Source of the DNA: Pseudoxanthomonas sangjuensis
GTDB taxonomy: Bacteria; Pseudomonadota; Gammaproteobacteria; Xanthomonadales; Xanthomonadaceae
Assembly (NCBI RefSeq): GCF_010211755.1
Contig: NZ_PDWR01000013.1
Location: 1-64,000, forward strand
DNA length: 64,000 nt
Direction of reading: 5' to 3'
Part shown: piece by piece, positions 1 through 64,000 of the stretch
Numbering within the stretch: position 1 is the first letter of the stretch
How the letters are laid out: every line of letters starts with the position of its first letter
The notes under the pieces: model-generated
What the model saw: the letters and a program-made list of their open reading frames with translations, nothing else
Database searches by the model: none
What the model was told of the DNA's origin: nothing
Position numbers and translations under genes: made by a program

Positions 1-127
1 CTGCAGCCGCTCGCGGTCCGGCGGCGGCGGGGTCTGGGTGCGGATCCACGGCTTGATCGACGCGTACTGCGCGTAGAAGTGGGTCAGGTCCGGCACCAGG
101 TCCTTGACCACGTCCATGTGCGGCAGC
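1..127 (-). repeat. 127-bp exact copy of an internal sdhB segment
   Basis: These 127 bases are identical to 602-728, the part of sdhB that encodes residues about 116-157, in the same orientation. Identity stops abruptly at 127, where this copy runs into CCCGGG while the gene continues into GGGTAGATCGG. There is no start codon, neither iron-sulfur cysteine cluster, and no reading frame beyond the copied part, so it cannot make a protein. It could be a real partial duplication. A repeat of exactly 127 bp beginning at base 1 is also what a de Bruijn assembly with k=127 leaves at a contig end, and I consider that more likely. Confidence 0.85.
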
Positions 128-135
128 CCGGGTAG

Positions 136-192
136 GGCGGGTCCCGACCCGCCACCTCGCGAAATCTAAAGCGGGCGGGTCATGACCCGCCC
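136..192. repeat. Two REP-like palindromes downstream of sdhB
   Basis: Two GC-rich palindromes share the same arm. At 136-153 GGCGGGTC and GACCCGCC flank a 2-base loop. At 173-192 there is a perfect 20-bp palindrome, GGGCGGGTCATGACCCGCCC. A pair of related palindromes just past the end of an operon resembles the REP/BIME elements common in xanthomonads. No role can be assigned; they could stabilise mRNA 3' ends. Confidence 0.6.
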
Positions 193-208
193 CATCCTGC
201 CAAACGAA

Positions 209-236
209 GAAACCCGCCGTGAAGCGGGTTTCTTTT
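209..236. terminator. Bidirectional rho-independent terminator after sdhB
   Basis: The stem GAAACCCGC (209-217) pairs with GCGGGTTTC (224-232) around a 6-base loop. Four T follow on the plus strand. An A-rich stretch before the stem gives a T-rich tail on the minus strand. It lies about 55 bp beyond the sdhB stop codon and is the probable end of the sdh transcript. Confidence 0.75.
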
Positions 237-258
237 GAAGCAAAAACAAAGTCACTGG

Positions 259-278
259 ATTCCCGCCTCCGCGGGAAT
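259..278. repeat. dRS3-like 20-bp inverted repeat
   Basis: The element reads ATTCCCGC, a 4-base spacer CTCC, then GCGGGAAT. It has the ATTCCC-N8-GGGAAT form of the neisserial dRS3 repeat, which is also common in other proteobacteria. It lies between the sdh terminator and the sdhB stop codon. A near-identical copy, with one arm mismatch, is at 20291-20310. Confidence 0.6.
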
Positions 279-289
279 GACGAGCGAAT

Positions 290-1072
290 TTATGCGGCGC
301 GCGCCAGCATCAGCTTCTTGATCTCCGCGATCGCCTTGGCCGGGTTCAGGCCCTTCGGGCAGGTGCGCGCGCAGTTCATGATGGTGTGGCAGCGGTACAG
401 CTTGAACGGGTCTTCCAGATCGTCCAGGCGCTCGCCGGTGTCCTCGTCGCGCGAGTCGATGATCCAACGGTAGGCCTGCAGCAGGATCGCCGGGCCCAGG
501 TAACGCTCGCCGTTCCACCAGTAGCTCGGGCACGAAGTCGAGCAGCACGCGCACAGGATGCATTCGTACAGGCCGTCCAGTTGCTTGCGGTCGGCCGGCG
601 ACTGCAGCCGCTCGCGGTCCGGCGGCGGCGGGGTCTGGGTGCGGATCCACGGCTTGATCGACGCGTACTGCGCGTAGAAGTGGGTCAGGTCCGGCACCAG
701 GTCCTTGACCACGTCCATGTGCGGCAGCGGGTAGATCGGCACCTCGGCCTTGCCGCAATCCGAAATCGCCTTGGTGCAGGCCAGGGTGTTGGTGCCGTCG
801 ATGTTCATCGCGCACGAACCGCAGATGCCCTCGCGGCAGGAACGACGGAAGGTCAGCGTCGGGTCGATCTCGTTCTTGATCTTGATCAGCGCGTCCAGGA
901 CCATCGGCCCGCACTTGTCGAGGTCGATCTCGTAGGTGTCGGTGCGCGGGTTCTGCCCGTCGTCCGGGTTCCAGCGGTAGATCTTGAAGGTGCGAACGTT
1001 CTTCGCGCCCTGCGCCGGGAAGTGCTTGCCCTTGCCGATGCGGGAATTCTTCGGGAGTGCGAATTCGGCCAT
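290..1072 (-). CDS. sdhB: Succinate dehydrogenase iron-sulfur subunit
   Basis: The 260-residue electron-transfer subunit of respiratory complex II passes electrons from the SdhA flavin to quinone. The N-terminal ferredoxin domain carries the 2Fe-2S motif with C79, C84, C87 and C99. The C-terminal domain carries C171, C174, C177 and C238 for the 4Fe-4S cluster and C181, C228 and C234 for the 3Fe-4S cluster. Length and motifs are normal for the family. It is the last gene of an sdhC-D-A-B set read on the minus strand, 21 bp after sdhA. An internal 127-bp segment (602-728) is repeated exactly at the start of the window. Confidence 0.98.
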
Positions 1073-1093
1073 CTGTCTGTCTCTCGCCCTGGC

Positions 1094-2887
1094 TTAGTAA
1101 ACGCGCGGCTTGGGGGGTACCACGTCCACGTCCTTGCTGAGCGTGTACATGTGCACCGGACGGTAATCGAAGCTGCACTTGCCCTTCTCGTCGACGGTGA
1201 CGAGGGTGTGCTTGTGCCAGTTGGCGTCGTCGCGTTCCGGGTAGTCCTCGCGCGCGTGCGCGCCGCGGCTCTCGTGGCGCTGTTCGGCCGAGTTGATCGT
1301 CGCCACCGCGTTGAGCAGCAGGTTGTTCAGCTCGTAGGTCTCGATCAGGTCCGAGTTCCACACCAGCGAGCGGTCGGACACCTTCACGTCGTCGAAGCCG
1401 GCGAAGATCTCCGCCATCTTCGCGCAGCCTTCCTGCAGCGACTTCTCGGTGCGGAACACCGCCGCGTCGGACTGCATGGTGCGCTGCATGCGGTCGCGGA
1501 TCACCGCGGTCGGCGTGGAGCCGTTGGCGTTGCGCAGCTTGTCGAGCAGGCCCAGCGCCTTGTCGGTGGCCGAGGCCGGCAGCACCTTGTGCGGCCGGTT
1601 CGGCTTGATCGTCTCGGCACAACGGTTGGCGACGGCGCGGCCGAACACCACCAGGTCGAGCAGCGAGTTCGAACCCAGGCGGTTGGCGCCGTGCACCGAC
1701 ACGCAGGCGGCCTCGCCGACCGCGTACAGGCCCGGCACCACGGCGTCCGGATCGTCGCCGACCTTGCGCACCACTTCGCCGTGATAGTTGGTCGGGATGC
1801 CGCCCATGTTGTAGTGCACGGTCGGCAGCACCGGGATCGGCTGCTTGGTGACGTCGACGCCGGCGAAGATGCGTGCGCTCTCGGCGATGCCCGGCAGCTT
1901 CTCGTGGATCACTTCCGGGCCGAGGTGGGTCAGGTCGAGCAGGATGTGGTCCTTGTGTTCGCCGACGCCGCGGCCTTCGCGGATCTCGATGGTCATCGAA
2001 CGCGACACCACGTCGCGCGACGCCAGGTCCTTGTAGTGCGGCGCATAGCGCTCCATGAAGCGCTCGCCGTTGCTGTTGCGCAGGATGCCGCCTTCGCCGC
2101 GCACGCCTTCGGTGATCAGGCAGCCGGCGCCGTAGATGCCGGTCGGGTGGAACTGCACGAATTCCATGTCCTGCAGCGGCAGGCCGGCGCGCGCGACCAG
2201 GCCGCCGCCGTCGCCGGTGCAGGTGTGCGCCGAGGTCGCGGAGAAATACGCGCGGCCGTAGCCGCCGGTCGCGAGGACGACGCCGTGCGCGCGGAACAGG
2301 TGCAGCGAGCCCTCGGCCATGTCCAGCGCCAGCACGCCGCGGCACACGCCCTCTTCGTCGAAGATCAGGTCGAGCGCGAAGTATTCGATCATGAAGCGCG
2401 CGTCGTGCTTCAGCGACTGCTGGTACAGCGTGTGCAGCATCGCGTGGCCGGTGCGGTCGGCGGCGGCGCAGGTGCGCTGCGCCGGCGGGCCTTCGCCGTA
2501 ACGCGTGGTCATGCCGCCGAACGGGCGCTGGTAGATCTTGCCTTCCTCGGTGCGCGAGAACGGCACGCCCTGGTGCTCCAGTTCGATCACCGCGGGGATC
2601 GCCTCGCGGCACATGTACTCGATCGCGTCCTGGTCGCCCAGCCAGTCCGACCCCTTGATGGTGTCGTAGAAGTGGTAGCGCCAGTCGTCCTCGCCCATGT
2701 TGGCCAGCGCGGCGGAGATGCCGCCCTGCGCCGCGACGGTGTGCGAGCGGGTCGGGAACACCTTGGTCAGGCACACGGTCTGCAGGCCCTTGGCGGCGAG
2801 GCCGAAGGTCGCGCGCAGCCCGGCGCCGCCAGCGCCGACCACGACCATGTCGTACTTGTGTTCGGTGATCTTGTATGCGGAAGTCAT
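1094..2887 (-). CDS. sdhA: Succinate dehydrogenase flavoprotein subunit
   Basis: The 597-residue catalytic subunit of complex II oxidises succinate to fumarate on the cytoplasmic face of the inner membrane. The N-terminal dinucleotide-binding motif GAGGAG is followed by TRSHT, whose H49 is the histidine that binds FAD covalently. The conserved [17 protein letters not shown] and [11 protein letters not shown] segments form the active site. Length matches the family. It lies between sdhD and sdhB with short gaps, so one transcript is likely. Fumarase, the next step of the cycle, is 24 kb away in this window. Confidence 0.98.
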
Positions 2888-2915
2888 TCGGTGTTTTCCC
2901 GGCGAGACGGACGCG

Positions 2916-3302
2916 TCAGACGCGGCCCAGGGCGATCAGCACCACGGCGAAGATGCCGGCCAGCGCGGCGAGTACGCAGGCGAAGCGCACCGCGAGCTGC
3001 AGGACCGCCGCGGACAGCGGCGAGTGCACGTAGTCTTCCAGCACCACCTGCAGGCCGAGCTGGGCGTGCCAGAAGCCGCTGATCAGGAAGGCGATCAGCA
3101 GCACCGCATTCCACGGCCTGGCGATCGCCTCGGTGGCGGCGACGCGGTCGGAACCGACCAGGCCGACGACGAAATACACGAACCAGCACCCCAGGAAGAC
3201 CAGCGCGACCGCGGTGATGCGCTGGATGATCCAGTGGTGCAGGCCTTCCTTCGCCGAACCCAGGCCGCGGGCGTTCTTCAGCGGTGTGCGGAACCGGCTC
3301 AT
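2916..3302 (-). CDS. sdhD: Succinate dehydrogenase membrane anchor subunit
   Basis: The 128-residue hydrophobic protein has three predicted membrane segments (about residues 29-50, 64-83 and 101-127) and anchors complex II and its heme b and quinone site. The sequence [19 protein letters not shown] fits the conserved SdhD region, with its heme-side histidine and the DY pair near the quinone site. The ATG at 3302 overlaps the sdhC stop as ATGA, so the two anchors are translationally coupled. The ATG is chosen for that overlap and because the protein begins MSRFRTPL, like other xanthomonad homologues. Confidence 0.92.
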
Positions 3303-3694
3303 GCCACGCCTCCCTTCGCGTAGACCGCGACCCAGACCAGCAGCGCGAGCAGCAGGCTGCCGACGGAAACCAGCCAGCCGTTGCGGACGAAGGCGGACTT
3401 GTCGTAGCCCATGCCCGCGTCCTGCCACAGGTGGCGGATGCCGTTGAGCAGATGGAAGGTGAAGGCCCAGGTCCACAGGAACAGGAAGGCCTTGCCGTAC
3501 CAGGCGCCGGCGTGCCCGGAAACGCAGGCCCAGGATTCCGGACCGGAAACCAGCGCGGCCAGTGCGGCGACGATCAGCAACGCGCCCAGTGCGAGGACGA
3601 TGCCGGTGGCGCGGTGGATGATGGAGGTCGCCATCTGCACCTGCCAGCGATAGACCTGCAGGTGTGGCGAAAGCGGACGTGGACGGGTCGCCAT
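3299..3694 (-). CDS. sdhC: Succinate dehydrogenase cytochrome b556 subunit
   Basis: The 131-residue membrane anchor of complex II begins with RPLSPHLQVYRW, a good match to the SdhC signature. It has SIIHRATG (conserved Ser and Arg of the quinone site) and HLLNGIRHLWQD (heme-ligand histidine region). Three membrane segments are visible at about 27-48, 68-88 and 107-126. It is the first of the four structural genes and overlaps sdhD by 4 bp. A small SdhAF4-type gene lies 80 bp upstream on the same strand. Confidence 0.94.
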   Translation of the reverse strand: MATRPRPLSPHLQVYRWQVQMATSIIHRATGIVLALGALLIVAALAALVSGPESWACVSGHAGAWYGKAFLFLWTWAFTFHLLNGIRHLWQDAGMGYDKSAFVRNGWLVSVGSLLLALLVWVAVYAKGGVA

Positions 3695-3774
3695 GCGCTT
3701 GACTCGTTGTCTCGGCTGGGCGGCGGCATCGAATGACTCCCCCGATGCAACCGCGTTGGCTGGGCTGGCGCCGC

Positions 3775-3945
3775 TCAGAAATCGATGCAGCGCCCGTTCT
3801 TTTCCCAATCCCCGTAGCGCGTGGGCTCGGGGCCTTCGCGCCCGCCGACTTCCTTGGGCGGCACGGCTTCCCGAACCGCATCGGCCGTTTCGGGCTTCAG
3901 CGTTCCGGGCGCGGCTTCGGCGCTGGGAGGGGTTTGTCCTATCAT
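3775..3945 (-). CDS. SdhAF4-family (DUF1674) succinate dehydrogenase assembly factor
   Basis: This 56-residue protein is easily missed because of its size. Its C-terminal half has EVGGREGPEPTRYGDWEKNG and ends IDF, the signature of DUF1674/SDHAF4. In that family the conserved GPEPTRYGDWE block binds flavinylated SdhA and helps it join SdhB. The N-terminal half is Pro/Ala-rich and probably disordered. It starts at ATG 3945; a GTG three codons upstream is possible, and a TAA in frame three codons before that GTG limits the gene. Position directly upstream of sdhC supports the call. No clear Shine-Dalgarno sequence is seen. Confidence 0.88.
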   Translation of the reverse strand: MIGQTPPSAEAAPGTLKPETADAVREAVPPKEVGGREGPEPTRYGDWEKNGRCIDF

Positions 3946-3976
3946 GCGACGCACAAAATTTTAGTCCCGCGCACCC
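3946..3976. promoter_or_regulatory. Divergent promoter region, sdh side and ygfZ side
   Basis: Only 31 bp separate the SdhAF4-type gene and ygfZ. The segment contains the AT-rich core CACAAAATTTTAG (3952-3964), rare in this GC-rich sequence, which gives TAAAAT on the minus strand and ATTTTA on the plus strand. Both are plausible -10 elements. Short leaders are implied on both sides, and neither gene has a good ribosome binding site. No -35 element can be chosen with confidence. Confidence 0.4.
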
Positions 3977-4837
3977 GTGGCTGACAACCTGCCCGACATT
4001 CCGCACTTCTTCGCCCTCCCCGACCACGCCGTCGTTGCGCTGGAAGGACCGGACGCCGCCGCCTTCGCCCACGCCCAGTTCGCGAACGACGTGACCGCGT
4101 TGCCGGCCGGACAATGGCAATGGAATGCGTGGCTAACGCCGAAGGGGCGCGTCATTGCGCTGTTCGCGCTGCTGCGCCCGGCCGCAGACCGCGTTCTCCT
4201 GCTGGTGCCGGACTACCCCGCCGCGACGCTCGCGGAACAGCTGCGGCGTTTCGTGTTTCGACGAAAGTTGAAGATCGAAGTCCGCAACGACCTCTCCGTG
4301 CAGGGTCGCTTCGCGCAACCGGCGCGGGCCGCCGGGGCGGTACTGGCGCAGGCCGACGACGCCATCGAACTCGATTTCGCCGCGGACGGCGGCGCACGCA
4401 GCCTGCGCATCGCCTCGTCCGCGGCGACGGATGATGTCCCAGCCATCACCCGCTGGTTCGCCTTCGACCTCGCCCACGGCCTGCCGCGACTGGCGGAATC
4501 GCAACGCGAGCAATGGACGCCGCAGCAACTGTCGCTGGAGCGCCTGCCCGCCTTCAGCGTCAGGAAAGGCTGCTATCCGGGCCAGGAGATCGTCGCACGC
4601 ACGCATTTCCTCGGCCAGGCCAAGCGCGGGCTGGCGTTGCTGGAGGCGGACGCGCCGGTCGCCGCGGATGCGGAGGTCGAATCCGATGGCAACAAGATCG
4701 GCAGGATCGTCAGCGCCACTTCGGCCGCACCGTGGCAGGCGCTGGCGGTATTGCCGCTGGAACGCACCCAAGTCGCATTGAGTGCAGGCGGCATCGCCTT
4801 GCACGAGCGGCCGTTGAGCGAAGGCTTGCAGCGCTGA
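3977..4837 (+). CDS. ygfZ: Folate-binding protein YgfZ (iron-sulfur cluster repair)
   Basis: The 286-residue protein is of the YgfZ/IBA57 type, related to the T-protein of glycine cleavage, and helps build or repair iron-sulfur enzymes using a folate. The diagnostic motif KGCYPGQEIVARTHFLGQAK is at residues 197-216, with the key cysteine C199. The start is a GTG with no good Shine-Dalgarno sequence. It is divergent from the sdh operon, whose SdhB subunit carries three iron-sulfur clusters, so a shared role in respiratory iron-sulfur enzymes is reasonable. Confidence 0.93.
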   Translation: MADNLPDIPHFFALPDHAVVALEGPDAAAFAHAQFANDVTALPAGQWQWNAWLTPKGRVIALFALLRPAADRVLLLVPDYPAATLAEQLRRFVFRRKLKIEVRNDLSVQGRFAQPARAAGAVLAQADDAIELDFAADGGARSLRIASSAATDDVPAITRWFAFDLAHGLPRLAESQREQWTPQQLSLERLPAFSVRKGCYPGQEIVARTHFLGQAKRGLALLEADAPVAADAEVESDGNKIGRIVSATSAAPWQALAVLPLERTQVALSAGGIALHERPLSEGLQR

Positions 4838-4994
4838 TTCCTTCCCCCAACGGGAGAAGGGCCTGCCCCCGGATGCCTGGACCAGAGTGGCACAAGGCGT
4901 CGGATGGGGGGCGAACGGAGCGGTGCGGCCCGAACGAGGGCAATCTCGATCTCCCCTCGCCCCAACCCTCTCCCGGTGGCAGCGGGGATCGATC
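4838..4994. repeat. Intergenic G/C-tract repeat region
   Basis: The 157-bp gap between convergent genes has no credible gene. It contains the short degenerate arms CCAACGGGAGAAGG (4849-4862) and CCCCAACCCTCTCCCGGTGG (4960-4979), which can pair through GGGAGA and TCTCCC. This CCCTCGCCCCAACCCTCTCCC form is a familiar intergenic repeat in xanthomonads. It may end transcription from both sides, but no T-tract is present. Confidence 0.45.
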
Positions 4995-5537
4995 TCAGGC
5001 CAGCCAGTCCACGAACTTCTGCAGGAACGTCTGCAGGAACTTGCGCGTGCGCTCGTCGACCAGTTCGCCGCCGTCGTCGAACAATCCCTCCTTGTGCTGT
5101 ATCGCGACTTCCGGTTGCGGCAGCACCGCCAGCCCGACCGCGGACAACACGTTGCGCAGGTGCTGTTGCGCCGACACCGTGCCGTGCGCGCCGGGCGAGG
5201 TGCCGATCACCGCCGCGCGCTTGCCCGCGAACGAATTCTTCCCGGCCGGCCGCGTGCCGATGTCGATGGCGTTCTTCAGCACGCCGGGGACCGAGCGACT
5301 GTATTCGGGCGTGACGAACAGCAGCGCGTCGACGGATTCGACGACCTGCTTGAAACGGACCGATGCCGCGGGGAAATCCGCGTCGTCGTCCTGGTTGTAC
5401 AGCGGCAGGTCGCCGATGTCGGCATGGACGAATTCCAGCGCGTCGCCGGCAAGCTTCTCCACCGTCCGCGCCAGCTGGCGGTTGAACGAGCCCTTGCGCA
5501 GGCTGCCGACGATCACCGCGACTTTCGGTTTGGCCAT
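4995..5537 (-). CDS. NAD(P)H-dependent FMN reductase
   Basis: The 180-residue flavodoxin-fold reductase is of the ChrR/YieF/AzoR-like NADPH-dependent FMN reductase family and probably reduces quinones or other small electron acceptors in the cytosol. The FMN-phosphate loop GSLRKGSFNR is at residues 11-20 and TPEYSRSVPGVLKNAID forms the second flavin loop. GTSPGAHGT is the usual third loop. The ATG has a GGGAG ribosome site. It is the last gene of a minus-strand group of GNAT, GST, E1 enzyme and this reductase, 33 bp after the E1 gene. The true substrate cannot be read from sequence. Confidence 0.88.
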   Translation of the reverse strand: MAKPKVAVIVGSLRKGSFNRQLARTVEKLAGDALEFVHADIGDLPLYNQDDDADFPAASVRFKQVVESVDALLFVTPEYSRSVPGVLKNAIDIGTRPAGKNSFAGKRAAVIGTSPGAHGTVSAQQHLRNVLSAVGLAVLPQPEVAIQHKEGLFDDGGELVDERTRKFLQTFLQKFVDWLA

Positions 5538-5570
5538 GCCGTTCTCCCTGTCGATGAGGGCCGGAGAATA

Positions 5571-7829
5571 TCAGGCCAGCCGCTGCGCCGCGGCAACGAT
5601 GTCCTGTTCGCCCGGCAACACCAGGAACGCCGCGCCGGCCAGCGGCGTGTAGGTGTCGGCGCCGACCACGCGCTGGAACGGACGGGCGCGATAACCCGCT
5701 TCGGCGATCGCGGTAACGATGCCCTCGCCCACGCCGGCCGAATGCCGACCCTCGTCGACGACCAGGATGCGCTTCGCGTTCCTGGCCTGTTCGGCGATGA
5801 ACCGCTCGTTGAGCGGCACCAGCCAGCGCAGGTCGACCACGCGCACCTTCCAGTGCAGCTCGGCCTCGATCCGCTTCGCCGCGCGCAGGCTCATCGGCAC
5901 GCCGTTGCCGTAGGTGAACACGACCAGGTCGTCGGCCTTTGCGTTGTAGACGCGGCCCTCGCCCAGCGGCATCGCCTCGCCGGGTGCCGGGTACGGGAAC
6001 AGCCACTGGCCGTCGCCGGCTTCGTGCAGGTCCTTGGTCATATACAGCGCGATCGGCTCGAGGAACACCGACACGCGCCCGTCGACCTTGGCCAGCGCCG
6101 CCAGCGTGCGCAGCATCGTCGCCGCATCGTCGCCGCGCGACGGGCAGCCGACGACCAGGCCGGGGATGTCGCGCAGCGCGGCGATCGAGTTGTCGTTGTG
6201 GAAATGCCCGCCGAAGCCGCGCTGGTAACCCAGCCCGGCGATGCGCACGACCATCGGGTTGCGGTACTGGTCGTTGCTGAAGAACTGCAGCGACGCCGCT
6301 TCGCCGCGGATCTGGTCGCAGGCGTTGTGGAAATACGCCAGGTACTGGATTTCCGGCAGCGGCAGCATGCCCAGGTTGGCGTAGCCCTGCGCCAGGCCGA
6401 GGATCGTCGTCTCGTCGAGCAGCGTGTTGAACACACGGTTGCCCTTGAACGCCTTGTGCAGGCCCTTGGTCACCGTGTACACGCCGCCCTTCTGCGCCAC
6501 GTCCTCGCCGAACAGCAGCGCTTCGGGATACTTGCACAGCAGGTCGTGCAGGGCGTTGTTGATCTGGATCGCCAGGTGCCGCGGCGGCAGCTTCTCCGGC
6601 AACTTGTCCGCGCCGCCGAACACGGCGGCGCGCCTGTCCTCCGGCGCCGCACGCGCGGCTTCCCGCGCAACGGCCTGCGGCGTGTACGGCGCGAGCGGCG
6701 CGACGACCCGTTCAAGCGTGGTCAGCTTGGGGCGCCGGTCGGCCTCTTCCGCGGCGGCGAAGCAGCGCTTGCGGATGGCTTCGTACAGTTCCAGCAGTTC
6801 GTCCTTCGAATACAGCCCCGACTCCAGCGCAATGGCTGCGCTGCGCAGCAGGGGATCGCTCGCCTCGACCGCGCACAGTTCCTCGATGCTGCGCCACTCG
6901 ACTTCGAAGTCGGTGCCGGCGTGGCCCATGATCCGGGTCGTGCGCAGGTGCAGGAAGGTCGGGCGGCGCGTGCTGCGGCAGTGCTCGACCGCGCGCCGCA
7001 CGTCGGCGTAGCCGGCGGCGAGGTCGAGGCCGTCGGCGTGGAAATAGTCCAGGTCGGGGCGGCTGCGGAAATTGCGCCCGACCCAGCCGTCCGGGGTCTT
7101 CACCGAGATGCCGATGCCGTTGTCCTCGCAGACGAACAGCACCGGCGCCGGCAGTTTCTGGTAGGCGGTCCACGCCGCGGCGTTGAACGCGGTCTGTGCG
7201 GTGGCGTGGTTGCTCGATGCGTCGCCGAACGAACAGATCGCGATGCTGTCGTCGGGTATCGGCAAGGCATGGCCGATGCGCTTGGCCTGTTCGATCGCGA
7301 TCGCCGTGCCCAGCGCCTTCGGCAGGTGGGAGGCGATCGTCGAGGTCTGCGGCAGCACCCACAACGGCTTGCTGCCCCAGACCTTGTGCCGTCCGCCGGA
7401 AGCCGGGTCTTCCGCGCTAGCCGCGAACGACAGCGCCGAATCCATCACCGGATCCATGCCCGGCAGCTTGCGGAATCGCTCGGCCATGAAGCCGCCGCTG
7501 CGGTAATGCAGGAAGGCCGGGTCGGTATGCCGGGTCAGCCGCGCGACCATCGCATTGCCTTCGTGCCCGCTGCTGCCGATGGTGTAGAAGACCTTGTTCT
7601 GCACGCGCAGCACCCGCGCCATCAGGTCGAGGTGGCGCGAGATCAGTTGCGATTCGAACAGCTCGACGAAACCGCGCGCGTCCAGCGCGCTGCCCGGCAG
7701 CACCGCCTCGCCCGCGGCCGGTTTCGCCGCGGCGCGGCCGTTCCAGCCGCGCACGAATTCGCTGAAGTTCTGGTCGCAGATCTCGGCGCGGTTGACGCCC
7801 CGCATGCGCGCGGGAATGGCGGAACTCAT
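5571..7829 (-). CDS. Fused alpha/beta 2-oxoacid dehydrogenase E1 (thiamine-diphosphate)
   Basis: The 752-residue protein joins both halves of a branched-chain-type E1. The first 380 or so residues match the alpha subunit, with the TPP motif GDASSNH through EDNGIG. A short linker leads to a transketolase-like beta half starting near NNALHDLLCKYPEALLFGED and ending in a transketolase C-terminal domain. Such enzymes decarboxylate a 2-oxoacid and pass the acyl group to a lipoyl E2. No E2 or E3 gene is in this window, so the partner must be elsewhere. The start ATG 7829 has a clear GAGGAG site 6 bp upstream; the codon before it is TTG. It is 16 bp after the GST gene. Confidence 0.9.
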   Translation of the reverse strand: MSSAIPARMRGVNRAEICDQNFSEFVRGWNGRAAAKPAAGEAVLPGSALDARGFVELFESQLISRHLDLMARVLRVQNKVFYTIGSSGHEGNAMVARLTRHTDPAFLHYRSGGFMAERFRKLPGMDPVMDSALSFAASAEDPASGGRHKVWGSKPLWVLPQTSTIASHLPKALGTAIAIEQAKRIGHALPIPDDSIAICSFGDASSNHATAQTAFNAAAWTAYQKLPAPVLFVCEDNGIGISVKTPDGWVGRNFRSRPDLDYFHADGLDLAAGYADVRRAVEHCRSTRRPTFLHLRTTRIMGHAGTDFEVEWRSIEELCAVEASDPLLRSAAIALESGLYSKDELLELYEAIRKRCFAAAEEADRRPKLTTLERVVAPLAPYTPQAVAREAARAAPEDRRAAVFGGADKLPEKLPPRHLAIQINNALHDLLCKYPEALLFGEDVAQKGGVYTVTKGLHKAFKGNRVFNTLLDETTILGLAQGYANLGMLPLPEIQYLAYFHNACDQIRGEAASLQFFSNDQYRNPMVVRIAGLGYQRGFGGHFHNDNSIAALRDIPGLVVGCPSRGDDAATMLRTLAALAKVDGRVSVFLEPIALYMTKDLHEAGDGQWLFPYPAPGEAMPLGEGRVYNAKADDLVVFTYGNGVPMSLRAAKRIEAELHWKVRVVDLRWLVPLNERFIAEQARNAKRILVVDEGRHSAGVGEGIVTAIAEAGYRARPFQRVVGADTYTPLAGAAFLVLPGEQDIVAAAQRLA

Positions 7830-7845
7830 CAAGGACTCCTCGGGT

Positions 7846-8502
7846 TCATGCGGAAGCGGCGAGCAACGCCGCGTTTTCCGGCGCCGGCGCCGGCATTTCG
7901 ACGAAGCCCGGCGTTGCGCGCACGCGCGCCAGCCAGGCGGAAACGTTCGGGTATCGGGCCAGCTCGAAGCCGCCGTGGTGGGCGACGCCGGTGTAGGCGA
8001 ACAGCGCGATGTCGGCGATGCCGTAGCGCGGGCCGGTGAACCAGTCGCTCGACTGCAGGTGTTTGTCCATCACCGCCAGCGCCTGGTTGCCGCGCTCGAG
8101 GCAGCGCGGCAACTCGTTGGCGCGGCGCGGCGAATCCAGCGGCGTCCAGCCGCGGATGAAGCGGGCCACGGCGATGTAGGGTTCGTGGCTGTACTGCTCG
8201 AAGAACATCCAGCTCAACGCCTGCGCGCGCTGCCAGGGGTCGTCGGGCAGGAAGGCGGTGCCTTCGGCCAGGTAATGCAGGATCGCGTTCGATTCGACCA
8301 GCACGCGGCCGTCGTCGAGTTCCAGCATCGGCACCTTGCCGTTGGGGTTCTTGGCGAGGTATTCCGGGGTGCGGGTCGCGCCATGCGCGCTGTCGGTTTC
8401 GATCCAGCGGTAATCCCGGCCGGGATGGCGCCCCATCTGTTCCAGCAGCAGGCGCAGCTTGTGGCAATTGCCGGAAACCGAATAGCCATGGATCGCGATC
8501 AC
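7846..8502 (-). CDS. Glutathione S-transferase
   Basis: The 218-residue protein has a thioredoxin-fold N-terminal domain (GYSVSGNCHKLRLLLEQ, then NPNGKVPMLELDDG and ESNAILHYLAE, the glutathione gamma-glutamyl contact) and a helical C-terminal domain. The S in SGNC is the likely catalytic residue region. The start is GTG 8502, chosen for the strong GGAGG site upstream; it overlaps the GNAT stop by 4 bp. It is the second gene of the GNAT-GST-E1-FMN reductase group, so it may help detoxify reactive intermediates, but the substrate is unknown. Confidence 0.9.
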   Translation of the reverse strand: MIAIHGYSVSGNCHKLRLLLEQMGRHPGRDYRWIETDSAHGATRTPEYLAKNPNGKVPMLELDDGRVLVESNAILHYLAEGTAFLPDDPWQRAQALSWMFFEQYSHEPYIAVARFIRGWTPLDSPRRANELPRCLERGNQALAVMDKHLQSSDWFTGPRYGIADIALFAYTGVAHHGGFELARYPNVSAWLARVRATPGFVEMPAPAPENAALLAASA

Positions 8503-9071
8503 CCGTTCCTCCCGGCGCGGCGCGCCATCCATTCCCCGCGGTCCTGCCCCCAGACCTCGACTTCGAAACCGTGCGGCGCGGGCAACCGGTCCATGCGCAG
8601 GTAACGCGAGCCGAGCTTGCGCGCGACCGCCTTCGACGGCTCGTTGCCGGGCTGGATCGTGTGGATCACCTCGCGCCAGCCCAGCGCATCGAAGGCCCAG
8701 TCGATCGCCGCGGTGCTGCCCTCGGTCGCATAACCGCGGCCTTCCGCGTCGCGGACAATGCCCCAACCCACCTCGGTGCCCGGCCATTCCTCCGGTTGCC
8801 ACGGCCCCAGCCGGCCGATCCAGCGGCCGCTGGCCTTCTCGATCACCGAAAACATCGAGAAACCGCGCAGGTGCCATGCGCCGATCATCGCCGCCAATGC
8901 CCGCCACGCCACTGCGCGCGGCTGGACGCCGCCGAGGTAGCGGGCGCTGCGTTCGTCGGCCATGAACCCGGCCCATGGCTCGAAGTCGTCGGCGCATGGC
9001 GGGCGCAGGACCAGCCGCGCGGTTTCCAGCGTGGGACCAGGTACCGGTGCGGCCGGAAGAACGATGCCCAT
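8499..9071 (-). CDS. GNAT acetyltransferase, RimJ/RimL type
   Basis: The 190-residue GNAT-fold acetyltransferase begins with ETARLVLRPPCADDFEPW, typical of the RimJ/RimL group that acetylates N-terminal amines of ribosomal proteins or small molecules. The acetyl-CoA loop is visible as EGRGYATEGSTAAIDWAF, followed by NEPSKAVARKLGSRY. It leads a four-gene minus-strand group and overlaps the GST gene. The acceptor substrate cannot be told. Confidence 0.88.
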   Translation of the reverse strand: MGIVLPAAPVPGPTLETARLVLRPPCADDFEPWAGFMADERSARYLGGVQPRAVAWRALAAMIGAWHLRGFSMFSVIEKASGRWIGRLGPWQPEEWPGTEVGWGIVRDAEGRGYATEGSTAAIDWAFDALGWREVIHTIQPGNEPSKAVARKLGSRYLRMDRLPAPHGFEVEVWGQDRGEWMARRAGRNG

Positions 9072-9105
9072 GCCCTGCCCTCGCCAGCGAGCCCGAGCAG
9101 CGGCG

Positions 9106-10269
9106 TCAGAACGCGTTGAGGCCGGTCAGCTCGCGGCCGATCACCAGCTGGTGCACGGTTTCGGTGCCCTCGTAGGTGATCACCGATTCCAGGTTCAACG
9201 CGTGGCGGATCGCGGCGTGCTCGGTGGTGATGCCGGCGCCGCCGAGCAGGTCGCGGCATTCGCGCGCGATGTCGATGGCCATGCGGCAGTTGTTCCACTT
9301 CGCCAGCGACACCTGCTGCGGCTGCATCGTGCCGGCGTCCTTCAGCCGGCCCAGTTGCAGCGACAGCAGTTGCGCGGTGGTGATGCGCCGCGCCATGTCG
9401 GCCAGCTTGAGCTGCGCGCTCTGCGTGGCCGCGACCGGGCGGCCGAACAGGATGCGTTCCTTCGAATAATTCAGCGCTTCGTCGAGGCAGGCGATGGCGG
9501 CACCGATCGGGCCCCAAGTGATGCCGTAGCGGGCCTGGGTGAGGCAGCCCAGCGGACCCTTCAGGCCCTTCACGTTCGGCAGGCGATTGGCCTCCGGCAC
9601 GCGCACGTTGTCGAAGAACAGCGCGCTGGTCACCGAGGCGCGCAGGCTCATCTTCTTCTTGATTTCCTGCGCGGTGAAGCCGGCGAAGCCTTTCTCGACG
9701 ACGAAACCCTGGATGCCGTCGTCGGTCTGCGCCCAGACGATGGCGATGTCGGCCAGGTTGCCGTTGGTGATCCACATCTTGCTGCCGTTGAGCAGCCAGT
9801 CGCCGCCATCCCTCTTCGCGTGGGTCTTCATGCTGGCCGGGTCGGAGCCGCCATGCGCCTCGGTCAGGCCGAAGCAGCCGATGACCTCGCCCGCGGCCAT
9901 CTTCGGCAGCCAGCGCTGGCGCTGCTCTTCGCTGCCGTAGGCATGGATCGGGTACATGCACAGCGACGACTGCACGCTGGCGAAGCTGCGCAGGCCGCTG
10001 TCGCCGCGTTCCAGTTCCTGGCAGATCAGGCCGTAGCTGACGTAGTTCAGGCCGGCGCAGCCGTACTGCTCCGGCAGGGTCGAACCGAGCAGGCCGAGCC
10101 CGGCGATCTCCGGGACCAGCTCCTTCGGGAAGCGCCCCTGCTCGAAGCACTCGCCGATGATCGGCAGCACGCGCTCGTCGACGAAACGCGCCACCGAATC
10201 CTGCACCGCGCGCTCTTCCTCGGACAACAACGAACGGACGTCGTACAGGTCGTAGGGATTGAGCGCCAT
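9106..10269 (-). CDS. gcdH: Glutaryl-CoA dehydrogenase
   Basis: The 387-residue acyl-CoA dehydrogenase oxidises and decarboxylates glutaryl-CoA to crotonyl-CoA in lysine and tryptophan breakdown. The catalytic base is E367 in TYEGTE, the position used by glutaryl-CoA and most short-chain dehydrogenases. ARYGITWGPIG and SLAKWNNCRMA match glutaryl-CoA dehydrogenase closely, as does the N-terminal LLSEEERAVQD. FAD motifs CFGLTEAHGGSDP and WITNG are present. A TACAAT -10 box lies at 10303-10298 on the minus strand, giving a leader of about 22 nt. It stands alone, with no other lysine-degradation gene beside it. Confidence 0.93.
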   Translation of the reverse strand: MALNPYDLYDVRSLLSEEERAVQDSVARFVDERVLPIIGECFEQGRFPKELVPEIAGLGLLGSTLPEQYGCAGLNYVSYGLICQELERGDSGLRSFASVQSSLCMYPIHAYGSEEQRQRWLPKMAAGEVIGCFGLTEAHGGSDPASMKTHAKRDGGDWLLNGSKMWITNGNLADIAIVWAQTDDGIQGFVVEKGFAGFTAQEIKKKMSLRASVTSALFFDNVRVPEANRLPNVKGLKGPLGCLTQARYGITWGPIGAAIACLDEALNYSKERILFGRPVAATQSAQLKLADMARRITTAQLLSLQLGRLKDAGTMQPQQVSLAKWNNCRMAIDIARECRDLLGGAGITTEHAAIRHALNLESVITYEGTETVHQLVIGRELTGLNAF

Positions 10270-10353
10270 GGAAGGACCGTCGGTTGGGAATCACGCCATT
10301 GTATTCGGCGGTGCCGGGGCGCCGTAACCCCCACCGCATCCCGCGAAAACGAC

Positions 10354-10376
10354 GAGGCCGGCATTGCGCCGGCCTC
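10354..10376 (-). terminator. Rho-independent terminator of the glycine-zipper gene
   Basis: On the minus strand the stem GAGGCCGGC (10376-10368) pairs with GCCGGCCTC (10362-10354) around a 5-base loop. It is followed by GTCGTTTTCG with a run of four T. It lies 36 bp after the stop of the gene at 10412-11203 and before the gcdH promoter. Confidence 0.7.
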
Positions 10377-10411
10377 GTGCACTGCATCAATCGGCGAAGG
10401 ACGCCGGCGGA

Positions 10412-11203
10412 TCAGCCCTGGCTTTCGCCGGTCGGAACCGCCGCCACCACCTGCCCGTCGACCACCGGCAGGCGGTCGGAAGCCGGCTTTTCGTCCATGC
10501 GGATGGTCTTCTCCTCGCCGTTGTAGCGGTAGGTCACGTCGTAGCCCTGCACCTGGTCGACGTTGCCCAGCGCGATGCGGCTGCCCGGCTTGCTGTCGGT
10601 GCGCATGGTGCCGGTGGTGCCGTCCGGGTTGCGGTAGGTCACGTTGTAGCCGGTGACCTTCGATGTCTGCGAGGTCGAAGTCTCGGTGTGGCACTGGCGT
10701 TCGGTGCGGGTGGTCACCTGGCCGCCGACGTGGCGCTTGTCGATCTTGTTGCCGACGATGCCGCCGACCACGGCGCCCGCCGCGGTCGCGGCCTTGCGGC
10801 CGTTGCCGCTGCCGATCTGGTTGCCGAGCACGCCGCCGATGACCGCGCCGGCCACGGTGCCGCCGACGTTGCCGTCGCGCTCCGGCGCGCGGTCCTGCAC
10901 CCCCACGTCCTCGCAGACTTCGTGCGGGGTGTTCGTGGTGCTGGTTTCGCGCACCGCCTCGCTGCCGATCACGGTGGCGTAGACCTGTTCCTTGGCGGTG
11001 ACCGGGGTCACCTTCAGCACTTCGGCGTACTGCAGCGCGCCGGCCTCGATCTGGCCATTGGCGGCCGCGTCGTCCATCGCCAGCGCCGGATCGGCGGCGG
11101 CTTCGACTTGCGCCGAGCTGCGGTTGTTCATGAAGGCCGCTGTCGCGACGCCGCCAACCAGCAGGGCGCCAGCAGCAATCAGCAGGGTGGTGGTGTTCTT
11201 CAT
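10412..11203 (-). CDS. Glycine-zipper 2TM envelope protein
   Basis: The 263-residue protein has an N-terminal signal anchor (about 7-25). Its central domain has two glycine-zipper stretches, GGTVAGAVIGGVLGNQIG and AAGAVVGGIVGNKIDK, of the Rick_17kDa/glycine-zipper 2TM family. These proteins sit in the cell envelope and are often linked to outer-membrane stability. A C-terminal half rich in YRN, YRYNG and TVR-like turns follows. The start ATG 11203 has GGAG seven bases upstream; a longer frame from 11293 has no ribosome site and is discarded. A clear terminator follows the stop. No precise function is known. Confidence 0.8.
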   Translation of the reverse strand: MKNTTTLLIAAGALLVGGVATAAFMNNRSSAQVEAAADPALAMDDAAANGQIEAGALQYAEVLKVTPVTAKEQVYATVIGSEAVRETSTTNTPHEVCEDVGVQDRAPERDGNVGGTVAGAVIGGVLGNQIGSGNGRKAATAAGAVVGGIVGNKIDKRHVGGQVTTRTERQCHTETSTSQTSKVTGYNVTYRNPDGTTGTMRTDSKPGSRIALGNVDQVQGYDVTYRYNGEEKTIRMDEKPASDRLPVVDGQVVAAVPTGESQG

Positions 11204-11361
11204 TGTCGTTCTCCGGGGGCGGGTGGACCCTTGTTGTGGCGGCGCCATTGCAGCATGGAAATCCTGAACGAAAACCTGACTTCCGTCGGACAAACCAAAG
11301 CCGACATGAATAGGCGCGGCATGCTAGTTTGTGGCCAGCCGAAACCGAGGCGCGGATCACG

Positions 11362-11601
11362 ATGGCCAACCCCCTGCTGCAACCGCTGTTGACCTGGGCC
11401 GGGAAGCTGCGCTTCCCCACCCTGTTCTGGCTGGCCGCCACGCTGTTCGTCTTCGACCTGTTCGTGCCGGATTTCGTTCCGGGCGTGGACGAGATCCTGC
11501 TTGGCCTGGGCACCCTGCTTTTCGCCAGCTGGAAGAACCGCAAGCAACAGGCGCAACCGCCGGCGATCCCGGGCCAGCGGGAAGATCGCGACACCCCCTG
11601 A
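11362..11601 (+). CDS. Small membrane protein, DUF6116-like
   Basis: This short protein of 79 residues has two closely spaced hydrophobic helices (about 17-34 and 44-58 from the ATG) separated by a PDFVPGVDE turn, then a charged tail. It looks like the small conserved membrane family DUF6116 of xanthomonads, with MANPLL at the start and LLGLGTLLFASWKNR. ATG 11362 is preferred to an upstream TTG at 11329. It ends 4 bp before the tatD start, so the two are probably co-transcribed. No function is known. Confidence 0.7.
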   Translation: MANPLLQPLLTWAGKLRFPTLFWLAATLFVFDLFVPDFVPGVDEILLGLGTLLFASWKNRKQQAQPPAIPGQREDRDTP

Positions 11602-11605
11602 CGCC

Positions 11606-12403
11606 GTGCCCGTCCCGGAACCGCTCGTCGACAGCCATTGCCACCTCGACGCGGAGGAATTCGACACCGACCGCGCCGCGGTGATCGGCCGCGCGCGGGC
11701 CGCCGGCGTGATGCGCCAGGTCGTGCCCGCGGTCGCCGCCGCCGGCTGGCCCAAGCTTCGCGACATCTGCGCCGCGCAGCCCGGCCAGGCGTCATCCGGC
11801 CTGTTTCCCGCCTACGGCCTGCACCCGATGTACCTGGCCGAACACCGGCCGCGGCACCTGCGCGAACTGCGCGACTGGATCGAACGCGAGAAGCCGCTCG
11901 CGGTCGGCGAATGCGGGCTCGACTTCTTCGTCGAGGGCCTCGACCCGCAGGCGCAGCAGGAGTATTTCGAAGGGCAGCTGGAGGTGGCGCGCGAATACGA
12001 CCTGCCGCTGATCGTGCATGCGCGGCGCGCGGTCGACGCGGTGATCGCCGCGGTGCGGCGCGTCGGCAAGCTGCGCGGCGTGGTGCACAGCTATTCCGGC
12101 AGCGAGGAGCAGGCCAGGCAACTGTGGAACCACGGTTTCCTGCTCGGCCTCGGCGGGCCCGCGACCCACGAGCGCGCGCAACGCCTGCGCCGGCTCGTCG
12201 CGACGATGCCGCTGGAATTCCTGCTGCTGGAAACCGACGCGCCCGACCAGCCGGACGCGGGAATCCGCGGCCAGCGCAACGAGCCGGCGCGGCTGGACTT
12301 CATCTGCCGGACCTTCGCCGCGTTGCGCGGCATCGCGCCGGAGGAACTGGCGCGCGCGACCAGCGCGAACGCCGAGCGGCTGTTCAGGCTGCCGGCGCGC
12401 TGA
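11606..12403 (+). CDS. TatD-family metal-dependent hydrolase
   Basis: The 265-residue TIM-barrel DNase of the TatD/YjjV/YcfH family carries the family metal sites DSHCHLD near the start, GLHP, GECGLDF, VHAR, HSYSG and LLETDAP. Family members cut 3' overhangs of DNA and have been linked to DNA repair. The start is GTG 11606, 4 bp after the small membrane protein gene; in-frame codons before it lack homology. Its 3' end overlaps the convergent tcdA gene by 20 bp. Confidence 0.9.
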   Translation: MPVPEPLVDSHCHLDAEEFDTDRAAVIGRARAAGVMRQVVPAVAAAGWPKLRDICAAQPGQASSGLFPAYGLHPMYLAEHRPRHLRELRDWIEREKPLAVGECGLDFFVEGLDPQAQQEYFEGQLEVAREYDLPLIVHARRAVDAVIAAVRRVGKLRGVVHSYSGSEEQARQLWNHGFLLGLGGPATHERAQRLRRLVATMPLEFLLLETDAPDQPDAGIRGQRNEPARLDFICRTFAALRGIAPEELARATSANAERLFRLPAR

Positions 12404-13223
12404 CCGGCTTTCCCTTCAGCAGCAGTTCCAGCGCCTTGCCGACCATCGCGAAGGCGAAGGTGCCGGTGATGTGCGTGGCCGCGCCGAGGCCGATGCCGCA
12501 GTCCAGCTTCAGCGCCGCGTCGGCGCCGAGTTGCGGGCGCAGGCCGCAGACGCTGCCGTCGGTCTGCGGATACTTGACGTTTTCCAGCGAATACACCGCC
12601 GGCACGCCGAAGTAGCGCTGCGGGTTCTTCGGGAAATTGAATTCGCCGCGCAGCTTCTTGCGCACCAGCGCCAGCAGCGCGTCGTGCTCGGTGCGCGACA
12701 GGTCGCGCACGCGCACCTGGGTCGGGTCGGTGCGGCCGCCGGCGGAGCCCGATACCACGATCGGCAGCTTGCGCCGCCGGCACCAGGCGGCCATCTCCAC
12801 CTTGGTGCGGAAGCTGTCGCAGGCGTCCAGCACCAGGTCGTAGCCCTTGTCGAGCAGTCGCTCCAGGTTCGACGCGACGACGAACGCCGGCACCGCGTCG
12901 ATTTCGATCGATGGATTGATCGCCCGGCAGCGCTCGGCCATCGCATCGACCTTGTTGCGCCCGTACTGCCCGGCCAGCGCCGGCAACTGGCGGTTGGTGT
13001 TCGATACGCAGATGTCGTCGGCATCGATCAGCGTCAGGTGGCCGACGCCGGAACGCGCCAGCGCTTCGGCCACCCACGAGCCGACCCCGCCCAGGCCGAC
13101 CACGGCGACGCGGCTGCGCGCGAATTTCTCCACCGCACCCCGCCCGTACAGGCGGTCGATGCCGGCGAAGCGGTCGCGCCATTCCGGGCTTTTCCCCGGC
13201 CGGCTTTTGTCGATTGCGTCCAT
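12384..13223 (-). CDS. tcdA: tRNA threonylcarbamoyladenosine dehydratase
   Basis: The 279-residue E1-like enzyme (TcdA/CsdL/YgdL) uses ATP to cyclise t6A at position 37 of ANN-decoding tRNAs. The ATP-binding Rossmann motif GLGGVGSWVAEALARSGVG is followed by LIDADDICVSNTNRQ, and later DACDSFRTKVEMAAWC. PIVVSGSAGGRTDPT is also typical. A TACAAT -10 box ends 7 bp before ATG 13223, so the mRNA may be leaderless. It converges with tatD, and the two overlap by 20 bp at their 3' ends. Confidence 0.92.
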   Translation of the reverse strand: MDAIDKSRPGKSPEWRDRFAGIDRLYGRGAVEKFARSRVAVVGLGGVGSWVAEALARSGVGHLTLIDADDICVSNTNRQLPALAGQYGRNKVDAMAERCRAINPSIEIDAVPAFVVASNLERLLDKGYDLVLDACDSFRTKVEMAAWCRRRKLPIVVSGSAGGRTDPTQVRVRDLSRTEHDALLALVRKKLRGEFNFPKNPQRYFGVPAVYSLENVKYPQTDGSVCGLRPQLGADAALKLDCGIGLGAATHITGTFAFAMVGKALELLLKGKPVSAPAA

Positions 13224-13288
13224 CCGGTTATTGTACGGGGCCGCTGGCACAGCCTCGCCGGCACCCATCTGGACAAGGAGCCCGCCGC

Positions 13289-13726
13289 ATGTCTGCCGAA
13301 TTGCCCGCCAAGAAGTCCAACGCGTCCCGCTACCTGTTCCTGTTCCTGCTCGGCCTGGTGGTCGGCGCGGTCGCAACGGTGATGGCGATGCGCGCGATCG
13401 ACCAGCGCAGCGACCACTTCCCGCACAGCGTGATGCAGGTGATGGGCAAGCACGTCGGCCTGCTGCAGCGGACCGTGCAACAGAACCGGTGCGCCGCCAC
13501 CGATTCGGTACCGCACGTGCGCACGCTGCGCGCGATGAGCAACGACCTGGAACTGGCCTTCCCGGACCTGGCCGAGGACCAGCGCTTCACCGAGCATGCC
13601 AGCCAGTTCCGCGCCAAGCTCGACGCCGCGCTGGCCGCCCCGCCCACCGATTGCGCCGGCGCGGCCAAGCTGGTCGAATCCGCCAAGGAAAGCTGCCAGG
13701 CCTGCCACCAGGATTTCCGCCATTGA
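13289..13726 (+). CDS. Membrane-anchored class II-like cytochrome c
   Basis: The 145-residue protein has one N-terminal membrane anchor (about 18-37) facing a periplasmic domain. A single heme-binding motif, CQACH, lies near the C-terminus (C136, C139, H140), where it is found in cytochrome c' and other class II cytochromes. Two more cysteines (C70 in NRCAAT, C122 in PTDCAG) could form a disulfide. AAGGAG sits 9 bases before ATG 13289. The complete ccm heme-ligation operon is 22 kb away. The electron partner is unknown. Confidence 0.78.
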   Translation: MSAELPAKKSNASRYLFLFLLGLVVGAVATVMAMRAIDQRSDHFPHSVMQVMGKHVGLLQRTVQQNRCAATDSVPHVRTLRAMSNDLELAFPDLAEDQRFTEHASQFRAKLDAALAAPPTDCAGAAKLVESAKESCQACHQDFRH

Positions 13727-13802
13727 GCCTTGCCACCCGGTTCACCGGCGAACCGGCAGGATGCCGAGCCATGTCCCCAGACCGATCCGGCCGCGCATTC
13801 GC

Positions 13803-14204
13803 ATGAATCCGAAATCCGCCCTCCTCGCCGCCGCTTCCGCCCTCGTGCTGGCCGCTTGTGCCGGCAGTCAGGGCGTGGGCCCGAAACCGGCCGGGCCATC
13901 CCCCACCAGCACGGCACCCGCGCCGCAACCGGCGCCACCGCCCGCACGCCCGTCGGTCTGCGGCGATTGCGGCACCGTCGTGCACATCGAAACCGTCGCC
14001 GCCGGCAAAGCCCAGGGTGCGGTCCTGGGCGGCATCGTCGGCTCGGTGGCCAGCAAGCCGGTCAGCGGCGACCTCGACTACAACGTCCACGTGCGCATGG
14101 ACGACGGCCGCCGCGTGGTGGTGCGCCAGGAGGAACGGGGCAGCCTACGCCTGAACAGCCGCGTGCGCGTGGTCGACGGCAAGCTGGTGCCCGCCGACCT
14201 GTAG
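13803..14204 (+). CDS. Lipoprotein with glycine-zipper domain
   Basis: This 133-residue protein carries an N-terminal lipoprotein signal with the lipobox LAAC (C19). A Pro/Ala/Thr-rich linker follows, then CGDCGTVVHIETVAAGKAQGAVLGGIVGS, a short glycine zipper. It ends with a small beta domain (DYNVHVRMDDGRRVVVRQE). The architecture resembles the outer-membrane 17-kDa-antigen/glycine-zipper lipoproteins. The ATG at 13803 directly precedes the signal. It is 76 bp after the cytochrome gene on the same strand. Confidence 0.75.
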   Translation: MNPKSALLAAASALVLAACAGSQGVGPKPAGPSPTSTAPAPQPAPPPARPSVCGDCGTVVHIETVAAGKAQGAVLGGIVGSVASKPVSGDLDYNVHVRMDDGRRVVVRQEERGSLRLNSRVRVVDGKLVPADL

Positions 14205-14258
14205 GAACGCCCCGCGGGGGCGCGGCCCTGGATTGCCGGCCATCCGGCTGTCGTGCCC

Positions 14259-14915
14259 CTACGGCAATGGCTGCATGCCGCGCCAGGCGCAGCCGTTCCC
14301 CGTCTCGCCATCCAGCGTGAGCTTCGCCCGCCATGCGGTGGCCGCATCGGCCATGCCATCGGCGCAAAAGCCGGGGCTCAGTTCGACCAGGGCCGCGGGC
14401 GCGGTGGATGCCCAGGCATAGCCGTCGCCGACCTTCGCCGCCTTCGCGTCGGCATGCAGCGGCTCGGCGCCGGGACGTTGCAGCGCCCAGCCGGCCGCGG
14501 TCAGCGACAACGCCCAGAACGGCTCGTTGCCGCGGGCGGCGAAAGCCGCGTCTTCCGGTTCGCGGTCGCAGCGCGGACCTTCGGTGTGGACGCGCTCCAC
14601 CGCTTCGACGACCAACTGGCCACCCTGTTCGCTGGCCCAGCCGTCGAGGAAGAATTCGAGCCGTCCGCCGGGCTCGAGGAATCGATCGACGAATGCCTGC
14701 GCATCCGGCGCGAAGCGCACGATCCGCTGCCGCTGGCTGCCGCACGGCGTGACCCCGTAGCCGTCCTTGCCGACCACCGCTTCGCCGCGCAGCCGCTGCG
14801 GGGCCGGCATCTTGGCCGCAGGCGCCTCGCCCGCGGGCGGTCCGGGTTCGCCGGGCGGCGCGGTCGTGCCGCCGCAGGCGGCCAGCAACGAAAACAGCCC
14901 GGTCATGCCTGCCAT
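14259..14915 (-). CDS. COG3650-type lipoprotein
   Basis: This 218-residue predicted lipoprotein has the lipobox SLLAAC followed by a Pro/Gly-rich linker. The middle and C-terminal part contain FAARGNEPFWALSLT, a pattern seen in the poorly characterised COG3650 group, and a WRGMQPLP end. Several cysteines (in PCGSQ, PRCDRE, GFCADG, GCAWRG) suggest disulfides in the periplasm. ATG 14915 is chosen over an upstream GTG because an AGGAG site fits it. No function is known. Confidence 0.65.
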   Translation of the reverse strand: MAGMTGLFSLLAACGGTTAPPGEPGPPAGEAPAAKMPAPQRLRGEAVVGKDGYGVTPCGSQRQRIVRFAPDAQAFVDRFLEPGGRLEFFLDGWASEQGGQLVVEAVERVHTEGPRCDREPEDAAFAARGNEPFWALSLTAAGWALQRPGAEPLHADAKAAKVGDGYAWASTAPAALVELSPGFCADGMADAATAWRAKLTLDGETGNGCAWRGMQPLP

Positions 14916-15078
14916 CCGCACCCTGCTCCTGCCCACGGCAACCACTCCCGACCCGAGATGCCGGCGAGGCTAGCACGTCGCTGGCCGCCAGACGTCGAAC
15001 CGGCCGTTTTGGGAGTAGAGTCAGCCGTCCGCCGCGCGGACCATTCCAATCCAACCCCTGATACGAGAGGAATTGAAC

Positions 15079-16185
15079 ATGAAGTTCAAACCGTTCCGTC
15101 TTGCCGTTGGTACCAGCCTGATCTCGCTTGCCATCGCCGCGGTGATCGCCGCGCCGCGCAATGCCGACAGCAACCCCCTGCAGGTCCGCATTTCCCCCGT
15201 CGCCGGCAAGGTCGGCGACCTGCAGGGCGCCATCGAAGTCGTCGTCACCAATACCGGGTTCAAGGCGGTACGCGTGCCGAAATGGGAATTGCCGTCCGAT
15301 TCGCCGGAGAAGCCGCTGTTCAGGGTCAGCCTGAACGGCAAGCCGGTGGCCTACGAGGGCATGCTGGTCAAGCGCGGCCTGCCGGAAGCCGCGGACTTCG
15401 TCGTGTTGCCGCCGGGCGGCAGCTATCGCGCCGTGGTCGACCTGTCCGGCTCCTACGCCATGGAAAAGAGCGGTGCCTACGAAATCGAGATGATTTCGCC
15501 GCTGCAGCACGCCTCGCTGTCCGACGGCCGCATGCTGCGCGATTTCCGCAACAGCCCGATGGTGCTGCGCAGCGGGAAGGCGCGGGTCTGGGTCGACGGC
15601 CTCGACGTGCTGGGCGCGGCCAAGTCCGGCAGCAACGGCAAGGGCAAACCCGGCTCCGGCGACACCGTGGTCAACGGCGTCAGCTACGCGAACTGCTCGA
15701 CCACGCAGATCGCCACCGCCGGCGATGCGGTGATCGCCGCCCGCAACTATGCCGAGAACGCGAAGAACTACAACTTCAGTTCGCCCGGCCCGCGCTACAC
15801 CACCTGGTTCGGCACCCCGACCACGCAGCGCACCAACCTCGCCAGGAACCACTTCGCCAGCATCGACGCGGCGCTGGACCAGAGCAACGGCGAGATCAAG
15901 ATCAACTGCAAGTGCAACCAGAACTACTACGCCTACGTCTACCCGACCCGTCCGTACGAGATCTTCGTCTGCAAGGTGTTCTGGAAGGCGCCGCTGACCG
16001 GCACCGATTCCAAGGCGGGCACGCTGATCCACGAGACCAGCCACTTCGACGTCGTGGCCGGCACCGACGACATTGTCTACGGCCAGTCCGGCGCGAAGAA
16101 CCTGGCGCTGAGCAACCCGGACTCTGCGCTGAACAATGCCGACAGCCACGAATATTTCGCCGAAAACAACCCGTTCCAGAACTGA
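15079..16185 (+). CDS. Secreted M35 (aspzincin) zinc metalloprotease
   Basis: This 368-residue secreted protein has an N-terminal signal peptide (about 1-25). A beta-sandwich-like region (about 30-170) is followed by a Gly/Ser/Lys linker (about 182-196). The catalytic domain has HETSH (H318, E319, H322) and GTDDIVYG (328-335), whose D331 is the third zinc ligand. This HExxH plus GTxDxxYG pairing is the aspzincin signature of deuterolysin and peptidyl-Lys metalloendopeptidases, and HEYFAENNPF at the end is also typical. An AGAGG site precedes ATG 15079. A strong terminator follows at 16206. Confidence 0.9.
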   Translation: MKFKPFRLAVGTSLISLAIAAVIAAPRNADSNPLQVRISPVAGKVGDLQGAIEVVVTNTGFKAVRVPKWELPSDSPEKPLFRVSLNGKPVAYEGMLVKRGLPEAADFVVLPPGGSYRAVVDLSGSYAMEKSGAYEIEMISPLQHASLSDGRMLRDFRNSPMVLRSGKARVWVDGLDVLGAAKSGSNGKGKPGSGDTVVNGVSYANCSTTQIATAGDAVIAARNYAENAKNYNFSSPGPRYTTWFGTPTTQRTNLARNHFASIDAALDQSNGEIKINCKCNQNYYAYVYPTRPYEIFVCKVFWKAPLTGTDSKAGTLIHETSHFDVVAGTDDIVYGQSGAKNLALSNPDSALNNADSHEYFAENNPFQN

Positions 16186-16205
16186 ACGGCATCCCTTGTG
16201 GCAAC

Positions 16206-16233
16206 AAAAAACCCGGCGCAAGCCGGGTTTTTT
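16206..16233. terminator. Bidirectional terminator between M35 protease and cspA
   Basis: The stem AAAAAACCCGGC (16206-16217) pairs with GCCGGGTTTTTT (16222-16233) around a GCAA loop. The run of T serves the protease gene on the plus strand, and the run of A serves the convergent cspA gene on the minus strand. Confidence 0.88.
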
Positions 16234-16289
16234 GCAATCCCGCATCGCGCGCAGGCGCGACGCCGGCTTCGCTCCTCAGGCCACCGGGT

Positions 16290-16499
16290 TCAGAGCGGCT
16301 GCACCGCGTCGGCTTGCAGGCCCTTCTGGCCCTGCACCACGGTGAAGCTGACCTTCTGGCCTTCCTTCAGGCTCTTGAAGCCCTGGGTCTGGATGGCGCG
16401 GAAGTGCACGAACACGTCTTCGCCGTTTTCGCGGCTGATGAAACCGAAGCCTTTGGCATCGTTGAACCACTTCACGGTTCCGTTTTCACGTTCGGACAT
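16290..16499 (-). CDS. Cold-shock protein, CspA family
   Basis: This 69-residue single-domain OB-fold RNA chaperone has RNP1 KGFGFI and RNP2 VFVHF, with [14 protein letters not shown] at the N-terminus. It binds single-stranded RNA and DNA in the cytoplasm. The start ATG 16499 has GGGAG about 15 bases upstream. Upstream lies a leader of roughly 140 nt to a candidate promoter (16648-16676, minus strand), similar in length to the regulated leaders of cspA genes. It converges with the M35 gene across a shared terminator. Confidence 0.93.
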
Positions 16500-16626
16500 C
16501 GTTGACTTACTCCCTGGACTGACGGTGGGAACGCCGGGTCGCGGCGGCTGGTTGCAAGGAGGAAGCGTGTAACGATGTAGCAGATCGTTCGATCCAACCG
16601 CATCAGGCCACAATTACCGGTGACCC

Positions 16627-16676
16627 TTGACAAGCGCAGCGAAACCACATTAACGCGGCATTTATGAAAAAGTCAA
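16627..16676. promoter_or_regulatory. Facing promoter candidates between cspA and the DUF456 gene
   Basis: On the plus strand TTGACA is at 16627-16632. On the minus strand TTGACT is at 16676-16671, with TAATGT at 16652-16647, an 18-bp spacer. The two promoters would face each other and overlap, so the leaders of the two divergent genes overlap. The -35 hexamers are close to consensus; the -10 elements are weak, so the call is tentative. Confidence 0.4.
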
Positions 16677-16732
16677 TCACCTGCCGCGCTTGATTCCATC
16701 CTCCAACCCATTGAATTGAAAGGAAACTTCAT

Positions 16733-17218
16733 TTGTCCATCGAACAACTCTGGTACTTCCTGGCCGCCGCGATGGTGCTGATCGGCCTGATCGGGGTGGT
16801 CCTGCCGGCCCTGCCGGGCCTGCCGCTGGTGTTCGCCGGCATGCTGCTGGCGGCCTGGGCCGACCATTTCCGGCACATCCACTGGCTGACCCTGGTCGTG
16901 CTGGGGCTGATGACCCTGATGTCGGTCGCGGCCGACCTGTTCGCCACCGCCGTGGGCGCCCAGCGGGTCGGCGCCAGCCGCAAGGCCCTGCTCGGCTCGG
17001 TGCTGGGCACTTTCGCCGGGTTGTTCTTCATTCCCTGGGGCATCTTCGTCGGCCCTTTCGCCGGCGCGCTGCTCGGCGAGCTGTGGCACGGCAAGGAATG
17101 GCGGCAGGCGACCAAGGTGGGTTTCGGTACCTGGCTGGGCATCGCCCTCGGCGCGATGCTGAAGCTGGGCCTGGCCTTCGCCATGGTCGGGCTGTTCGTC
17201 ATCGCCTGGCTGGTGTGA
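16733..17218 (+). CDS. DUF456 membrane protein
   Basis: The 161-residue protein is almost wholly hydrophobic, with about four or five membrane helices and glycine-rich segments (GVVLPALPGLPLVF, GPFAGALLGELW) typical of DUF456. The start is TTG 16733, preferred because an AAAGGAAA site sits 8-10 bases upstream and the family begins near this point. It is 14 bp before the phospholipase gene and probably co-transcribed. Function unknown. Confidence 0.82.
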   Translation: MSIEQLWYFLAAAMVLIGLIGVVLPALPGLPLVFAGMLLAAWADHFRHIHWLTLVVLGLMTLMSVAADLFATAVGAQRVGASRKALLGSVLGTFAGLFFIPWGIFVGPFAGALLGELWHGKEWRQATKVGFGTWLGIALGAMLKLGLAFAMVGLFVIAWLV

Positions 17219-17232
17219 GAATCTCGCCGTCG

Positions 17233-18399
17233 ATGAACCTTTATCCGATCCGCTTCCCGGCGCTCGTCCTGGCCGCCTGCGCCATCGATGCCCGGGCACA
17301 GGAATACAGCCCCGCGCCGGCCACGCCGGAGGCCTGCGTCAGCATCGATTCCGACGCATTGCGCCTGGCCTGCTACGACGCGGTGCTGAAGCGCAAGCCG
17401 GGGCAGACCGAGGCGGCCGACGCGACGGCCGCCTATGCCGGCCTGGTGGCGCGCGACGAACGCGAACAGGCCGAACGGGAAGCCGCCGGGGACCAGGGCG
17501 AAACCGCGCAGCAGCGCACGAAGCGCAGGCTCGGCGCGCTGTTCCGCAACGACCCGACCTACCGCGACGCCATCGCCAATGCCGGCAGGGGCTCGCTGCT
17601 CGACAGCCGCTGGGAGCTGGCCAAGGACTCCAAGCTGGGCACCTTCCAGTTGCGCGGCTACAAGCCGGTGTACCTGTTCCCGGCGTTCTGGACCGACGAC
17701 ACCAACGAGACGCCGTCGTCGCCGAACCCGGACAACACCGTCGCCGAGCCGATGCGGCTGCAGGCGACCGAGGCCAAGTTCCAGCTCAGCTTCAAGACCA
17801 AGATCGCCGAGAACCTGTTCGGCGACAACGGCGACCTGTGGACCGCGTACACGCAGAGCTCGCGCTGGCAGGTGTTCAACGGCGAAGAGTCGCGCCCGTT
17901 CCGTGAGACCAACTACGAGCCGGAAGTGATGCTGGTGTTCCGCAACGGCTATTCGCTGGGCGGCTGGCACGGGCGCATGACGGGCATCGGCATCAACCAC
18001 CAGTCCAACGGCCGCGGCGCTCCGCTGTCGCGCAGCTGGAACCGGATCATCGCCAGCATCGGCCTGGACCGCGAACACTGGGCCTTCGTCGTGCGCCCGT
18101 GGTGGCGCGTGCCGGAAGGCAGCGACGACGACAACCCCGACATCGAGGACTACGTCGGCCGCGCCGACGCGATGCTGGTGTACAGCAACAACGGGCACGA
18201 ATTCAGCGTGCTCGGCCGGCATTCGCTGCGCACCGGCGACGACTCGCACGGCGCGCTGCAACTGGACTGGGGCTTCCCGATCGACCGTACCCTGCGCGGG
18301 CACCTGCAGGTCTTCCACGGTTACGGCGAAAGCCTGATCGACTACAACCACAAGGCGACCTACGTCGGCCTGGGCATCTCGCTGCTGGAGTGGTTCTGA
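17233..18399 (+). CDS. pldA: Outer-membrane phospholipase A1 (OMPLA)
   Basis: The 388-residue outer-membrane beta-barrel enzyme removes mislocalised phospholipids from the outer leaflet. A signal peptide (to about residue 22) is followed by a roughly 90-residue N-terminal extension with two cysteines in ACVSIDSDALRLACYDAV, then the barrel. Catalytic residues are in NHQSNGRGAPLSRSWN: H256, S258 and N270, matching the E. coli H142/S144/N156 triad. The last residue is F, a usual end for a Bam-assembled barrel. It starts at ATG 17233, 14 bp after the DUF456 gene. Confidence 0.93.
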   Translation: MNLYPIRFPALVLAACAIDARAQEYSPAPATPEACVSIDSDALRLACYDAVLKRKPGQTEAADATAAYAGLVARDEREQAEREAAGDQGETAQQRTKRRLGALFRNDPTYRDAIANAGRGSLLDSRWELAKDSKLGTFQLRGYKPVYLFPAFWTDDTNETPSSPNPDNTVAEPMRLQATEAKFQLSFKTKIAENLFGDNGDLWTAYTQSSRWQVFNGEESRPFRETNYEPEVMLVFRNGYSLGGWHGRMTGIGINHQSNGRGAPLSRSWNRIIASIGLDREHWAFVVRPWWRVPEGSDDDNPDIEDYVGRADAMLVYSNNGHEFSVLGRHSLRTGDDSHGALQLDWGFPIDRTLRGHLQVFHGYGESLIDYNHKATYVGLGISLLEWF

Positions 18400-18478
18400 G
18401 CGGACGCGCCTGCGCGGCCTTGCCCAAGGCGGGCGATGTTCCGCTATGCTCCGGCCGGGGAAAACCGACCGACCGACC

Positions 18479-19585
18479 ATGCTGCTCACGCATCGACTGT
18501 TCCTGCCCTATGCCTCCGCCCTGCTCGGCCTGCTCAGCCTGCTGGCCGTGCTGTGCTTCCATTTCCCGGAGCTGTTGACCAGCAAGGAATTCCGCGCCGT
18601 CTACGGCGAGCAGTTCGCCCGCAACCTGCTGCTGGTCGGATTGGTCGCCGCGTTCGTGCTCGGCACCCTGGCGGTATTGCGCGGCCACGGCAAGCGCGTC
18701 GCCCTGGTCGGCGTCGGCAGCGCGACGCTGGCGGTGCTGCTGGGCGGCACCAACGTGCAGTTCGACGCGATCGGCAAGACGCCCTATTCCCTGGGCCTGG
18801 ACTGGTTCCTGATCTCGCTGTTCTTCTCGGCGCTGGTGTTCGTGCCGCTGGAACACTACCTCGCGCGCCGCCGACTCTCGCCACTGCGCCCCGGCTGGCG
18901 CACCGACGTGGCCTATTTCTTCATCAGCCACGTGCTGGTGCAGTTCATCCTGATCCTGGTCACCGCGTCGACCTCGACCATCGCCGGCCTCGCCGCGTTC
19001 CCGGCGCTGAAGGCCGCGATCCAGTCGCTGCCGGTATGGCTGCAATTCCTGCTGGCCGTGTTCGCGGCCGACATGGCGCAGGCGTTGCTGCATCGCGCCT
19101 ACCACAACGTCCCGTGGCTATGGCGCTTCCATGCGGTGCACCATTCCAGCCGCGAGATGGACTGGCTGGCCGGCTCGCGCATCCATTTCGTCGAGATCGT
19201 GCTGACCCGCAGCGCGGTGCTGCTGCCGCTGCTGGTGCTGGGCTTCTCCACGGCCGCGGTCAACGCCTACGTGATCATGGTGGGCCTGCAGGCGGTGGTG
19301 GCGCACGCCAACCTCGGCATCCGCTTCGGCTGGCTGGAATACCTGGTCGTGCTGCCGCGCTACCACCACTGGCACCACGCGCGGCACAAGGACTACCTGG
19401 ACGTGAATTACGCCATCCACTTGCCGCTGGTGGATGCGCTGATGGGCACGTTCAAGCTGCCGAAGGACGGCAGCTGGCCGGAGGAATACGGCGTGATGAA
19501 GCTGGAAACGGTGCCCAACGGCATCCTCGCCCAGCACCTGATGCCGTTCCAGGGCGGCAGGAAGTACGACGACTACGTCGCGTGA
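18479..19585 (+). CDS. Fatty acid hydroxylase / sterol desaturase family membrane protein
   Basis: This 368-residue protein has an N-terminal multi-helix membrane region and a catalytic domain with the di-iron histidine clusters HRAYH, HAVHHSSRE and HHWHHARH, plus DVNYAIHLPLVDALMGTF. These mark the fatty-acid hydroxylase superfamily, which hydroxylates or desaturates lipids in the membrane. The ATG at 18479 follows TATGCT (18445-18450), a possible -10 box; a start at 18446 is also possible. It follows the OMPLA gene by 79 bp, which suggests a lipid-remodelling role. The substrate is unknown. Confidence 0.85.
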   Translation: MLLTHRLFLPYASALLGLLSLLAVLCFHFPELLTSKEFRAVYGEQFARNLLLVGLVAAFVLGTLAVLRGHGKRVALVGVGSATLAVLLGGTNVQFDAIGKTPYSLGLDWFLISLFFSALVFVPLEHYLARRRLSPLRPGWRTDVAYFFISHVLVQFILILVTASTSTIAGLAAFPALKAAIQSLPVWLQFLLAVFAADMAQALLHRAYHNVPWLWRFHAVHHSSREMDWLAGSRIHFVEIVLTRSAVLLPLLVLGFSTAAVNAYVIMVGLQAVVAHANLGIRFGWLEYLVVLPRYHHWHHARHKDYLDVNYAIHLPLVDALMGTFKLPKDGSWPEEYGVMKLETVPNGILAQHLMPFQGGRKYDDYVA

Positions 19586-19625
19586 TGCCCGGCCGCGAAG
19601 CGCAGGGGCGTGCCGCGCCGCGCCC

Positions 19626-20261
19626 CTACGTCCAGTCGGTCAATCCTTCGCGCCGGTAAACCTCGCGGAACGACGGCAACGCCTTCATCCGCTGCGCATG
19701 CGCGTGCAACGCCGGCCATGTATCGGTCGGTTTCGGCATGTTGCGCGACCAGCGCATCAGCATGGTCAGCACGAAGTCGGCGGCGGACCTCTTTTCGCCG
19801 AGCAGGTATGGGCCGTTCGCGGCGAGGTGTTCGTGGACCTGCTGCCATGCCGACTCGATCAGGATGCGCGCATTGGCCTTGACCGCGTCGACGTTCGCAT
19901 CCCCCGCCGGTTCGTCCGGATAGAACCAGCTGCGGTACGCCGGCATCAGCGTGTAGGCGCAGAAGAACAGCCAGCGGTAGTAGTCGCCGCGCTCCTTCGT
20001 GCCCAGCCCGGGCGCCAGGCCGGCCCGGGGATGCAGGTCGGCCAGCTGCATCGCGATGGCCGCGGATTCGGTCAGCACCTGCCCGTCGATCACCAGCGCC
20101 GGCACCCTGCCCTGCGGGTTGATTTTCAGGTAATCGGGCGATTTCTGCTCGCGCCTGTCGAAATCGAGCAGGCGTAGTTCATGCTCGATGCCCAATTCGA
20201 TCAGCAGCCAGTGGACGACCAGCGAGGCGGTGCTTCGGGAACCGTAGAGGACGACGGACAA
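19626..20261 (-). CDS. Glutathione S-transferase
   Basis: The 211-residue protein has the N-terminal thioredoxin-like domain (YGSRSTASLVVHWLLIELG, NPQGRVPALVIDGQ, ESAAIAMQLADLHP) and the all-helical C-terminal domain. The serine in SRSTAS is the likely active-site residue. Its 3' end converges with the fatty acid hydroxylase gene, leaving 40 bp. No operon partner is visible. Substrate unknown. Confidence 0.9.
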   Translation of the reverse strand: MSVVLYGSRSTASLVVHWLLIELGIEHELRLLDFDRREQKSPDYLKINPQGRVPALVIDGQVLTESAAIAMQLADLHPRAGLAPGLGTKERGDYYRWLFFCAYTLMPAYRSWFYPDEPAGDANVDAVKANARILIESAWQQVHEHLAANGPYLLGEKRSAADFVLTMLMRWSRNMPKPTDTWPALHAHAQRMKALPSFREVYRREGLTDWT

Positions 20262-20290
20262 TCGGGCTCTCCTGGGTGTCTGGGGTCGCC

Positions 20291-20310
20291 ATTCTCGCCG
20301 AAGCGGGAAT
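20291..20310. repeat. Second dRS3-like inverted repeat
   Basis: ATTCTCGC and GCGGGAAT flank CGAA, one mismatch from the copy at 259-278. It lies in the 144-bp gap between the GST gene start and the end of pilE. The rest of this gap has no gene. Confidence 0.5.
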
Positions 20311-20405
20311 GGCGTGCGAGAAGGATCGCGCAGGAGCGGCGGGATATCGCCATCCCCTCCTGCCGCCGGCGCATGCCGCTCCGTTGCGCCGCCTGCGCTT
20401 GCGGA

Positions 20406-20855
20406 TCATCTCCAGCAATCGTCGGTGGCCGCGGTCTTCCTGCCGGTCTGGTCGATCGTCATCGTGCCGCATCGGGTTTCCGCTTCGGCCTGGCGGCCTT
20501 GCGGGGCGATCCGCAGGGTGTATCCGGCCGCATCGGGGACGCCGACGAAATCGATGTCGTAGAACGGCGAGACCTCGTTCGAGCAGGCCGGGGCCGGCGC
20601 ATCGGCATAGGTCATCCGGGTGGTGTAGTAACGTTCCATGTATTGCGCCTGCTCGGTCAGGCAGCCTTGCGCCGCGCTGCGCCGCGCCTTCACCAATGCC
20701 CACTCGTAGCTGGGTATCGCAATGGCCGCGAGGATGGCGATCACCGCCACTACGATCATCAGCTCCATCAGGGTGAATCCGTGGCGCGCGCGCGCGGGCA
20801 GGCCGCGCGCGCGCTTCCCGGTCGAGCCGATACCGCCATTGCCGAAGCCGTTCAT
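20406..20855 (-). CDS. pilE: Type IV pilin PilE-like minor pilin
   Basis: The 149-residue prepilin has a long leader of 26 residues ending at G26, followed by FTLMELMIVVAVIAILAAIAIPSYE, the class III signal cleaved and methylated by PilD, with E31 at +5. The C-terminal globular part has cysteines in GCLTEQ, PACSNE, RCGTM and DDCWR, so disulfides are likely. It is the last gene of the minor-pilin operon, 1 bp after the pilY1 stop. In related operons this gene encodes a minor pilin needed for pilus assembly rather than the major pilin. Confidence 0.9.
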   Translation of the reverse strand: MNGFGNGGIGSTGKRARGLPARARHGFTLMELMIVVAVIAILAAIAIPSYEWALVKARRSAAQGCLTEQAQYMERYYTTRMTYADAPAPACSNEVSPFYDIDFVGVPDAAGYTLRIAPQGRQAEAETRCGTMTIDQTGRKTAATDDCWR

Positions 20856-20856
20856 G

Positions 20857-23800
20857 TCAGTTCCGCAGGAGTTCGCGCCAGGAAACCCGGCGTGGCGCGG
20901 TGCCGGACGGATTGACGGGAAGATCGGCCTTGCCGCCCGACGAACCGCCCACCACGGCGATCGAACGCCCGGGACCGCGGATGATGATCGGCTTGGTCAG
21001 CATGCCGACCCCGGGATCCATCGACCCGACCGCGACGTTGTCGCCGTTGCCTGTCGCCAGCTTGTCCTGGTCGTTGAACGTCCCGTCGCCGTTGGCATCG
21101 AAGAAGGGCGTGGCGAGGCTGGTGCCGCTGAAGGCGTCGAGCGCGTTGAGATAACCCTTTCCGCCCGCATCGCAGGCATTGCTGGTGGGCGGGATCACGG
21201 TGGCGAAGAAGAGGACCGGCCCGTCCACCAGCGGCCTGTTGATGACGCGCTCGCCCGCCGCCGGTGCCGACAGATCCAGGTACCAGCCGCGTCTTCCGGC
21301 CGGCAGCGTACCGTTGGGCTCGAAGCCGCGGTTGCCGGTCGTCGCATCCACCACGGCGATCGTGCGCTGCTGCAGCTGCGACTTGGCGATGGGATTCGGC
21401 TCGTCGTCGATCAGGCCGTACATCGACTGGATCGAAGTATCGGTCAGGTCCGCGGTCGTCAGCATGCTGCCGGTGCCGACGAAGACCCAGCGTTTCCCGG
21501 TCGCCGGGTCGCGTGCGAGCGCCAGGTCGGCCGTGATCGGCTGCGCGGCGCCGGTGGAAAACAGGGGCCGGCCGGAGAACGCCACGCTTCCGGTGGCGCC
21601 GCCGGAGAAGTCGAATTTCCACACGTTCCCGTTCAGGTCGCCCGCGAAGACGTAATCGAGCGTGCCATTGCCGTCCTCGTCCCAGCCGCGCGGCGAGAAA
21701 AGGCCGTTGTCGCCGCCGGCGCCGGTATCGATCTCCTGCATCACGGCGCCGGTCGACAGGTTCACGACGTACAGGACCGCATGGCCGTTGACGCTGTTGA
21801 TGCCGTTGCCGAAGACGACTGCCCGGGTCCCGTCGTTGAGCGTGGCGATCAACGGCTCGCCCAGGACGTAGCCCATGTTGTTGCCGCCACCGAGTTCCCA
21901 CATCACGTTGCTGGCGCGGAAGTTCGACGGATTGGTGACGTCGAGCGCGTAGACGCCCTTGCCGCCGCGCCCCAGCGTGCCGACCAGGTAGTTCCTGCCC
22001 GGCGTCGTCGTGCGCGACGAAACGACCAGCGGCCCGTCGACGAAATATTCGTGCGTGTACCTGGGGTTGCTCAGCGTGGCCAGCTTCTGGAAATCGATGC
22101 TGCCCGGCACGTAGGCGAAGCGCTCCACGCCGGTCAGTGCGTTGAAGGCATGCAGCATGCCGTCGTTGGCGCCCACGAAGATCGTTTCCGTCTCCTTCAC
22201 GTACACCGGCGACGAATCGACGATGTCGCCCAGAACCGTGGTCCTGTCGCGCAGCTGGCCGCCGTTCTGCTGTTCCCCGCTGCGGTCGCCCTTGATGTAG
22301 GCCGCGTTGTCTGCTCCGTTTACCGGCGCGACCACGCGCGTGGACTGGTCGAGCGATGCGGTCTGCGCCGCGGTCGGGAACGCCACGCCGCCGGTGCCGT
22401 TCCAGGTAAGCACGGTGCGGCCCGTGGTCGGAATCAGCGTCGACGCTTCCCAGCTGGCGGCATCGGCCACGCCGCTCTCCGAGGCGTCGTAGGCCGCCAG
22501 TTCGCCGCTCCAGGCACCGGAGACATAACTGGCCTGGTAGACGCGCGTATTCGAGATGAACGACGTGCTGTTGGCGGTGACGTTGGAAGCGGAGCCCAGG
22601 CGTTCGGCGATGGTGGCGAACGCCTCCAGCAATCCATCGGTGAATTCCCTGGTGTTGGATGCGACCAGGAAACCGCCGCGGCCGTTGACGCCCGCATGCC
22701 ACAAGTCGTCGATGCGGTCGGCGTTCTCGCCGCCGTTGATGGGGTCGGGCCAGTGCCTGGTGCCATTGGCGATGGACGGAAGGTCGGTCTTCGGGTCCAG
22801 CCTGCCCTTCAGCCCGATCGACACCCCGAACGTCACCATGTGCTGCCAGAACGCCGGGTCGGTGTCGGGCCGGTCGTCCTGCGAGTGCGGGACGTTGTTC
22901 TCGAGATCGGTGCGCAGATCGCGTTTCCAGTAGTACATCGCCACGTCCGCGAGGGTGTCGGCGCGGGATCTGGTCGAGGTTTCGACGAAATTGTCCTGGT
23001 ACGGATTCCTCGGCGCATAGGCATACGAGTTCCTGCCGGACGCATCGGTAATGGTCGGGCCCGCCGTGCCGTCGGCATCTCCCACGTTGCTGTATCCGCT
23101 GGTGCTGTTCCAGAAACCGTCCGTGGTCAGGATGGCGAAGTTCTGGCGGCAGCTGAGCTGGTCGGCGGCCGCCTGCGGCCCCCATGGCCCGCTGGCGCCG
23201 CTTTGCGAGAAGTAATTGCCCGCCCGCTGCAGCGCGCGGTGCAACGGGGTGCTGTCGTTGCCCACGGCCGATTGCAGGCGGTCGTACCAACCGGACTTGT
23301 TGCTTCCCCTGAACAGGCCATCGTCGGTGCCCACCGGGATGTCGTACGGCATCCCGGTGGTGTTGCGGTTGATGGTGTCCAGGCCCACGCGCAACTTCTC
23401 GCCAACCCGGCTCAGCGCCTCGCTCGCCCCGGCCTTGGCCACCTTCATGCGGCTGCGGTGATAGGAATACCAGGTCGCGTAATTGGTCATCTCGCCGGCA
23501 TCGCTCCGCCCGGTCGGCGTGGCGAAGGTGCAATTGCGCCAGTCGTAGCCGTTGCCGTTGAAGGCGTAATCCGCGCAACCGGCGTTGGCGACGCCGCGAT
23601 TGTTGGTCCGGCGTCGGTCCCATTCGCTCCTGACCACCCGCACGGTGCCGCCGACATTCCGGATCTGGTAGCGGTAGAAGTCGGCGTTGTCGGTACTGGT
23701 CGAGGCCGCGGCAGACATCGGAACATAGAAAGTCTGCGGACTGGACGACAGGTCCACCGCGTCGGTCAGGAGCGCGGTATGCCGGTACGCGGAAGTGAAC

Positions 23801-24186
23801 GACGTCCCGCCCGTGTATCGCGTGCCGTCGGCCTTGATCCAGGGAAGGTAATTGGTGGCCGGGTTGTAGTAGATGGTGTTGTGCCCGTACGACGCGTGGG
23901 TTACCAGGCTGTCGTCGAGGTCGTCGGTCGCGCCGGTTCCATTCGAATAACGGCGATCCGACAGCGCCGCCGGCATCGCGATCAGGTTCATCGAGCCCGA
24001 GTCGTCGAGGATGAAGCGGACGTTGGCCGCCGGGTACTCCGCCTGCGACTGCAACGGAACGTTGGGAATGTCCACCGCATACCCCGGCGCAGCGGCCAAC
24101 GTCGCGACGAAGGCCACGGCGCCGGCGAAGACGCGGCCGCGCAACGGCCGGCAACCGGATTCTGGGCTGGGTCTGCGAATGCTCAT
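20857..24186 (-). CDS. pilY1: Type IV pilus tip adhesin PilY1
   Basis: The 1109-residue secreted protein has a signal peptide (about 1-37, cleaved after a GYA-type site). Its N-terminal half contains FILDDSGSMN, which has the D-x-S-x-S form of a von Willebrand MIDAS metal site. The C-terminal half is a PilY1-type beta-propeller with the calcium loop DEDGNGTLDYVFAGD and a second acidic loop, DANGDGTFNDQD. PilY1 is the tip or priming factor of type IV pili and can sense surfaces. It sits between pilX and pilE in the same operon. Confidence 0.93.
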   Translation of the reverse strand: MSIRRPSPESGCRPLRGRVFAGAVAFVATLAAAPGYAVDIPNVPLQSQAEYPAANVRFILDDSGSMNLIAMPAALSDRRYSNGTGATDDLDDSLVTHASYGHNTIYYNPATNYLPWIKADGTRYTGGTSFTSAYRHTALLTDAVDLSSSPQTFYVPMSAAASTSTDNADFYRYQIRNVGGTVRVVRSEWDRRRTNNRGVANAGCADYAFNGNGYDWRNCTFATPTGRSDAGEMTNYATWYSYHRSRMKVAKAGASEALSRVGEKLRVGLDTINRNTTGMPYDIPVGTDDGLFRGSNKSGWYDRLQSAVGNDSTPLHRALQRAGNYFSQSGASGPWGPQAAADQLSCRQNFAILTTDGFWNSTSGYSNVGDADGTAGPTITDASGRNSYAYAPRNPYQDNFVETSTRSRADTLADVAMYYWKRDLRTDLENNVPHSQDDRPDTDPAFWQHMVTFGVSIGLKGRLDPKTDLPSIANGTRHWPDPINGGENADRIDDLWHAGVNGRGGFLVASNTREFTDGLLEAFATIAERLGSASNVTANSTSFISNTRVYQASYVSGAWSGELAAYDASESGVADAASWEASTLIPTTGRTVLTWNGTGGVAFPTAAQTASLDQSTRVVAPVNGADNAAYIKGDRSGEQQNGGQLRDRTTVLGDIVDSSPVYVKETETIFVGANDGMLHAFNALTGVERFAYVPGSIDFQKLATLSNPRYTHEYFVDGPLVVSSRTTTPGRNYLVGTLGRGGKGVYALDVTNPSNFRASNVMWELGGGNNMGYVLGEPLIATLNDGTRAVVFGNGINSVNGHAVLYVVNLSTGAVMQEIDTGAGGDNGLFSPRGWDEDGNGTLDYVFAGDLNGNVWKFDFSGGATGSVAFSGRPLFSTGAAQPITADLALARDPATGKRWVFVGTGSMLTTADLTDTSIQSMYGLIDDEPNPIAKSQLQQRTIAVVDATTGNRGFEPNGTLPAGRRGWYLDLSAPAAGERVINRPLVDGPVLFFATVIPPTSNACDAGGKGYLNALDAFSGTSLATPFFDANGDGTFNDQDKLATGNGDNVAVGSMDPGVGMLTKPIIIRGPGRSIAVVGGSSGGKADLPVNPSGTAPRRVSWRELLRN

Positions 24187-24202
24187 CGAACTCGTGCTCC
24201 GA

Positions 24203-24757
24203 TCAGGGAACCGCGTAAATGGATTGCAGCATCACTTCCGCCCGGCCTTCCTCGCGGCTGAGCGCGGTGATCCGGTAACGGCGTTCCGTGCCGCTGCAGG
24301 CGTTTTCGCCGATGACGTTCCTGGTGGTGCAACTGGCCGCGGGCGGGACGTCGTCGGCCAGCAGCTCGACGATGAACTTCGGCCGGGCCGTCTGCCCGCC
24401 CAGCGTCACCACCGCCTCCGGCGCACCGGCCCAGACCGACGGGTCGTCCCACACCGGCGCATCCGCCGGATCGGGCGCCGCGCAGAGTCCCGCGACGCAG
24501 CCGGAAACCGGCAATGCAGGCTTGCTCGCCGCGACGAGTTCGCCCTCGCGCAGCGCCGCTTCCGCCGCCTGGAAGGCCAGGCCGCGATCCCGGGTGCTGG
24601 CGCTCATGCGTTCTTCCATCACCGTCCCCCGCACGCTGGCCAGTGCGATCAGGGTCACCACCAGCAACAGGATCAGCACCATCGCGAGCGTGGCGGCGCC
24701 CTCCTGCAAGGCGGGGGCGCGGACAACGGGAAGCGGCATCGGGCGCGGTGCGTTCAT
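24203..24757 (-). CDS. pilX: Minor pilin PilX
   Basis: The 184-residue prepilin-like protein starts with an 18-20 residue leader and a hydrophobic helix AAMLVLILL-type segment. As in PilX and GspK, there is no glutamate at +5. RGTVMEERMSASTRDRGLAFQAAEAALREGE is the typical PilX stretch after the helix. The ATG at 24757 overlaps the pilW stop as ATGA. The product primes and helps assemble type IV pili. Confidence 0.88.
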   Translation of the reverse strand: MNAPRPMPLPVVRAPALQEGAATLAMVLILLLVVTLIALASVRGTVMEERMSASTRDRGLAFQAAEAALREGELVAASKPALPVSGCVAGLCAAPDPADAPVWDDPSVWAGAPEAVVTLGGQTARPKFIVELLADDVPPAASCTTRNVIGENACSGTERRYRITALSREEGRAEVMLQSIYAVP

Positions 24758-25851
24758 GGGGCGTGGTTCCGGATGGTGACGACGAGCTGCAGGTTCCGCT
24801 GCAGGCCCCCGCCGTCGGTGCCGACGGGTTCGGTTCCTTCCAGGGTCAGGTCCATGGCCACCGCCATCACCTTGTCCGACGCCCAGTCGGCCGCGGGAAC
24901 CGCCGCCGCATCGACGTAGCCGGTGGCGCCGGCCAGCAGGTAGCTGAGGCGCATGTCGCGCACCCCGTCGGCGATCTCGTCGTTTTCCACCGCCAGCACC
25001 CCCGCGTTGTTGCGCAGGCTGGACCGGTACAGCGAGCGACCGCCGCTGGCGTTGGCGCCGATGTACCAGCGCTCCGCATGCACCTTGGCCAGGAACGCGG
25101 GCCAGAGGTCTTCGGGTTCGTCCTTGATCCCGTCTTCGTCGCCGTCGCATCCGGCGCCCGAATACTTCCCCTGGTAGCAGCCGAAGGCGTACTGGTTGCC
25201 ATTGGTCGTGCAGTTCACCGGGCTGCCGAAACCCAGCCCCTTGCTGCAGTTGCCGGGGCTCCCGATCCCATCGTTGTGGACGATGTTGTTGTTGATGCCG
25301 GTCTGGGCATTGGTGACCTGGAACACGGCGGCCTCGCCGAAATCGCAGGCCAGCGCGATGTCGCCGGGAAACAGCCCGTGATCGACGGTGCTGACCTCGA
25401 ACCGGGCCGACGCGGGGACGTGCCTGACGATGTTGACGCCGGACACCGCCGATTTCAGTTCGATGGCGTCCGTGCCCGCGATGCGCTGGCCTTCGCCGGT
25501 GCCGAAGGCGGCGTCCGGGAACGCTTGCGCGCCGCCGTAGCCGCGGATGCCGGTGCCGAAATCGGTGTACCACTGGTTCGCCGGGTCGTTGAGCACGTTG
25601 TACGTCGGCAGGCTCCTTTCGCAGGGATTGCCCGCCGCCTCGCGCGCGTCGCGGGAGACCAGCTCGAACGCCACGCGCAGGTTCTCCTGGACCCGGCCCA
25701 GGCTTTCGGTGGCCGCATACGTACGGCTGTTGGCCGCGAAAACCGCGATCGCGGCCCCGACCACCAGCAGGCCGACCACCAGCGAAATCATCAGTTCGAC
25801 CAGGCTGAAGCCGCGCGCGGCGCGGTTGCTGGCGCAGGATTCCCGTCTCAT
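24754..25851 (-). CDS. pilW: Minor pilin PilW
   Basis: The 365-residue prepilin has a 14-residue leader ending at G14, followed by FSLVELMISLVVGLLVVGAAIAVF, with E19 at the +5 position. The large globular part has several cysteine pairs and a DGDEDGIKDEPEDLW acidic stretch that may bind calcium. The ATG at 25851 overlaps the pilV stop by 4 bp; longer upstream frames lack a signal. It belongs to the priming complex with FimT, PilV, PilX and PilY1. Confidence 0.9.
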   Translation of the reverse strand: MRRESCASNRAARGFSLVELMISLVVGLLVVGAAIAVFAANSRTYAATESLGRVQENLRVAFELVSRDAREAAGNPCERSLPTYNVLNDPANQWYTDFGTGIRGYGGAQAFPDAAFGTGEGQRIAGTDAIELKSAVSGVNIVRHVPASARFEVSTVDHGLFPGDIALACDFGEAAVFQVTNAQTGINNNIVHNDGIGSPGNCSKGLGFGSPVNCTTNGNQYAFGCYQGKYSGAGCDGDEDGIKDEPEDLWPAFLAKVHAERWYIGANASGGRSLYRSSLRNNAGVLAVENDEIADGVRDMRLSYLLAGATGYVDAAAVPAADWASDKVMAVAMDLTLEGTEPVGTDGGGLQRNLQLVVTIRNHAP

Positions 25852-26333
25852 AGGCGCGTCACCGTCGTGATCCTCTGCGCCGGGTCGCCGTTGGCGCGCG
25901 TGTCGTCCCATTGCACGGTGACTTCGCATTCGACGCTGCCGCACACCACCGTGGCGCACGCCGAACTGCCCACCGTGCCCTTCAGCGAAGCGATCCAGTC
26001 GGCGAGATCGTTCATGGCGAGCGTGCCCCGGTCGGGCGGGGAACAGGTCATCGTCGTGAGGTTGTACCTGCCGATGATCGCCTCCTCGCGATTGGCGCGC
26101 ATCGCGTCGAGGATGGCGTACGCGGCTATCGTCGCCTGGCTGCGTTCCAGGGAGCTCTGGCTGTTGCGCAACGCGGTCATCTGCAGGGCGGCGATGCCGA
26201 GTACGCCGAAGGCCAGCACGATGATCGCGATCAGGGCCTCGATCAGGCCGGCGCCGCGGGCATGCCGCAACCCGGCGAACTCCCGTCGTCCACGCATGCG
26301 GCGAAGCCGCGACTTGTCGTTGCTGTTTTTCAC
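25848..26333 (-). CDS. pilV: Minor pilin PilV
   Basis: The 161-residue prepilin has a leader ending in HARG, then AGLIEALIAIIVLAFGVLGIAALQ; cleavage before AGLIE puts the glutamate at +5. The start GTG 26333 is chosen because it forms a GTGA overlap with the fimT stop and has a GGGGGA site 6 bases upstream; an ATG at 26297 is an alternative. A C-terminal domain with paired cysteines follows (TCSPPD, ACATVVCGSVEC). Part of the type IV pilus priming complex. Confidence 0.88.
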   Translation of the reverse strand: MKNSNDKSRLRRMRGRREFAGLRHARGAGLIEALIAIIVLAFGVLGIAALQMTALRNSQSSLERSQATIAAYAILDAMRANREEAIIGRYNLTTMTCSPPDRGTLAMNDLADWIASLKGTVGSSACATVVCGSVECEVTVQWDDTRANGDPAQRITTVTRL

Positions 26334-26905
26334 GGCCTGTCCCCCGGTGTGGGGCATTCGCCGGCGGCGTTTACCCTGTTGGAGCGGATCCTGCTTCCCG
26401 AGCCGATGCTCACGAGGCGGGCGTTTTCCTGGGGACGCGTCGTGGGCAGGCACAGGCTGACGGTGGCATTGAGCAGGTTGCCCCCCGCGTCCCGCGCGAA
26501 GCCATCGGCATTGAAGGCGACCCCGTTGGCGAATGCGGCACTGGGCAGCATCCGCACCTGCCCCGGCAGGCTGGCCCGCCGCAGCAACCGTTCGTTTGCC
26601 CCCAGGGCCCCGTCGCGATCCGCGTCCAGGAAGACGATCCAGCCGCTCGAGCCTGCGGGGTTGCAGGCGGGCAAGGCGGCATCCGGATCGGCGCTCATGC
26701 AGGCCACGGCGCGGCGGTTGCCGCGGATCGCTTCGAGTCGCGCCGACTGCAGCGTGGCGACGGTTTCGTTGGTCGCAGCCCGTAACCGGTTGTTGTTGAT
26801 GATCGCCCCCATGCTGGGAGTGGCGGCCGCGGCAAGGATGGCCAGCACGGCCACGGCGATCATCAGCTCGACAAGCGTGAACCCGCGTTCGAGGCGGATC
26901 GACAT
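26330..26905 (-). CDS. fimT: Minor pilin FimT/FimU (GspH family)
   Basis: The 191-residue prepilin has a short leader ending at G8, then FTLVELMIAVAVLAILAAAATPSM, followed by RLRAATNETVATLQSARLEAIRGN, typical of GspH/FimT. It heads the operon fimT-pilV-pilW-pilX-pilY1-pilE, in which the first four genes overlap by 4 bp. The C-terminal domain has two cysteines near the end (SLCLPT, GECPTP). A FimT homologue has been shown to bind DNA in some xanthomonads, but nothing here decides between FimT and FimU. Confidence 0.88.
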   Translation of the reverse strand: MSIRLERGFTLVELMIAVAVLAILAAAATPSMGAIINNNRLRAATNETVATLQSARLEAIRGNRRAVACMSADPDAALPACNPAGSSGWIVFLDADRDGALGANERLLRRASLPGQVRMLPSAAFANGVAFNADGFARDAGGNLLNATVSLCLPTTRPQENARLVSIGSGSRIRSNRVNAAGECPTPGDRP

Positions 26906-26924
26906 GCATATCCCCCGGCGTCAC

Positions 26925-26944
26925 TCCCCAAATTACATTGGGGA
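26925..26944 (-). promoter_or_regulatory. Inverted repeat over the fimT promoter region
   Basis: TCCCCAA and TTGGGGA flank ATTACA, which reads TGTAAT on the minus strand and is a possible -10 box. TTGACA occurs further upstream on the same strand (26973-26968) but too far away for standard spacing. The 7-bp arms around a candidate promoter core look like a possible operator. It lies about 20-40 bp upstream of the fimT ATG. Confidence 0.4.
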
Positions 26945-27060
26945 TAGTCGCTGAACGGGCAAAACGATGTCAACCGATCAGCATGACAGGTCACCGGCTT
27001 TTGTTGTGACCGGCACCCTGATTCTGGCGACGACCGGTACTATCCGGACGACAAGCGTTC

Positions 27061-27088
27061 GGATTGCCCGGCCCGGGCCGGGCAATCC
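27061..27088. terminator. Perfect 28-bp palindrome after fumarase
   Basis: GGATTGCCCGGCCC is followed directly by its reverse complement, giving a strong stem about 27 bp downstream of the fumarase stop on the minus strand. A second G/C hairpin lies beside it (GGGGG-AAA-GCCCC at about 27091-27105). No T-tract is present, so it is a candidate rho-independent or processing-type terminator. Confidence 0.55.
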
Positions 27089-27115
27089 GGGGGGGAAAGC
27101 CCCCATCCCGCCCCC

Positions 27116-28702
27116 TTACGCCACCCCCACCGGGATCTTGCCGATCCGGGCCTGCCATTCGCGCGGGCCGGTCTGGTGCACCGACTCGCCGCTGGAATCG
27201 ACCGCGACGGTCACCGGCATGTCCTTGACCTCGAATTCGTAGATCGCCTCCATGCCCAGGTCGGCGAAGCCGACGACCCTGGCCGCCTTGATCGCCTTCG
27301 ACACCAGGTAGGCCGAGCCGCCGACCGCCATCAGGTACACCGACTTGTGCCTGCGGATCGCCTCGATCGCCGCCGGGCCGCGTTCGGCCTTGCCGATCAT
27401 GCCCAGCAGGCCGGTCTGCGCCAGCACCTGCTCGGTGAACTTGTCCATGCGCGTGGCGGTGGTCGGGCCGGCCGGGCCGACGACTTCGTCGCGCACCGGA
27501 TCGACCGGGCCGACGTAGTAGATGAAGCGGCCATTGAAGTCGACCGGCAGCGGCTCGCCCTTGTTCAGCATGTCGACCATGCGCTTGTGCGCGGCGTCGC
27601 GGCCGGTCAGCAGCTTGCCATTGAGCAGCAGCACTTCGCCCGGCTTGAAGCCGGCGACCTCCTCGCGGGTGAGCGTATCGAGGTTCACCCGGCGCGCGTT
27701 CTGCGGGTTGTAGGTCAGCTTCGGCCAGTCCTCCAGCGACGGCGGGTCCAACGCGACCGGGCCGCTGCCATCCAGGGTGAAATGCGCGTGGCGGGGGGCG
27801 GCGCAGTTCGGGATCATCGCCACCGGCAGGTTGGCCGCGTGGGTCGGGTAATCCCTGATCTTGATGTCCAGCACCGTGGTCAGGCCGCCCAGACCCTGCG
27901 CGCCGATGCCCAGCGCGTTGACCTTTTCGTACAGTTCGAGGCGCAGTTCTTCGAGGCGGTTCGACGGGCCGCGCGCGATGAGGTCCTGGATGTCGATCGG
28001 CTCCATCAGCGCTTCCTTCGCCAGCAGCATCGCCTTCTCGGCGGTGCCGCCGATGCCGATGCCAAGCATGCCCGGCGGGCACCAGCCGGCGCCCATGGTC
28101 GGCACGGTCTTCAGCACCCAGTCGACGATCGAGTCGGACGGATTGAGCATGGCGAACTTCGACTTCGCTTCCGAACCGCCGCCCTTGGCCGCGACGATCA
28201 CGTCGACGGTATTGCCCGGCACGATCTTGACGTTGACCACCGCCGGGGTGTTGTCCCGGGTATTGAGGCGCTTGCCGGCCGGATCGGCCAGCACCGAGGC
28301 GCGCAGCTTGTTGTCCGGATGGTTGTAGGCGCGGCGCACGCCTTCGTTGGCCATGTCCTCGACGCCCATCGTGGCGTCGTCCCAGCGCACGTTCATGCCG
28401 ACTTCGAGGAACACGGTGACGATGCCGGTGTCCTGGCAGATCGGGCGATGCCCCTCGGCGCACATGCGCGAGTTGATCAGGATCTGCGCCATCGCGTCCT
28501 TGGCCGCGGGCGACTGCTCGCGCTCGTAGGCCGCGGCGAGGTTCCGGATGTAGTCGACCGGATGGTAGTAGCTGATGTACTGCAGGGCGTCGGCGACCGA
28601 CTGGATCAGATCTTCCTGCTTGATGGAAACCGGGGCATGGGACACGGACTGGGTGGAAGAACTCACGGCTGGCTCGGCGGCTGACGGGGAAATCCCCGTC
28701 AT
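27116..28702 (-). CDS. Class I fumarate hydratase
   Basis: The 528-residue iron-sulfur fumarase (FumA/FumB type) interconverts fumarate and malate. The N-terminal catalytic domain contains CQDTG, GWCPPGMLGIG and PNCAAPRHAHF, whose cysteines fit the three [4Fe-4S] ligands of class I enzymes. The C-terminal beta domain begins near LTREEVAGFKPGEVLLLNG and ends IGKIPVGVA. The start is uncertain: ATG 28702 has no ribosome site and the family normally begins near VSIKQEDLIQSV, so a GTG 30-60 bp downstream is possible. It is oriented away from the DUF3224 gene. Confidence 0.93.
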   Translation of the reverse strand: MTGISPSAAEPAVSSSTQSVSHAPVSIKQEDLIQSVADALQYISYYHPVDYIRNLAAAYEREQSPAAKDAMAQILINSRMCAEGHRPICQDTGIVTVFLEVGMNVRWDDATMGVEDMANEGVRRAYNHPDNKLRASVLADPAGKRLNTRDNTPAVVNVKIVPGNTVDVIVAAKGGGSEAKSKFAMLNPSDSIVDWVLKTVPTMGAGWCPPGMLGIGIGGTAEKAMLLAKEALMEPIDIQDLIARGPSNRLEELRLELYEKVNALGIGAQGLGGLTTVLDIKIRDYPTHAANLPVAMIPNCAAPRHAHFTLDGSGPVALDPPSLEDWPKLTYNPQNARRVNLDTLTREEVAGFKPGEVLLLNGKLLTGRDAAHKRMVDMLNKGEPLPVDFNGRFIYYVGPVDPVRDEVVGPAGPTTATRMDKFTEQVLAQTGLLGMIGKAERGPAAIEAIRRHKSVYLMAVGGSAYLVSKAIKAARVVGFADLGMEAIYEFEVKDMPVTVAVDSSGESVHQTGPREWQARIGKIPVGVA

Positions 28703-28853
28703 TTTAAGCCACTGCCGTGTTCCGGACACATGCCGCCGCCGGCATTTCCCGGCAACGTAGCCGCCACGCGACCGAAACATGAGCGAATGCACGGCCCCCG
28801 CTGTCGGCCCGAAACGCGCGTATCGTGTCCGGGCGCCCTGCCGGAGCACCCCG

Positions 28854-29345
28854 ATGAAAATCCTCGCCGCTTGCCTGCTGCTGCTCGCCGCTCCAGTATC
28901 CGCGGCGGGAGTAAAGGAGACCACGCCCATGCACGCCACCGGCACCTTCGACGTCAAGGTCAAGCCGCAGCAGCCCGACAACGACGATGCGAAGGCCGCC
29001 GGCCTGGCGCGGCTGGCGCTGGACAAGAAATTCCATGGCGCGCTGGAAGGCGAAAGCCACGGCGAGATGCTCGCCCTCGGCGACGGCACGACCGCAGGCG
29101 CCTACGTCGCCATCGAGACGGTCAGCGGCAGGCTCGACGGCCGCGAAGGCAGTTTCGGGCTGGTCCACCGTGCGCTGATGCGCGACGGCAAACCGGAGCA
29201 ATGGTCGATCCTGGTCGTGCCGGGCTCGGGCACCGGCGGACTGGCCGGGATCGACGGCGAATTGACGATCACCATCGCCAACGGCGTGCATTCCTACGAC
29301 CTGAGCTACACGTTGCCCGCCGCGGCGCCGCAGGCCGCGAGGTAG
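28854..29345 (+). CDS. DUF3224 protein with signal peptide
   Basis: This 163-residue protein has a signal peptide MKILAACLLLLAAPVSAAG, then a single DUF3224 domain: ATGTFDVKVKP, ARLALDKKFHGALEGES and GTGGLAGIDGELTI. The fold is a small allene-oxide-cyclase-like barrel. A GGAG site fits ATG 28854. Family members without a signal are common, so the exported form is a variant. No reaction is known. It precedes the ABC transporter gene by 36 bp. Confidence 0.78.
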   Translation: MKILAACLLLLAAPVSAAGVKETTPMHATGTFDVKVKPQQPDNDDAKAAGLARLALDKKFHGALEGESHGEMLALGDGTTAGAYVAIETVSGRLDGREGSFGLVHRALMRDGKPEQWSILVVPGSGTGGLAGIDGELTITIANGVHSYDLSYTLPAAAPQAAR

Positions 29346-29381
29346 CTCGCGCCCCCACCGCCATCCGTGCACAATGCCGGC

Positions 29382-31295
29382 ATGGCGGACACGGCGATCC
29401 CGGCTTCGGGCAAGGACAGCGGAGGCAACGGCCCCAAGCCGCAGCCCAGCCAGCGCAGCAACAAGCCCAGCATGCGCGAGCGCTTCGACGCGATGCGCAA
29501 CCTGCCGCCGTTCCTCAGGCAGATCTGGGCAACCAGCCCCGGCCTGACCCTGCTCGGCATCGGCCTGCGCCTGGTCCGCGCGCTGCTGCCCATCGTCACC
29601 CTGTACATCGGGAAATTGATCATCGACGAAGCGGTGCGCCTGGTCGACCTGGGCCTGCGCTTCGATTCGATCCCCGACGCCTGGCGCAGCGGCCAGCTCG
29701 ACCACCTGCTGTGGCTGCTGGTCGCCGAGTTCGCGCTGGCGATCCTGTCCGACCTGCTCGGGCGCATGGTCAGCTACGCCGACGGCCTGCTGTCGGAGCT
29801 GTTCAACAACGCCACCAGCATCCGCCTGATGGAACACGCGGCAACGCTGGACCTGGAGGACTTCGAGGACCCCGACCTGCAGGACAAGCTGGAACGCGCG
29901 CGCCGGCAGACCATGGGACGCAGCAACCTGATGAGCCAGTTGTTCGGGCAGGCGCAGGACGCGATCACCGTGATCAGCTTCGGCGCCGGCCTGCTGGTCT
30001 ATGCGCCATGGCTGATCGTGCTGCTCGCCATCGCGCTGGTCCCGGCCTTCGTCGGCGAATCGCATTTCAACGCGGCGGGCTATTCGCTCAACTTCCACTG
30101 GACGCCGGAGCGGCGCCAGCTCGAATACATCCGCCAGGCCGGCGCCAGCGTGGAGACGGCGAAAGAGGTCAAGATCTTCAACCTCAACCGCTTCCTGATC
30201 GAGCGCTACCGCACGCTGGCGACCAAGTTCTACCTGGCCAACCGCGCCCTCGCCCGGCGCCGCGCGGTCTGGGGCACGCTGCTCGCCGCGCTGGGCACGC
30301 TGGGCTACTACGTCGCCTACGCCTACATCTGCTGGCGCACCGTGCGCGGCGACTTCAGCATCGGCGACCTGACCTTCCTCGCCGGCAGCTTCCGCCGCCT
30401 GCGCCAGTTGCTGGAAGGGCTGCTGATCGGTTTCTCGCAGGTCGCCGGGCAGGCGCTGTACCTCGACGACCTGTTCTCGTTCTTCGAGATCGAGCCCGAA
30501 ATCAGATCGCCGGCGAATCCCGCGCCGTTCCCGAAGCCGATCCGGCAGGGTTTCGTGTTCGACGACGTCGGCTTCCGCTATCCCGACGCCGAGCGCTGGG
30601 CGGTGCGCAACCTGTCGTTCGAGCTGAAGGCGGGCGAAGTGCTGGCGCTGGTCGGCGAGAACGGCGCCGGCAAGACCACGCTGGTCAAGCTGCTGGCGCG
30701 GCTGTACGACCCGGACGAGGGCCGCATCCTGCTCGACGGCCGCGACCTGCGCGACTACGACATCGACGAACTGCGCGCCAACATCGGCGTGATCTTCCAG
30801 GATTTCGTCCGCTACAACCTGACCGCCGGCGAGAACATCGGCGTCGGCCAGATCGACGCGATGGACGACCGCGAGCGCATCCGCCACGCCGCCGAACGCG
30901 GCATGGCCGACGAGGTGGTCGCCTCGCTGGCGAAGGGCTACGAGCAGCCGATCGGCCGCCGCTTCAAGGACGGCGTCGATCTGTCCGGCGGCCAGTGGCA
31001 GAAGATCGCGATCGCCCGTGCCTACATGCGCGATGCGCAGGTGATGATCCTCGACGAGCCGACCGCGGCGCTGGACGCGCGCGCCGAATACGAGGTGTTC
31101 CAGCGCTTCAAGGAACTGTCCGACGAGCGCACCGCGGTGCTGATCTCGCACCGCTTCTCCAGCGTGCGCATGGCCGACCGCATCCTGGTCCTCAACGAGG
31201 GGCGCGTGGAAGCCAGCGGCACCCACGAGCAGCTGATGGCGCAGGGCGGGCGCTATGCCGAGCTGTTCGAACTGCAGGCGGCGGGCTACCGCTGA
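29382..31295 (+). CDS. ABC exporter, fused permease and ATPase
   Basis: This 637-residue half-transporter has a six-helix N-terminal domain (about 50-350) and a C-terminal ATPase (about 385-630). ATPase motifs are Walker A GENGAGKTT, Q-loop FQDF, signature LSGGQWQK, Walker B VMILDEPTAALD and the switch histidine in ISHRFSS. It resembles multidrug, lipid or peptide exporters and would act as a dimer. The start is taken as ATG 29382; CACAAT ends 7 bp before it, a possible leaderless start. No dedicated substrate gene is adjacent. Confidence 0.85.
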   Translation: MADTAIPASGKDSGGNGPKPQPSQRSNKPSMRERFDAMRNLPPFLRQIWATSPGLTLLGIGLRLVRALLPIVTLYIGKLIIDEAVRLVDLGLRFDSIPDAWRSGQLDHLLWLLVAEFALAILSDLLGRMVSYADGLLSELFNNATSIRLMEHAATLDLEDFEDPDLQDKLERARRQTMGRSNLMSQLFGQAQDAITVISFGAGLLVYAPWLIVLLAIALVPAFVGESHFNAAGYSLNFHWTPERRQLEYIRQAGASVETAKEVKIFNLNRFLIERYRTLATKFYLANRALARRRAVWGTLLAALGTLGYYVAYAYICWRTVRGDFSIGDLTFLAGSFRRLRQLLEGLLIGFSQVAGQALYLDDLFSFFEIEPEIRSPANPAPFPKPIRQGFVFDDVGFRYPDAERWAVRNLSFELKAGEVLALVGENGAGKTTLVKLLARLYDPDEGRILLDGRDLRDYDIDELRANIGVIFQDFVRYNLTAGENIGVGQIDAMDDRERIRHAAERGMADEVVASLAKGYEQPIGRRFKDGVDLSGGQWQKIAIARAYMRDAQVMILDEPTAALDARAEYEVFQRFKELSDERTAVLISHRFSSVRMADRILVLNEGRVEASGTHEQLMAQGGRYAELFELQAAGYR

Positions 31296-31316
31296 CCCCT
31301 ATCGGAGAAACGCGCG

Positions 31317-32045
31317 ATGGCAGATCCCAGACAGGCCGCAAGACTGGCATTGTTGATCGACGCGGACAACGCCGACCCCAAGCGGATATCCGAACTGCTC
31401 GCCGAGATCGCCAAATACGGCAATGCCGGCGTGCGCCGTGCCTACGGCAACTGGACCACGGGCCATCTCTCCGGCTGGAAATCGGGACTGCTGGATCATT
31501 CGATCCAGCCCATCCAGCAGTTCAGCTACACCACCGGCAAGAACGCAACAGACAGCGCGCTGATCATCGATGCGATGGACCTGCTGTACACCGGCCGCCT
31601 GGACGGCTTCTGCATCGTGTCCAGCGACAGCGACTTCACCCGGCTGGCGGCCAGGATCCGTGAGCAGGGCCTGACCGTATACGGGTTCGGGGAACGCAAG
31701 ACCCCCACGGCATTCGTCGCCGCCTGCGACAAATTCATCTACACCGAGAACCTCGGCGACAAGCCGGCCGCCAAGGGCGACGCGCCCAAGGGAAGTTCGC
31801 TGAAAGGCGACAGCAAGCTGGATGCGCTGCTCAGGGGCGCGATGGAAGCCGCCTCGGACGACGCAGGCTGGGCCCACTTGGGCGCGGTCGGCAGCAACCT
31901 GATCCGGCTCGCTCCGGATTTCGACCCGCGTACCTATGGTTACAGGAAGCTCAAGGACCTGGTGGCCGCGCACCCTGCCTACGTGGTAGACGAGCGCCTG
32001 GATACGGAAGGAAAGCCCGGCGCGATCTACATCCGGGGAAAATGA
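31317..32045 (+). CDS. NYN-domain (LabA/PIN-like) protein with OST-HTH domain
   Basis: The 242-residue protein starts with an NYN RNase-like domain: ALLIDADNADPK, DSALIIDAMDLLYTG and FCIVSSDSDFTRLAARIREQG, which place the acidic metal residues of the PIN/NYN active site. After a Lys/Gly linker (about 150-165) comes an OST-HTH/LOTUS-like domain (LDALLRGAMEAA, GWAHLGAVGSNLIRLAPDFDPRTYGYRKLKDLV). This domain pair is thought to act on RNA. It is 21 bp after the ABC exporter gene. No biological role is proven for bacterial members. Confidence 0.87.
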   Translation: MADPRQAARLALLIDADNADPKRISELLAEIAKYGNAGVRRAYGNWTTGHLSGWKSGLLDHSIQPIQQFSYTTGKNATDSALIIDAMDLLYTGRLDGFCIVSSDSDFTRLAARIREQGLTVYGFGERKTPTAFVAACDKFIYTENLGDKPAAKGDAPKGSSLKGDSKLDALLRGAMEAASDDAGWAHLGAVGSNLIRLAPDFDPRTYGYRKLKDLVAAHPAYVVDERLDTEGKPGAIYIRGK

Positions 32046-32069
32046 TCGAATGCCGACGGACTGCATGCC

Positions 32070-32522
32070 ATGAACGACCATGCCCCCGACATCAATGCCC
32101 TGCTGCAGTCGAAGTTCCCGACCGGACTGGGGCTGATGATCCCGCCGCCCTGCCTGCTCGACATGCAGGGCGAATTCGTCGAATACGTCGAAGGCCAGTC
32201 GCTGACCGTGCGCTTTCCGGTCCTGCCGCGCTACCGCAATCCGATCGGCCACATGCAGGGCGGTTTCATCGTCGCCGCGCTGGACAACACGCTGGGGCCG
32301 TTCTCCTACCTGGTCGCGCCGCCCAACGCGACTGCATCGCTCAACACCCAATACCTGCGCCCGGTGACCGGCGAGCATGCCCACATCACCTGCACCGCGC
32401 GGCTGGTCGAGCGCACCCGCAACCAACTGTTCCTGTCCGGCGAGGCACGCGGTGCGGACGGCAAGGTGCTGGTCCTGTGCCAGGCGGTTTGCCAGATCCT
32501 GCCGCAGCAGCCTCCGGACTGA
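32070..32522 (+). CDS. Hotdog-fold thioesterase, PaaI-like
   Basis: The 150-residue single hotdog-fold protein has the PaaI-type core RNPIGHMQGGFIVAALDNTLGPF and LNTQYLRPVTGEHAHITCTARLVERTRN. This family cleaves acyl-CoA thioesters; the aspartate in ALDNT is the likely general base. Starting at ATG 32070, it is 24 bp after the NYN gene on the same strand and converges with the omega-amidase gene, leaving 9 bp. Substrate unknown. Confidence 0.85.
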   Translation: MNDHAPDINALLQSKFPTGLGLMIPPPCLLDMQGEFVEYVEGQSLTVRFPVLPRYRNPIGHMQGGFIVAALDNTLGPFSYLVAPPNATASLNTQYLRPVTGEHAHITCTARLVERTRNQLFLSGEARGADGKVLVLCQAVCQILPQQPPD

Positions 32523-32531
32523 ACCGGGATT

Positions 32532-33329
32532 TCAACGCAGCTCGAAGTCGTCCGCGTCCAGCATGGCCGGGAAGCGTTCGCGCCAGGCCTTGAGGTCGGC
32601 CGCGGAAATCGTCGTCGTCGCCACCGCCTCGCCTTCCGGGATTTCCAGCAGCGGCTGGCCGAGGAAGTCGATGACCGCGCTGTCGCCGGAATAGTCGAGG
32701 TCGTTGCCGTCGCGACCGGCGCGGTTGACCGCGGCCACGTAGCACAGGTTCTCGATGGCGCGCGCGCGCAGCAGGGTCTTCCAGGCATGGGCGCGCGACG
32801 CCGGCCAGTTGGCGACGAAGATCTGCAGGTCGAAATCGAGTTGCCCCGGCCGTTCGACGTCGTAGCGGTTGCGGCAGAACACCGGGAAGCGCAGGTCATA
32901 GCAGACCTGCGGGTTGATCCGCCAACCCTTCCACTCCACGCCCAGCCGTCCGCTGCCGGCGGCGTAGCGCTTGTGCTCGCCGGCATAGCGGAACAGGTGG
33001 CGCTTGTCGTAGTGCGCCAGCCCGCCGTCCGGCGTGGCCCACAGCAGGCGGTTGAATACGCCCTGCTCCGTGCGCAGTTGCACGCTGCCGGTGACCGCGG
33101 CGTCGAGCCGCTTCGCCTGCTCGACGATCCACGCCACGGTCGGCCCATCCATGCCCTCAGCCCTGTCGATGGCGTCGTTGGAGAAGCCGCTGGTGAAGGT
33201 CTCCGGCAGCACGACCAGGTCGGTCTTGCCCGCCAGCGGCACGATCAGGCCGCCGTAATAGTCGCGATTGCCGGCCGGGTCGTGCCAGCGGGTTTCGCCC
33301 TGGACGAGGGAAATGCGCAGGTCCTGCAT
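32532..33329 (-). CDS. Omega-amidase, YafV/NIT2-type nitrilase family
   Basis: The 265-residue carbon-nitrogen hydrolase has the Glu-Lys-Cys triad: E in VVLPETFTSGF, K in HYDKRHLF and C in NPQVCYDLRFPVFCRN. It closely resembles YafV, which hydrolyses 2-oxoglutaramate or 2-oxosuccinamate to the 2-oxoacid and ammonia. It lies directly downstream of a YbdL-type aminotransferase gene on the same strand. That pairing fits the known use of glutamine by the aminotransferase and clean-up of its keto product by the amidase. GGAG lies about 9 bases before ATG 33329. Confidence 0.88.
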   Translation of the reverse strand: MQDLRISLVQGETRWHDPAGNRDYYGGLIVPLAGKTDLVVLPETFTSGFSNDAIDRAEGMDGPTVAWIVEQAKRLDAAVTGSVQLRTEQGVFNRLLWATPDGGLAHYDKRHLFRYAGEHKRYAAGSGRLGVEWKGWRINPQVCYDLRFPVFCRNRYDVERPGQLDFDLQIFVANWPASRAHAWKTLLRARAIENLCYVAAVNRAGRDGNDLDYSGDSAVIDFLGQPLLEIPEGEAVATTTISAADLKAWRERFPAMLDADDFELR

Positions 33330-33382
33330 GGTGTTCGCTCCGACGCCATTTCCGCGGAAGCGGAAACGGGCAGCCAAAAAAA

Positions 33383-34528
33383 TTACAGCTTCTTCAAGCG
33401 CTCGATCGCCGCGTCCAGCGTCGCCGGGTTCTTGGCGAAGCACAGCCGCGCCAGGCGCTGGCCGGCGGGCGGGTTCTCGTAGAACGGCGACAGCGGGATC
33501 GCGGTGACGCCGTGCTCGACGGTCAGCCACTTGACGAATTCGAGGTCCGGCAGGTCGCTGACCGCCGAATAGTCGACCAGCTGGAAATACCCGCCCGGCA
33601 CCGGCAGCGGCTTCAGCTTCGTCGCGAGCAACTGCTCGCGGAAATGATCGCGCTTGGCCTGGTAGAACGCGCCCAGCTGCTCGTAGTGCTCCGGTTCGTC
33701 GCGGATCATCGCGGCGAACGCATGCTGGGCCGGGGCGAAGCTGCAGAACACGTTGTACTGGTGGACCTTGCGGAATTCCGCGCTCAGCGCCGGCGGTGCG
33801 ATCGCGTAGCCGATCTTCCAGCCGGTGCAGTGGTAGGTCTTGCCGAAGCTGGACACGACGAAGGCGCGTTCGCGCAGTTCCGGGTAACGCAACGCGGATT
33901 CGTGGCGGCGGCCGTCGAACACGATGTGTTCGTACACTTCGTCCGACAACAGGAAGATGTCGGTGCCGCGCAGGATATCGGCGAGCGCGCGCAGGTCGGC
34001 TTCGCCGAACATCGCGCCGGACGGGTTGTGCGGGCTGTTGACCATCAACATGCGGGTCTTCGGCGTGATCGCCGCCTGTACCCGGCTCCAGTCGACGGCG
34101 AAGGTCCGCGGGTCCATCGGCACGTGCACCGCTTTCGCGCCGGCCAGGTCGATCGCCGGCTCGTAGCAGTCGTAGGCCGGATCGAGCACGACCACTTCCT
34201 CGCCCGGACGCACCACCGCATGGATCGCGTTGAAGATCGCCTCGGTCGCGCCGCTGGTCACGGTGATCTCGGCATCGGTGTCGACCTGCGCGCCGTAGCA
34301 GGCCAGCGCCTTGGCGGCGATGGCCTGGCGCAACGCCGGCACGCCGGTCATCGGCGCGTACTGGTTGTGGCCGTCGCGCATGGCGCGGTCCAGCTCGTCG
34401 ACCAATCGCTGCGGCACGGCGAAATCGGGGAAGCCCTGGCCCAGGTTCACCGCCTTGTGCTCCGCCGCCATCTGCGACATCACGGTGAAGATGGTGGTGC
34501 CCACCTTGGGCAGCTTGGTCTGCAGCAT
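33383..34528 (-). CDS. Pyridoxal-phosphate aminotransferase, YbdL-type (methionine/KMTB)
   Basis: The 381-residue fold-type I aminotransferase resembles methionine aminotransferase YbdL. NLGQGFPDFAVPQ, MTGVPALRQAIAAK, NSPHNPSGAMF and SFGKTYHCTGWKIGYAIAP (Lys that forms the Schiff base) are the family blocks. YbdL-type enzymes convert 2-oxo-4-methylthiobutanoate to methionine in methionine salvage. ATG 34528 is chosen; it is 68 bp from the divergent DUF3293 gene. The next gene downstream on the same strand is the omega-amidase. Confidence 0.88.
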   Translation of the reverse strand: MLQTKLPKVGTTIFTVMSQMAAEHKAVNLGQGFPDFAVPQRLVDELDRAMRDGHNQYAPMTGVPALRQAIAAKALACYGAQVDTDAEITVTSGATEAIFNAIHAVVRPGEEVVVLDPAYDCYEPAIDLAGAKAVHVPMDPRTFAVDWSRVQAAITPKTRMLMVNSPHNPSGAMFGEADLRALADILRGTDIFLLSDEVYEHIVFDGRRHESALRYPELRERAFVVSSFGKTYHCTGWKIGYAIAPPALSAEFRKVHQYNVFCSFAPAQHAFAAMIRDEPEHYEQLGAFYQAKRDHFREQLLATKLKPLPVPGGYFQLVDYSAVSDLPDLEFVKWLTVEHGVTAIPLSPFYENPPAGQRLARLCFAKNPATLDAAIERLKKL

Positions 34529-34596
34529 CGCTCGATCCGTCGAAAGTCGCGGGGCTTCGCAGTTTACGCAATGTCGGCGACGCGCGATGATGGGCC

Positions 34597-35091
34597 ATGG
34601 GCGAAGACAGCGTTCCCGGCCTGGAACGGGTTGATCCCGGGCGAATCGCCGCACTGGCAGGCGAATACCTGCTTGCGCACTATTTCGTCGCCCTCGGCAA
34701 GCGCGAATGGCTGTTCCAGGTCGGCCAGACCGCCGACGACGTCGAACGCCAGCTGGTCGCGGACCGCTATCTGTTCATCACCGCGTGGAATCCCGCCTCG
34801 CGCAGCGTCGATGCCGCGCGGAACCTCGCCGCCGGCGAACGGCTGCTGGCGCGCCTGTCCGGCGCCGGCTACGCCGCCTACCCTGCCCTGGGCTGCGACG
34901 CGGACGGCGGCGGCGTCGAGCGCGGCCATCTGGCGCTGGACGTACCGGTGGACCGGGCCGATGCGCTGGCGCGCGAGTTCGGCCAGCTCGGCACGCTGTG
35001 CTGGCGCCATGGCGAACCGGTGCGATTGCGCATGCTGGCGCCGCGCCCGCCGGGATTCCCGGAGCACCCATACACCGACTGGGTCGGCTGA
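34597..35091 (+). CDS. DUF3293 protein
   Basis: The 164-residue cytosolic protein has the DUF3293 features FITAWNPASRSVDAARNLAAGERLLARL, GYAAYPALGCDADG and GHLALDVPVDRADALAREFGQ. It is divergent from the aminotransferase gene and 27 bp upstream of ccmA, so it may share a transcript with the cytochrome c maturation genes. No function is known. Confidence 0.78.
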   Translation: MGEDSVPGLERVDPGRIAALAGEYLLAHYFVALGKREWLFQVGQTADDVERQLVADRYLFITAWNPASRSVDAARNLAAGERLLARLSGAGYAAYPALGCDADGGGVERGHLALDVPVDRADALAREFGQLGTLCWRHGEPVRLRMLAPRPPGFPEHPYTDWVG

Positions 35092-35105
35092 GCCGCCCAA
35101 GCCGA

Positions 35106-35111
35106 TACAAT
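35106..35111 (+). promoter_or_regulatory. -10 box of a possible leaderless ccmA promoter
   Basis: TACAAT ends 8 bp before the chosen ccmA ATG at 35119 and would put the transcript start at about that codon. The ATG inside this box (35110) is therefore unlikely to be the start. The DUF3293 stop codon is only 15 bp upstream. Confidence 0.5.
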
Positions 35112-35118
35112 GCGGGCG

Positions 35119-35757
35119 ATGAGCCTGCCCCCCCATCCGCCGCTGCTGCGCGCCCGCGACCTGGGCTACTCGCGCAACGACGCGCCGGTGTTCGGCCCGC
35201 TGGATTTTTCGCTCGATGCCGGCGAAGCGCTGCTGGTGCAGGGCGGCAACGGCGCCGGCAAGACCACGCTGCTGCGGGTGCTGGCCGGTCTGCTGCACGC
35301 CGAAACCGGCACGATCGAAATCGAAGGCCGCGAACCCGAGCCCGCGCAACGCGCCCGCGCGGTCGCCTACCTGGGCCACCTGCCGGCATTGAAGGCCGAC
35401 CTGAGCGCGCGGCAGAACCTCGATTTCCTGTGCGGCCTGCACGGACGCCGGCCGAGCGTCCCGATCGACGCCGCAATGGCCGTCGTCGGCCTGGCCGGCT
35501 ACGAGGACGCGCTGGCGCGGCAGCTTTCCGCCGGGCAGAAGAAACGCCTGTCGCTGGCGCGGCTCTGGCTATCGCCGGCGCCGCTGTGGCTGCTCGACGA
35601 GCCCTACGCCAACCTCGATCTCGAAGGCATCGAACTGGTCAACCGGATGATTTCGGTGCACCTGCGCGACGGCGGCGCGACGCTGGTGACCACGCACGGC
35701 GCCTACGCCGCGCCGCCGGTGCGGACCCGGCTGCTGGAATTGCGGGCCGCCGCATGA
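35119..35757 (+). CDS. ccmA: Heme exporter ATPase CcmA
   Basis: The 212-residue ABC ATPase of the CcmABCD complex releases holo-CcmE for cytochrome c maturation. Motifs are Walker [10 protein letters not shown], signature LSAGQKKR and Walker [13 protein letters not shown]. The start ATG 35119 lies 8 bp after TACAAT; an ATG at 35110 is possible. Its stop overlaps ccmB as ATGA. It is the first of nine closely packed ccm genes. Confidence 0.94.
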
Positions 35758-36437
35758 CCTCCCCCTCCCTGTCCGCCGCCGCCCGCGCGCTGCTGCTGCG
35801 CGACCTGCGCCTGCTGTGGCGACGCCGTGGCGACGCGCTGCAGCCGCTGCTGTTCGCGGTGCTGGTGGTGGTGCTGTTCGCGCTGGCGCTGGGCGGCGAT
35901 CGCCGGTTGCTGGGTGCGATCGCGCCGTACGCGATCTGGGTCGCGGCGCTGCTGGCGGGGTTGCTGGCGCTGGACAGCCTGTTCCGCGGCGACGCCGAGG
36001 ACGGCTCGCTGGAACAATGGCTGCTGGCCCCGGTGCCGCTCGCCTGGCTGGTCGCGGTGCGCGTGTTCAGCCACTGGCTGACCACGTCGCTGCCGCTGCT
36101 GCTCGCCGTGCCGCTGCTCGGCGAACTGCTGTACCTGCCGCGCGACCAGCTCGGCGTGCTGCTGCTGGGCCTGGGGCTGGGCACGCCGCTGCTGGGCCTG
36201 CTCGGCGCGGTGGTCGCCGCGCTGACCGTGGGGATGAAGCGCTCTGGTATCCTGATGGCGTTGCTGGCACTGCCGCTGTACGTGCCGGTGCTGGTGTTCG
36301 GTGCCGGCGGCGTGGCCGCCGCCGGGCAAGGACTGGACGCCGGCAGCGCGTGGCTGCTGCTTGGCGCCGGGCTGGCCGTGGCGCTGGTGCTGGCGCCGCT
36401 GGCCGCGGCGGCGGCGCTGCGCATCGCCCTGGACTGA
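35754..36437 (+). CDS. ccmB: Heme exporter permease CcmB
   Basis: This 227-residue inner-membrane protein has about six membrane segments. [26 protein letters not shown] at the N-terminus, [22 protein letters not shown] in the middle and [26 protein letters not shown] are conserved CcmB blocks. It pairs with CcmA as a permease. The ATG at 35754 overlaps the ccmA stop by 4 bp. Confidence 0.94.
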
Positions 36438-36460
36438 ACCGAGTTTCGAAACGCGACCGA

Positions 36461-37225
36461 ATGACCCACTCCCGAATGAATCCGGTCCTGCGCTGGTTCC
36501 ACCAACTCGGTTCGCCGCCCTACTTCGACAGTTTCGCCGCGCGCTGGTCGCCGTGGCTGTTCGCCGCCGCGATCGCGCTGCTCGGCATCGGCGCGTGGCA
36601 GGGCCTGTTCGTGGTCCCGGCCGACTACCAGCAGGGCGACAGCTTCCGCATCTTCTTCGTGCACGTGCCGGCGGCGATGCTGAGCCTGATGGTGTTCGCG
36701 GCGATGGCGGCGTACGCGGCCATCGCGCTCGTCTGGCGGATCAAGCTGTGCGAAATCCTGGCGATGGCCTGCGCGCCGGTCGGCGCCGGCTTCACCGTGA
36801 TCACCCTGGTCACCGGTTCGATCTGGGGCAAGCCGATGTGGGGCACGTGGTGGGACTGGGACCCGCGCCTGACCACCGAGCTGATCCTGCTGTTCCTGTA
36901 CCTGGGCGTGATCGCGCTGTACGGCGCCATCGACGACCGCCGCAATGCCGCGCGCGCCGCCGGCTTCCTCGCCATCGTCGGGGTGGTGCTGCTGCCGATC
37001 ATCAAGTACTCGGTGGTGTGGTGGAACTCGCTGCACCAGGGCCAGACCATCAGCCTGCTCGGCGAGTCGAAGATCGACCCGAGCATGGTCGCGCCGTTCT
37101 GGATCATGTACGCGGGCATGCTGTGCTGGTTCCTCGCCTCGCTGCTGCAGCGCGCACGCGCCGACAACCTGCGCCGCGAATCCGGCAAGGACTGGGTGGC
37201 GAAACTTTCCGGGGGCGAAGCATGA
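36461..37225 (+). CDS. ccmC: Heme delivery protein CcmC
   Basis: This 254-residue polytopic membrane protein has the heme-handling WWD signature [21 protein letters not shown] and conserved histidines in [10 protein letters not shown] and [12 protein letters not shown]. CcmC places heme on the CcmE chaperone. Six helices are visible. It starts at ATG 36461, 23 bp after ccmB; ATG 36476 is another in-frame candidate. Its stop overlaps ccmD by 4 bp. Confidence 0.95.
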
Positions 37226-37386
37226 GCTACCTGTCCTACGTCGTGGCCGCCTACGCGGTGTTCGTCGCGGTGCTGGCCTGGGACTACCTGGCCCCGCGCC
37301 TGCAGGTCCGCGCCCTGCTGCGCGCGGCCAGGGCGCGCCGCGCGCGTTCCGCGCCGCGCGCGGCCTCCGGCGAGTTGCAGCGATGA
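37222..37386 (+). CDS. ccmD: Heme exporter small subunit CcmD
   Basis: This 54-residue membrane protein has one N-terminal helix ([25 protein letters not shown]) and an Arg-rich cytosolic tail, as expected for CcmD, which joins CcmC and CcmE and helps release holo-CcmE. It lies exactly between ccmC and ccmE with 4-bp overlaps on both sides (ATGA). Confidence 0.9.
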
Positions 37387-37856
37387 ACCCGACCCGCCGC
37401 CGCCGCCTGCTGGCCGTGCTGCTGGTCGTCGCCGCGGCCGCCGTCGCCGCGGTGCTGCTGAGCATGGCGATCAAGCGCAACATCACCTACCTGTACACGC
37501 CCGGCGAGGTGCTGCGCGGCGAGGTTGCGGCGAAACCGGACGGCGGGCACGCGCGCTTCCGCCTCGGCGGCATGGTCGAAAGGGGCTCGTTCCGGCGCGC
37601 GCCCGGCTCGCTGGAAGCGCATTTCCGCGTCACCGACGGCGACGCGCAACTGCCGGTGGTCTACACCGGGATCCTGCCCGACCTGTTCCGCGAGGACCAG
37701 GCCGTGATCGCCACCGGCAACCTGCGGGACGGCGTGTTCGTCGCCACCGAAGTGCTGGCCAAGCACGACGAGAACTACATGCCGAAGGAAGTCGCGGACA
37801 AGATGGGCATCGCGCACCGCAAGCACGACGTGCAAACCGGCAACGACGCGAAGTAG
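37383..37856 (+). CDS. ccmE: Heme chaperone CcmE
   Basis: This 157-residue periplasmic chaperone has one N-terminal membrane anchor (about 9-27). The conserved [12 protein letters not shown] carries H128, the residue that binds heme covalently, and Y132, matching H130 and Y134 of E. coli. Normal length. ATG 37383 overlaps ccmD by 4 bp. Confidence 0.95.
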
Positions 37857-37867
37857 GCCGACGCCAC

Positions 37868-39805
37868 ATGCTGCCCGAACTCGGACAAGTCGCGCTCATC
37901 CTCGCCCTGCTGGTGGCGCTGCTGCAGGCCGTGCTGCCGCTGGCCGGCGCGCAGCGCGGCAGGCCGGCGTGGATGGCGGTGGCGCGGCCGGCGGCCTACG
38001 CGCAACTGTCCTGCGTGCTGGCGGCCTTCGCCGTGCTGACGGCCGCCTTCGTGCGGCAGGACTTCTCGGTGAAGTACGTCGCCGAGAACTCCAACTCGCT
38101 GCTGCCGCTGGTCTACCGCTACACCGCGGTCTGGGGCTCGCACGAAGGCTCGCTGCTGCTGTGGGCGATGGTGCTGGCGCTGTGGACCGCCGCGGTCGCG
38201 ACGTTCTCGCGGGCATTGCCCGGGCGCGTGGTCGCGCGCGTGCTCGGCACGATGGGGATAGTGGCGGTCGGCTTCCTGTCGTTCCTGATCTTCACCTCGA
38301 ACCCGTTCGAGCGCCTGCTGCCGGCGCCGATCGAGGGCCGCGACCTCAACCCGCTGCTGCAGGACCCGGGCATGGTCATCCACCCGCCGATGCTGTATCT
38401 CGGCTACGTGGGCTTCTCGGTGCCGTTCGCGTTCGCCATCGCCGCGCTGCTCGACGGCGAAGTCGACGCGCGCTGGCTGCGTTGGACGCGGCCGTGGACC
38501 AACGTCGCCTGGGGCTTCCTGACCCTCGGCATCGCCATCGGCAGCTGGTGGGCGTACTACGAACTCGGTTGGGGCGGCTGGTGGTTCTGGGACCCGGTCG
38601 AGAACGCCAGCTTCATGCCGTGGCTGGTCGGCGCGGCGCTGCTGCATTCGCAGGCGGTGACCGAGAAGCGCGGCAGTTTCCGCGGCTGGACCCTGCTGCT
38701 GGCGATCGCCGCGTTCTCGCTGTCGCTGCTCGGCACCTTCCTGGTCCGTTCCGGCGTGCTGACCAGCGTGCACGCATTCGCCGCCGACCCGGCGCGCGGC
38801 CTGTTCGTGCTGGTGTTCCTCGCCCTCGTCATCGGCGGCTCGCTGCTGCTGTACGCGCTGCGCGCGCCGCGGATGCAGGACGGCGAGCGCGCTTCCGCCA
38901 AGCCCTTCGCCGCCGCTTCGCGCGAAACCCTGCTGCTGGTGAACAACCTGCTGCTGGCCGCGGCCTGCGCGATGGTGCTGCTGGGCACGCTGTACCCGCT
39001 GCTGGCCGACGCGCTGGACCTCGGCAAGATTTCGGTCGGCCCGCCCTACTTCGGCCTGTTGTTCCTGGTGCTGATGGCGCCGCTGGTCGCGCTGCTGCCG
39101 TTCGGCCCGCTGACCAAGTGGCAGCGCGAACAGGCGTCGAGGCCGCTGGCGATGCTGGCGCCGTGGCTCGTCCTAGCCCTGGTCGCAGCGGCGGCCGCGT
39201 ACTTCCTCGCCCCGCAGGGGAAATGGAAAACCGCCGCCGGCGTCGCCGCATCGCTGTGGGTGGCGCTGGGCACGCTGCGCTTCGTGTGGACGCGGCTGAA
39301 GGCGAACGGCAAGTTCACCGCGGAGATGCTCGGCATGGTCCTGGCGCATTCCGGCATCGCCGTGTTCGTGGTCGGCGCGTTGCTGACCGATGCGCTGAGC
39401 CAGCAGCGCGAGCAGGCGGTGAAGCCGGGCGAGCAGGTATCCGTCGGCCGGCTCTGTTTCGAGTTCCAGGGCGTGCAACGCCGCACCGGCCCCAACTTCA
39501 TCGCCGACCATGGGACCATCGACATCCTGCAGCGCTGCTCGGACCGGATCGCGACCCTGCACCCCGAGAAGCGCGGCTACGCCGCCGGCGGCCAGGTGAT
39601 GACCGAAGCCGGCATCGACGCCGGCCTGCTGCGCGACCTGTACGTTTCGCTCGGCGAACCGCTCGGCGACGGCGCCTGGGCGCTGCGCGTGCACGTCAAG
39701 CCGTTCGTGCGCTGGATCTGGCTCGGTGCGCTGCTGATGGCGCTCGGCGGTTTCGTCGCCGCGACCGACCGGCGGTTCAGGCGCAAGCCCGAGGAATCCC
39801 CATGA
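37868..39805 (+). CDS. ccmF: Heme lyase CcmF
   Basis: This 645-residue polytopic protein of about 15 helices is the core of the CcmFH heme lyase. The WWD motif is GGWWFWDPVENASFMPWL, and heme-ligand histidines lie in WGSHEGSLLLW and PPMLYLGY-side loops. The C-terminal periplasmic stretch is typical, and RTGPNF is conserved. It follows ccmE by 11 bp and overlaps ccmG by 4 bp. Confidence 0.95.
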   Translation: MLPELGQVALILALLVALLQAVLPLAGAQRGRPAWMAVARPAAYAQLSCVLAAFAVLTAAFVRQDFSVKYVAENSNSLLPLVYRYTAVWGSHEGSLLLWAMVLALWTAAVATFSRALPGRVVARVLGTMGIVAVGFLSFLIFTSNPFERLLPAPIEGRDLNPLLQDPGMVIHPPMLYLGYVGFSVPFAFAIAALLDGEVDARWLRWTRPWTNVAWGFLTLGIAIGSWWAYYELGWGGWWFWDPVENASFMPWLVGAALLHSQAVTEKRGSFRGWTLLLAIAAFSLSLLGTFLVRSGVLTSVHAFAADPARGLFVLVFLALVIGGSLLLYALRAPRMQDGERASAKPFAAASRETLLLVNNLLLAAACAMVLLGTLYPLLADALDLGKISVGPPYFGLLFLVLMAPLVALLPFGPLTKWQREQASRPLAMLAPWLVLALVAAAAAYFLAPQGKWKTAAGVAASLWVALGTLRFVWTRLKANGKFTAEMLGMVLAHSGIAVFVVGALLTDALSQQREQAVKPGEQVSVGRLCFEFQGVQRRTGPNFIADHGTIDILQRCSDRIATLHPEKRGYAAGGQVMTEAGIDAGLLRDLYVSLGEPLGDGAWALRVHVKPFVRWIWLGALLMALGGFVAATDRRFRRKPEESP

Positions 39806-40374
39806 ATGCCCCCGCCCCGCGCAGCCATGCGCGCACCGGCGCCATCGCGGCCGGCGCGCTGCTGTTCGTCGCGCTGGTCGCGCTGCTGTATTACGGCGTG
39901 CGCCACTCCGCCGACGGCGACCGCGAAGCACTGCCGTCGCCGCTGATCGGCAAGCCGGCGCCCGCCTTCGACCTGCCGCTGCTGCACGAACCCGGCAAGC
40001 GCCTGAAACTGGCCGACCTGCACGGCAAGCCCTTCGTGCTGAACGTCTGGGGCAGCTGGTGCGCGGAATGCCGGGTCGAGCACCCGGTGATCGCGCGCTT
40101 CGCCTACACCCGGCGCGTGCGCTTCGTCGGCTACAACCTGAAGGACGAACGCGAGGACGCGATCCGCTGGCTGGAGCGCTACGACAACCCGTACAGCGAC
40201 GTGGTCGCCGACGTCGACGGCCGCACCGCGATCGAATGGGGCATCTACGGCGCGCCGGAAACCTTCCTGGTCGACGCCGACGGCATCGTCCGCTGGAAGC
40301 ACGTCGGCGCGGTCACCGATGCGGTCATCGACGACGAACTGATCCCGCGGCTCGAGAAGCTGGAGTCGCGATGA
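39802..40374 (+). CDS. ccmG: Thiol:disulfide interchange protein CcmG/DsbE
   Basis: The 190-residue membrane-anchored thioredoxin-like reductant has an N-terminal helix (about 14-31) and the active site WCAEC (C87, C90). GIYGAPETFLVD holds the cis-proline loop of DsbE. WCAEC differs from the more usual WCPTC or WCVPC. It keeps apocytochrome CxxCH cysteines reduced for heme ligation. The ATG at 39802 overlaps ccmF, and its stop overlaps ccmH as ATGA. Confidence 0.94.
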   Translation: MNAPAPRSHARTGAIAAGALLFVALVALLYYGVRHSADGDREALPSPLIGKPAPAFDLPLLHEPGKRLKLADLHGKPFVLNVWGSWCAECRVEHPVIARFAYTRRVRFVGYNLKDEREDAIRWLERYDNPYSDVVADVDGRTAIEWGIYGAPETFLVDADGIVRWKHVGAVTDAVIDDELIPRLEKLESR

Positions 40375-40799
40375 TCCGCCGCCTGCTGCTCCTGCTCTGC
40401 TTCTGCGCGGCGCCGGCCTTCGCCCAGGTCAGCGACCCGACCCCGCTGCAGTTCCGCGACGCCGCCGAGGAAGCGCGCTTCCACGAACTGACTTCCGAGT
40501 TGCGCTGCGTGCAGTGCCAGAACCAGTCGCTGGCCGATTCCAATGCGCAGATCGCCCACGACCTGCGCCGCGAGGTGCTGGCGCAGATGCAGGCCGGCAA
40601 GAGCGATGCGCAGATCCGGCGGTTCCTGGTCGAACGCTACGGCGAATTCGTGCTGTACAAGCCACGGGTCAGCAGCCGCACCTGGCTGCTGTGGTTCGGG
40701 CCGCTGGCGCTGCTCGCGCTCGGCGCCATCGTGATCGCCCGCATCGTGCGCCGGCGCGGCGGCGGCGACATCCCGGCCGACGACGGGCAGGAGTGGTGA
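40371..40799 (+). CDS. ccmH: Cytochrome c maturation protein CcmH (thiol-reducing part)
   Basis: This 142-residue protein has a signal peptide (about 1-18), the conserved LRCVQCQNQ (C46, C49) and one C-terminal helix (about 105-125). It is the short CcmH/CcmL/NrfF form, separate from the TPR part, which is encoded by the next gene. It is a component of the heme lyase with CcmF. The ATG overlaps the ccmG stop; its own stop overlaps ccmI by 1 bp. Confidence 0.93.
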   Translation: MIRRLLLLLCFCAAPAFAQVSDPTPLQFRDAAEEARFHELTSELRCVQCQNQSLADSNAQIAHDLRREVLAQMQAGKSDAQIRRFLVERYGEFVLYKPRVSSRTWLLWFGPLALLALGAIVIARIVRRRGGGDIPADDGQEW

Positions 40800-41809
40800 T
40801 GCCCGCCTTCGCCGCCGCCGCGACCGTACTGACCCTCGCCGTGTTCGGCATCGTGCTGTGGCCGTTGTGGCGCGAATCGCGTCGCCCGGCCGCCGCCCTC
40901 GTGCTGGCGCTGTGCGTGGCCTCGATCGCCCTGTACCGGCTGGTCGGTACGCCCGCGGGCATCGGCGCCTCCGTCGCGGCGCAGCCGCCGGAAACGCTGG
41001 ACCAAGCCATCGCGCAATTGCGCGCGGCGCTGGCAAGGAACCCGAACGAACCCGAAGGCTGGCGCCTGCTCGGCCAGTCGCTGGCGTCGCAGCAGAAATT
41101 CGCCGAGGCCCGCGACGCCTACGCGCGCGCGACCGCGCTGGCGCCCGACGATGCCGACCTGCTGGCCGCGGCCGCGCAATCGCGCATGTTCGCCGACCCG
41201 CAGCGCAAGCTCGACGGCGAGGCGGTGGCGATGCTGCGCCACGCGCTGGACGTGCAGCCGCAACACCAGCGCGCACGCTGGTTCCTCGGCGTCTCGCAGC
41301 GGCAGGCCGGCCGGCCGGCCGAAGCGGCGGAGACCTGGGAGCCGCTGCTGGCGGTCGTCGATGCCGCCACCGCCCCCAGCCTGCGCGCACAGATCGACGC
41401 CGCGCGCGCCGAGGCCGGGATGCCGGCCCTGCCGCCGGCCACGGCACCGGCCCCTGGCGCGAACGCGCTGGCGGTGAAGGTATCGCTCGACCCGGATTTC
41501 GCCGCACGCGTGCGCCTGCGCGGAGACGCCAGCGTGTTCGTGATCGCGCGCGCACCCGGCGGCCCGCCGATGCCGGTCGCGGTGGAAAAGCACGCGCTGT
41601 CCGATTTGCCGCTGACGGTGACGCTGGACGATGCCGACAGCCCGATGCCGACGCAGAAGCTGTCCGCGCTGAAGGAAGTCGAGGTCGTCGCCCGCATCTC
41701 CGCCAGCGGCAATGCGATGCGCAGCGAAGGCGACATCGATTCCGCACCGGTGCGGGTGACCTTGCCGGCGGAATCGCCGGTGGAGCTCATCCTGGGTCCG
41801 AACCCCTGA
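40799..41809 (+). CDS. ccmI: Cytochrome c maturation TPR protein CcmI
   Basis: The 336-residue protein has two N-terminal helices (about 1-21 and 32-46) and a TPR-containing periplasmic domain (NEPEGWRLLGQSLASQQKFAEARDAYARATALAPDD and later repeats). A beta domain follows that begins KVSLDPDFAARVRLRGD. CcmI binds apocytochrome c and delivers it to CcmFH. It ends the ccm operon. Its stop lies 210 bp before the opposing gene's stop. Confidence 0.93.
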   Translation: MPAFAAAATVLTLAVFGIVLWPLWRESRRPAAALVLALCVASIALYRLVGTPAGIGASVAAQPPETLDQAIAQLRAALARNPNEPEGWRLLGQSLASQQKFAEARDAYARATALAPDDADLLAAAAQSRMFADPQRKLDGEAVAMLRHALDVQPQHQRARWFLGVSQRQAGRPAEAAETWEPLLAVVDAATAPSLRAQIDAARAEAGMPALPPATAPAPGANALAVKVSLDPDFAARVRLRGDASVFVIARAPGGPPMPVAVEKHALSDLPLTVTLDDADSPMPTQKLSALKEVEVVARISASGNAMRSEGDIDSAPVRVTLPAESPVELILGPNP

Positions 41810-41984
41810 GGCGTTGCCGCTCTCCCCGCCAACCGGGAGAAGGAAATCCCGCACTATTGTTCCGCCAGCCGGTGATGCGCGGGACGGCGTCGCACGCATG
41901 CGCTCCCCGACGAACCAACAGGGTCCGGGCGCCGAAGCAAACGGCGCCTCCCGCAAGGGGGGCGCCGGCATGAAGTCCGACTGA

Positions 41985-42011
41985 CCGAAGGCGGACAGCG
42001 GCCGCCTTCGG
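41985..42011. terminator. Hairpin between ccmI and the CSPGYW-protein gene
   Basis: CCGAAGGCGG (41985-41994) pairs with CCGCCTTCGG (42002-42011) around a 7-base loop. A further hairpin is at about 41944-41966, GGCGCC to GGCGCC. It lies just past the minus-strand gene's stop and also after ccmI. No T-tract is present. Confidence 0.5.
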
Positions 42012-42018
42012 GGGGCCG

Positions 42019-42834
42019 TCACGGGAACTTGTAGTTGCCGTGATTATCGATCGGGCAGGCATCCTCCGCGCCGACCAGGGCCGGATCGAAATGGAAGCCC
42101 GGGATCTGGTCGGTCAGATACGCACCGGTGGCATTGAACGCATTGAGCCCGTAGGGGGCGTCCGCCGCACCAAATGTGTTGGCGCCTGGCGTGGTCAGCA
42201 CCTGGATCAGCGTCGGCTCGGCAACCGAGGCGGTCGCGTAGAAGCTCGGCACGACCGTGTCGTTGAACGCGTCGTATTTGTCCGCACCGGCCAGCGCCCA
42301 GGCAGCGTCCTGCGCATTGCGCCAGTAACCCGGCGAGCACCAGGCGCCATCGGTATCGAACGGCTGGCAACCATGGCTGACCACCAATTGCACGTTGCCC
42401 TTCACCTTGCCTTCGTATTCGGCGGTGACCATCGGCGGGCCGACCAGGTCGGAGTAGCTGTAGTAATGGCTCGCGTACTTGAACGTTCCGCCGACCTTGT
42501 ACATGTCCACCGTATCGCCGCCCGGCAGAGTGAGTTTCGCCGAAGTCGCACCGTTCGCACTCAGTACCCAGACCAGGTAGGCGTCGCCGGTCTGGTAGGG
42601 CTGGCCGGGGCCGTTCCAGTTGGCGAACTGGCCGGTACCGCCATCGTTGGCATCGTTTTGCCCGGTCAGGCCGCAGCGCTCGTCGTTGAGGTTGTAGGTG
42701 CTGCCGTCGAAGTTGAAGCCCTGTCCGGCATATATGACCGTCGTCCCCGCCCAGGCGGACGAGACGGCGCCAAGCAGCAGCAACGCCGCACCCGCGATTC
42801 CAGACGACCACCCGCGTTTAAGATCGATTTTCAT
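42019..42834 (-). CDS. Secreted protein with CSPGYW motif, unknown function
   Basis: The 271-residue exported protein has a signal peptide of about 29 residues (cleaved after AWA). The mature part is rich in Gly, Asn, Thr, Tyr and Phe, with few charges. It contains CQPFDTDGAWCSPGYWRNAQDAAWALAG (the C-x-PGYW-x-N pattern seen in some bacterial surface and exported proteins, sometimes as CTPGYWKNH). Four cysteines are visible in this region and its flanks. GAGGGGG lies about 7 bases before ATG 42834. I do not recognise a family with a known role. It has no co-directional neighbour. Confidence 0.6.
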   Translation of the reverse strand: MKIDLKRGWSSGIAGAALLLLGAVSSAWAGTTVIYAGQGFNFDGSTYNLNDERCGLTGQNDANDGGTGQFANWNGPGQPYQTGDAYLVWVLSANGATSAKLTLPGGDTVDMYKVGGTFKYASHYYSYSDLVGPPMVTAEYEGKVKGNVQLVVSHGCQPFDTDGAWCSPGYWRNAQDAAWALAGADKYDAFNDTVVPSFYATASVAEPTLIQVLTTPGANTFGAADAPYGLNAFNATGAYLTDQIPGFHFDPALVGAEDACPIDNHGNYKFP

Positions 42835-42949
42835 CTTGATACCCCCTCTGATTTGTCCCTGTATGGAATCCCGCCCTGTGGCGATCGTCGGAAGGAACGT
42901 CGCTCGCCGCCAGGAGCGGTCAGGTCGGAACACCTGCCGCCTCTGTGTC

Positions 42950-42966
42950 GGATCGATGGTCGATCC
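42950..42966. repeat. 7-bp inverted repeat upstream of metX
   Basis: GGATCGA and TCGATCC flank TGG. The element is in the 201-bp gap between the divergent secreted-protein gene and metX, about 70-85 bp upstream of metX. It may be an operator. No riboswitch-like structure could be made out in this gap. Confidence 0.35.
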
Positions 42967-43035
42967 ATGGCGACAAAAGGCCGCCTTCGCCGAACAAGCC
43001 GTCGTCTCCGGCATTCCCGTTACACTTCGCGACCC

Positions 43036-44148
43036 ATGAGCGAATTCATCCCCCCCGGCACCCGCTTCCACGCCCTGCCCTCGCCGTTCCCGATGAAGCG
43101 CGGCGGCGCGCTGCATGGCGCGCGCATCGCCTACGAGACCTGGGGCGACCTCAACGCCGCGCGCGACAACGCGGTCCTGATCGTCACCGGCCTGTCGCCG
43201 GATGCGCACGCGGCCAGCAACGCCGGCAACCCGGAGCCGGGCTGGTGGGAAGCGATGCTCGGCCCCGGCAAGGCCATCGACACCGACCGCTGGTTCGTCG
43301 TCTGCGTCAACTCGTTCGGCAGCTGCAAGGGTTCTACCGGCCCGGCATCGGTCAATCCGGCGACCGGCGACCTCTACCGCCTCGATTTCCCCGAACTGTC
43401 CGTCGAGGACGGCGCCGACGCCGCATTCGACGTGGTGCGCGGGCTCGGCATCGAGCGGCTCGCCTGCCTGGTCGGCAACTCGATGGGCGGAATGACCGCG
43501 CTGGCGCTGCTGCTGCGCCATCCCGGCGCGGCGCGCACCCACATCAACATCTCCGGCAGCGCGCAGGCGCTGCCGTTCTCGATCGCGATCCGCTCGCTGC
43601 AGCGCGAAGCGATCCGGCTCGACCCGAACTGGAACCACGGCGGCTACGACGACGCGACCTACCCGGAATCCGGCATGCGCATGGCGCGCAAGCTGGGCGT
43701 CATCACCTACCGTTCGGCGCTGGAATGGGACGGCCGCTTCGGCCGCGTGCGGCTCGAGTCCGACCGCCCCGACGAGGACCCTTTCGGCCTCGAATTCCAG
43801 GTGGAAAGCTACCTCGAGGGTCACGCGCGCCGCTTCGTGCGCCGCTTCGATCCGAACTGCTACCTGTACCTGAGCCGCTCGATGGACTGGTTCGACCTGG
43901 CCGAATACGGCGATGGCGACGTGCTGCGCGGCCTGGCCAGGATCCGCGTCGACAAGGCCGTGGCGATCGGCGCGCACACCGACATCCTGTTTCCGCTGCA
44001 GCAGCAGGAGCAGATCGCCGAAGGGCTGCGACTGGGCGGCGCCCAGGCGGACTTCGTGCCGCTGGATTCGCCGCAGGGCCACGACGCGTTCCTGGTCGAC
44101 ATTCCGCGCTTCAGCGCGGCCATCGGCGGCTTCCTGTCCGGTATCTAG
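43036..44148 (+). CDS. metX: MetX-family O-succinyltransferase (serine or homoserine)
   Basis: The 370-residue alpha/beta-hydrolase fold acyltransferase has its nucleophile in GNSMGG (S149), acid in GAHTDILFP and base in SPQGHDAFLVD. The conserved VNSFGSCKGSTGPASVNP fits MetX. In xanthomonads several MetX proteins have been shown to be serine O-succinyltransferases that feed cysteine synthesis, so the substrate is open. A TACACT -10 box ends 10 bp before ATG 43036, so the leader may be very short. A cysteine-dioxygenase-type gene follows on the same strand. Confidence 0.88.
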   Translation: MSEFIPPGTRFHALPSPFPMKRGGALHGARIAYETWGDLNAARDNAVLIVTGLSPDAHAASNAGNPEPGWWEAMLGPGKAIDTDRWFVVCVNSFGSCKGSTGPASVNPATGDLYRLDFPELSVEDGADAAFDVVRGLGIERLACLVGNSMGGMTALALLLRHPGAARTHINISGSAQALPFSIAIRSLQREAIRLDPNWNHGGYDDATYPESGMRMARKLGVITYRSALEWDGRFGRVRLESDRPDEDPFGLEFQVESYLEGHARRFVRRFDPNCYLYLSRSMDWFDLAEYGDGDVLRGLARIRVDKAVAIGAHTDILFPLQQQEQIAEGLRLGGAQADFVPLDSPQGHDAFLVDIPRFSAAIGGFLSGI

Positions 44149-44230
44149 CCGGCTGGCCGTTCGGCCGTTGAAAAGCCTTGGCCGGCCACCCGGCCGTTAA
44201 GAGGACATGACCGGCCGTTCGGTTGCCGAA
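44149..44230 (+). repeat. Short CGGCCGTT direct repeats downstream of metX
   Basis: At least three copies of the 8-mer CGGCCGTT, plus related forms (GGCCGTT), occur in about 80 bp between metX and the next gene. The 14-base CGGCCGTTGAAAAG at 44163-44176 and CGGTTGCCGAAAAG at 44219-44232 look like degenerate copies of one unit. No gene. Could be operator repeats or slippage-derived DNA. Confidence 0.45.
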
Positions 44231-44287
44231 AAGATTTCTTTTGCAACCTTTGGTTATGATGGGCTTTTCGCCATGCGAGGGACGGAC

Positions 44288-44884
44288 ATGCCGGGGCTCG
44301 ATTTTCCGGGACGCGACAGGCTGATCGCCGCGCTGGACGAGGCGGTCGCCCTCGGCGACGACCATGCCGTCACCGATGCGCTACGTCATTCGCTGTCGCA
44401 ACTGATCGCCGGCGCGGAGTTTGCGCTGCCGGATGCGCTGCTGCGGCCCATCGCCGACCATTACGCGCGCCGCGAGCTGTACACCAGCGCGGAACACGGC
44501 TACAGCGTGATCGCGATGACCTGGGGGCCGGGCCAGGGCACCCTGATCCACGACCACTCGGGCATGTGGTGCGTCGAGGGGGTTTGCCACGGGCGGCTGG
44601 AAATCACCCAGTACGAACTGGCCGAACAGGCGGGCGATCGCTACCGCTTCGTTCCCGCCGGCGCGATCGAGGCCGGCACGGGTTCCGCCGGCAGCCTGAT
44701 CCCGCCGCACGAATACCACACCATCCGCAACCCCTGTGCGCAGGACGCGGCGATATCGCTGCACGTGTACCAGCGGGCGATGGTCCGTTGCGGGGTATAC
44801 ACCACCGCGGAAGCCGTAGCCGGCGACGGCTGGCTGGCCCGCGAGGAACGCCTGCTGCGCACCGACCCCCTGCCCGCGGCCTGA
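44288..44884 (+). CDS. Cysteine dioxygenase-type cupin oxygenase
   Basis: This 198-residue iron-dependent cupin has the CDO-I signature PGQGTLIHDHSGMWCVEGVCHG, with two histidine iron ligands in HDH, and the third in PHEYHTIRN. It probably oxidises cysteine to cysteine sulfinate, or a related thiol such as 3-mercaptopropionate. ATG 44288 is chosen because GAGGGA lies 7 bases upstream; TATGAT at 44255-44260 is a candidate -10 box. It follows metX, which suggests linked sulfur amino-acid metabolism. Confidence 0.82.
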   Translation: MPGLDFPGRDRLIAALDEAVALGDDHAVTDALRHSLSQLIAGAEFALPDALLRPIADHYARRELYTSAEHGYSVIAMTWGPGQGTLIHDHSGMWCVEGVCHGRLEITQYELAEQAGDRYRFVPAGAIEAGTGSAGSLIPPHEYHTIRNPCAQDAAISLHVYQRAMVRCGVYTTAEAVAGDGWLAREERLLRTDPLPAA

Positions 44885-44909
44885 CGCGGCTGGCGGCACC
44901 AGCTATACT
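44881..44909 (+). promoter_or_regulatory. Promoter of tRNA-Leu
   Basis: CTGACG (44881-44886) and TATACT (44904-44909) with a 17-bp spacer form a good sigma-70 promoter, 11 bp before the tRNA. The -35 box overlaps the stop codon of the cysteine dioxygenase gene. Confidence 0.6.
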
Positions 44910-44919
44910 TCGCGTCCGC

Positions 44920-45005
44920 GCCGAAGTGGCGGAATGGTAGACGCAGCGGACTCAAAATCCGCCGCCCTTAAAAGCGTGTGGGTTCGAGTCCCACCTTCGG
45001 CACCA
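44920..45005 (+). tRNA. tRNA-Leu (anticodon CAA)
   Basis: The acceptor arms GCCGAAG (44920-44926) and CTTCGGC (44995-45001) pair. The anticodon stem GCGGA/TCCGC holds the loop CTCAAAA with anticodon CAA at 44953-44955. A long variable arm follows, as in class II tRNAs. TTCGAGTCC is the T-loop region. The discriminator is A and CCA is encoded (45003-45005). It reads UUG codons. Confidence 0.95.
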
Positions 45006-45059
45006 GCAAGACGAACCAGCGTGTTTTTCGTGGGTCGGAGTCGCCCCGGGAGCACCGCC

Positions 45060-46331
45060 ATGCGCGTCCTTCTGCTCGGTTCCGCTTTCCTCGCCCTGCT
45101 GCTCGCCGGCTGCCAGCGGCCTGCCGCTTCCGACGAAACCGCTGCGACGAGGGCCATCGCAACGCAGCCGTCGCCTGTCGCCAGGCGCCCCGTGCCCTCT
45201 CCTTCGCCTCCTTCCGTTGCGAAGGCCGCCCCGATCGGCCCGACGGCAGCCGGATCGCCGGTCAAGGCCCGGCCGCTGCCGCCACGGCGCGTGCCGGAAC
45301 CGCCATTCGTCGCGCACGAAGTCGCGCGGCTCAACTGGCCGTGGGCGATGGCCTTCCTGCCCGACGGCCGCCTGCTGGTGACCGAAAAGCCCGGCACGAT
45401 GCGGCTGGTGAACGTGACGACCGGCCAGGTCGGCACCATCGCCGGCGTGCCCGCCGTGACCTACGGCGGCCAGGGCGGTCTGGGTGACGTGATCCTGCAC
45501 CCGCTGCATGCCAGCAACCGGCGCATCTATTTCAGCTATGTCGAAAGCAGCGGGTCGGTGCATGGCGCGGTGGTGGCCAGTGCGCTGCTGACGCTGGATG
45601 CGGCTGGCGGCGGCAGCCTGTCGGACATCCGCCGCATCTGGGAACAGGTGCCCAAGGTCGACGGTCAGGGACATTTCAGCCACCGGCTCGCCTTCGATGC
45701 CGCGCGCAAGCTGTGGATCACTTCGGGCGACCGGCAGAAGTTCGACCCGGCACAGGACCTGGGCGTCAACCTGGGCAAGGTGGTGCGGCTGAACGAAGAC
45801 GGTTCGGTCCCTGCCGACAATCCCTACCACGCCATGGGCGGCGTCAGCGCGCAGATATGGACGCTCGGGCACCGCAACATGCTGGGCCTGGCGTTCGATG
45901 CGACCGGCCGGCTGTGGGTGCACGAAATGGGACCGGCCGGCGGCGACGAACTGAACCTGATCGTGCGCGGCGCCAATTACGGCTGGCCGGTCGTTTCCAA
46001 CGGCGACCATTACGACGGCACGCCGATCCCCGACCACGACACCCGCCCCGAATTCGAGGCGCCGAAGGCATGGTGGGACCCGGTGATCGCGCCGGCCGGC
46101 TTCATCATCTATTCCGGCGCACTGTTCCCGTGGTTCCGCGGCCATGGCTTCATCGGCGGGCTGGCTTCGCAGGCGCTGGTCGAGATCGAATTCTCCGGCA
46201 CCCAGGCGCGCGAATTACGCCGCTATCCGATGGGCCAGCGCATCCGTGAAGTCGAACAGGGCCCGGATGGCGCGATCTGGTTGCTGGCGGACGCCGCGGA
46301 TGCCCGGCTGCTGAAGCTGACGCCGCCGTGA
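45060..46331 (+). CDS. PQQ-type sugar dehydrogenase lipoprotein
   Basis: This 423-residue exported protein has the lipobox LLLAGC, then a Pro/Ala-rich linker (about 20-85) and a six-bladed beta-propeller of the soluble aldose sugar dehydrogenase (YliI/Asd) type. WPWAMAFLPDGRLLVTEKPG, GGQGGLGDVILHP, GHRNMLGLAFD, HEMGPAGGDELNLI and NYGWPVVSNG are family blocks. It probably oxidises aldose sugars with PQQ in the periplasm. GGGAG precedes ATG 45060, 55 bp after the tRNA. Confidence 0.9.
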   Translation: MRVLLLGSAFLALLLAGCQRPAASDETAATRAIATQPSPVARRPVPSPSPPSVAKAAPIGPTAAGSPVKARPLPPRRVPEPPFVAHEVARLNWPWAMAFLPDGRLLVTEKPGTMRLVNVTTGQVGTIAGVPAVTYGGQGGLGDVILHPLHASNRRIYFSYVESSGSVHGAVVASALLTLDAAGGGSLSDIRRIWEQVPKVDGQGHFSHRLAFDAARKLWITSGDRQKFDPAQDLGVNLGKVVRLNEDGSVPADNPYHAMGGVSAQIWTLGHRNMLGLAFDATGRLWVHEMGPAGGDELNLIVRGANYGWPVVSNGDHYDGTPIPDHDTRPEFEAPKAWWDPVIAPAGFIIYSGALFPWFRGHGFIGGLASQALVEIEFSGTQARELRRYPMGQRIREVEQGPDGAIWLLADAADARLLKLTPP

Positions 46332-46605
46332 TTTTCCACGCCGTCCAATCGCTTGCGCAGGAATCCTGCACGTGGCTTGCGAGCGATGCCGGCCATCCGC
46401 CTGATCGCGATGCGCCGCGGCACGGGCGCATGAAACAGAAGGCCCAGTCTCCCGGATGGTTCCGGTCGGCTGAGCCTTCTTTCGTCGGAGCGATTGCTTC
46501 GGCTTGTGCCGCCGCTTTTTCCCCGACGCATGCAACGCTACAGCGGCCTGCGTTAGCCGCGGGTAAAACGCCGCGACCGCTCGTCGGTTGGCCGCCGGAT
46601 TGCCT
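46332..46605. other. Noncoding gap of 274 bp
   Basis: No gene can be supported. The open frames here have atypical composition and no recognisable motif or ribosome site. I see no tRNA, terminator with T-run or repeat. Confidence 0.5.
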
Positions 46606-47073
46606 TCACCACGGCCACCAGCCCTTCCCCGTCAGCGCATAACGGTCGGCGGCGCGTTCGAACGGATTGCGCACGCTGACCCCGCCGCACAGCAGGTACA
46701 ACGGTAGGAACAGCGGGCCCAGCGCCATGTACTGGAAGACGTGCGCGCGCTCGTGGTCGCCGAGCTTGATTGGCGGATGCTCGAACAGCCCCGCCCGATG
46801 CTCGTAGGTCGCGCACGGCGAATCCAGCGTGTCGCCGGTGTGCAGGATGGCGTTGCCGAAGGTGATCGCCCCGCCCGGCCCCCATGGCCACTTGTGGAAG
46901 ACCAGCGCGCAGTCGCGGCGGCTGAAGTGCATGCGTGCGCCGAACGGCAGCCCGGCGAGGCCGGCAAGCAGGCCGATGGCGGTGTTCGGCGCGGCCCACA
47001 GCGCGCCCAGCAGCCGCGCGACGAACAGGTCGGCGCGGCTCCACGCGACGCGGGGTACCGCGCGTCGCCTCAA
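46606..47073 (-). CDS. Small membrane protein with HExxH motif
   Basis: This protein of about 155 residues is hydrophobic at both ends and has HERAH (an HExxH zinc motif) in LGDHERAHVFQYMALGPLFLPLYLLCGG. HFSRRDCALVFHKWPWG and TFGNAILHTGD are conserved-looking blocks. It resembles small uncharacterised proteins found next to PspC-type genes. The start is uncertain: TTG 47073 overlaps the PspC stop as TTGA, while GTG 47100 would overlap by 31 bp. It may be a protease-like or chaperone-like protein, but the function is unknown. Confidence 0.6.
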   Translation of the reverse strand: MRRRAVPRVAWSRADLFVARLLGALWAAPNTAIGLLAGLAGLPFGARMHFSRRDCALVFHKWPWGPGGAITFGNAILHTGDTLDSPCATYEHRAGLFEHPPIKLGDHERAHVFQYMALGPLFLPLYLLCGGVSVRNPFERAADRYALTGKGWWPW

Positions 47074-47276
47074 TCCGCCTCGTTCGGCATCAGCAGCCAC
47101 AGGATCAGGTAGACCAGGATGCCGGGGAACGCCGCCGAAGCGATCGACACGATCACGAAGACCACCCGCAGCAGCGTGGCGTTCCAGCCCAGGCGGTGCG
47201 CGATGCCGCCCATCACGCCCGCGATCATGCGGTCGTTGAGCGAGCGGGCGAAGGGTTTCGGGGGCTGTTGCGACAT
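47070..47276 (-). CDS. PspC-domain small membrane protein
   Basis: This 68-residue protein has the PspC domain RSLNDRMIAGVMGGIAHRLGWNATLLRVVFVIVS and one or two membrane helices. It is the short form seen in phage-shock and envelope-stress proteins. It is 85 bp downstream of the DUF5329 gene on the same strand and overlaps the HExxH gene. Stress sensing is a reasonable role, but unproven. Confidence 0.85.
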   Translation of the reverse strand: MSQQPPKPFARSLNDRMIAGVMGGIAHRLGWNATLLRVVFVIVSIASAAFPGILVYLILWLLMPNEAD

Positions 47277-47361
47277 TGCTGGATGTCTCCGGCGGACCTG
47301 GCCGCAGTCTAGGGCGTTTTCGCCGCGGGTGTTTGAATCAGGGTCGCAAAGCGCGCCGCGG

Positions 47362-47748
47362 TCACGAAGACCGTCGCACCGGCGGCGGGGAGGCGCGGAT
47401 TCCCTCCAGCTTCTCGCGGAACCACGGCCCGGCGTCCTGCGCCTCGCGCCCCGGGCAACGCACCCGGTAGGCGCGCCCGCTCATGCTGCTCCTGCTGGCG
47501 GCGAGCTCGATGAATCGCTCCGCGCTGTCCACCAGGTCGCGCTTGAGCAGGTAGTCGTACTTGCGCTGCAGGTGCCTGCGCGCCTCGGCGGCGCGATACC
47601 AGCTGCCATTGCGCTGGAATTCGCAACCCGACGCCGACAGCGCATCCATCAGCCCCGCGATCTCGCGCTGCGCCAGCGGCGACGGGGCGGCGGCGATCAG
47701 CGGCGCCGCGACCAGCGCCACGAGCCAAGCGGCCCTCGCCCCCGCCAT
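47362..47748 (-). CDS. DUF5329 secreted protein
   Basis: The 128-residue exported protein has a signal peptide (about 1-22). SGCEFQRNGSWYRAAEARRHLQRKYDYLLKRDLV and ASRSSMSGRAYRVRCPG match DUF5329; two cysteines in this fold are conserved. The start ATG 47748 overlaps the phaC stop by 1 bp (TGATG), so translation is likely coupled to phaC. Function unknown; it is the gene after phaC in the same operon. Confidence 0.8.
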   Translation of the reverse strand: MAGARAAWLVALVAAPLIAAAPSPLAQREIAGLMDALSASGCEFQRNGSWYRAAEARRHLQRKYDYLLKRDLVDSAERFIELAASRSSMSGRAYRVRCPGREAQDAGPWFREKLEGIRASPPPVRRSS

Positions 47749-48824
47749 CAGCGCGCCCGTGCCGCAAGCCAGTCGTGGATCGCGCCCGGCACCTCGCGCT
47801 GGGCGCGGCCGGACACGTAGATGCCGATGTGCCCGCCCCTGAAGCTCAGTTCGCTGTAGTCGTCCGTGCCGACCAGCTTCTTCAGCGCGCGCGACGCGTC
47901 CGGCGGCACCAGGTGGTCCTGTTCGGCGTAGATGTTCAGCACCGGCATGTCGACGAAACCCAGGTCCACCGCTTCGCCGTCGATCTCGATGCCGCCGTTG
48001 ACGAAGCCGTTGCCCTGGTAGAACTGCTTGATGAACTGGCGGAACGCCTCGCCGGCCAGGTCCGGGGAATCGAAGATCCACTGTTCCATGCGCAGGAAGT
48101 CCTCGACCGCATGTTCGTCGTCGAGGATGTCGATCAGGCCCACGTACTTCTGCAGGTTCAGCCGGAACGGCTTCAGCATCAGGTAGCTGGCGTTCATCAG
48201 GTCGGCCGGCACGTTGCCGAGCGTGTCGACGAACAGGTCGACGTCGAGGTCGCGGGTCCAGCACGACAGCATGTTGTCGCCGGTGTGGAAATCGACCGGC
48301 GTGACCATCGTGACCAGGTTCTTCACCTTCTCCGGGTGCAACGACGAGTAGCACAGCGAGAACGCGCCGCCCTGGCAGATGCCGAGCAGGTTGATCGCGT
48401 CGAGGCCGGAGCTTTCGCGCAGGTGGTCGACCGCACCGTCGATGAAGCGGTTGATGTAGTCGCCCAGTTCGAGGAAGCGGTCGGAACGGTCCGGGTAGCC
48501 CCAGTCGATCAGGTACACGTCCTCGCCGCGCGCCAGCAGGTTGCGCACCAGCGAGCGGTCGGACTGCAGGTCGACCATGTACGGGCGGTTGACCAGCGCA
48601 TAGACGATCAGCAGCGGGATCTTCGCGGTCGGCTTCGACTCGCCGACGAAGCGGTACAGCACGACCTTGCCGTCGCGCCAGACTTCCTGCTTCGCGGTCG
48701 CGCCGTAGTGCACGTCGTGCCCGGCCACTTCCGGCAGGGTCTTCAGCCCGGCGGCGAACTTGCGCTGCAGGGCCAGCGCCTCCTGCGCCAGTTCGTCGGG
48801 GGTGATGTGCAGCGGGCCGTTCAC
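47748..48824 (-). CDS. phaC: Class III polyhydroxyalkanoate synthase, PhaC subunit
   Basis: The 358-residue catalytic subunit joins 3-hydroxybutyryl-CoA units into polyester. The lipase-like box is GICQGG with C150; D303 (EQDHLVPP) and H332 (GGHIGIYVSG) complete the triad, each one position beyond the A. vinosum residues C149, D302 and H331. Length and the next-door phaE gene mark the class III (PhaEC) type. The start GTG 48824 overlaps the phaE stop as GTGA, with a GGGAGG site before it. DUF5329 follows directly. Confidence 0.95.
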   Translation of the reverse strand: MNGPLHITPDELAQEALALQRKFAAGLKTLPEVAGHDVHYGATAKQEVWRDGKVVLYRFVGESKPTAKIPLLIVYALVNRPYMVDLQSDRSLVRNLLARGEDVYLIDWGYPDRSDRFLELGDYINRFIDGAVDHLRESSGLDAINLLGICQGGAFSLCYSSLHPEKVKNLVTMVTPVDFHTGDNMLSCWTRDLDVDLFVDTLGNVPADLMNASYLMLKPFRLNLQKYVGLIDILDDEHAVEDFLRMEQWIFDSPDLAGEAFRQFIKQFYQGNGFVNGGIEIDGEAVDLGFVDMPVLNIYAEQDHLVPPDASRALKKLVGTDDYSELSFRGGHIGIYVSGRAQREVPGAIHDWLAARAR

Positions 48825-50257
48825 TTGCGGCCTCCCTTGCCGCCCGACTTCGGCTTGCCGGACAGCGGCGGCTCGATCGAGGCCATGCCGCGCGCAACCC
48901 AGTCCTTCATCGAAACGACCCTGGCGCTGGTTTTCGCCGCGGGGGCCGGCTTCGAGGCGGCGGGCTTCGTCGCGGCGGCTTTCTTCACGCTGGCCGGCCT
49001 GGCCTTCTTCGGCGCGGCAAGGTGCTTTTTCGCGGCCGGAGCCGGTTCCTTTGCCGCGACCTTCGTTGCGGTTGCAGCCTTCTTCGGCACGGGCGCGGCG
49101 ACGGGTCCGGTCGCCTCGACCTTGCTCGCCACACTGGCGCGGTTTGCCACCGCCTTCGGTTTCGGGGCTTTCTTGTCCGGCTTGCGCTTGGCCTTGCGCA
49201 CGGGTTTCGCGGCAGTCTTCGGCTTCGCCTTCGCCGCCGCTTTCGCCACGGGCTTCGCGGCAACGGGTTCGGCCACGACCGGCGCCGGCTGCGCCTTCGC
49301 GGCGACCGGCTGGCGCGGTTCGGCCTGCGCGCGCGCGGCCTTGCGCAGCGCGCGCTCCAGTTCGGCGATCTTGCGGTGCGCCGAATCGACCTCGGTGCGG
49401 GTCGGCAGGCCGAACAGGTTGCAGAACTGCTCGGCTTCCTTCTGCACCGCCGCGCGCAGGCGCATCTGCGAATTGGCCAGCGCGCCGATGGCGTGGCGGA
49501 ATTCCGTCGACAGCGCCGCCTCGGCGTAGGCTTCCTCGGCCGCGTCGATCCACAGGTCGAACAGCGCGCGCGCGCTGCCGATCTGCTTGCCGGGCGCATC
49601 GTGTTCGTCGAGCTTGCCCTCGAATGCCTCGAACGCTTTCTCGCCGATTTGCAGCAGCAGCGCGTTGTATTCGGCATTGCGCTGCCGGTAGTCCTGCACT
49701 GCGTCGGCGAACGCCTGCCAGCGCTCCTGGTGCTCGCGCGCGGGGCCGAACGCCGGCAGGTGGGGCGTGTGTTCGTGCCCGTACAGCCGTTCCGCGGCGT
49801 CCAGCCAGGGCTTGATCTGTTCGGCCCAGCCGTCCAGGCCATTGCCGCCCCAGCCCTTCATCGCGGCGAGGATGTCGGCGAAGGGGTTGGCCGCGTCGGC
49901 AGTCGCGCCGATCGCCTCGCGCCAGGCCTTGCCGATGTCGGCGGCGCTGTTGTCGGTGCCGGCGAATCGCGCGGCAACCTGCTGCATCTGCCCGTACCAG
50001 TCGCTGGCCTGTTGCTGGAAACGCTGCAACACGTCGTCGAGCGGACCGCGCCGGCCGTTGCCGCCCACCAGTTGCGACCACCACAGGATCGCCCGGCTCC
50101 AGTCGCTGTTGGCCCAGTCCGGCGAAGGCGGGCTTCCCGCACCGCCGCGCATCGCCTGGCCCCAGGCGTTCCAGTACTGCCGCGCCAGCGATTCGACATC
50201 GGCGCCGCTGCCGAAACCGCCAAGACCGCCGAAACCACCTGCTCCCGTGCCGAACAT
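48821..50257 (-). CDS. phaE: Class III PHA synthase subunit PhaE with Lys/Ala/Pro-rich tail
   Basis: This 478-residue protein starts with a Gly-rich leader, then a PhaE-type region (about 25-300) with QQQASDWYGQMQQVAARF and the C-terminal helical KIAELERALRKA. PhaE is usually about 350-370 residues; here a tail of about 140 residues (about 305-450) is made almost only of Lys, Ala, Pro and Val repeats (AAKP, KPKT). It is similar in composition to histone H1-like proteins and phasin tails. A short hydrophilic end with MKDWVARGM follows. PhaE activates PhaC. The phaC GTG overlaps its stop. Confidence 0.9.
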   Translation of the reverse strand: MFGTGAGGFGGLGGFGSGADVESLARQYWNAWGQAMRGGAGSPPSPDWANSDWSRAILWWSQLVGGNGRRGPLDDVLQRFQQQASDWYGQMQQVAARFAGTDNSAADIGKAWREAIGATADAANPFADILAAMKGWGGNGLDGWAEQIKPWLDAAERLYGHEHTPHLPAFGPAREHQERWQAFADAVQDYRQRNAEYNALLLQIGEKAFEAFEGKLDEHDAPGKQIGSARALFDLWIDAAEEAYAEAALSTEFRHAIGALANSQMRLRAAVQKEAEQFCNLFGLPTRTEVDSAHRKIAELERALRKAARAQAEPRQPVAAKAQPAPVVAEPVAAKPVAKAAAKAKPKTAAKPVRKAKRKPDKKAPKPKAVANRASVASKVEATGPVAAPVPKKAATATKVAAKEPAPAAKKHLAAPKKARPASVKKAAATKPAASKPAPAAKTSARVVSMKDWVARGMASIEPPLSGKPKSGGKGGRK

Positions 50258-50334
50258 GCCGCGCCTCCCGGATTACGGGGCGATGATAACGCGCCGGGCG
50301 ATCCCGGTCCGGCGAGCCGCGGAGCGCCGGCGTT

Positions 50335-52176
50335 TCAAGGCATCGGCAGTTGCGCGGCGTCGACCGCTCCGGCGCCGCGCCCCCTGGCCTCGATCAGCGC
50401 GTCGGCCGGCAGGTCGCCCTGCCCGTCGAGATGCGCCGAAACGCGGTCCAGCGCGGCATAGACGTAGGGCAGCATCGGCGTGTAATGCGCGCCGTAGGCC
50501 GGCAACGCCAGGAAGGCGTCGAAATGCTCGCCGTTGCGCACGCGCCAGTAGCGCACGTCGCGGCCGGCGGCCTGCGCGGCGGCGACGTACGGCGCGCTGG
50601 TGAACGCGGGCGGCACCAGGCCGTCGTCGGTACCGTGCACGACCAGCACCGGCAGGCCGGCACGCGGCAGGCCCGCCCGGGTCGCGGCGACGCCTTCGCG
50701 CACGCGCTTCGCATCGTCGCCCTGCCCGTCCCACAACCCGCGCAGGCATTGCAGGCCCGGCAGGGTGAAGTCCGGCGGCGCGATCCCGGCATCGACGATG
50801 CCGACGCCGTTGCCCGGCGGGATGCCGGCGCTGTCGCTCCACCACGCGGCGCGCTCGGCGTCGGTCGCCGCACGTGCGCTGAAGTCCGGGTTCTGCGCCG
50901 AGAACGCATAGCCGCAAGGATGCTCGCCGACGCCGTAGCGGCCGTAGGCCGAGGCATAGGTCACCGCGACCGAGCGCCACAGGTCGAAACCGACGCTCAG
51001 CGTTCCGGCGGTCAGCGACTCGTCGGTCCAGCCGCTGGCGCGCAGCCTGTCGTAGGCCGACTTCGCCTGTGCGGCGACGTCGGCGCCCTCGACCAGGCCC
51101 GCCGCCTTCAGCGTGGCGCAACGCGCCTGCCACAGCGGCTCGACCTGCGCCCGCAGCGGCGGCTGCGGCAATGACCCGGCCGGCAGGTGCAGCAGCGCGC
51201 ACGGCATCAGCAGCGCGGCCTCGGTGGAAAAGTCGTACAGCGGGCGGCCGCCGTGGCCGTCGACGTAGACGTTCGGTTCGCCGGCGACGACCGCGTCGAG
51301 CCACTCGCCATCGCCTTCGGCCGCACGCAGCACTGCGCCGCCGCCGTTGGAAATGCCGACGGCGATGACCCGGGTATTGTCGAAAGTGAACGGCGCGTCG
51401 TTCGGGAAGGCCGCGGCCAGCGCGGACAGCGCGAACTCGGCCGCCTGTTTCACGTGCACGCCCCAGTCGGCCTCCGGGTTGTCCTTCGAGTGCGCGTGCT
51501 TGAACGCGATACCCCTGGCATCGGCCGCCGCATCGGGGACGAAGGCCAGCCCGCCGTCGTCGGCTCTGCCCAGGGTGCCGTCGAGCCGCTGCCCCTGCCG
51601 CGTGTCGAGGTCGAAATAGTCGGTGCCCGCGCCCTTGTCGGTGTAGGCGACCGCGCAACCCTTCGGCAGGCCCCAGGCGCCGGCCACCGCGATCGCGCCG
51701 TAGACGCCGCGCGAGCCCGACGCCGGTGCGACCAGCACGCAGCGCTTGTCCGTGTCGAACGCGTCCGGCACCTGCACCAGCACGCGATGCGGCTGCTTGG
51801 CGCCCGGCACCCTGGCGAAGGCGGCGTATTCGCGCCCGGGCACGCTGGCGGTGCTGCCATAGAGCTGGCCGTAGCCGCCGGCCGGCGACAGGTCGGCGAT
51901 CCCGCGCCAGTTACTCCAGATCGCGCGACGGCGCAGCTCGGCCGCGGTCGGATGCGCCGCGTCGGCGAAGGCCGGCGGCGCCATCGCGCGCAGGCCGTCG
52001 ATGCCGAGGCCCGCGGTCAGCAGGTCGTCGCTGCCGCGATGTTCGGTGACGCGCTGGGGCTGGAGCATCGAAGCCTTCTCCGCGGCATTTTCGTTTTTCG
52101 GGGAAGCCGTGCCGCAGGCCGACAGCAGGCAGGCCAGCACGACGCCAAGTGCGTATGGGGACGGATTATGGTTCAT
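50335..52176 (-). CDS. D-3-hydroxybutyrate oligomer hydrolase, lipoprotein form
   Basis: This 613-residue hydrolase of the 3HB-oligomer hydrolase family has a lipobox LLSAC (C21), so it is likely anchored in the envelope. GISNGGG holds the nucleophile S276; FDTDKRCVLVAPASGSRGVYG and HGTDDGLVPPAFTSAPYV are family blocks. It cleaves 3-hydroxybutyrate oligomers to monomers. It is 77 bp downstream of the phaE start on the same strand, in a PHA cluster. The family was described as both cytosolic and extracellular. The start ATG 52176 fits the signal sequence. Confidence 0.88.
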   Translation of the reverse strand: MNHNPSPYALGVVLACLLSACGTASPKNENAAEKASMLQPQRVTEHRGSDDLLTAGLGIDGLRAMAPPAFADAAHPTAAELRRRAIWSNWRGIADLSPAGGYGQLYGSTASVPGREYAAFARVPGAKQPHRVLVQVPDAFDTDKRCVLVAPASGSRGVYGAIAVAGAWGLPKGCAVAYTDKGAGTDYFDLDTRQGQRLDGTLGRADDGGLAFVPDAAADARGIAFKHAHSKDNPEADWGVHVKQAAEFALSALAAAFPNDAPFTFDNTRVIAVGISNGGGAVLRAAEGDGEWLDAVVAGEPNVYVDGHGGRPLYDFSTEAALLMPCALLHLPAGSLPQPPLRAQVEPLWQARCATLKAAGLVEGADVAAQAKSAYDRLRASGWTDESLTAGTLSVGFDLWRSVAVTYASAYGRYGVGEHPCGYAFSAQNPDFSARAATDAERAAWWSDSAGIPPGNGVGIVDAGIAPPDFTLPGLQCLRGLWDGQGDDAKRVREGVAATRAGLPRAGLPVLVVHGTDDGLVPPAFTSAPYVAAAQAAGRDVRYWRVRNGEHFDAFLALPAYGAHYTPMLPYVYAALDRVSAHLDGQGDLPADALIEARGRGAGAVDAAQLPMP

Positions 52177-52212
52177 GCAGGCAAACTACCTTCGCTGGCA
52201 ACCGGCGGCATC

Positions 52213-52224
52213 GTACTTTGGTAC
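52213..52224. promoter_or_regulatory. GTAC-N4-GTAC palindrome (possible activator site)
   Basis: GTAC TTTG GTAC lies between the divergent oligomer hydrolase and response regulator genes. Its centre is about 42 bp from the hydrolase ATG. On the plus strand a GATAAT -10 box is at 52254-52259, which puts the centre about 47 bp upstream of the predicted start of that transcript. A second site of the same form is at 61015-61026. Confidence 0.55.
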
Positions 52225-52265
52225 CACGCCGGCAATGGCGATTCCTGTTAGAAGATAATTGCGGA

Positions 52266-52372
52266 CCGTTCGTCCTGAGCGTAAGGGCATGGCCCCGGAG
52301 TCGAAGGATGCGCGAGGTCCTTCGACTTCGGCCCTGTGGGCCTACGCCCAGGACGAACGGCTCAATTTTTTT
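52266..52372. repeat. Long imperfect inverted repeat ending in a T-run, in the response regulator leader
   Basis: Outer arms CCGTTCGTCCTG (52266-52277) and CAGGACGAACGG (52349-52360) pair, and inner arms GTCGAAGGA (52300-52308) and TCCTTCGAC (52318-52326) pair. A run of seven T follows at 52366-52372. This resembles the GTTCGTCCTGAGC...GTCGAAGGA repeats of many proteobacteria. It sits between a GATAAT -10 box and the response regulator ATG at 52397, so it could also act as a terminator-type attenuator. Confidence 0.7.
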
Positions 52373-52396
52373 ACCCGGTTCCGGCCCAAACCCCGC

Positions 52397-53062
52397 ATGC
52401 CCAAGCTCCTGATCGCCGACGACCACCCGCTGTTCCGCGCCGCGCTGCGCAGTGCGGCGGCCGATGCGGTCGCGCAACTCGACGTGCTGGAAACCGCCTC
52501 GCTGGACGGCGTGCTCGCAGCGCTGGACGCCCATCCCGACATCGACCTGGTGCTGCTGGACCTGCACATGCCCGGCAACCACGGCCTGGCCGGGCTGGCG
52601 GCGATCCGCGCGCAGTTCCCCGCCGTCGCGGTGGTCGTGGTCTCGGCCAACGACGATCCGCGCGTGGTCCGCCGCGCGCTGGACCACGGCGCCGCCGGCT
52701 ACCTGCCGAAGAGTTCCGGGCTGGAGGAACTGCGCGACGCGATCCGCAGCGTGCTCGCCTGCGAGCAGTGGCTGCCGGCCTCGCTGCGCGCCTCGGTGGC
52801 GCGCGCGCAGTCGTCGGCGCACGACACCGAACTGGCCGCGCGCCTGGCCAGCCTGTCGCCGCAGCAGTTCCGCGTGCTGAACTACGTCGCCCAGGGCCTG
52901 CTGAACAAGCAGATCGCCGACCGGCTGGACGTGCAGGAACGCACGGTCAAGGCGCATCTGTCGGCGATCTTCGACCGCCTCGGCGTGCGCAACCGCACCC
53001 AGGCCGGCGTGGTGCTGCGCGAGCTCGAGCTGAGCGATCCGGCGAAGCAGATCGAAGGCTGA
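52397..53062 (+). CDS. LuxR-family response regulator, CrbR/ErdR-like
   Basis: This 221-residue two-component regulator has an N-terminal receiver with D8, D9 and phospho-acceptor D55 (VLLDLHMPG), S in VVSAND and K in YLPKSS. The C-terminal LuxR HTH is LSPQQFRVLNYVAQGLLNKQIADRLDVQERTVKAHLSAIFDRLGVRNRTQ. Length and sequence fit CrbR/ErdR, the partner of SSS-family kinases that control acetate use. The ATG at 52397 lacks a good ribosome site; a longer upstream reading frame covers the repeat and is not credible. A GNAT gene follows by 4 bp. The kinase is 2 kb away. Confidence 0.88.
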   Translation: MPKLLIADDHPLFRAALRSAAADAVAQLDVLETASLDGVLAALDAHPDIDLVLLDLHMPGNHGLAGLAAIRAQFPAVAVVVVSANDDPRVVRRALDHGAAGYLPKSSGLEELRDAIRSVLACEQWLPASLRASVARAQSSAHDTELAARLASLSPQQFRVLNYVAQGLLNKQIADRLDVQERTVKAHLSAIFDRLGVRNRTQAGVVLRELELSDPAKQIEG

Positions 53063-53066
53063 AACG

Positions 53067-53501
53067 ATGCCGGCATTCGACATCCGTCCCGCCCTGCCCG
53101 CCGACGCGGCCGAACTCGCCCGCCTGTCCGGACAGCTCGGCTATCCGGTGGACGCGGGCGAGATGTCGCGCCGGCTCGCCCTCGTACTGGCCGATCCCGC
53201 CCGCGCGGTGCTCGTCGCCGACGCGGGCGGGAACCTGCTCGGCTGGCTGGGCGTGGAGCAGCGGACCACGCTGGAAGGCGGTACGCAGGCCGAGATCGTC
53301 GGTTTCGTCGTCGATGCGCGGGTGCGCCGTTCCGGCGTCGGCCAACGCCTGCTGCAGGCCGCCGAGGCGTGGACCCGAGAACGCGGCTTCGCCGAACTGC
53401 GGGTCCGCTCCAACATCGCCCGCGCCGAATCGCATCCGTTCTACGAGAAACACGGCTTCGTGCGCAAGAAAACCCAGCACGTCTATGCGAAGCGGTTCTA
53501 A
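53067..53501 (+). CDS. GNAT acetyltransferase
   Basis: The 144-residue GNAT domain has FDIRPALPADAAELARLSGQLGYPV, EIVGFVVDARVRRSGVGQRLLQAAEAWTRERGF (acetyl-CoA loop) and FYEKHGFVRKKTQHVYAKRF at the end. It is 4 bp downstream of the response regulator and shares a transcript with it. Acceptor unknown; acetyl-CoA use suits an acetate-linked locus. Confidence 0.88.
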   Translation: MPAFDIRPALPADAAELARLSGQLGYPVDAGEMSRRLALVLADPARAVLVADAGGNLLGWLGVEQRTTLEGGTQAEIVGFVVDARVRRSGVGQRLLQAAEAWTRERGFAELRVRSNIARAESHPFYEKHGFVRKKTQHVYAKRF

Positions 53502-53547
53502 ATCCTTGCGGCTCTAAATCCTTCTCCCCGCGGAAGGAGGGCTTCCG

Positions 53548-54036
53548 TCAGATCCGCGAATAACGCCACGACACCATCTTGCCGTCGCGGTACGGCATGA
53601 CGCCATGGAACGCGCGCGGATCGTCGTCGAACACCAGCGGCACGAAGTGGCGGTCGCCGTCCCACAGCGGCAGGTCGAGGATGCCGGCGACATCGACCCA
53701 CTCCAGCGTGCCTTCGGGGTTGCTCGCGTACGGCTCGCCGCTGAACTTCGTCACCACGAACACGAAACCCAGCCAGTCCTCGCCGTGCTTGCCGAAGCCG
53801 GGCCAGCTGATCGTGCCGCGCAGCGACAGTTCGTCGCATTCGATCCCGGCTTCCTCGCGGATTTCGCGGCGCATGCACGCGACCACGTCCTCGTCCGCCT
53901 CGATCTTGCCGCCGAGGCCGTTGTACTTGCCCAGGTGCAGGTCGCCGGGCCGCGCGTTGCGGTGGATCATCAGCACTTGCGAGCGGTCGGGCGACAGCAC
54001 GTAGCCCAGGGTGGCGACGATGGGGGTGTAAGGCAT
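53548..54036 (-). CDS. NUDIX hydrolase (MutT-like)
   Basis: The 162-residue NUDIX pyrophosphatase has the full box, GKIEADEDVVACMRREIREEAGI, which fits GX5EX7REUXEEXGU. It is MutT-like and may hydrolyse 8-oxo-dGTP or another nucleotide. ATG 54036 is chosen. It is convergent with the GNAT gene (46 bp gap) and 29 bp downstream of the AlkX/YcaQ-type gene on the same strand, which suggests a DNA-protection pair. Confidence 0.9.
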   Translation of the reverse strand: MPYTPIVATLGYVLSPDRSQVLMIHRNARPGDLHLGKYNGLGGKIEADEDVVACMRREIREEAGIECDELSLRGTISWPGFGKHGEDWLGFVFVVTKFSGEPYASNPEGTLEWVDVAGILDLPLWDGDRHFVPLVFDDDPRAFHGVMPYRDGKMVSWRYSRI

Positions 54037-54065
54037 GGGGAGGTCGATCGTGGCGATGGGCGATT

Positions 54066-55172
54066 CTAACCTTCGGCCAGGCCGAGGAAGCCGCGCATCC
54101 GCTGCAGCTCGTCCTCCAGCGCGGCCTTGAACGCACTGCCGCGCGGCGCCGGCCCGGCGAAGCCGAGTGCGTGCTTCAGGCGGCCGTTCTCGACGCGCAG
54201 GTTGGCCCAGCCGTGCATCCGCTCGCCCCACAGCAGCGGCAGCGCGTAATGGCCCATGGTGCGTTTCGGCGCGGGCACGTAGGCCTCGAACCTGTAGGTC
54301 CAGCCCCACAGCAGCGCGAAGCGCCGCCGGTCCCAGACCACCGGGTCGAACGGCGCGAGCAGGCGCAGGGCTTCGTCGGGCGCGTGGCGCGTCGAAAGCG
54401 GATTCTCGTCGGCCGGCCAGAACCAGGTGTGGCCTTCGACCACGGCGTGGGCGTAGCGCACCTTCGCCCGCCTGCAGGCCTGTCGCGCTTCGGCGCGCAA
54501 TTGCGGCGCGCCATAGCCCAGCAGCGTGGTCAGGTAGCCCAGGCTGGCCGACGGCAACGGCGCGTACAACGCGACCACCCGGTCCAGCAGCGCCTCCGCG
54601 CGCGCCTGCCGCGCGGCCGGGCCGTCGTCGACCGGCGGGTGTTCGACGGCCTCGTAGACCCGCGTGCCGCCGTCGCGCCGCTTGACCCGCAGCAGGCCGC
54701 GGTAATGCAGGCCATCCAGCAACTGGGTGCTGACGTTCAGCTCGCCGCCCCAGTAACCGGGCTGGCGACCGTGGTGGCTGAAGGCTTCGAGCACGTCGCG
54801 CGGATGGGTCGGGCCATGCCGGCGGACGAATTCGAGCAGTTCGGCCGCGTGCCCGCGCGTCTTCGCGTCCCACTCGCGCCGGGCCTTGCGCGGGTGCAGC
54901 AGCGGTAGGGTTTCGCGTGGCAGGAAGCCGTAGTTGACGAAGCAGTCTTCCTCGATGGCCAGCCGCGCATAGCGGCGTTCCAGTTCGCCCGCGCGGTAAT
55001 CGAGGACGCGGTGGCGCAGGATCAGGTCCTGCGCCCGCGCCGGCGCGCGCATCGGGTCGGCCTGGACGAAACCCAGCCGTTTGATCGCGGCGCCGAGGCT
55101 GGTCGGCTTGAACAGGCTGCGCGCGATGGCATAGCGCCGCAACTGGCCGAGGTCGGGGGTTTTCTTGCTCAA
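54066..55172 (-). CDS. AlkX/YcaQ-type DNA glycosylase (HTH_42, DUF1006)
   Basis: The 368-residue winged-helix protein is of the family that unhooks DNA interstrand crosslinks. VQADPMRAPARAQDLIL near the N-terminus gives the QxD catalytic motif (Q37, D39) of YcaQ/AlkX; AlkZ has QxQ instead. FVNYGFLPRETLPLLHP and ERMHGWANLRVENGRL are further family blocks. It acts on nitrogen-mustard type and other bulky adducts. It precedes the NUDIX gene on the minus strand and follows the kinase gene by 49 bp. Confidence 0.88.
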   Translation of the reverse strand: MSKKTPDLGQLRRYAIARSLFKPTSLGAAIKRLGFVQADPMRAPARAQDLILRHRVLDYRAGELERRYARLAIEEDCFVNYGFLPRETLPLLHPRKARREWDAKTRGHAAELLEFVRRHGPTHPRDVLEAFSHHGRQPGYWGGELNVSTQLLDGLHYRGLLRVKRRDGGTRVYEAVEHPPVDDGPAARQARAEALLDRVVALYAPLPSASLGYLTTLLGYGAPQLRAEARQACRRAKVRYAHAVVEGHTWFWPADENPLSTRHAPDEALRLLAPFDPVVWDRRRFALLWGWTYRFEAYVPAPKRTMGHYALPLLWGERMHGWANLRVENGRLKHALGFAGPAPRGSAFKAALEDELQRMRGFLGLAEG

Positions 55173-55221
55173 GACGAAGGAAGGGAGCGGATCGAAGGCG
55201 GATCTTATTGCAGCGGCGGCG

Positions 55222-58200
55222 CTACGCGACGGCCACGCGCGCCGACAGCAGGCGGTCCAGCACCGACTTCAGCGCCAGCGGCCGCAGCGGCTTGGCCAGC
55301 GGCGGCAGGTCGGCCTCGCGCACCGCGGCGCGCACCGCCTCGCCCCGGTCGGCGCTGAGGATCAGGCAAGGTTTCGCGTCGAAGCATTCCGAAAGCCATC
55401 GCCACAAATCCACGCCGGTAGCGTCGTCGTCGAGGTGGTAGTCGAACAGCCAGACGTCGGCCTCCGCCTCGGCGATCGCGCCCGCGGCGGCGGCCGCATC
55501 GGCCGCGACGGAAACCCGGCAGCCCCAGCCTTCGAGCAGTTGTCGCAAGGCGTCGAGCGCAAGCGGGTCGTTGTCCACCGCCAGCACATGGCGACCCGCG
55601 AGGCCCGGGCGCGCCGCGCCGGAAGCGGCCTTGGCCAGCGGCACCGCGACCAGCGGCAGTTCGACCGCGAACACCGAGCCGCGGCCGACCCGGCTGTTCA
55701 CCGACAGCGGCGCATGCAGCAACCGGGCGATGCGGTCGGCGATCGACAGGCCGAGCCCGAGCCCCTGCCCGCTCGCGCCTTCGCCGCGGCGGAATTCCTC
55801 GAAGATCGCGTGCTGCTCGCCCGCGCCGATGCCCGGGCCGGTGTCGTGCACTTCGACGCGCAGTTTCCCGTTCGCGCGGCGCACGCCGAACACGATGCCG
55901 CCGCGCTGCGTGTAGCGCACCGCGTTGGCGAGGAAGTTCTGCAGGATCCGCCGCAGCAGCTGCGGGTCGCTGCGCGTCCACGCGCGCGTCGGCACGTGGG
56001 CGAAGCACAGGCCGCGCTCGCCGGCCAGCGCACGGAATTCCGACGCCAGCGGCTCCAGCACTTCGGCCAGCGGGAAATCGCGCGGCTCGGGCACCAGCCC
56101 GCCGGCCTCCAGCCGCGACATGTCGAGCAGGCCGTTGAGCAGGTCGGTGGTGGAACCGAGCGCGCCGCGCAGTTGCTCTACCGTTTCCCGCCGCTCCGGC
56201 AGCTGCTGCGCCAGCGAGTCGGTGAACAGGTGCGCGGCGTGCAGCGGCTGCAGCAGGTCGTGGCCGATCGCGGTCAGGAAGCGGCTCTTCGCGTCGTTGG
56301 CGTGCTCGGCCTCGCGCTTGGCGCTTTCCAGCAGCGCGGTGCGCTCGGCCACGCGCTGCTCCAGCGTCTCGTTGGCCCGCTTGAGCTCGCGCTCGGCCTG
56401 GCGCGATGCGGTGACGTCGGTGTAGGTGGCGACGAAACCGCCGCCGGGCATCGGGTTGCCGCGGATCTCGACGATGCTGCCGTCGGGGAACACGCGTTCG
56501 GTCAGGTGCGCGGTGCCGGCGCGCATGTACGCCAGCCGGCGCTGCAACGCATCCTCGCCGGAACCGCGGTGCGGCATGCGCTGCAGCGCCCAGCGGGTCA
56601 GGTCCTCGATCGGCCGGCCGACCTGCAGCAGCTCCGGCGGGAAGCCGAACATCTCCGCGTAGCGCGGGTTCCACGCGACCAGCCGCAGCTCGCGGTCGAC
56701 CACGCTGAAGCCCTGGCTCATGTTGTTCAACGCCGCTTCCAGCACCTGCTGGTTGAAGCGCAGGTCCTGCGAAGCCTCGCCGACGATCGCGGCGACCGTG
56801 TCGAGTTCACGGGTCTCGTTGCGCGCGGCGTTGAGCAGCAGGCGCGCCGAGGCCGAACCGAGCACCGCCGACAGTTCGCGCTCCAGCCGCGCCTCGATCG
56901 GCGCCGGCACCGGCCCTTCCGCCGGCGCGCCGTCGAGCAACTGTTCGACGCGCTCGCGCGGCAGGAAACGCAAACCCGCGTCGCGCAGCGCGGAACGGTC
57001 GAGGCGGCGGCCGGAAAAGCGCGGCGTGTCGCGCCGCCAGATCGCCGCGAGCAGCGTGGCCAGCAGGCCGACGAACAGGCTGGCACCGACCGCACGGCCC
57101 AGCGGGCTCCAGCCGGTCAGCCCGAACAACCCCTGCGGCGACAGCCACGACAGTCCGAGCGGCCCCTCGCCCAGCCATGCCGGCGCGCGCCCGGATGCCG
57201 CGGCCAGCATCGGCGCCAGCATCACCCAGGCCCACACCGCGAAACCGGCGACGACGCCGGCGATCGCCGCGCGCGGCGGCGTCTGCGGCCGCCACACCGC
57301 GAACCCCAGCGCCGGCGCCAGCGTCGCCAGCGCCGAGAAGCTCACCGCGCCGACGTCGGCCAGCGCGTCGCTGCCGGCGATCAGGCGGCTGTACGCCCAG
57401 GCCAGCAGCATGATCGCGAGGATGCCGGTGCGGCGCAGCAGCAACAGGCCGCCGCGATGGTCGCCGGCCGAGGTGCCCGACCACGCGCCGCGCAGCAGGC
57501 CCGGCGCGAACCAGTGGTTGCCGATCATCAGGCTCAGGGTCAGCGTGCTGACCACGACCATGCCGGTCGCCGCGCTCAAGCCGCCGAGGAAGGCGAACAG
57601 CGCCACGCCTTCGTGCCCCTGCGAACCATTCCCGGCATACAGCGGCAGCGCCAGCGCGTACATGTCCGACGGCACCCGCGAACCGAGCAGCGCCAGTCCG
57701 GCGCGCGCCAGCGGCAGCGTCGGCAATGCGATCAGCACCAGGTACAGCGGGAACAGCCAGCGCGCCGAACGCACATCGCGCTCGTCGCGGCATTCGACCA
57801 CGCCGACGTGGAACTGGTGCGGCAGGATGAACATCGCCAGCGCACCGAGCAGCACCAGCGGCGCGAAGCCGCCGGCGACCTGCGGTGGCGGCGCCGCCGG
57901 CGCCGGCAAATCCTTCAGCCCGAACCAGACGAAGGCGCCCAATGCCAGCATCGCCATCAGCTTGAACAGCGATTCGAAGGCCATCGCCAGCACCAGGCCG
58001 CGGTTGTGCTCTGCGGCGCTGGCGCGGCGGGTGCCGAACAGCATCGCGAACGCGGCCATCGCCAGCGCCACGTACAGCGCACTGTCGCGCCACGCCGGCC
58101 CCACGCCGCCGGCGGCGGAATCGGCGGTGAGCGTGGCGAAGCTCATCGCCACCGCCTTCAGCTGCAGCGCGATGTACGGGATCAGGCCAAGCGCGGCGAC

Positions 58201-58560
58201 CGCGGTCACCGTGGCCGCCAGCCATGCGTCCTTGCCCAGGCGGGTGGCGATCAGGTCGGCCAGCGAGGTCGCGTTGGTTTCGCGCGCCAGGCGCACCAGC
58301 CGGACCATGAAGGCCACCGCCAGCGCGTAGAACAGGATCGCGCCGAGGAAGGTCGGCGGCAGCGGCCAGCCGTAGCGCGCGGCCTGGGTGACCGTGCCGT
58401 AGAAGGTCCACGAGGTGCAGTGCACCGCCAGCGACAGCGCATAGACGTGGCGCCAGCGCCGCGCCAGCACCGCCGGGTGGCGCTCGGCGTACAGCGCGGT
58501 GCCGAACATCAGCGCCAGCCACGCCAGCGCGGCCGCGGCCACGAGCCAAAGGCTCAGCAT
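55222..58560 (-). CDS. Hybrid histidine kinase with SSS-symporter sensor, CrbS/MxtR-like
   Basis: This 1112-residue protein has a sodium/solute symporter-like N-terminal part (about 1-500, 12-13 helices). A PAS domain follows (about 630-740, with DRELRLVAWNPRYAEMFGFPPELL), then a HisKA (AIGHDLLQPLHAAHLF, phospho-His in GHD), HATPase (with NAVRYT, DTGPGIGAGEQHAIFEEF) and a C-terminal receiver (VLAVDNDPLALDALRQLL, WLFDYHLDDD). This order is that of CrbS/MxtR and CbrA. GGGAGGGGG precedes ATG 58560. The likely partner regulator is at 52397; the two are separated by three genes. Confidence 0.9.
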   Translation of the reverse strand: MLSLWLVAAAALAWLALMFGTALYAERHPAVLARRWRHVYALSLAVHCTSWTFYGTVTQAARYGWPLPPTFLGAILFYALAVAFMVRLVRLARETNATSLADLIATRLGKDAWLAATVTAVAALGLIPYIALQLKAVAMSFATLTADSAAGGVGPAWRDSALYVALAMAAFAMLFGTRRASAAEHNRGLVLAMAFESLFKLMAMLALGAFVWFGLKDLPAPAAPPPQVAGGFAPLVLLGALAMFILPHQFHVGVVECRDERDVRSARWLFPLYLVLIALPTLPLARAGLALLGSRVPSDMYALALPLYAGNGSQGHEGVALFAFLGGLSAATGMVVVSTLTLSLMIGNHWFAPGLLRGAWSGTSAGDHRGGLLLLRRTGILAIMLLAWAYSRLIAGSDALADVGAVSFSALATLAPALGFAVWRPQTPPRAAIAGVVAGFAVWAWVMLAPMLAAASGRAPAWLGEGPLGLSWLSPQGLFGLTGWSPLGRAVGASLFVGLLATLLAAIWRRDTPRFSGRRLDRSALRDAGLRFLPRERVEQLLDGAPAEGPVPAPIEARLERELSAVLGSASARLLLNAARNETRELDTVAAIVGEASQDLRFNQQVLEAALNNMSQGFSVVDRELRLVAWNPRYAEMFGFPPELLQVGRPIEDLTRWALQRMPHRGSGEDALQRRLAYMRAGTAHLTERVFPDGSIVEIRGNPMPGGGFVATYTDVTASRQAERELKRANETLEQRVAERTALLESAKREAEHANDAKSRFLTAIGHDLLQPLHAAHLFTDSLAQQLPERRETVEQLRGALGSTTDLLNGLLDMSRLEAGGLVPEPRDFPLAEVLEPLASEFRALAGERGLCFAHVPTRAWTRSDPQLLRRILQNFLANAVRYTQRGGIVFGVRRANGKLRVEVHDTGPGIGAGEQHAIFEEFRRGEGASGQGLGLGLSIADRIARLLHAPLSVNSRVGRGSVFAVELPLVAVPLAKAASGAARPGLAGRHVLAVDNDPLALDALRQLLEGWGCRVSVAADAAAAAGAIAEAEADVWLFDYHLDDDATGVDLWRWLSECFDAKPCLILSADRGEAVRAAVREADLPPLAKPLRPLALKSVLDRLLSARVAVA

Positions 58561-58628
58561 CGCCCCCTCCCCGCCGATTCAACGCTCATTGCGCAACCGC
58601 CCTTCCCATGCCGCCGAGCATAACGAAA

Positions 58629-58654
58629 CGGCGGCGGACTTTCGCCCGCCGCCG
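58629..58654 (-). terminator. Terminator of the TonB receptor gene
   Basis: On the minus strand CGGCGGCGG and CCGCCGCCG form the stem around an 8-base loop, followed by TTTCGTTA. It is 26 bp downstream of the receptor stop and 69 bp before the kinase start. Confidence 0.7.
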
Positions 58655-58679
58655 CTTGCGCCGTCTCCGGACCGCCGAC

Positions 58680-60929
58680 TCAGAAGTCGTAGCGCGCGGT
58701 CAGGCTGAACTGGCGCGGCGGGCCGTAGAAGCCGGTCAGGATGCCCAGCGACGCGATGTTGTAGCCGGTGGTGCGGTATTCCTCGTCGGTCAGGTTGGTG
58801 CCCTGCAGCGAGAACGACCAGGCTTCGTTCGCGCGCCAGATCACGCCGGCGTTGAGCAGGCCGTAGCCGTCCTGCTTGATGTCCTCGGACAGGTCGGTGG
58901 TCGGGTAGACCTCGCTCTGGTAGGCGTAGCCGAGGCGTGCCGACAGGTTGCCGCCGTTGGCCAGGTCGGTGCGCCATTCCACGTTCAGCGCACCGGAGAA
59001 CTCGGGCGCGTTGGTGAACTTCTGGCTGTCGGCGATGTTGACGCCGCCGGTCATGAACTCGTCGTACTTGGCGTCCAGCCAGGCCAGGTTGCCGCTGATC
59101 AGCCAGTGCTCGCTGGGCAGCCACTGGTACTCGACTTCCGCGCCGTTGACCGTACCCTTGCCGGCGTTGGTGAAGTCGCCGAAGAACGCGTCGTCGACGC
59201 CGTCGCCGTCGCTGTCGTAGTTGCTGAACACCGACAGCTGGATGTCCTCGTACTTGTTGTGGAAGGCGGACAGGTTCAGGAACAGCCGCTGGTCGAGCAG
59301 GCTCATCTTGCTGCCGACCTCGAAGCTGTCGACCTTTTCGTCCTGGAACGGTTCGGCGGAAAGCGGGAACTGGACCTGCTGGGCGCGGATGTTGTAGCCG
59401 CCCGACTTGAAGCCGCGCGAGGCCAGGCCGTAGACCATGATGTCCGGCGTGATCTGGTAGTCCAGCGAAACCTTCGGCGACAGGTTGCTGAAGCTGGTGC
59501 TCTTGTCGAAGTCGGCCGCGATCGGGGTCGGGTTGGTCGCCGTGCACGCCGCCGCCAGCTGGGTGAAGGTGGCGTCGGTGTAGCAGCGGTTGAGCACGCG
59601 CGCGTGCTTGTCCTCGTCGGTCCAGCGCGCGCCGACGTCGAGCTTCAGCACGTCGGTCAGGTCGAAGGTCCAGTCGGTGTAGACGGCGATGCTCTTGGTG
59701 TTGACCACGCCCTGGGTGTCGCCGAACGACAGGTTGATGAAGTTGTTCAGCACCTGGCCGCCGGCGTCGCCGTCGAACTGGTACAGGCCCATCACGCCGC
59801 GTGCGCGGCCGCCGCCGTCGTAATTGACCTGCAGTTCGTTGCTGACCTGCTCGTCGCTGTAGAAGGCGTGCACGTCGACGATGCGGTTGGGCAGCATGTC
59901 GAAGTCGATGTAGGTATCGGTGTCGGATTCGCGCTTGGCGAGCACGTACTTGGCCGCCCAGTCGTCGTTGATGCGCCAGTTGGCCGTGGCCGAGGCGCCC
60001 TTCATCGTGGTGTCGTTGATGTTCTTCATGCCGCTGCGGATGTCGTAGCGGTCGTCCAGCGGCTGCTGGCCGAAGCCCAGGCCCGGGTCGACGACGTAGT
60101 CCAGCGGATTCGCCGCCAGCATCTTGCCGCCGCGCACGCCGGACTGGTCGTCCATCCAGTCGAAGGCGAACTGCACGTCGAAATTGTCGCTGACGTAGGC
60201 GCCCAACTGCGCGCGCGCCGCCAGGATCTCCTTGTCGCTGACTTCCTGCCCGGTGTACAGGTTCTCGCCGAAGCCGTCGCGGTTCATGCTGGCCACCGCG
60301 ATGCGGCCGCGCAGCGCCTCGCTGCCGCCGATCGAGCCGCCGATCGCGGCCTTCGCGTCCAGCTGGTTGTAGTTGCCGACGGTGACCGAGGCGAAGCCGT
60401 CGGTTTCCTTGGGCAGGCCGCGCGAGATGTACTTGATCGCGCCGCCGATGGTGTTCTTGCCGTACAGCGTGCCCTGCGGCCCGCGCAGCACCTCGATGCG
60501 CTCGACGTCGAACACGTCGAGCAGTGCGCCCTGCGGGCGGGCGATGTAGACGTCGTCCAGGTAGATGCCCACGCCCGGGTCCACGCCCCACAGCGGGTCG
60601 GCCTGGCCGATGCCGCGGATGTACGCGGTGACGGTGCTGGTGGAGCCGCGCGCGGCGTAAATGGTCAGGTTGGGCACCTGCGCATCGAGATCTCCGATGT
60701 CGCGCACGTTCAGCTTCTCCAGCGTCTCCGGCGTGAACGCGGTGACCGCCACCGGCACTTCCTGCAGCGTCTCCTCGCGCTTGCGCGCGGTGACCGTGAT
60801 GCTGTCCAGGGTCTTGGCCTCCTGCGTCGCCGGCGCGGTTTCCGCGCCCGCGCCGGATTCCTGCGCCCATGCGGCCGCCGGTGCGATCAACAAGCCGGCG
60901 ATGGCCAGGCTCAAGTGGTTGCGCTTCAT
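58680..60929 (-). CDS. TonB-dependent receptor
   Basis: The 749-residue outer-membrane receptor has a signal peptide (about 1-23). The plug carries the TonB-box-like DSITVTARKREE and the typical VPVAVTAF, IPNLTIY-like and RIEVLRGPQGTLYGKNTIGGAIKYISR. The barrel ends with a terminal F. The ATG at 60929 follows GAGGAGGGGAG. It is divergent from the GntP permease gene. Substrate unknown; the locus suggests an organic acid or a 3HB oligomer, but that is inference. Confidence 0.93.
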   Translation of the reverse strand: MKRNHLSLAIAGLLIAPAAAWAQESGAGAETAPATQEAKTLDSITVTARKREETLQEVPVAVTAFTPETLEKLNVRDIGDLDAQVPNLTIYAARGSTSTVTAYIRGIGQADPLWGVDPGVGIYLDDVYIARPQGALLDVFDVERIEVLRGPQGTLYGKNTIGGAIKYISRGLPKETDGFASVTVGNYNQLDAKAAIGGSIGGSEALRGRIAVASMNRDGFGENLYTGQEVSDKEILAARAQLGAYVSDNFDVQFAFDWMDDQSGVRGGKMLAANPLDYVVDPGLGFGQQPLDDRYDIRSGMKNINDTTMKGASATANWRINDDWAAKYVLAKRESDTDTYIDFDMLPNRIVDVHAFYSDEQVSNELQVNYDGGGRARGVMGLYQFDGDAGGQVLNNFINLSFGDTQGVVNTKSIAVYTDWTFDLTDVLKLDVGARWTDEDKHARVLNRCYTDATFTQLAAACTATNPTPIAADFDKSTSFSNLSPKVSLDYQITPDIMVYGLASRGFKSGGYNIRAQQVQFPLSAEPFQDEKVDSFEVGSKMSLLDQRLFLNLSAFHNKYEDIQLSVFSNYDSDGDGVDDAFFGDFTNAGKGTVNGAEVEYQWLPSEHWLISGNLAWLDAKYDEFMTGGVNIADSQKFTNAPEFSGALNVEWRTDLANGGNLSARLGYAYQSEVYPTTDLSEDIKQDGYGLLNAGVIWRANEAWSFSLQGTNLTDEEYRTTGYNIASLGILTGFYGPPRQFSLTARYDF

Positions 60930-60983
60930 CTCCCCTCCTCCAAGGTGCGACAAGGCGGCGACGCTCGCCGCCAACCGACGGCA

Positions 60984-61064
60984 AGACTAGGCAGCGGCCG
61001 GCCCCGCAACACTTGTACCTTCGTACAGGGGACGCCCCCGCATGCGCCGCGGATACTCCGCAAC
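60984..61064. promoter_or_regulatory. Divergent promoters flanking a GTAC-N4-GTAC palindrome
   Basis: The palindrome GTAC CTTC GTAC is at 61015-61026, within a TGTAC-N4-GTACA context. TAGTCT on the minus strand (60989-60984) and GATACT on the plus strand (61052-61057) are -10-like boxes placed symmetrically, each 31.5 bp from the centre. Both predicted transcript starts lie about 43 bp from the centre, as expected for an activator at the -42 position. Neither promoter has a good -35 element. This is the second copy of the site at 52213-52224. Confidence 0.55.
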
Positions 61065-61117
61065 CGCATCGAGCCGGGCGCGGCGATCGCCGCGCGCCGC
61101 ATGGAGGGGAAGAAGGA

Positions 61118-62521
61118 ATGTCGATCCTGATCGTACTGGCCGCGCTGTGTTTCCTGATGTTCGTGGCCTACCGCGGCTACAGCGTGATCCTGTTCGCGCC
61201 GGTCGCGGCGCTGGGCGCGGTGCTGCTGACCGACCCGTCGCTGGTCGCACCGATGTTCACCGGCCTGTTCATGGACAAGCTGGTCGGCTTCCTGAAGCTG
61301 AATTTCCCGGTGTTCCTGCTCGGCGCGATCTTCGGCAAGGTGATCGAGCTGTCGGGCTTCTCGAAATCCATCGTGGCCGCGACGATCAAGGCGGTCGGCG
61401 CCAGGCGCGCGATCCTGTCGATCGTGCTGGTCTGCGCGCTGCTGACCTACGGCGGCGTGTCGCTGTTCGTGGTGGTGTTCGCGGTGTACCCGTTCGCCGC
61501 CGAGCTGTTCCGGCAGAGCGACATCCCGAAGCGGCTGATCCCGGGTACGATCGCCCTCGGCGCGTTCACCTTCACCATGGACGCGCTGCCGGGCACGCCG
61601 CAGATCCAGAACATCATCCCGACCACCTTCTTCGGCACCGACACCTGGGCCGCGCCGCTGCTGGGCACGCTGGGCGGCGCGTTCGTACTGGCGGTGGGCC
61701 TGCTCTACCTGGAATGGCGCCGGCGCAGCGCGGCGAAGGCCGGCGAAGGCTATGGCGACCCGGCGACGCTGCTCAACGAACCGGCGCCGTTCGCCGGCGG
61801 CAAGCTGGCCAATCCGCTGGTCGCTATCCTGCCGCTGCTGCTGGTCGGGGTCAGCAACAAGCTGTTCACGCTGTGGATCCCGGCGTTCTACGGCGGCAGC
61901 CACAGCTTCGTGCCCGCGGTGATCGGCAAGGCCGCGCCGGTGGTGCAGGAGACGTCGAAGATCGCCGCGATCTGGGCGGTCGAGGGCGCGCTGCTGGTCG
62001 GCATCCTGTGCGTGCTGGCGTTCGCGTGGAAGCCAGTGGTGTCCAGCTTCGCCGAAGGCAGCAAGTCGGCGGTCGGCGGCGCGCTGCTGGCCGGCATGAA
62101 CACCGCCTCCGAATACGGCTTCGGCGCGGTCATCGCCGCCCTGCCCGGCTTCCTGGTCGTGGCCAACGCGCTTTCCGCGATCCCCAATCCGCTGGTGAAC
62201 GAAGCGATCACGGTGACCGCCCTGGCCGGCATCACCGGCTCGGCATCGGGCGGCATGAGCATCGCGCTGGCGGCGATGGCCGAAACCTTCATCGCCAACG
62301 CCAACGCCGCCGGCATCCCGATGGAAGTGCTGCACCGGGTCGCGGCGATGGCTTCCGGCGGCATGGACACCCTGCCGCACAACGGCGCGGTGATCACCCT
62401 GCTCGCGGTGACCGGCCTGAGCCACCGGCAGAGCTACAAGGACATCTTCGCGGTGACCGCGATCAAGACCCTGGCGGTGTTCGCGGTGATCGCCGCGTAC
62501 TACCTGACCGGCTGGGTGTAA
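61118..62521 (+). CDS. GntP-family permease
   Basis: This 467-residue inner-membrane permease has about 12-14 helices and the GntP-type blocks MDALPGTPQIQNIIPTTFF, LAGMNTASEYGFGAVIAALPGF, ITGSASGGMSIALAAMAE and MASGGMDTLPHNGAVITLL. GntP permeases carry gluconate, 3-hydroxybutyrate, citrate or related acids. A permease of this family is the 3-hydroxybutyrate transporter in some pseudomonads, which suits a PHB region. GAGGGGA lies 9 bases before ATG 61118. It is divergent from the TonB receptor. Confidence 0.9.
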   Translation: MSILIVLAALCFLMFVAYRGYSVILFAPVAALGAVLLTDPSLVAPMFTGLFMDKLVGFLKLNFPVFLLGAIFGKVIELSGFSKSIVAATIKAVGARRAILSIVLVCALLTYGGVSLFVVVFAVYPFAAELFRQSDIPKRLIPGTIALGAFTFTMDALPGTPQIQNIIPTTFFGTDTWAAPLLGTLGGAFVLAVGLLYLEWRRRSAAKAGEGYGDPATLLNEPAPFAGGKLANPLVAILPLLLVGVSNKLFTLWIPAFYGGSHSFVPAVIGKAAPVVQETSKIAAIWAVEGALLVGILCVLAFAWKPVVSSFAEGSKSAVGGALLAGMNTASEYGFGAVIAALPGFLVVANALSAIPNPLVNEAITVTALAGITGSASGGMSIALAAMAETFIANANAAGIPMEVLHRVAAMASGGMDTLPHNGAVITLLAVTGLSHRQSYKDIFAVTAIKTLAVFAVIAAYYLTGWV

Positions 62522-62584
62522 GGAGCGGCCGGGTCGCGGCGATCTTCGCGGAAAGCGTCCCGCGACCTGCGCCGCCCCAAGCCC

Positions 62585-64000
62585 CTACGAGGGCAAGGCG
62601 CGCACCAGCAGGGGTTCGCCATCGACGTCGCCCGGCAGCGTGCCGAACGCCAGCCCGTGGCCGCCGCCCAGGCGGCTGCGCACGAAGGCTTCGGCGAGCG
62701 GGCTGTCCGCGCCGAGCAGCACCGATGCCTGCAGCGCCAGGGCCAGCCGCTCCACCAGCAGGCGCGCGCCGGCTTCGGTTGCGTCGCCGGACGCCAATTG
62801 CCGCTTCAGCGCGGCGACCGCCGCGGCGTAGACGGCGTCGCCACGCACCGAATCGAGCTGCGCCAGCAGCGCCGCGCCGGTCTCCGGCTCGCGCGACAGC
62901 GCGCGCAGCACGTCGAGGCACTGGATGTTGCCGCTGCCTTCCCAGATCGAATTCAGCGGCGCCTGCCGGTACAGCCGCGGCAGCATCGATTCCTCGACGT
63001 AACCGGCGCCGCCCAGGCACTCCTGCGCTTCGTTGACGAAGGCGGGCGTGCGCTTGCAGATCCAGTACTTGCCGATCGCGGTGGCGATGCGGGCGAAGGC
63101 GGCCGCGCCCGCGTCGCCGGGCGCGACATCGACCGCGCGGGCGACGCGCATCGACAGCGCCAGCGCGGCTTCGGACTCGATGGCCAGGTCGGCCAGCACG
63201 TTGCGCATCAGCGCGTGGTCGGCAAGCTTCCTGCCGAACGCGGAACGGTGCCGCGCATGGTGGACCGCCTGCGCCAGCGCCATGCGCATTTCCGCGGCCG
63301 AGCCGAGCATGCAATCGAGCCGGGTCAGCATCACCATCCCGATGATCGTGGCCACGCCGCGGCCCTCGTCGCCGATGCGCCGCGCCCATGCGCCGGTGAA
63401 TTCGACTTCGCTGGACGCATTCGACCAGTCGCCCAGCTTGTCCTTCAGCCGCATGATCCGGAACGCGTTCCTGGCCCCGTCCGGCAACCGCCGCGGCAGC
63501 AGGAAGCAGGACAGCCCGCCCGGCGCCTGCGCCAGCACCAGCCAGCCGTCGCTCATCGGCGCGGAGAAGAACCATTTGTGCCCGACCAGCGCGTATTCGC
63601 CGTCGGCGGCGAGCGGCGTGGCGACGGTCGCGTTGGAGCGGACGTCGGAACCGCCCTGCTTCTCGGTCATGCCCATGCCGACGGTGAGGCCGGCCTTGTC
63701 GCCGATCGCCGCGTCGCGCGGGTCGTAATGCGGCGCGGCGGCCTTGTCGGCCCATTCGCGCAGCGCCGGTTCGCGGCGCAATACCGGCACCGCGGCGTGG
63801 GTCATGGTCAGCGGACAGCTGGTGCCCGCCTCGACCTGGTGATGCAGGTAGCTGAGCGCGGCGCGGGCGACATGCGCGCCGGGTCGCGGTTCGTGCCAGG
63901 ACAGGCCGGCGACGCCATGTTCCTTCGCCGCTTCCATCAGCCGGTGGTAGGCCGGGTGGAATTCGACCACGTCGATGCGGCGGCCGCAGCGGTCGTGGGT
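62585..64000 (-). CDS. Acyl-CoA dehydrogenase, AidB-like (5' end beyond window)
   Basis: This is a partial gene: the visible part is 471 codons plus the stop, and the N-terminus lies past 64000. The visible part starts at THDRCGRRIDVVEFHPAYH, an AidB-type block. FAD and substrate motifs are GMGMTEKQGGSDVR, KWFFSAPMSDGWLVLAQ, EFTGAWARRIGDEGRGV and NSIWEGSGNIQCLDVLRAL (catalytic-region glutamate). Members oxidise acyl-CoA or, in AidB, bind DNA after alkylation. It converges with the GntP gene, leaving 63 bp. Confidence 0.9.
   Translation of the reverse strand, partial: THDRCGRRIDVVEFHPAYHRLMEAAKEHGVAGLSWHEPRPGAHVARAALSYLHHQVEAGTSCPLTMTHAAVPVLRREPALREWADKAAAPHYDPRDAAIGDKAGLTVGMGMTEKQGGSDVRSNATVATPLAADGEYALVGHKWFFSAPMSDGWLVLAQAPGGLSCFLLPRRLPDGARNAFRIMRLKDKLGDWSNASSEVEFTGAWARRIGDEGRGVATIIGMVMLTRLDCMLGSAAEMRMALAQAVHHARHRSAFGRKLADHALMRNVLADLAIESEAALALSMRVARAVDVAPGDAGAAAFARIATAIGKYWICKRTPAFVNEAQECLGGAGYVEESMLPRLYRQAPLNSIWEGSGNIQCLDVLRALSREPETGAALLAQLDSVRGDAVYAAAVAALKRQLASGDATEAGARLLVERLALALQASVLLGADSPLAEAFVRSRLGGGHGLAFGTLPGDVDGEPLLVRALPS

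Follow-up and report, generated by a model that had tools for sequence, protein, structure and literature searches.

A CrbSR-like two-component pair and GTAC-N4-GTAC palindromes predicted to control 3-hydroxybutyrate use in Pseudoxanthomonas sangjuensis

Two copies of the palindrome GTAC-N4-GTAC lie in the window, the 64,000-nucleotide stretch of Pseudoxanthomonas sangjuensis DNA analysed here, each between divergent genes of a locus for the use of 3-hydroxybutyrate (3HB), and they raise the question of which regulator reads them and which promoters they serve. Site 1, GTACTTTGGTAC (52213..52224; GTACCAAAGTAC on the 3HBOH strand), separates a 3HB-oligomer hydrolase gene, 3HBOH (50335..52176, minus strand), from a response regulator gene (52397..53062, plus strand), and site 2, GTACCTTCGTAC (61015..61026), separates the genes for a TonB-dependent receptor (58680..60929, minus strand; PF00593 and PF07715) and a GntP-family permease (61118..62521, plus strand). 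The hydrolase, which has a lipoprotein-like N-terminus, was assigned to its family by a PF10605 match of 470 bits (E 1.5e-140; gathering cut-off 27), and its neighbours are the PHA synthase subunit PhaE (48821..50257, minus strand; PF09712) and a PhaC-like PHA synthase reading frame (47748..48890, minus strand; PF00561, with PF07167 under its cut-off). A scan of the window confirmed both palindromes, as named in the original prediction, and found them to be its only copies, where shuffles expect 0.08. The genome-wide count proposed at the same time gave nine copies, below the 25 of the reversed control pattern. Six of the nine lie in plausible coding frames, as judged by eye from the ORF lists, and the other three, sites 1 and 2 and one copy just upstream of a MerR-like frame, lie outside them; overlap with an ORF is not decisive by itself, because spurious frames also cover sites 1 and 2. 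The bare palindrome is not specific, since each of the 31 genomes scanned carries 4 to 38 copies.

Comparison with relatives pointed to the gene that site 1 serves. Of 65 related loci, 61 have the exact site ahead of 3HBOH, and in an alignment of 82 sequences the GATG flank on the 3HBOH side (52209..52212, minus strand) is near-invariant (G 100%, A 99%, T 100%, G 99%). A TANNNT hexamer stands 30 bp from the centre of the site in 70 of the 82 sequences and 31 bp from it in 8 more, corresponding in the window to TAGTTT (52183..52188, minus strand), the predicted −10 element of the 3HBOH promoter. The 3HBOH ATG is 42 bp from the centre, a distance shared by 53 of the 82, and with the −10 element at 30 bp this spacing implies a leaderless 3HBOH mRNA. 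The conserved promoter at site 1 faces 3HBOH and not the regulator. The original prediction had overlooked TAGTTT and placed a start at about −47 on the regulator side from a GATAAT box; the box is present (52254..52259, plus strand), 35 bp from the centre, but it is not at a conserved promoter position among related loci. A gene can also intervene between the regulator and 3HBOH, and in the five named loci in which it was read for identity it is bdhA-like in all five, as it is in 15 of 33 further 3HBOH loci. Enrichment of the palindrome at acs and bdhA, among other genes, had been proposed as a check; it was not found in the acs upstream regions searched, and no exact site precedes the genome's own bdhA homologue, where a two-mismatch candidate with a GATG flank, GGACTTTGGAAC, was found that was not seen in six relatives.

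Site 2 has promoter-like elements on both sides, as originally claimed, with hexamers that start 31 bp from the centre each way: TAGTCT towards the TonB receptor (60984..60989, minus strand) and GATACT towards the permease (61052..61057, plus strand). In the ten orthologous exact copies, a TAG-type box and GATACT occupy offset 31 or 32. Site 2 is more variable than site 1, being exact in those 10 of 71 related intergenic regions, carrying one mismatch (a GTCC arm) in 54 and matching at neither level in 7. All seven keep a type-B regulator, the type found in the window, either in the locus (L043, L048, L059, L076) or elsewhere in the genome (L070, L087, L088). A two-mismatch search recovered GTCC-N4-GTCC in L048, L059 and L076 and nothing in L070 and L088; loss of the site in these last two through a swapped regulator was considered and dropped once the type-B regulator was found elsewhere in both genomes. 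The permease had no Pfam or NCBIfam match, and it was named from annotated relatives; its predicted structure (mean pLDDT 46.5) was too poor for a fold search. The best 15 plasmid matches are 70–77% identical, and all eight that are annotated are GntP family permeases. In the three regions opened, the relatives (76.7, 71.7 and 71.7% identical) adjoin a 3HB dehydrogenase gene or lie three genes from it, which makes the window protein a probable 3HB importer.

The distribution of the motif was then compared with that of the regulator across 149 genomes. An extended form of the motif gave 83 matches, comprising 78 before 3HBOH, 4 at site 2 and 1 in an unrelated frame, while its reversed control gave 2. 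The regulator and 3HBOH occur together in 100 genomes, the regulator only in 4, 3HBOH only in 7 and neither in 38; these genome and locus counts are not independent, because the genomes are related and synteny is largely kept among the genes for the regulator, the kinase, 3HBOH and TonB/GntP. For the 107 genomes with 3HBOH, upstream DNA was taken for 33 genes chosen as divergent, regulator-less or odd; the partial gene of G037 was left out, and the 65 named loci cover close relatives. A LuxR-type regulator was detected at the E-value limit in 77 of the 78 genomes with the extended motif, and in the other it is cut by a contig end; a regulator so cut is that of G070, and that of G039 is just under the limit. 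The site stays before 3HBOH in two genomes in which the regulator lies elsewhere (G051, G096). Conversely, in all four examined 3HBOH genomes without a detected type-B regulator (G057, G089, G102, G148) no site was present at zero or one mismatch, where G148 is 76% complete and the 3HBOH match of G102 is weak; in G089 inspection by eye picks out a decayed site whose GATG flank is intact. Two-mismatch sites only were found in 5 of 94 regulator-bearing 3HBOH loci. The exact site was absent from two of the four regulator-only genomes (L217, L218), and none was found in the DNA fetched for type-B-like regulator loci outside the family (L157–L160) and their four kinase loci. Random windows gave 47 exact and 163 one-mismatch sites in 3960, an upper limit on the background since real sites are included.

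The window encodes a candidate pair to read these sites. The response regulator, a CrbR/ErdR paralogue of type B with the helix QERTVKAH, has a receiver (PF00072, 7e-22) and a GerE-type HTH (PF00196, 1.6e-17); its best NCBIfam match is NF041830 ErdR at 217.6 bits, and that of the genome's acs-linked CrbR to the same model is 240.2 bits, both below the cut-off of 390. The kinase (55222..58560, minus strand) is a CrbS-like hybrid with PAS, HisKA, HATPase and receiver domains. Within its first 597 residues, Pfam returned no domain at E up to 1, and phmmer, searched to the same E value, returned one PDB match, chain 10ed_A ("histidine kinase"; E 5.2e-44, residues 10–457). This chain appears to be CbrA, to judge from PMC13022988, and the N-terminal domain is called SLC5-like, i.e. 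transporter-like, here because 10ed_A is taken as CbrA. The genome holds two CrbSR-like systems, one with its CrbR adjoining acs, and the window pair is 50% (regulator) and 45–46% (kinase) identical to the other. In the regulator tree, the acs-type and a third type form the starred group (99/99) with the type-B rows outside it, the tree leaving open whether type B is a single clade. By these sequence comparisons the window regulator is not the orthologue of the acs-linked CrbR. The genome's acs promoter carries GAC-GAAG-GTC, the published ACTU form GAC-N4-GTC, and comparison with that motif showed the window form, GTAC-N4-GTAC, to differ from GAC/TAC-N4-GTC. No GTAC-NWWN-GTAC was found within 350 bp upstream of acs in 30 acs-family loci. 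The CrbSR-like regulon proposed originally is supported in its shared regulatory site, CrbSR-like pair, activated-type geometry and 3HB theme, but the system is distinct from the acetate CrbSR. The window pair is a paralogue that most likely has its own operator, GTAC-N4-GTAC, and a local 3HB regulon.

Other explanations for the palindromes were weighed against this one. That they are chance or non-regulatory repeats might be suggested by a short motif with nine genome copies, six of them in apparent coding frames, and by its occurrence in every genome counted, but retention of the sites across the family at fixed spacing and the large excess of the extended motif over its reversed control make this extremely improbable. 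MerR operators have the same dyad, and the third non-coding copy precedes a frame read by eye as MerR-like, so that the sites could belong to a MerR-type or some other regulator. Their dyad centre, however, falls 30 bp before the −10 element and not inside the −35/−10 spacer, 82 of the 83 extended matches are at 3HBOH or TonB/GntP promoters, and the genomes with the motif nearly all carry the LuxR-type regulator; we regard this assignment as highly improbable.

A role for site 1 also, or chiefly, in driving the regulator gene is suggested by the GATAAT box and the −47 geometry derived from it, and by the 42 loci with the regulator directly adjacent, in which TANNNT occurs on that side at 30/31 bp in 14 and at 41/42 bp in 11. 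Neither spacing is present in the other 17, however, and where another gene intervenes the site keeps its place beside it and 3HBOH (−10 element at 30/31 bp, 33/37), as it stays with 3HBOH in the two genomes with a distant regulator; we consider autoregulation unlikely. The canonical acs-linked CrbR could instead read the sites, with the window pair redundant or regulating other things, as both operators have an AC-NWWN-GT core and the predicted ACTU site of PFLU5314 has TACCAAAGT in common with site 1. This is quite improbable given that GAC-NWWN-GTC, and never GTAC-NWWN-GTAC, lies upstream of each of the 15 acs genes from the same genus that pass the family cut-off, and that G057, G089 and G148 keep an acs-type (SEATIKAH) CrbR with neither a detected type-B regulator nor a site.

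The reading that we favour, and consider quite likely on genomic grounds, is that sites 1 and 2 are operators of the window regulator, partnered with the kinase at 55222..58560, and drive the genes for 3HB use. The kinase would be activated, with 3-hydroxybutyrate or a closely related product as the likeliest signal to judge from the neighbouring genes, and the phosphorylated regulator would bind GTAC-NWWN-GTAC some 42 bp before the predicted start point, recruiting RNA polymerase to promoters with a −10 element and no −35 element. At site 1 this would switch on a leaderless mRNA of the lipoprotein-like 3HBOH and, in relatives that have it there, the divergent bdhA; at site 2 the TonB receptor and the permease would both be switched on. 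The acetate CrbSR, of which the window pair is a paralogue, is retained separately in the same genome and has an operator of another type, GAC-N4-GTC, at acs. More tentatively, and with rather less than even confidence, we suggest that a duplicated acetate transceptor was rewired, the transporter-like domain coming to sense 3HB and the half-site changing from GAC to GTAC, insulating 3HB-oligomer scavenging from the acetate system. TonB-dependent uptake, a lipoprotein hydrolase on a leaderless mRNA and GntP import would then form a dedicated scavenging route for these oligomers.

3-Hydroxybutyrate is a building block of bacterial bioplastic, and the TonB receptor and lipoprotein-like hydrolase are predicted to be regulated in the use of its fragments. 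A literature search of titles and abstract openings gave no description of a 3HB-linked CrbSR paralogue among the matches listed. If the favoured reading is correct, the pair would extend the small set of transporter-kinase switches characterised so far and provide a candidate sensor for 3HB or its oligomers. Two paralogous regulators with distinct operators in one cell would also make the evolution of DNA specificity directly testable.

Among known systems, CbrA of Pseudomonas likewise has an SLC5-type domain fused to a histidine kinase, if the window domain is what it appears to be, but CbrA works with the sigma54-type regulator CbrB, whereas the partner here is of the LuxR type. RpuS/RpuR, the pyruvate system of Sinorhizobium fredii, is a further system of the SLC5/STAC type, dedicated to a single carbon source and the transporter for it, but differs in its substrate genes and in its operator, a direct repeat at mctP (PMC9100948). 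The acetate system CrbS/CrbR (MxtR/ErdR) combines, as the window pair is predicted to, a kinase that has transporter-like, PAS, histidine kinase and receiver domains and a LuxR-type regulator with an inverted repeat that has an AC-N4-GT core and is centred near −42 to −44 at activation-type promoters; the P. fluorescens acs ACTU site lies at −52 to −36 (PMC5715377). The window pair differs from CrbS/CrbR in being a separate paralogue beside a retained acs-linked CrbR, in its putative operator, GTAC-N4-GTAC rather than GAC/TAC-N4-GTC, and in its predicted targets, which are 3HBOH, the TonB receptor and the GntP permease instead of acs and actP.

The two GTAC-N4-GTAC palindromes of the original prediction, at 52213-52224 between the genes for the 3-hydroxybutyrate (3HB)-oligomer hydrolase (3HBOH) and the response regulator (site 1) and at 61015-61026 between those for the TonB receptor and the GntP permease (site 2), were confirmed as the sole copies within the window, compared to a mean of 0.08 in shuffles. 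In the whole assembly (3.29 Mb, 76 contigs), the proposed search found the pattern to be rarer than its reversed control (9 versus 25 copies), but inspection by eye of all nine placed six inside plausible coding frames and one just 5′ of a MerR-like frame, with sites 1 and 2 intergenic. This third non-coding copy (G000:C1:20269-20280, locus L001), directly 5′ of the frame and with a cation-efflux-like frame nearby, both judged by reading, looks like a MerR operator. The presence of the bare palindrome says little, since each of 31 genomes held 4 to 38 copies. The extended motif GTACNWWNGTACGATG matched 83 times, in 78 genomes, in a scan of 149 family genomes, compared to 2 matches for the reversed control; 78 of the 83 were correctly oriented and no more than 400 bp upstream of 3HBOH, 4 lay between the TonB and GntP genes, and 1 within a long unrelated frame.

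Among 80 related kinase loci, whose closest named members are from Pseudoxanthomonas, 65 carried 3HBOH, and 61 of these had an exact palindrome immediately before it, a count whose independence, like that of the other conservation counts, is limited by synteny of the locus genes. An alignment anchored on the exact site (82 sequences in all, from named loci, unnamed loci and the window) showed A-A at the centre (95 and 100%) and, toward 3HBOH, a flanking GATG (99-100%), with weaker conservation at three further places: a TG preceding the left arm, the base preceding the right arm, and a G preceding the -10. A TANNNT started 30 bp from the site centre in 70 of the 82 and at 31 in a further 8, and the 3HBOH ATG lay at 42 in 53 and at 43 in a further 8. 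Because the predicted -10 ends 6 bases before the ATG, transcription would be expected to start at its A, giving a leaderless mRNA, and the palindrome would then be centred near -42.

A promoter on the regulator side of site 1 had also been predicted, and it is not the conserved one, because the site stays with 3HBOH when the regulator is displaced or a gene intervenes. An extra gene separates regulator and 3HBOH in many relatives, and site 1 then remains with the intervening gene and 3HBOH. In all five named loci read for identity, the intervening gene encoded a short-chain dehydrogenase of the 3HB dehydrogenase type (the one scanned, from L017, passed TIGR01963 at 352.9 bits), and 15 of the 33 unnamed 3HBOH loci had a 37-77% identical relative in the same place. 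On the flank opposite 3HBOH, 33 of the 37 loci with an intervening gene carried a TANNNT at 30/31 bp; where the regulator was adjacent (n = 42), it stood there in only 14, at 41/42 in 11 and at neither in 17. Two genomes (G051, G096) with the regulator distant or on another contig kept the site before 3HBOH.

At site 2, conservation held in part: the TonB/GntP intergenic regions (n = 71) contained the exact palindrome in 10 cases and a one-mismatch form with one GTCC arm in 54, but neither in 7. All seven of these loci retain the window-type (type-B) regulator, four within the locus and three elsewhere in the genome, and a two-mismatch search found GTCC-N4-GTCC in three of them and nothing in two. 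The predicted -10-like boxes on both sides were seen in the window as well as in the 10 orthologues with an exact site: TonB is faced by a TAG-type box and GntP by GATACT, the offset being 31 or 32 in each case.

Co-occurrence was scored with cut-offs of E up to 1e-62 (type-B regulator) and 1e-30 (3HBOH). Across 149 genomes, both were present in 100 and both missing in 38, the regulator alone was present in 4 and 3HBOH alone in 7, counts that are dependent through relatedness and synteny. Two of the 3HBOH-only genomes (G039, G070) turned out to carry the regulator; G037 was left out, and the remaining four (G057, G089, G102, G148), with no regulator detected, had no site at 0 or 1 mismatch, G148 being 76% complete and the 3HBOH match of G102 weak. 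G089 retained the GATG flank beside changed arms, as judged by eye. The 94 regulator-bearing 3HBOH loci examined (G039 included) had an exact site in 81, one mismatch in 8 and two in 5. Of the regulator-only genomes, G100 and G152 carried a site ahead of an acyl-CoA synthetase-like gene; the DNA examined from G158 and G123 contained no exact site. In two genomes without 3HBOH (L215:5928-5947, L216:7198-7209), GTACCTAGGTAC precedes an AMP-dependent acyl-CoA synthetase-like gene, and the regulator's relative has a different helix. At three loci (L070, L080, L088), the type-B kinase adjoins an unrelated response regulator (30% identical), and the type-B regulator is encoded elsewhere in the genome, together with 3HBOH, a bdhA-like gene and an exact site. 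The operator-regulator link is established within the family only, since outside it neither the four type-B-like regulator loci (L157-L160) nor the four kinase loci (L187-L190) had an exact site in the DNA examined.

Family searches identified 3HBOH (50335-52176), a receiver and LuxR-type response regulator (52397-53062), a PAS-HisKA-HATPase-receiver kinase (55222-58560) and the TonB receptor (58680-60929). The kinase N-terminal part gave no Pfam domain and matched one solved chain, named 'histidine kinase' (E 5.2e-44), which we take to be the CbrA transceptor. The permease had no Pfam or NCBIfam match; its best 15 relatives in plasmid records were 70-77% identical, all 8 annotated ones being 'GntP family permease', and a gene for 3HB dehydrogenase adjoined the permease gene or lay three genes away in each of the three regions inspected (Azospirillum, Klebsiella, Cupriavidus), making the permease a likely 3HB importer. 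A loose lipobox pattern was found in 66 of 81 3HBOH protein starts, and also in that of the window.

Taken together, the sites are probably operators of the type-B regulator in a proposed 3HB-scavenging system. The kinase would sense 3HB, acetoacetate or a similar compound, ligand identity being the weakest step, and phosphorylate the regulator, which would then activate class-II-like promoters; the route would run from TonB uptake of 3HB oligomers through their hydrolysis by the lipoprotein and GntP import to BdhA. Counting against this explanation are the variability of site 2 although the regulator is kept, the lack of exact sites outside the family, and the genome's own bdhA homologue, which has no good site upstream. 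About 100 bp upstream of that bdhA match (L249, G000:C18) lies GGACTTTGGAACGATG, a two-mismatch candidate with a GATG flank, which was not seen in six relatives.

The predicted CrbSR-like regulon stands in that a CrbR-like regulator accompanies GTAC-N4-GTAC sites, but a separate CrbR (G000:C21:16123-16743, 50% identical to the window regulator) directly follows acs, whose promoter carries GAC-GAAG-GTC; a second kinase, 45-46% identical to that of the window, is on G000:C76. Nor did the palindrome extend to acs: none of 30 acs-family loci had GTAC-NWWN-GTAC within 350 bp upstream, 20 of the 30 had GAC-N4-GTC in that distance, and among same-genus acs genes each of the 15 that exceeded the family cut-off was preceded by GAC-NWWN-GTC. 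In more distant acs-family genes (L143, L147), an ACTU-like GACCAAGGTC stands some 70 bp before the match, suggesting possible further acetate-system targets. The recognition helix reads SEATIKAH in the acs type and QERTVKAH in the window type, and both types match the ErdR model best in NCBIfam, each scoring under its cut-off. A third CrbR-like type has the helix AENTVK[IV]H (L161, L162, L164, L166, L170, L175), and in several such genomes a nearby kinase matches that of the window over the PAS-to-receiver part only. A tree of 79 rows grouped the acs and third types (99/99) separately from the type-B rows, and is compatible with type B having a single origin or not. The literature matches listed contained no description of a 3HB-linked CrbSR paralogue of this sort. 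In PMC5715377, whose table includes five Xanthomonas rows, the published CrbR operators (ACTU) of P. fluorescens are mostly TAC/GAC-N4-GTC, like the acs-type sites here, and the acs site spans -52 to -36. The acs-linked CrbR is associated with GAC-N4-GTC at acs, and its paralogue in the window with GTAC-N4-GTAC.
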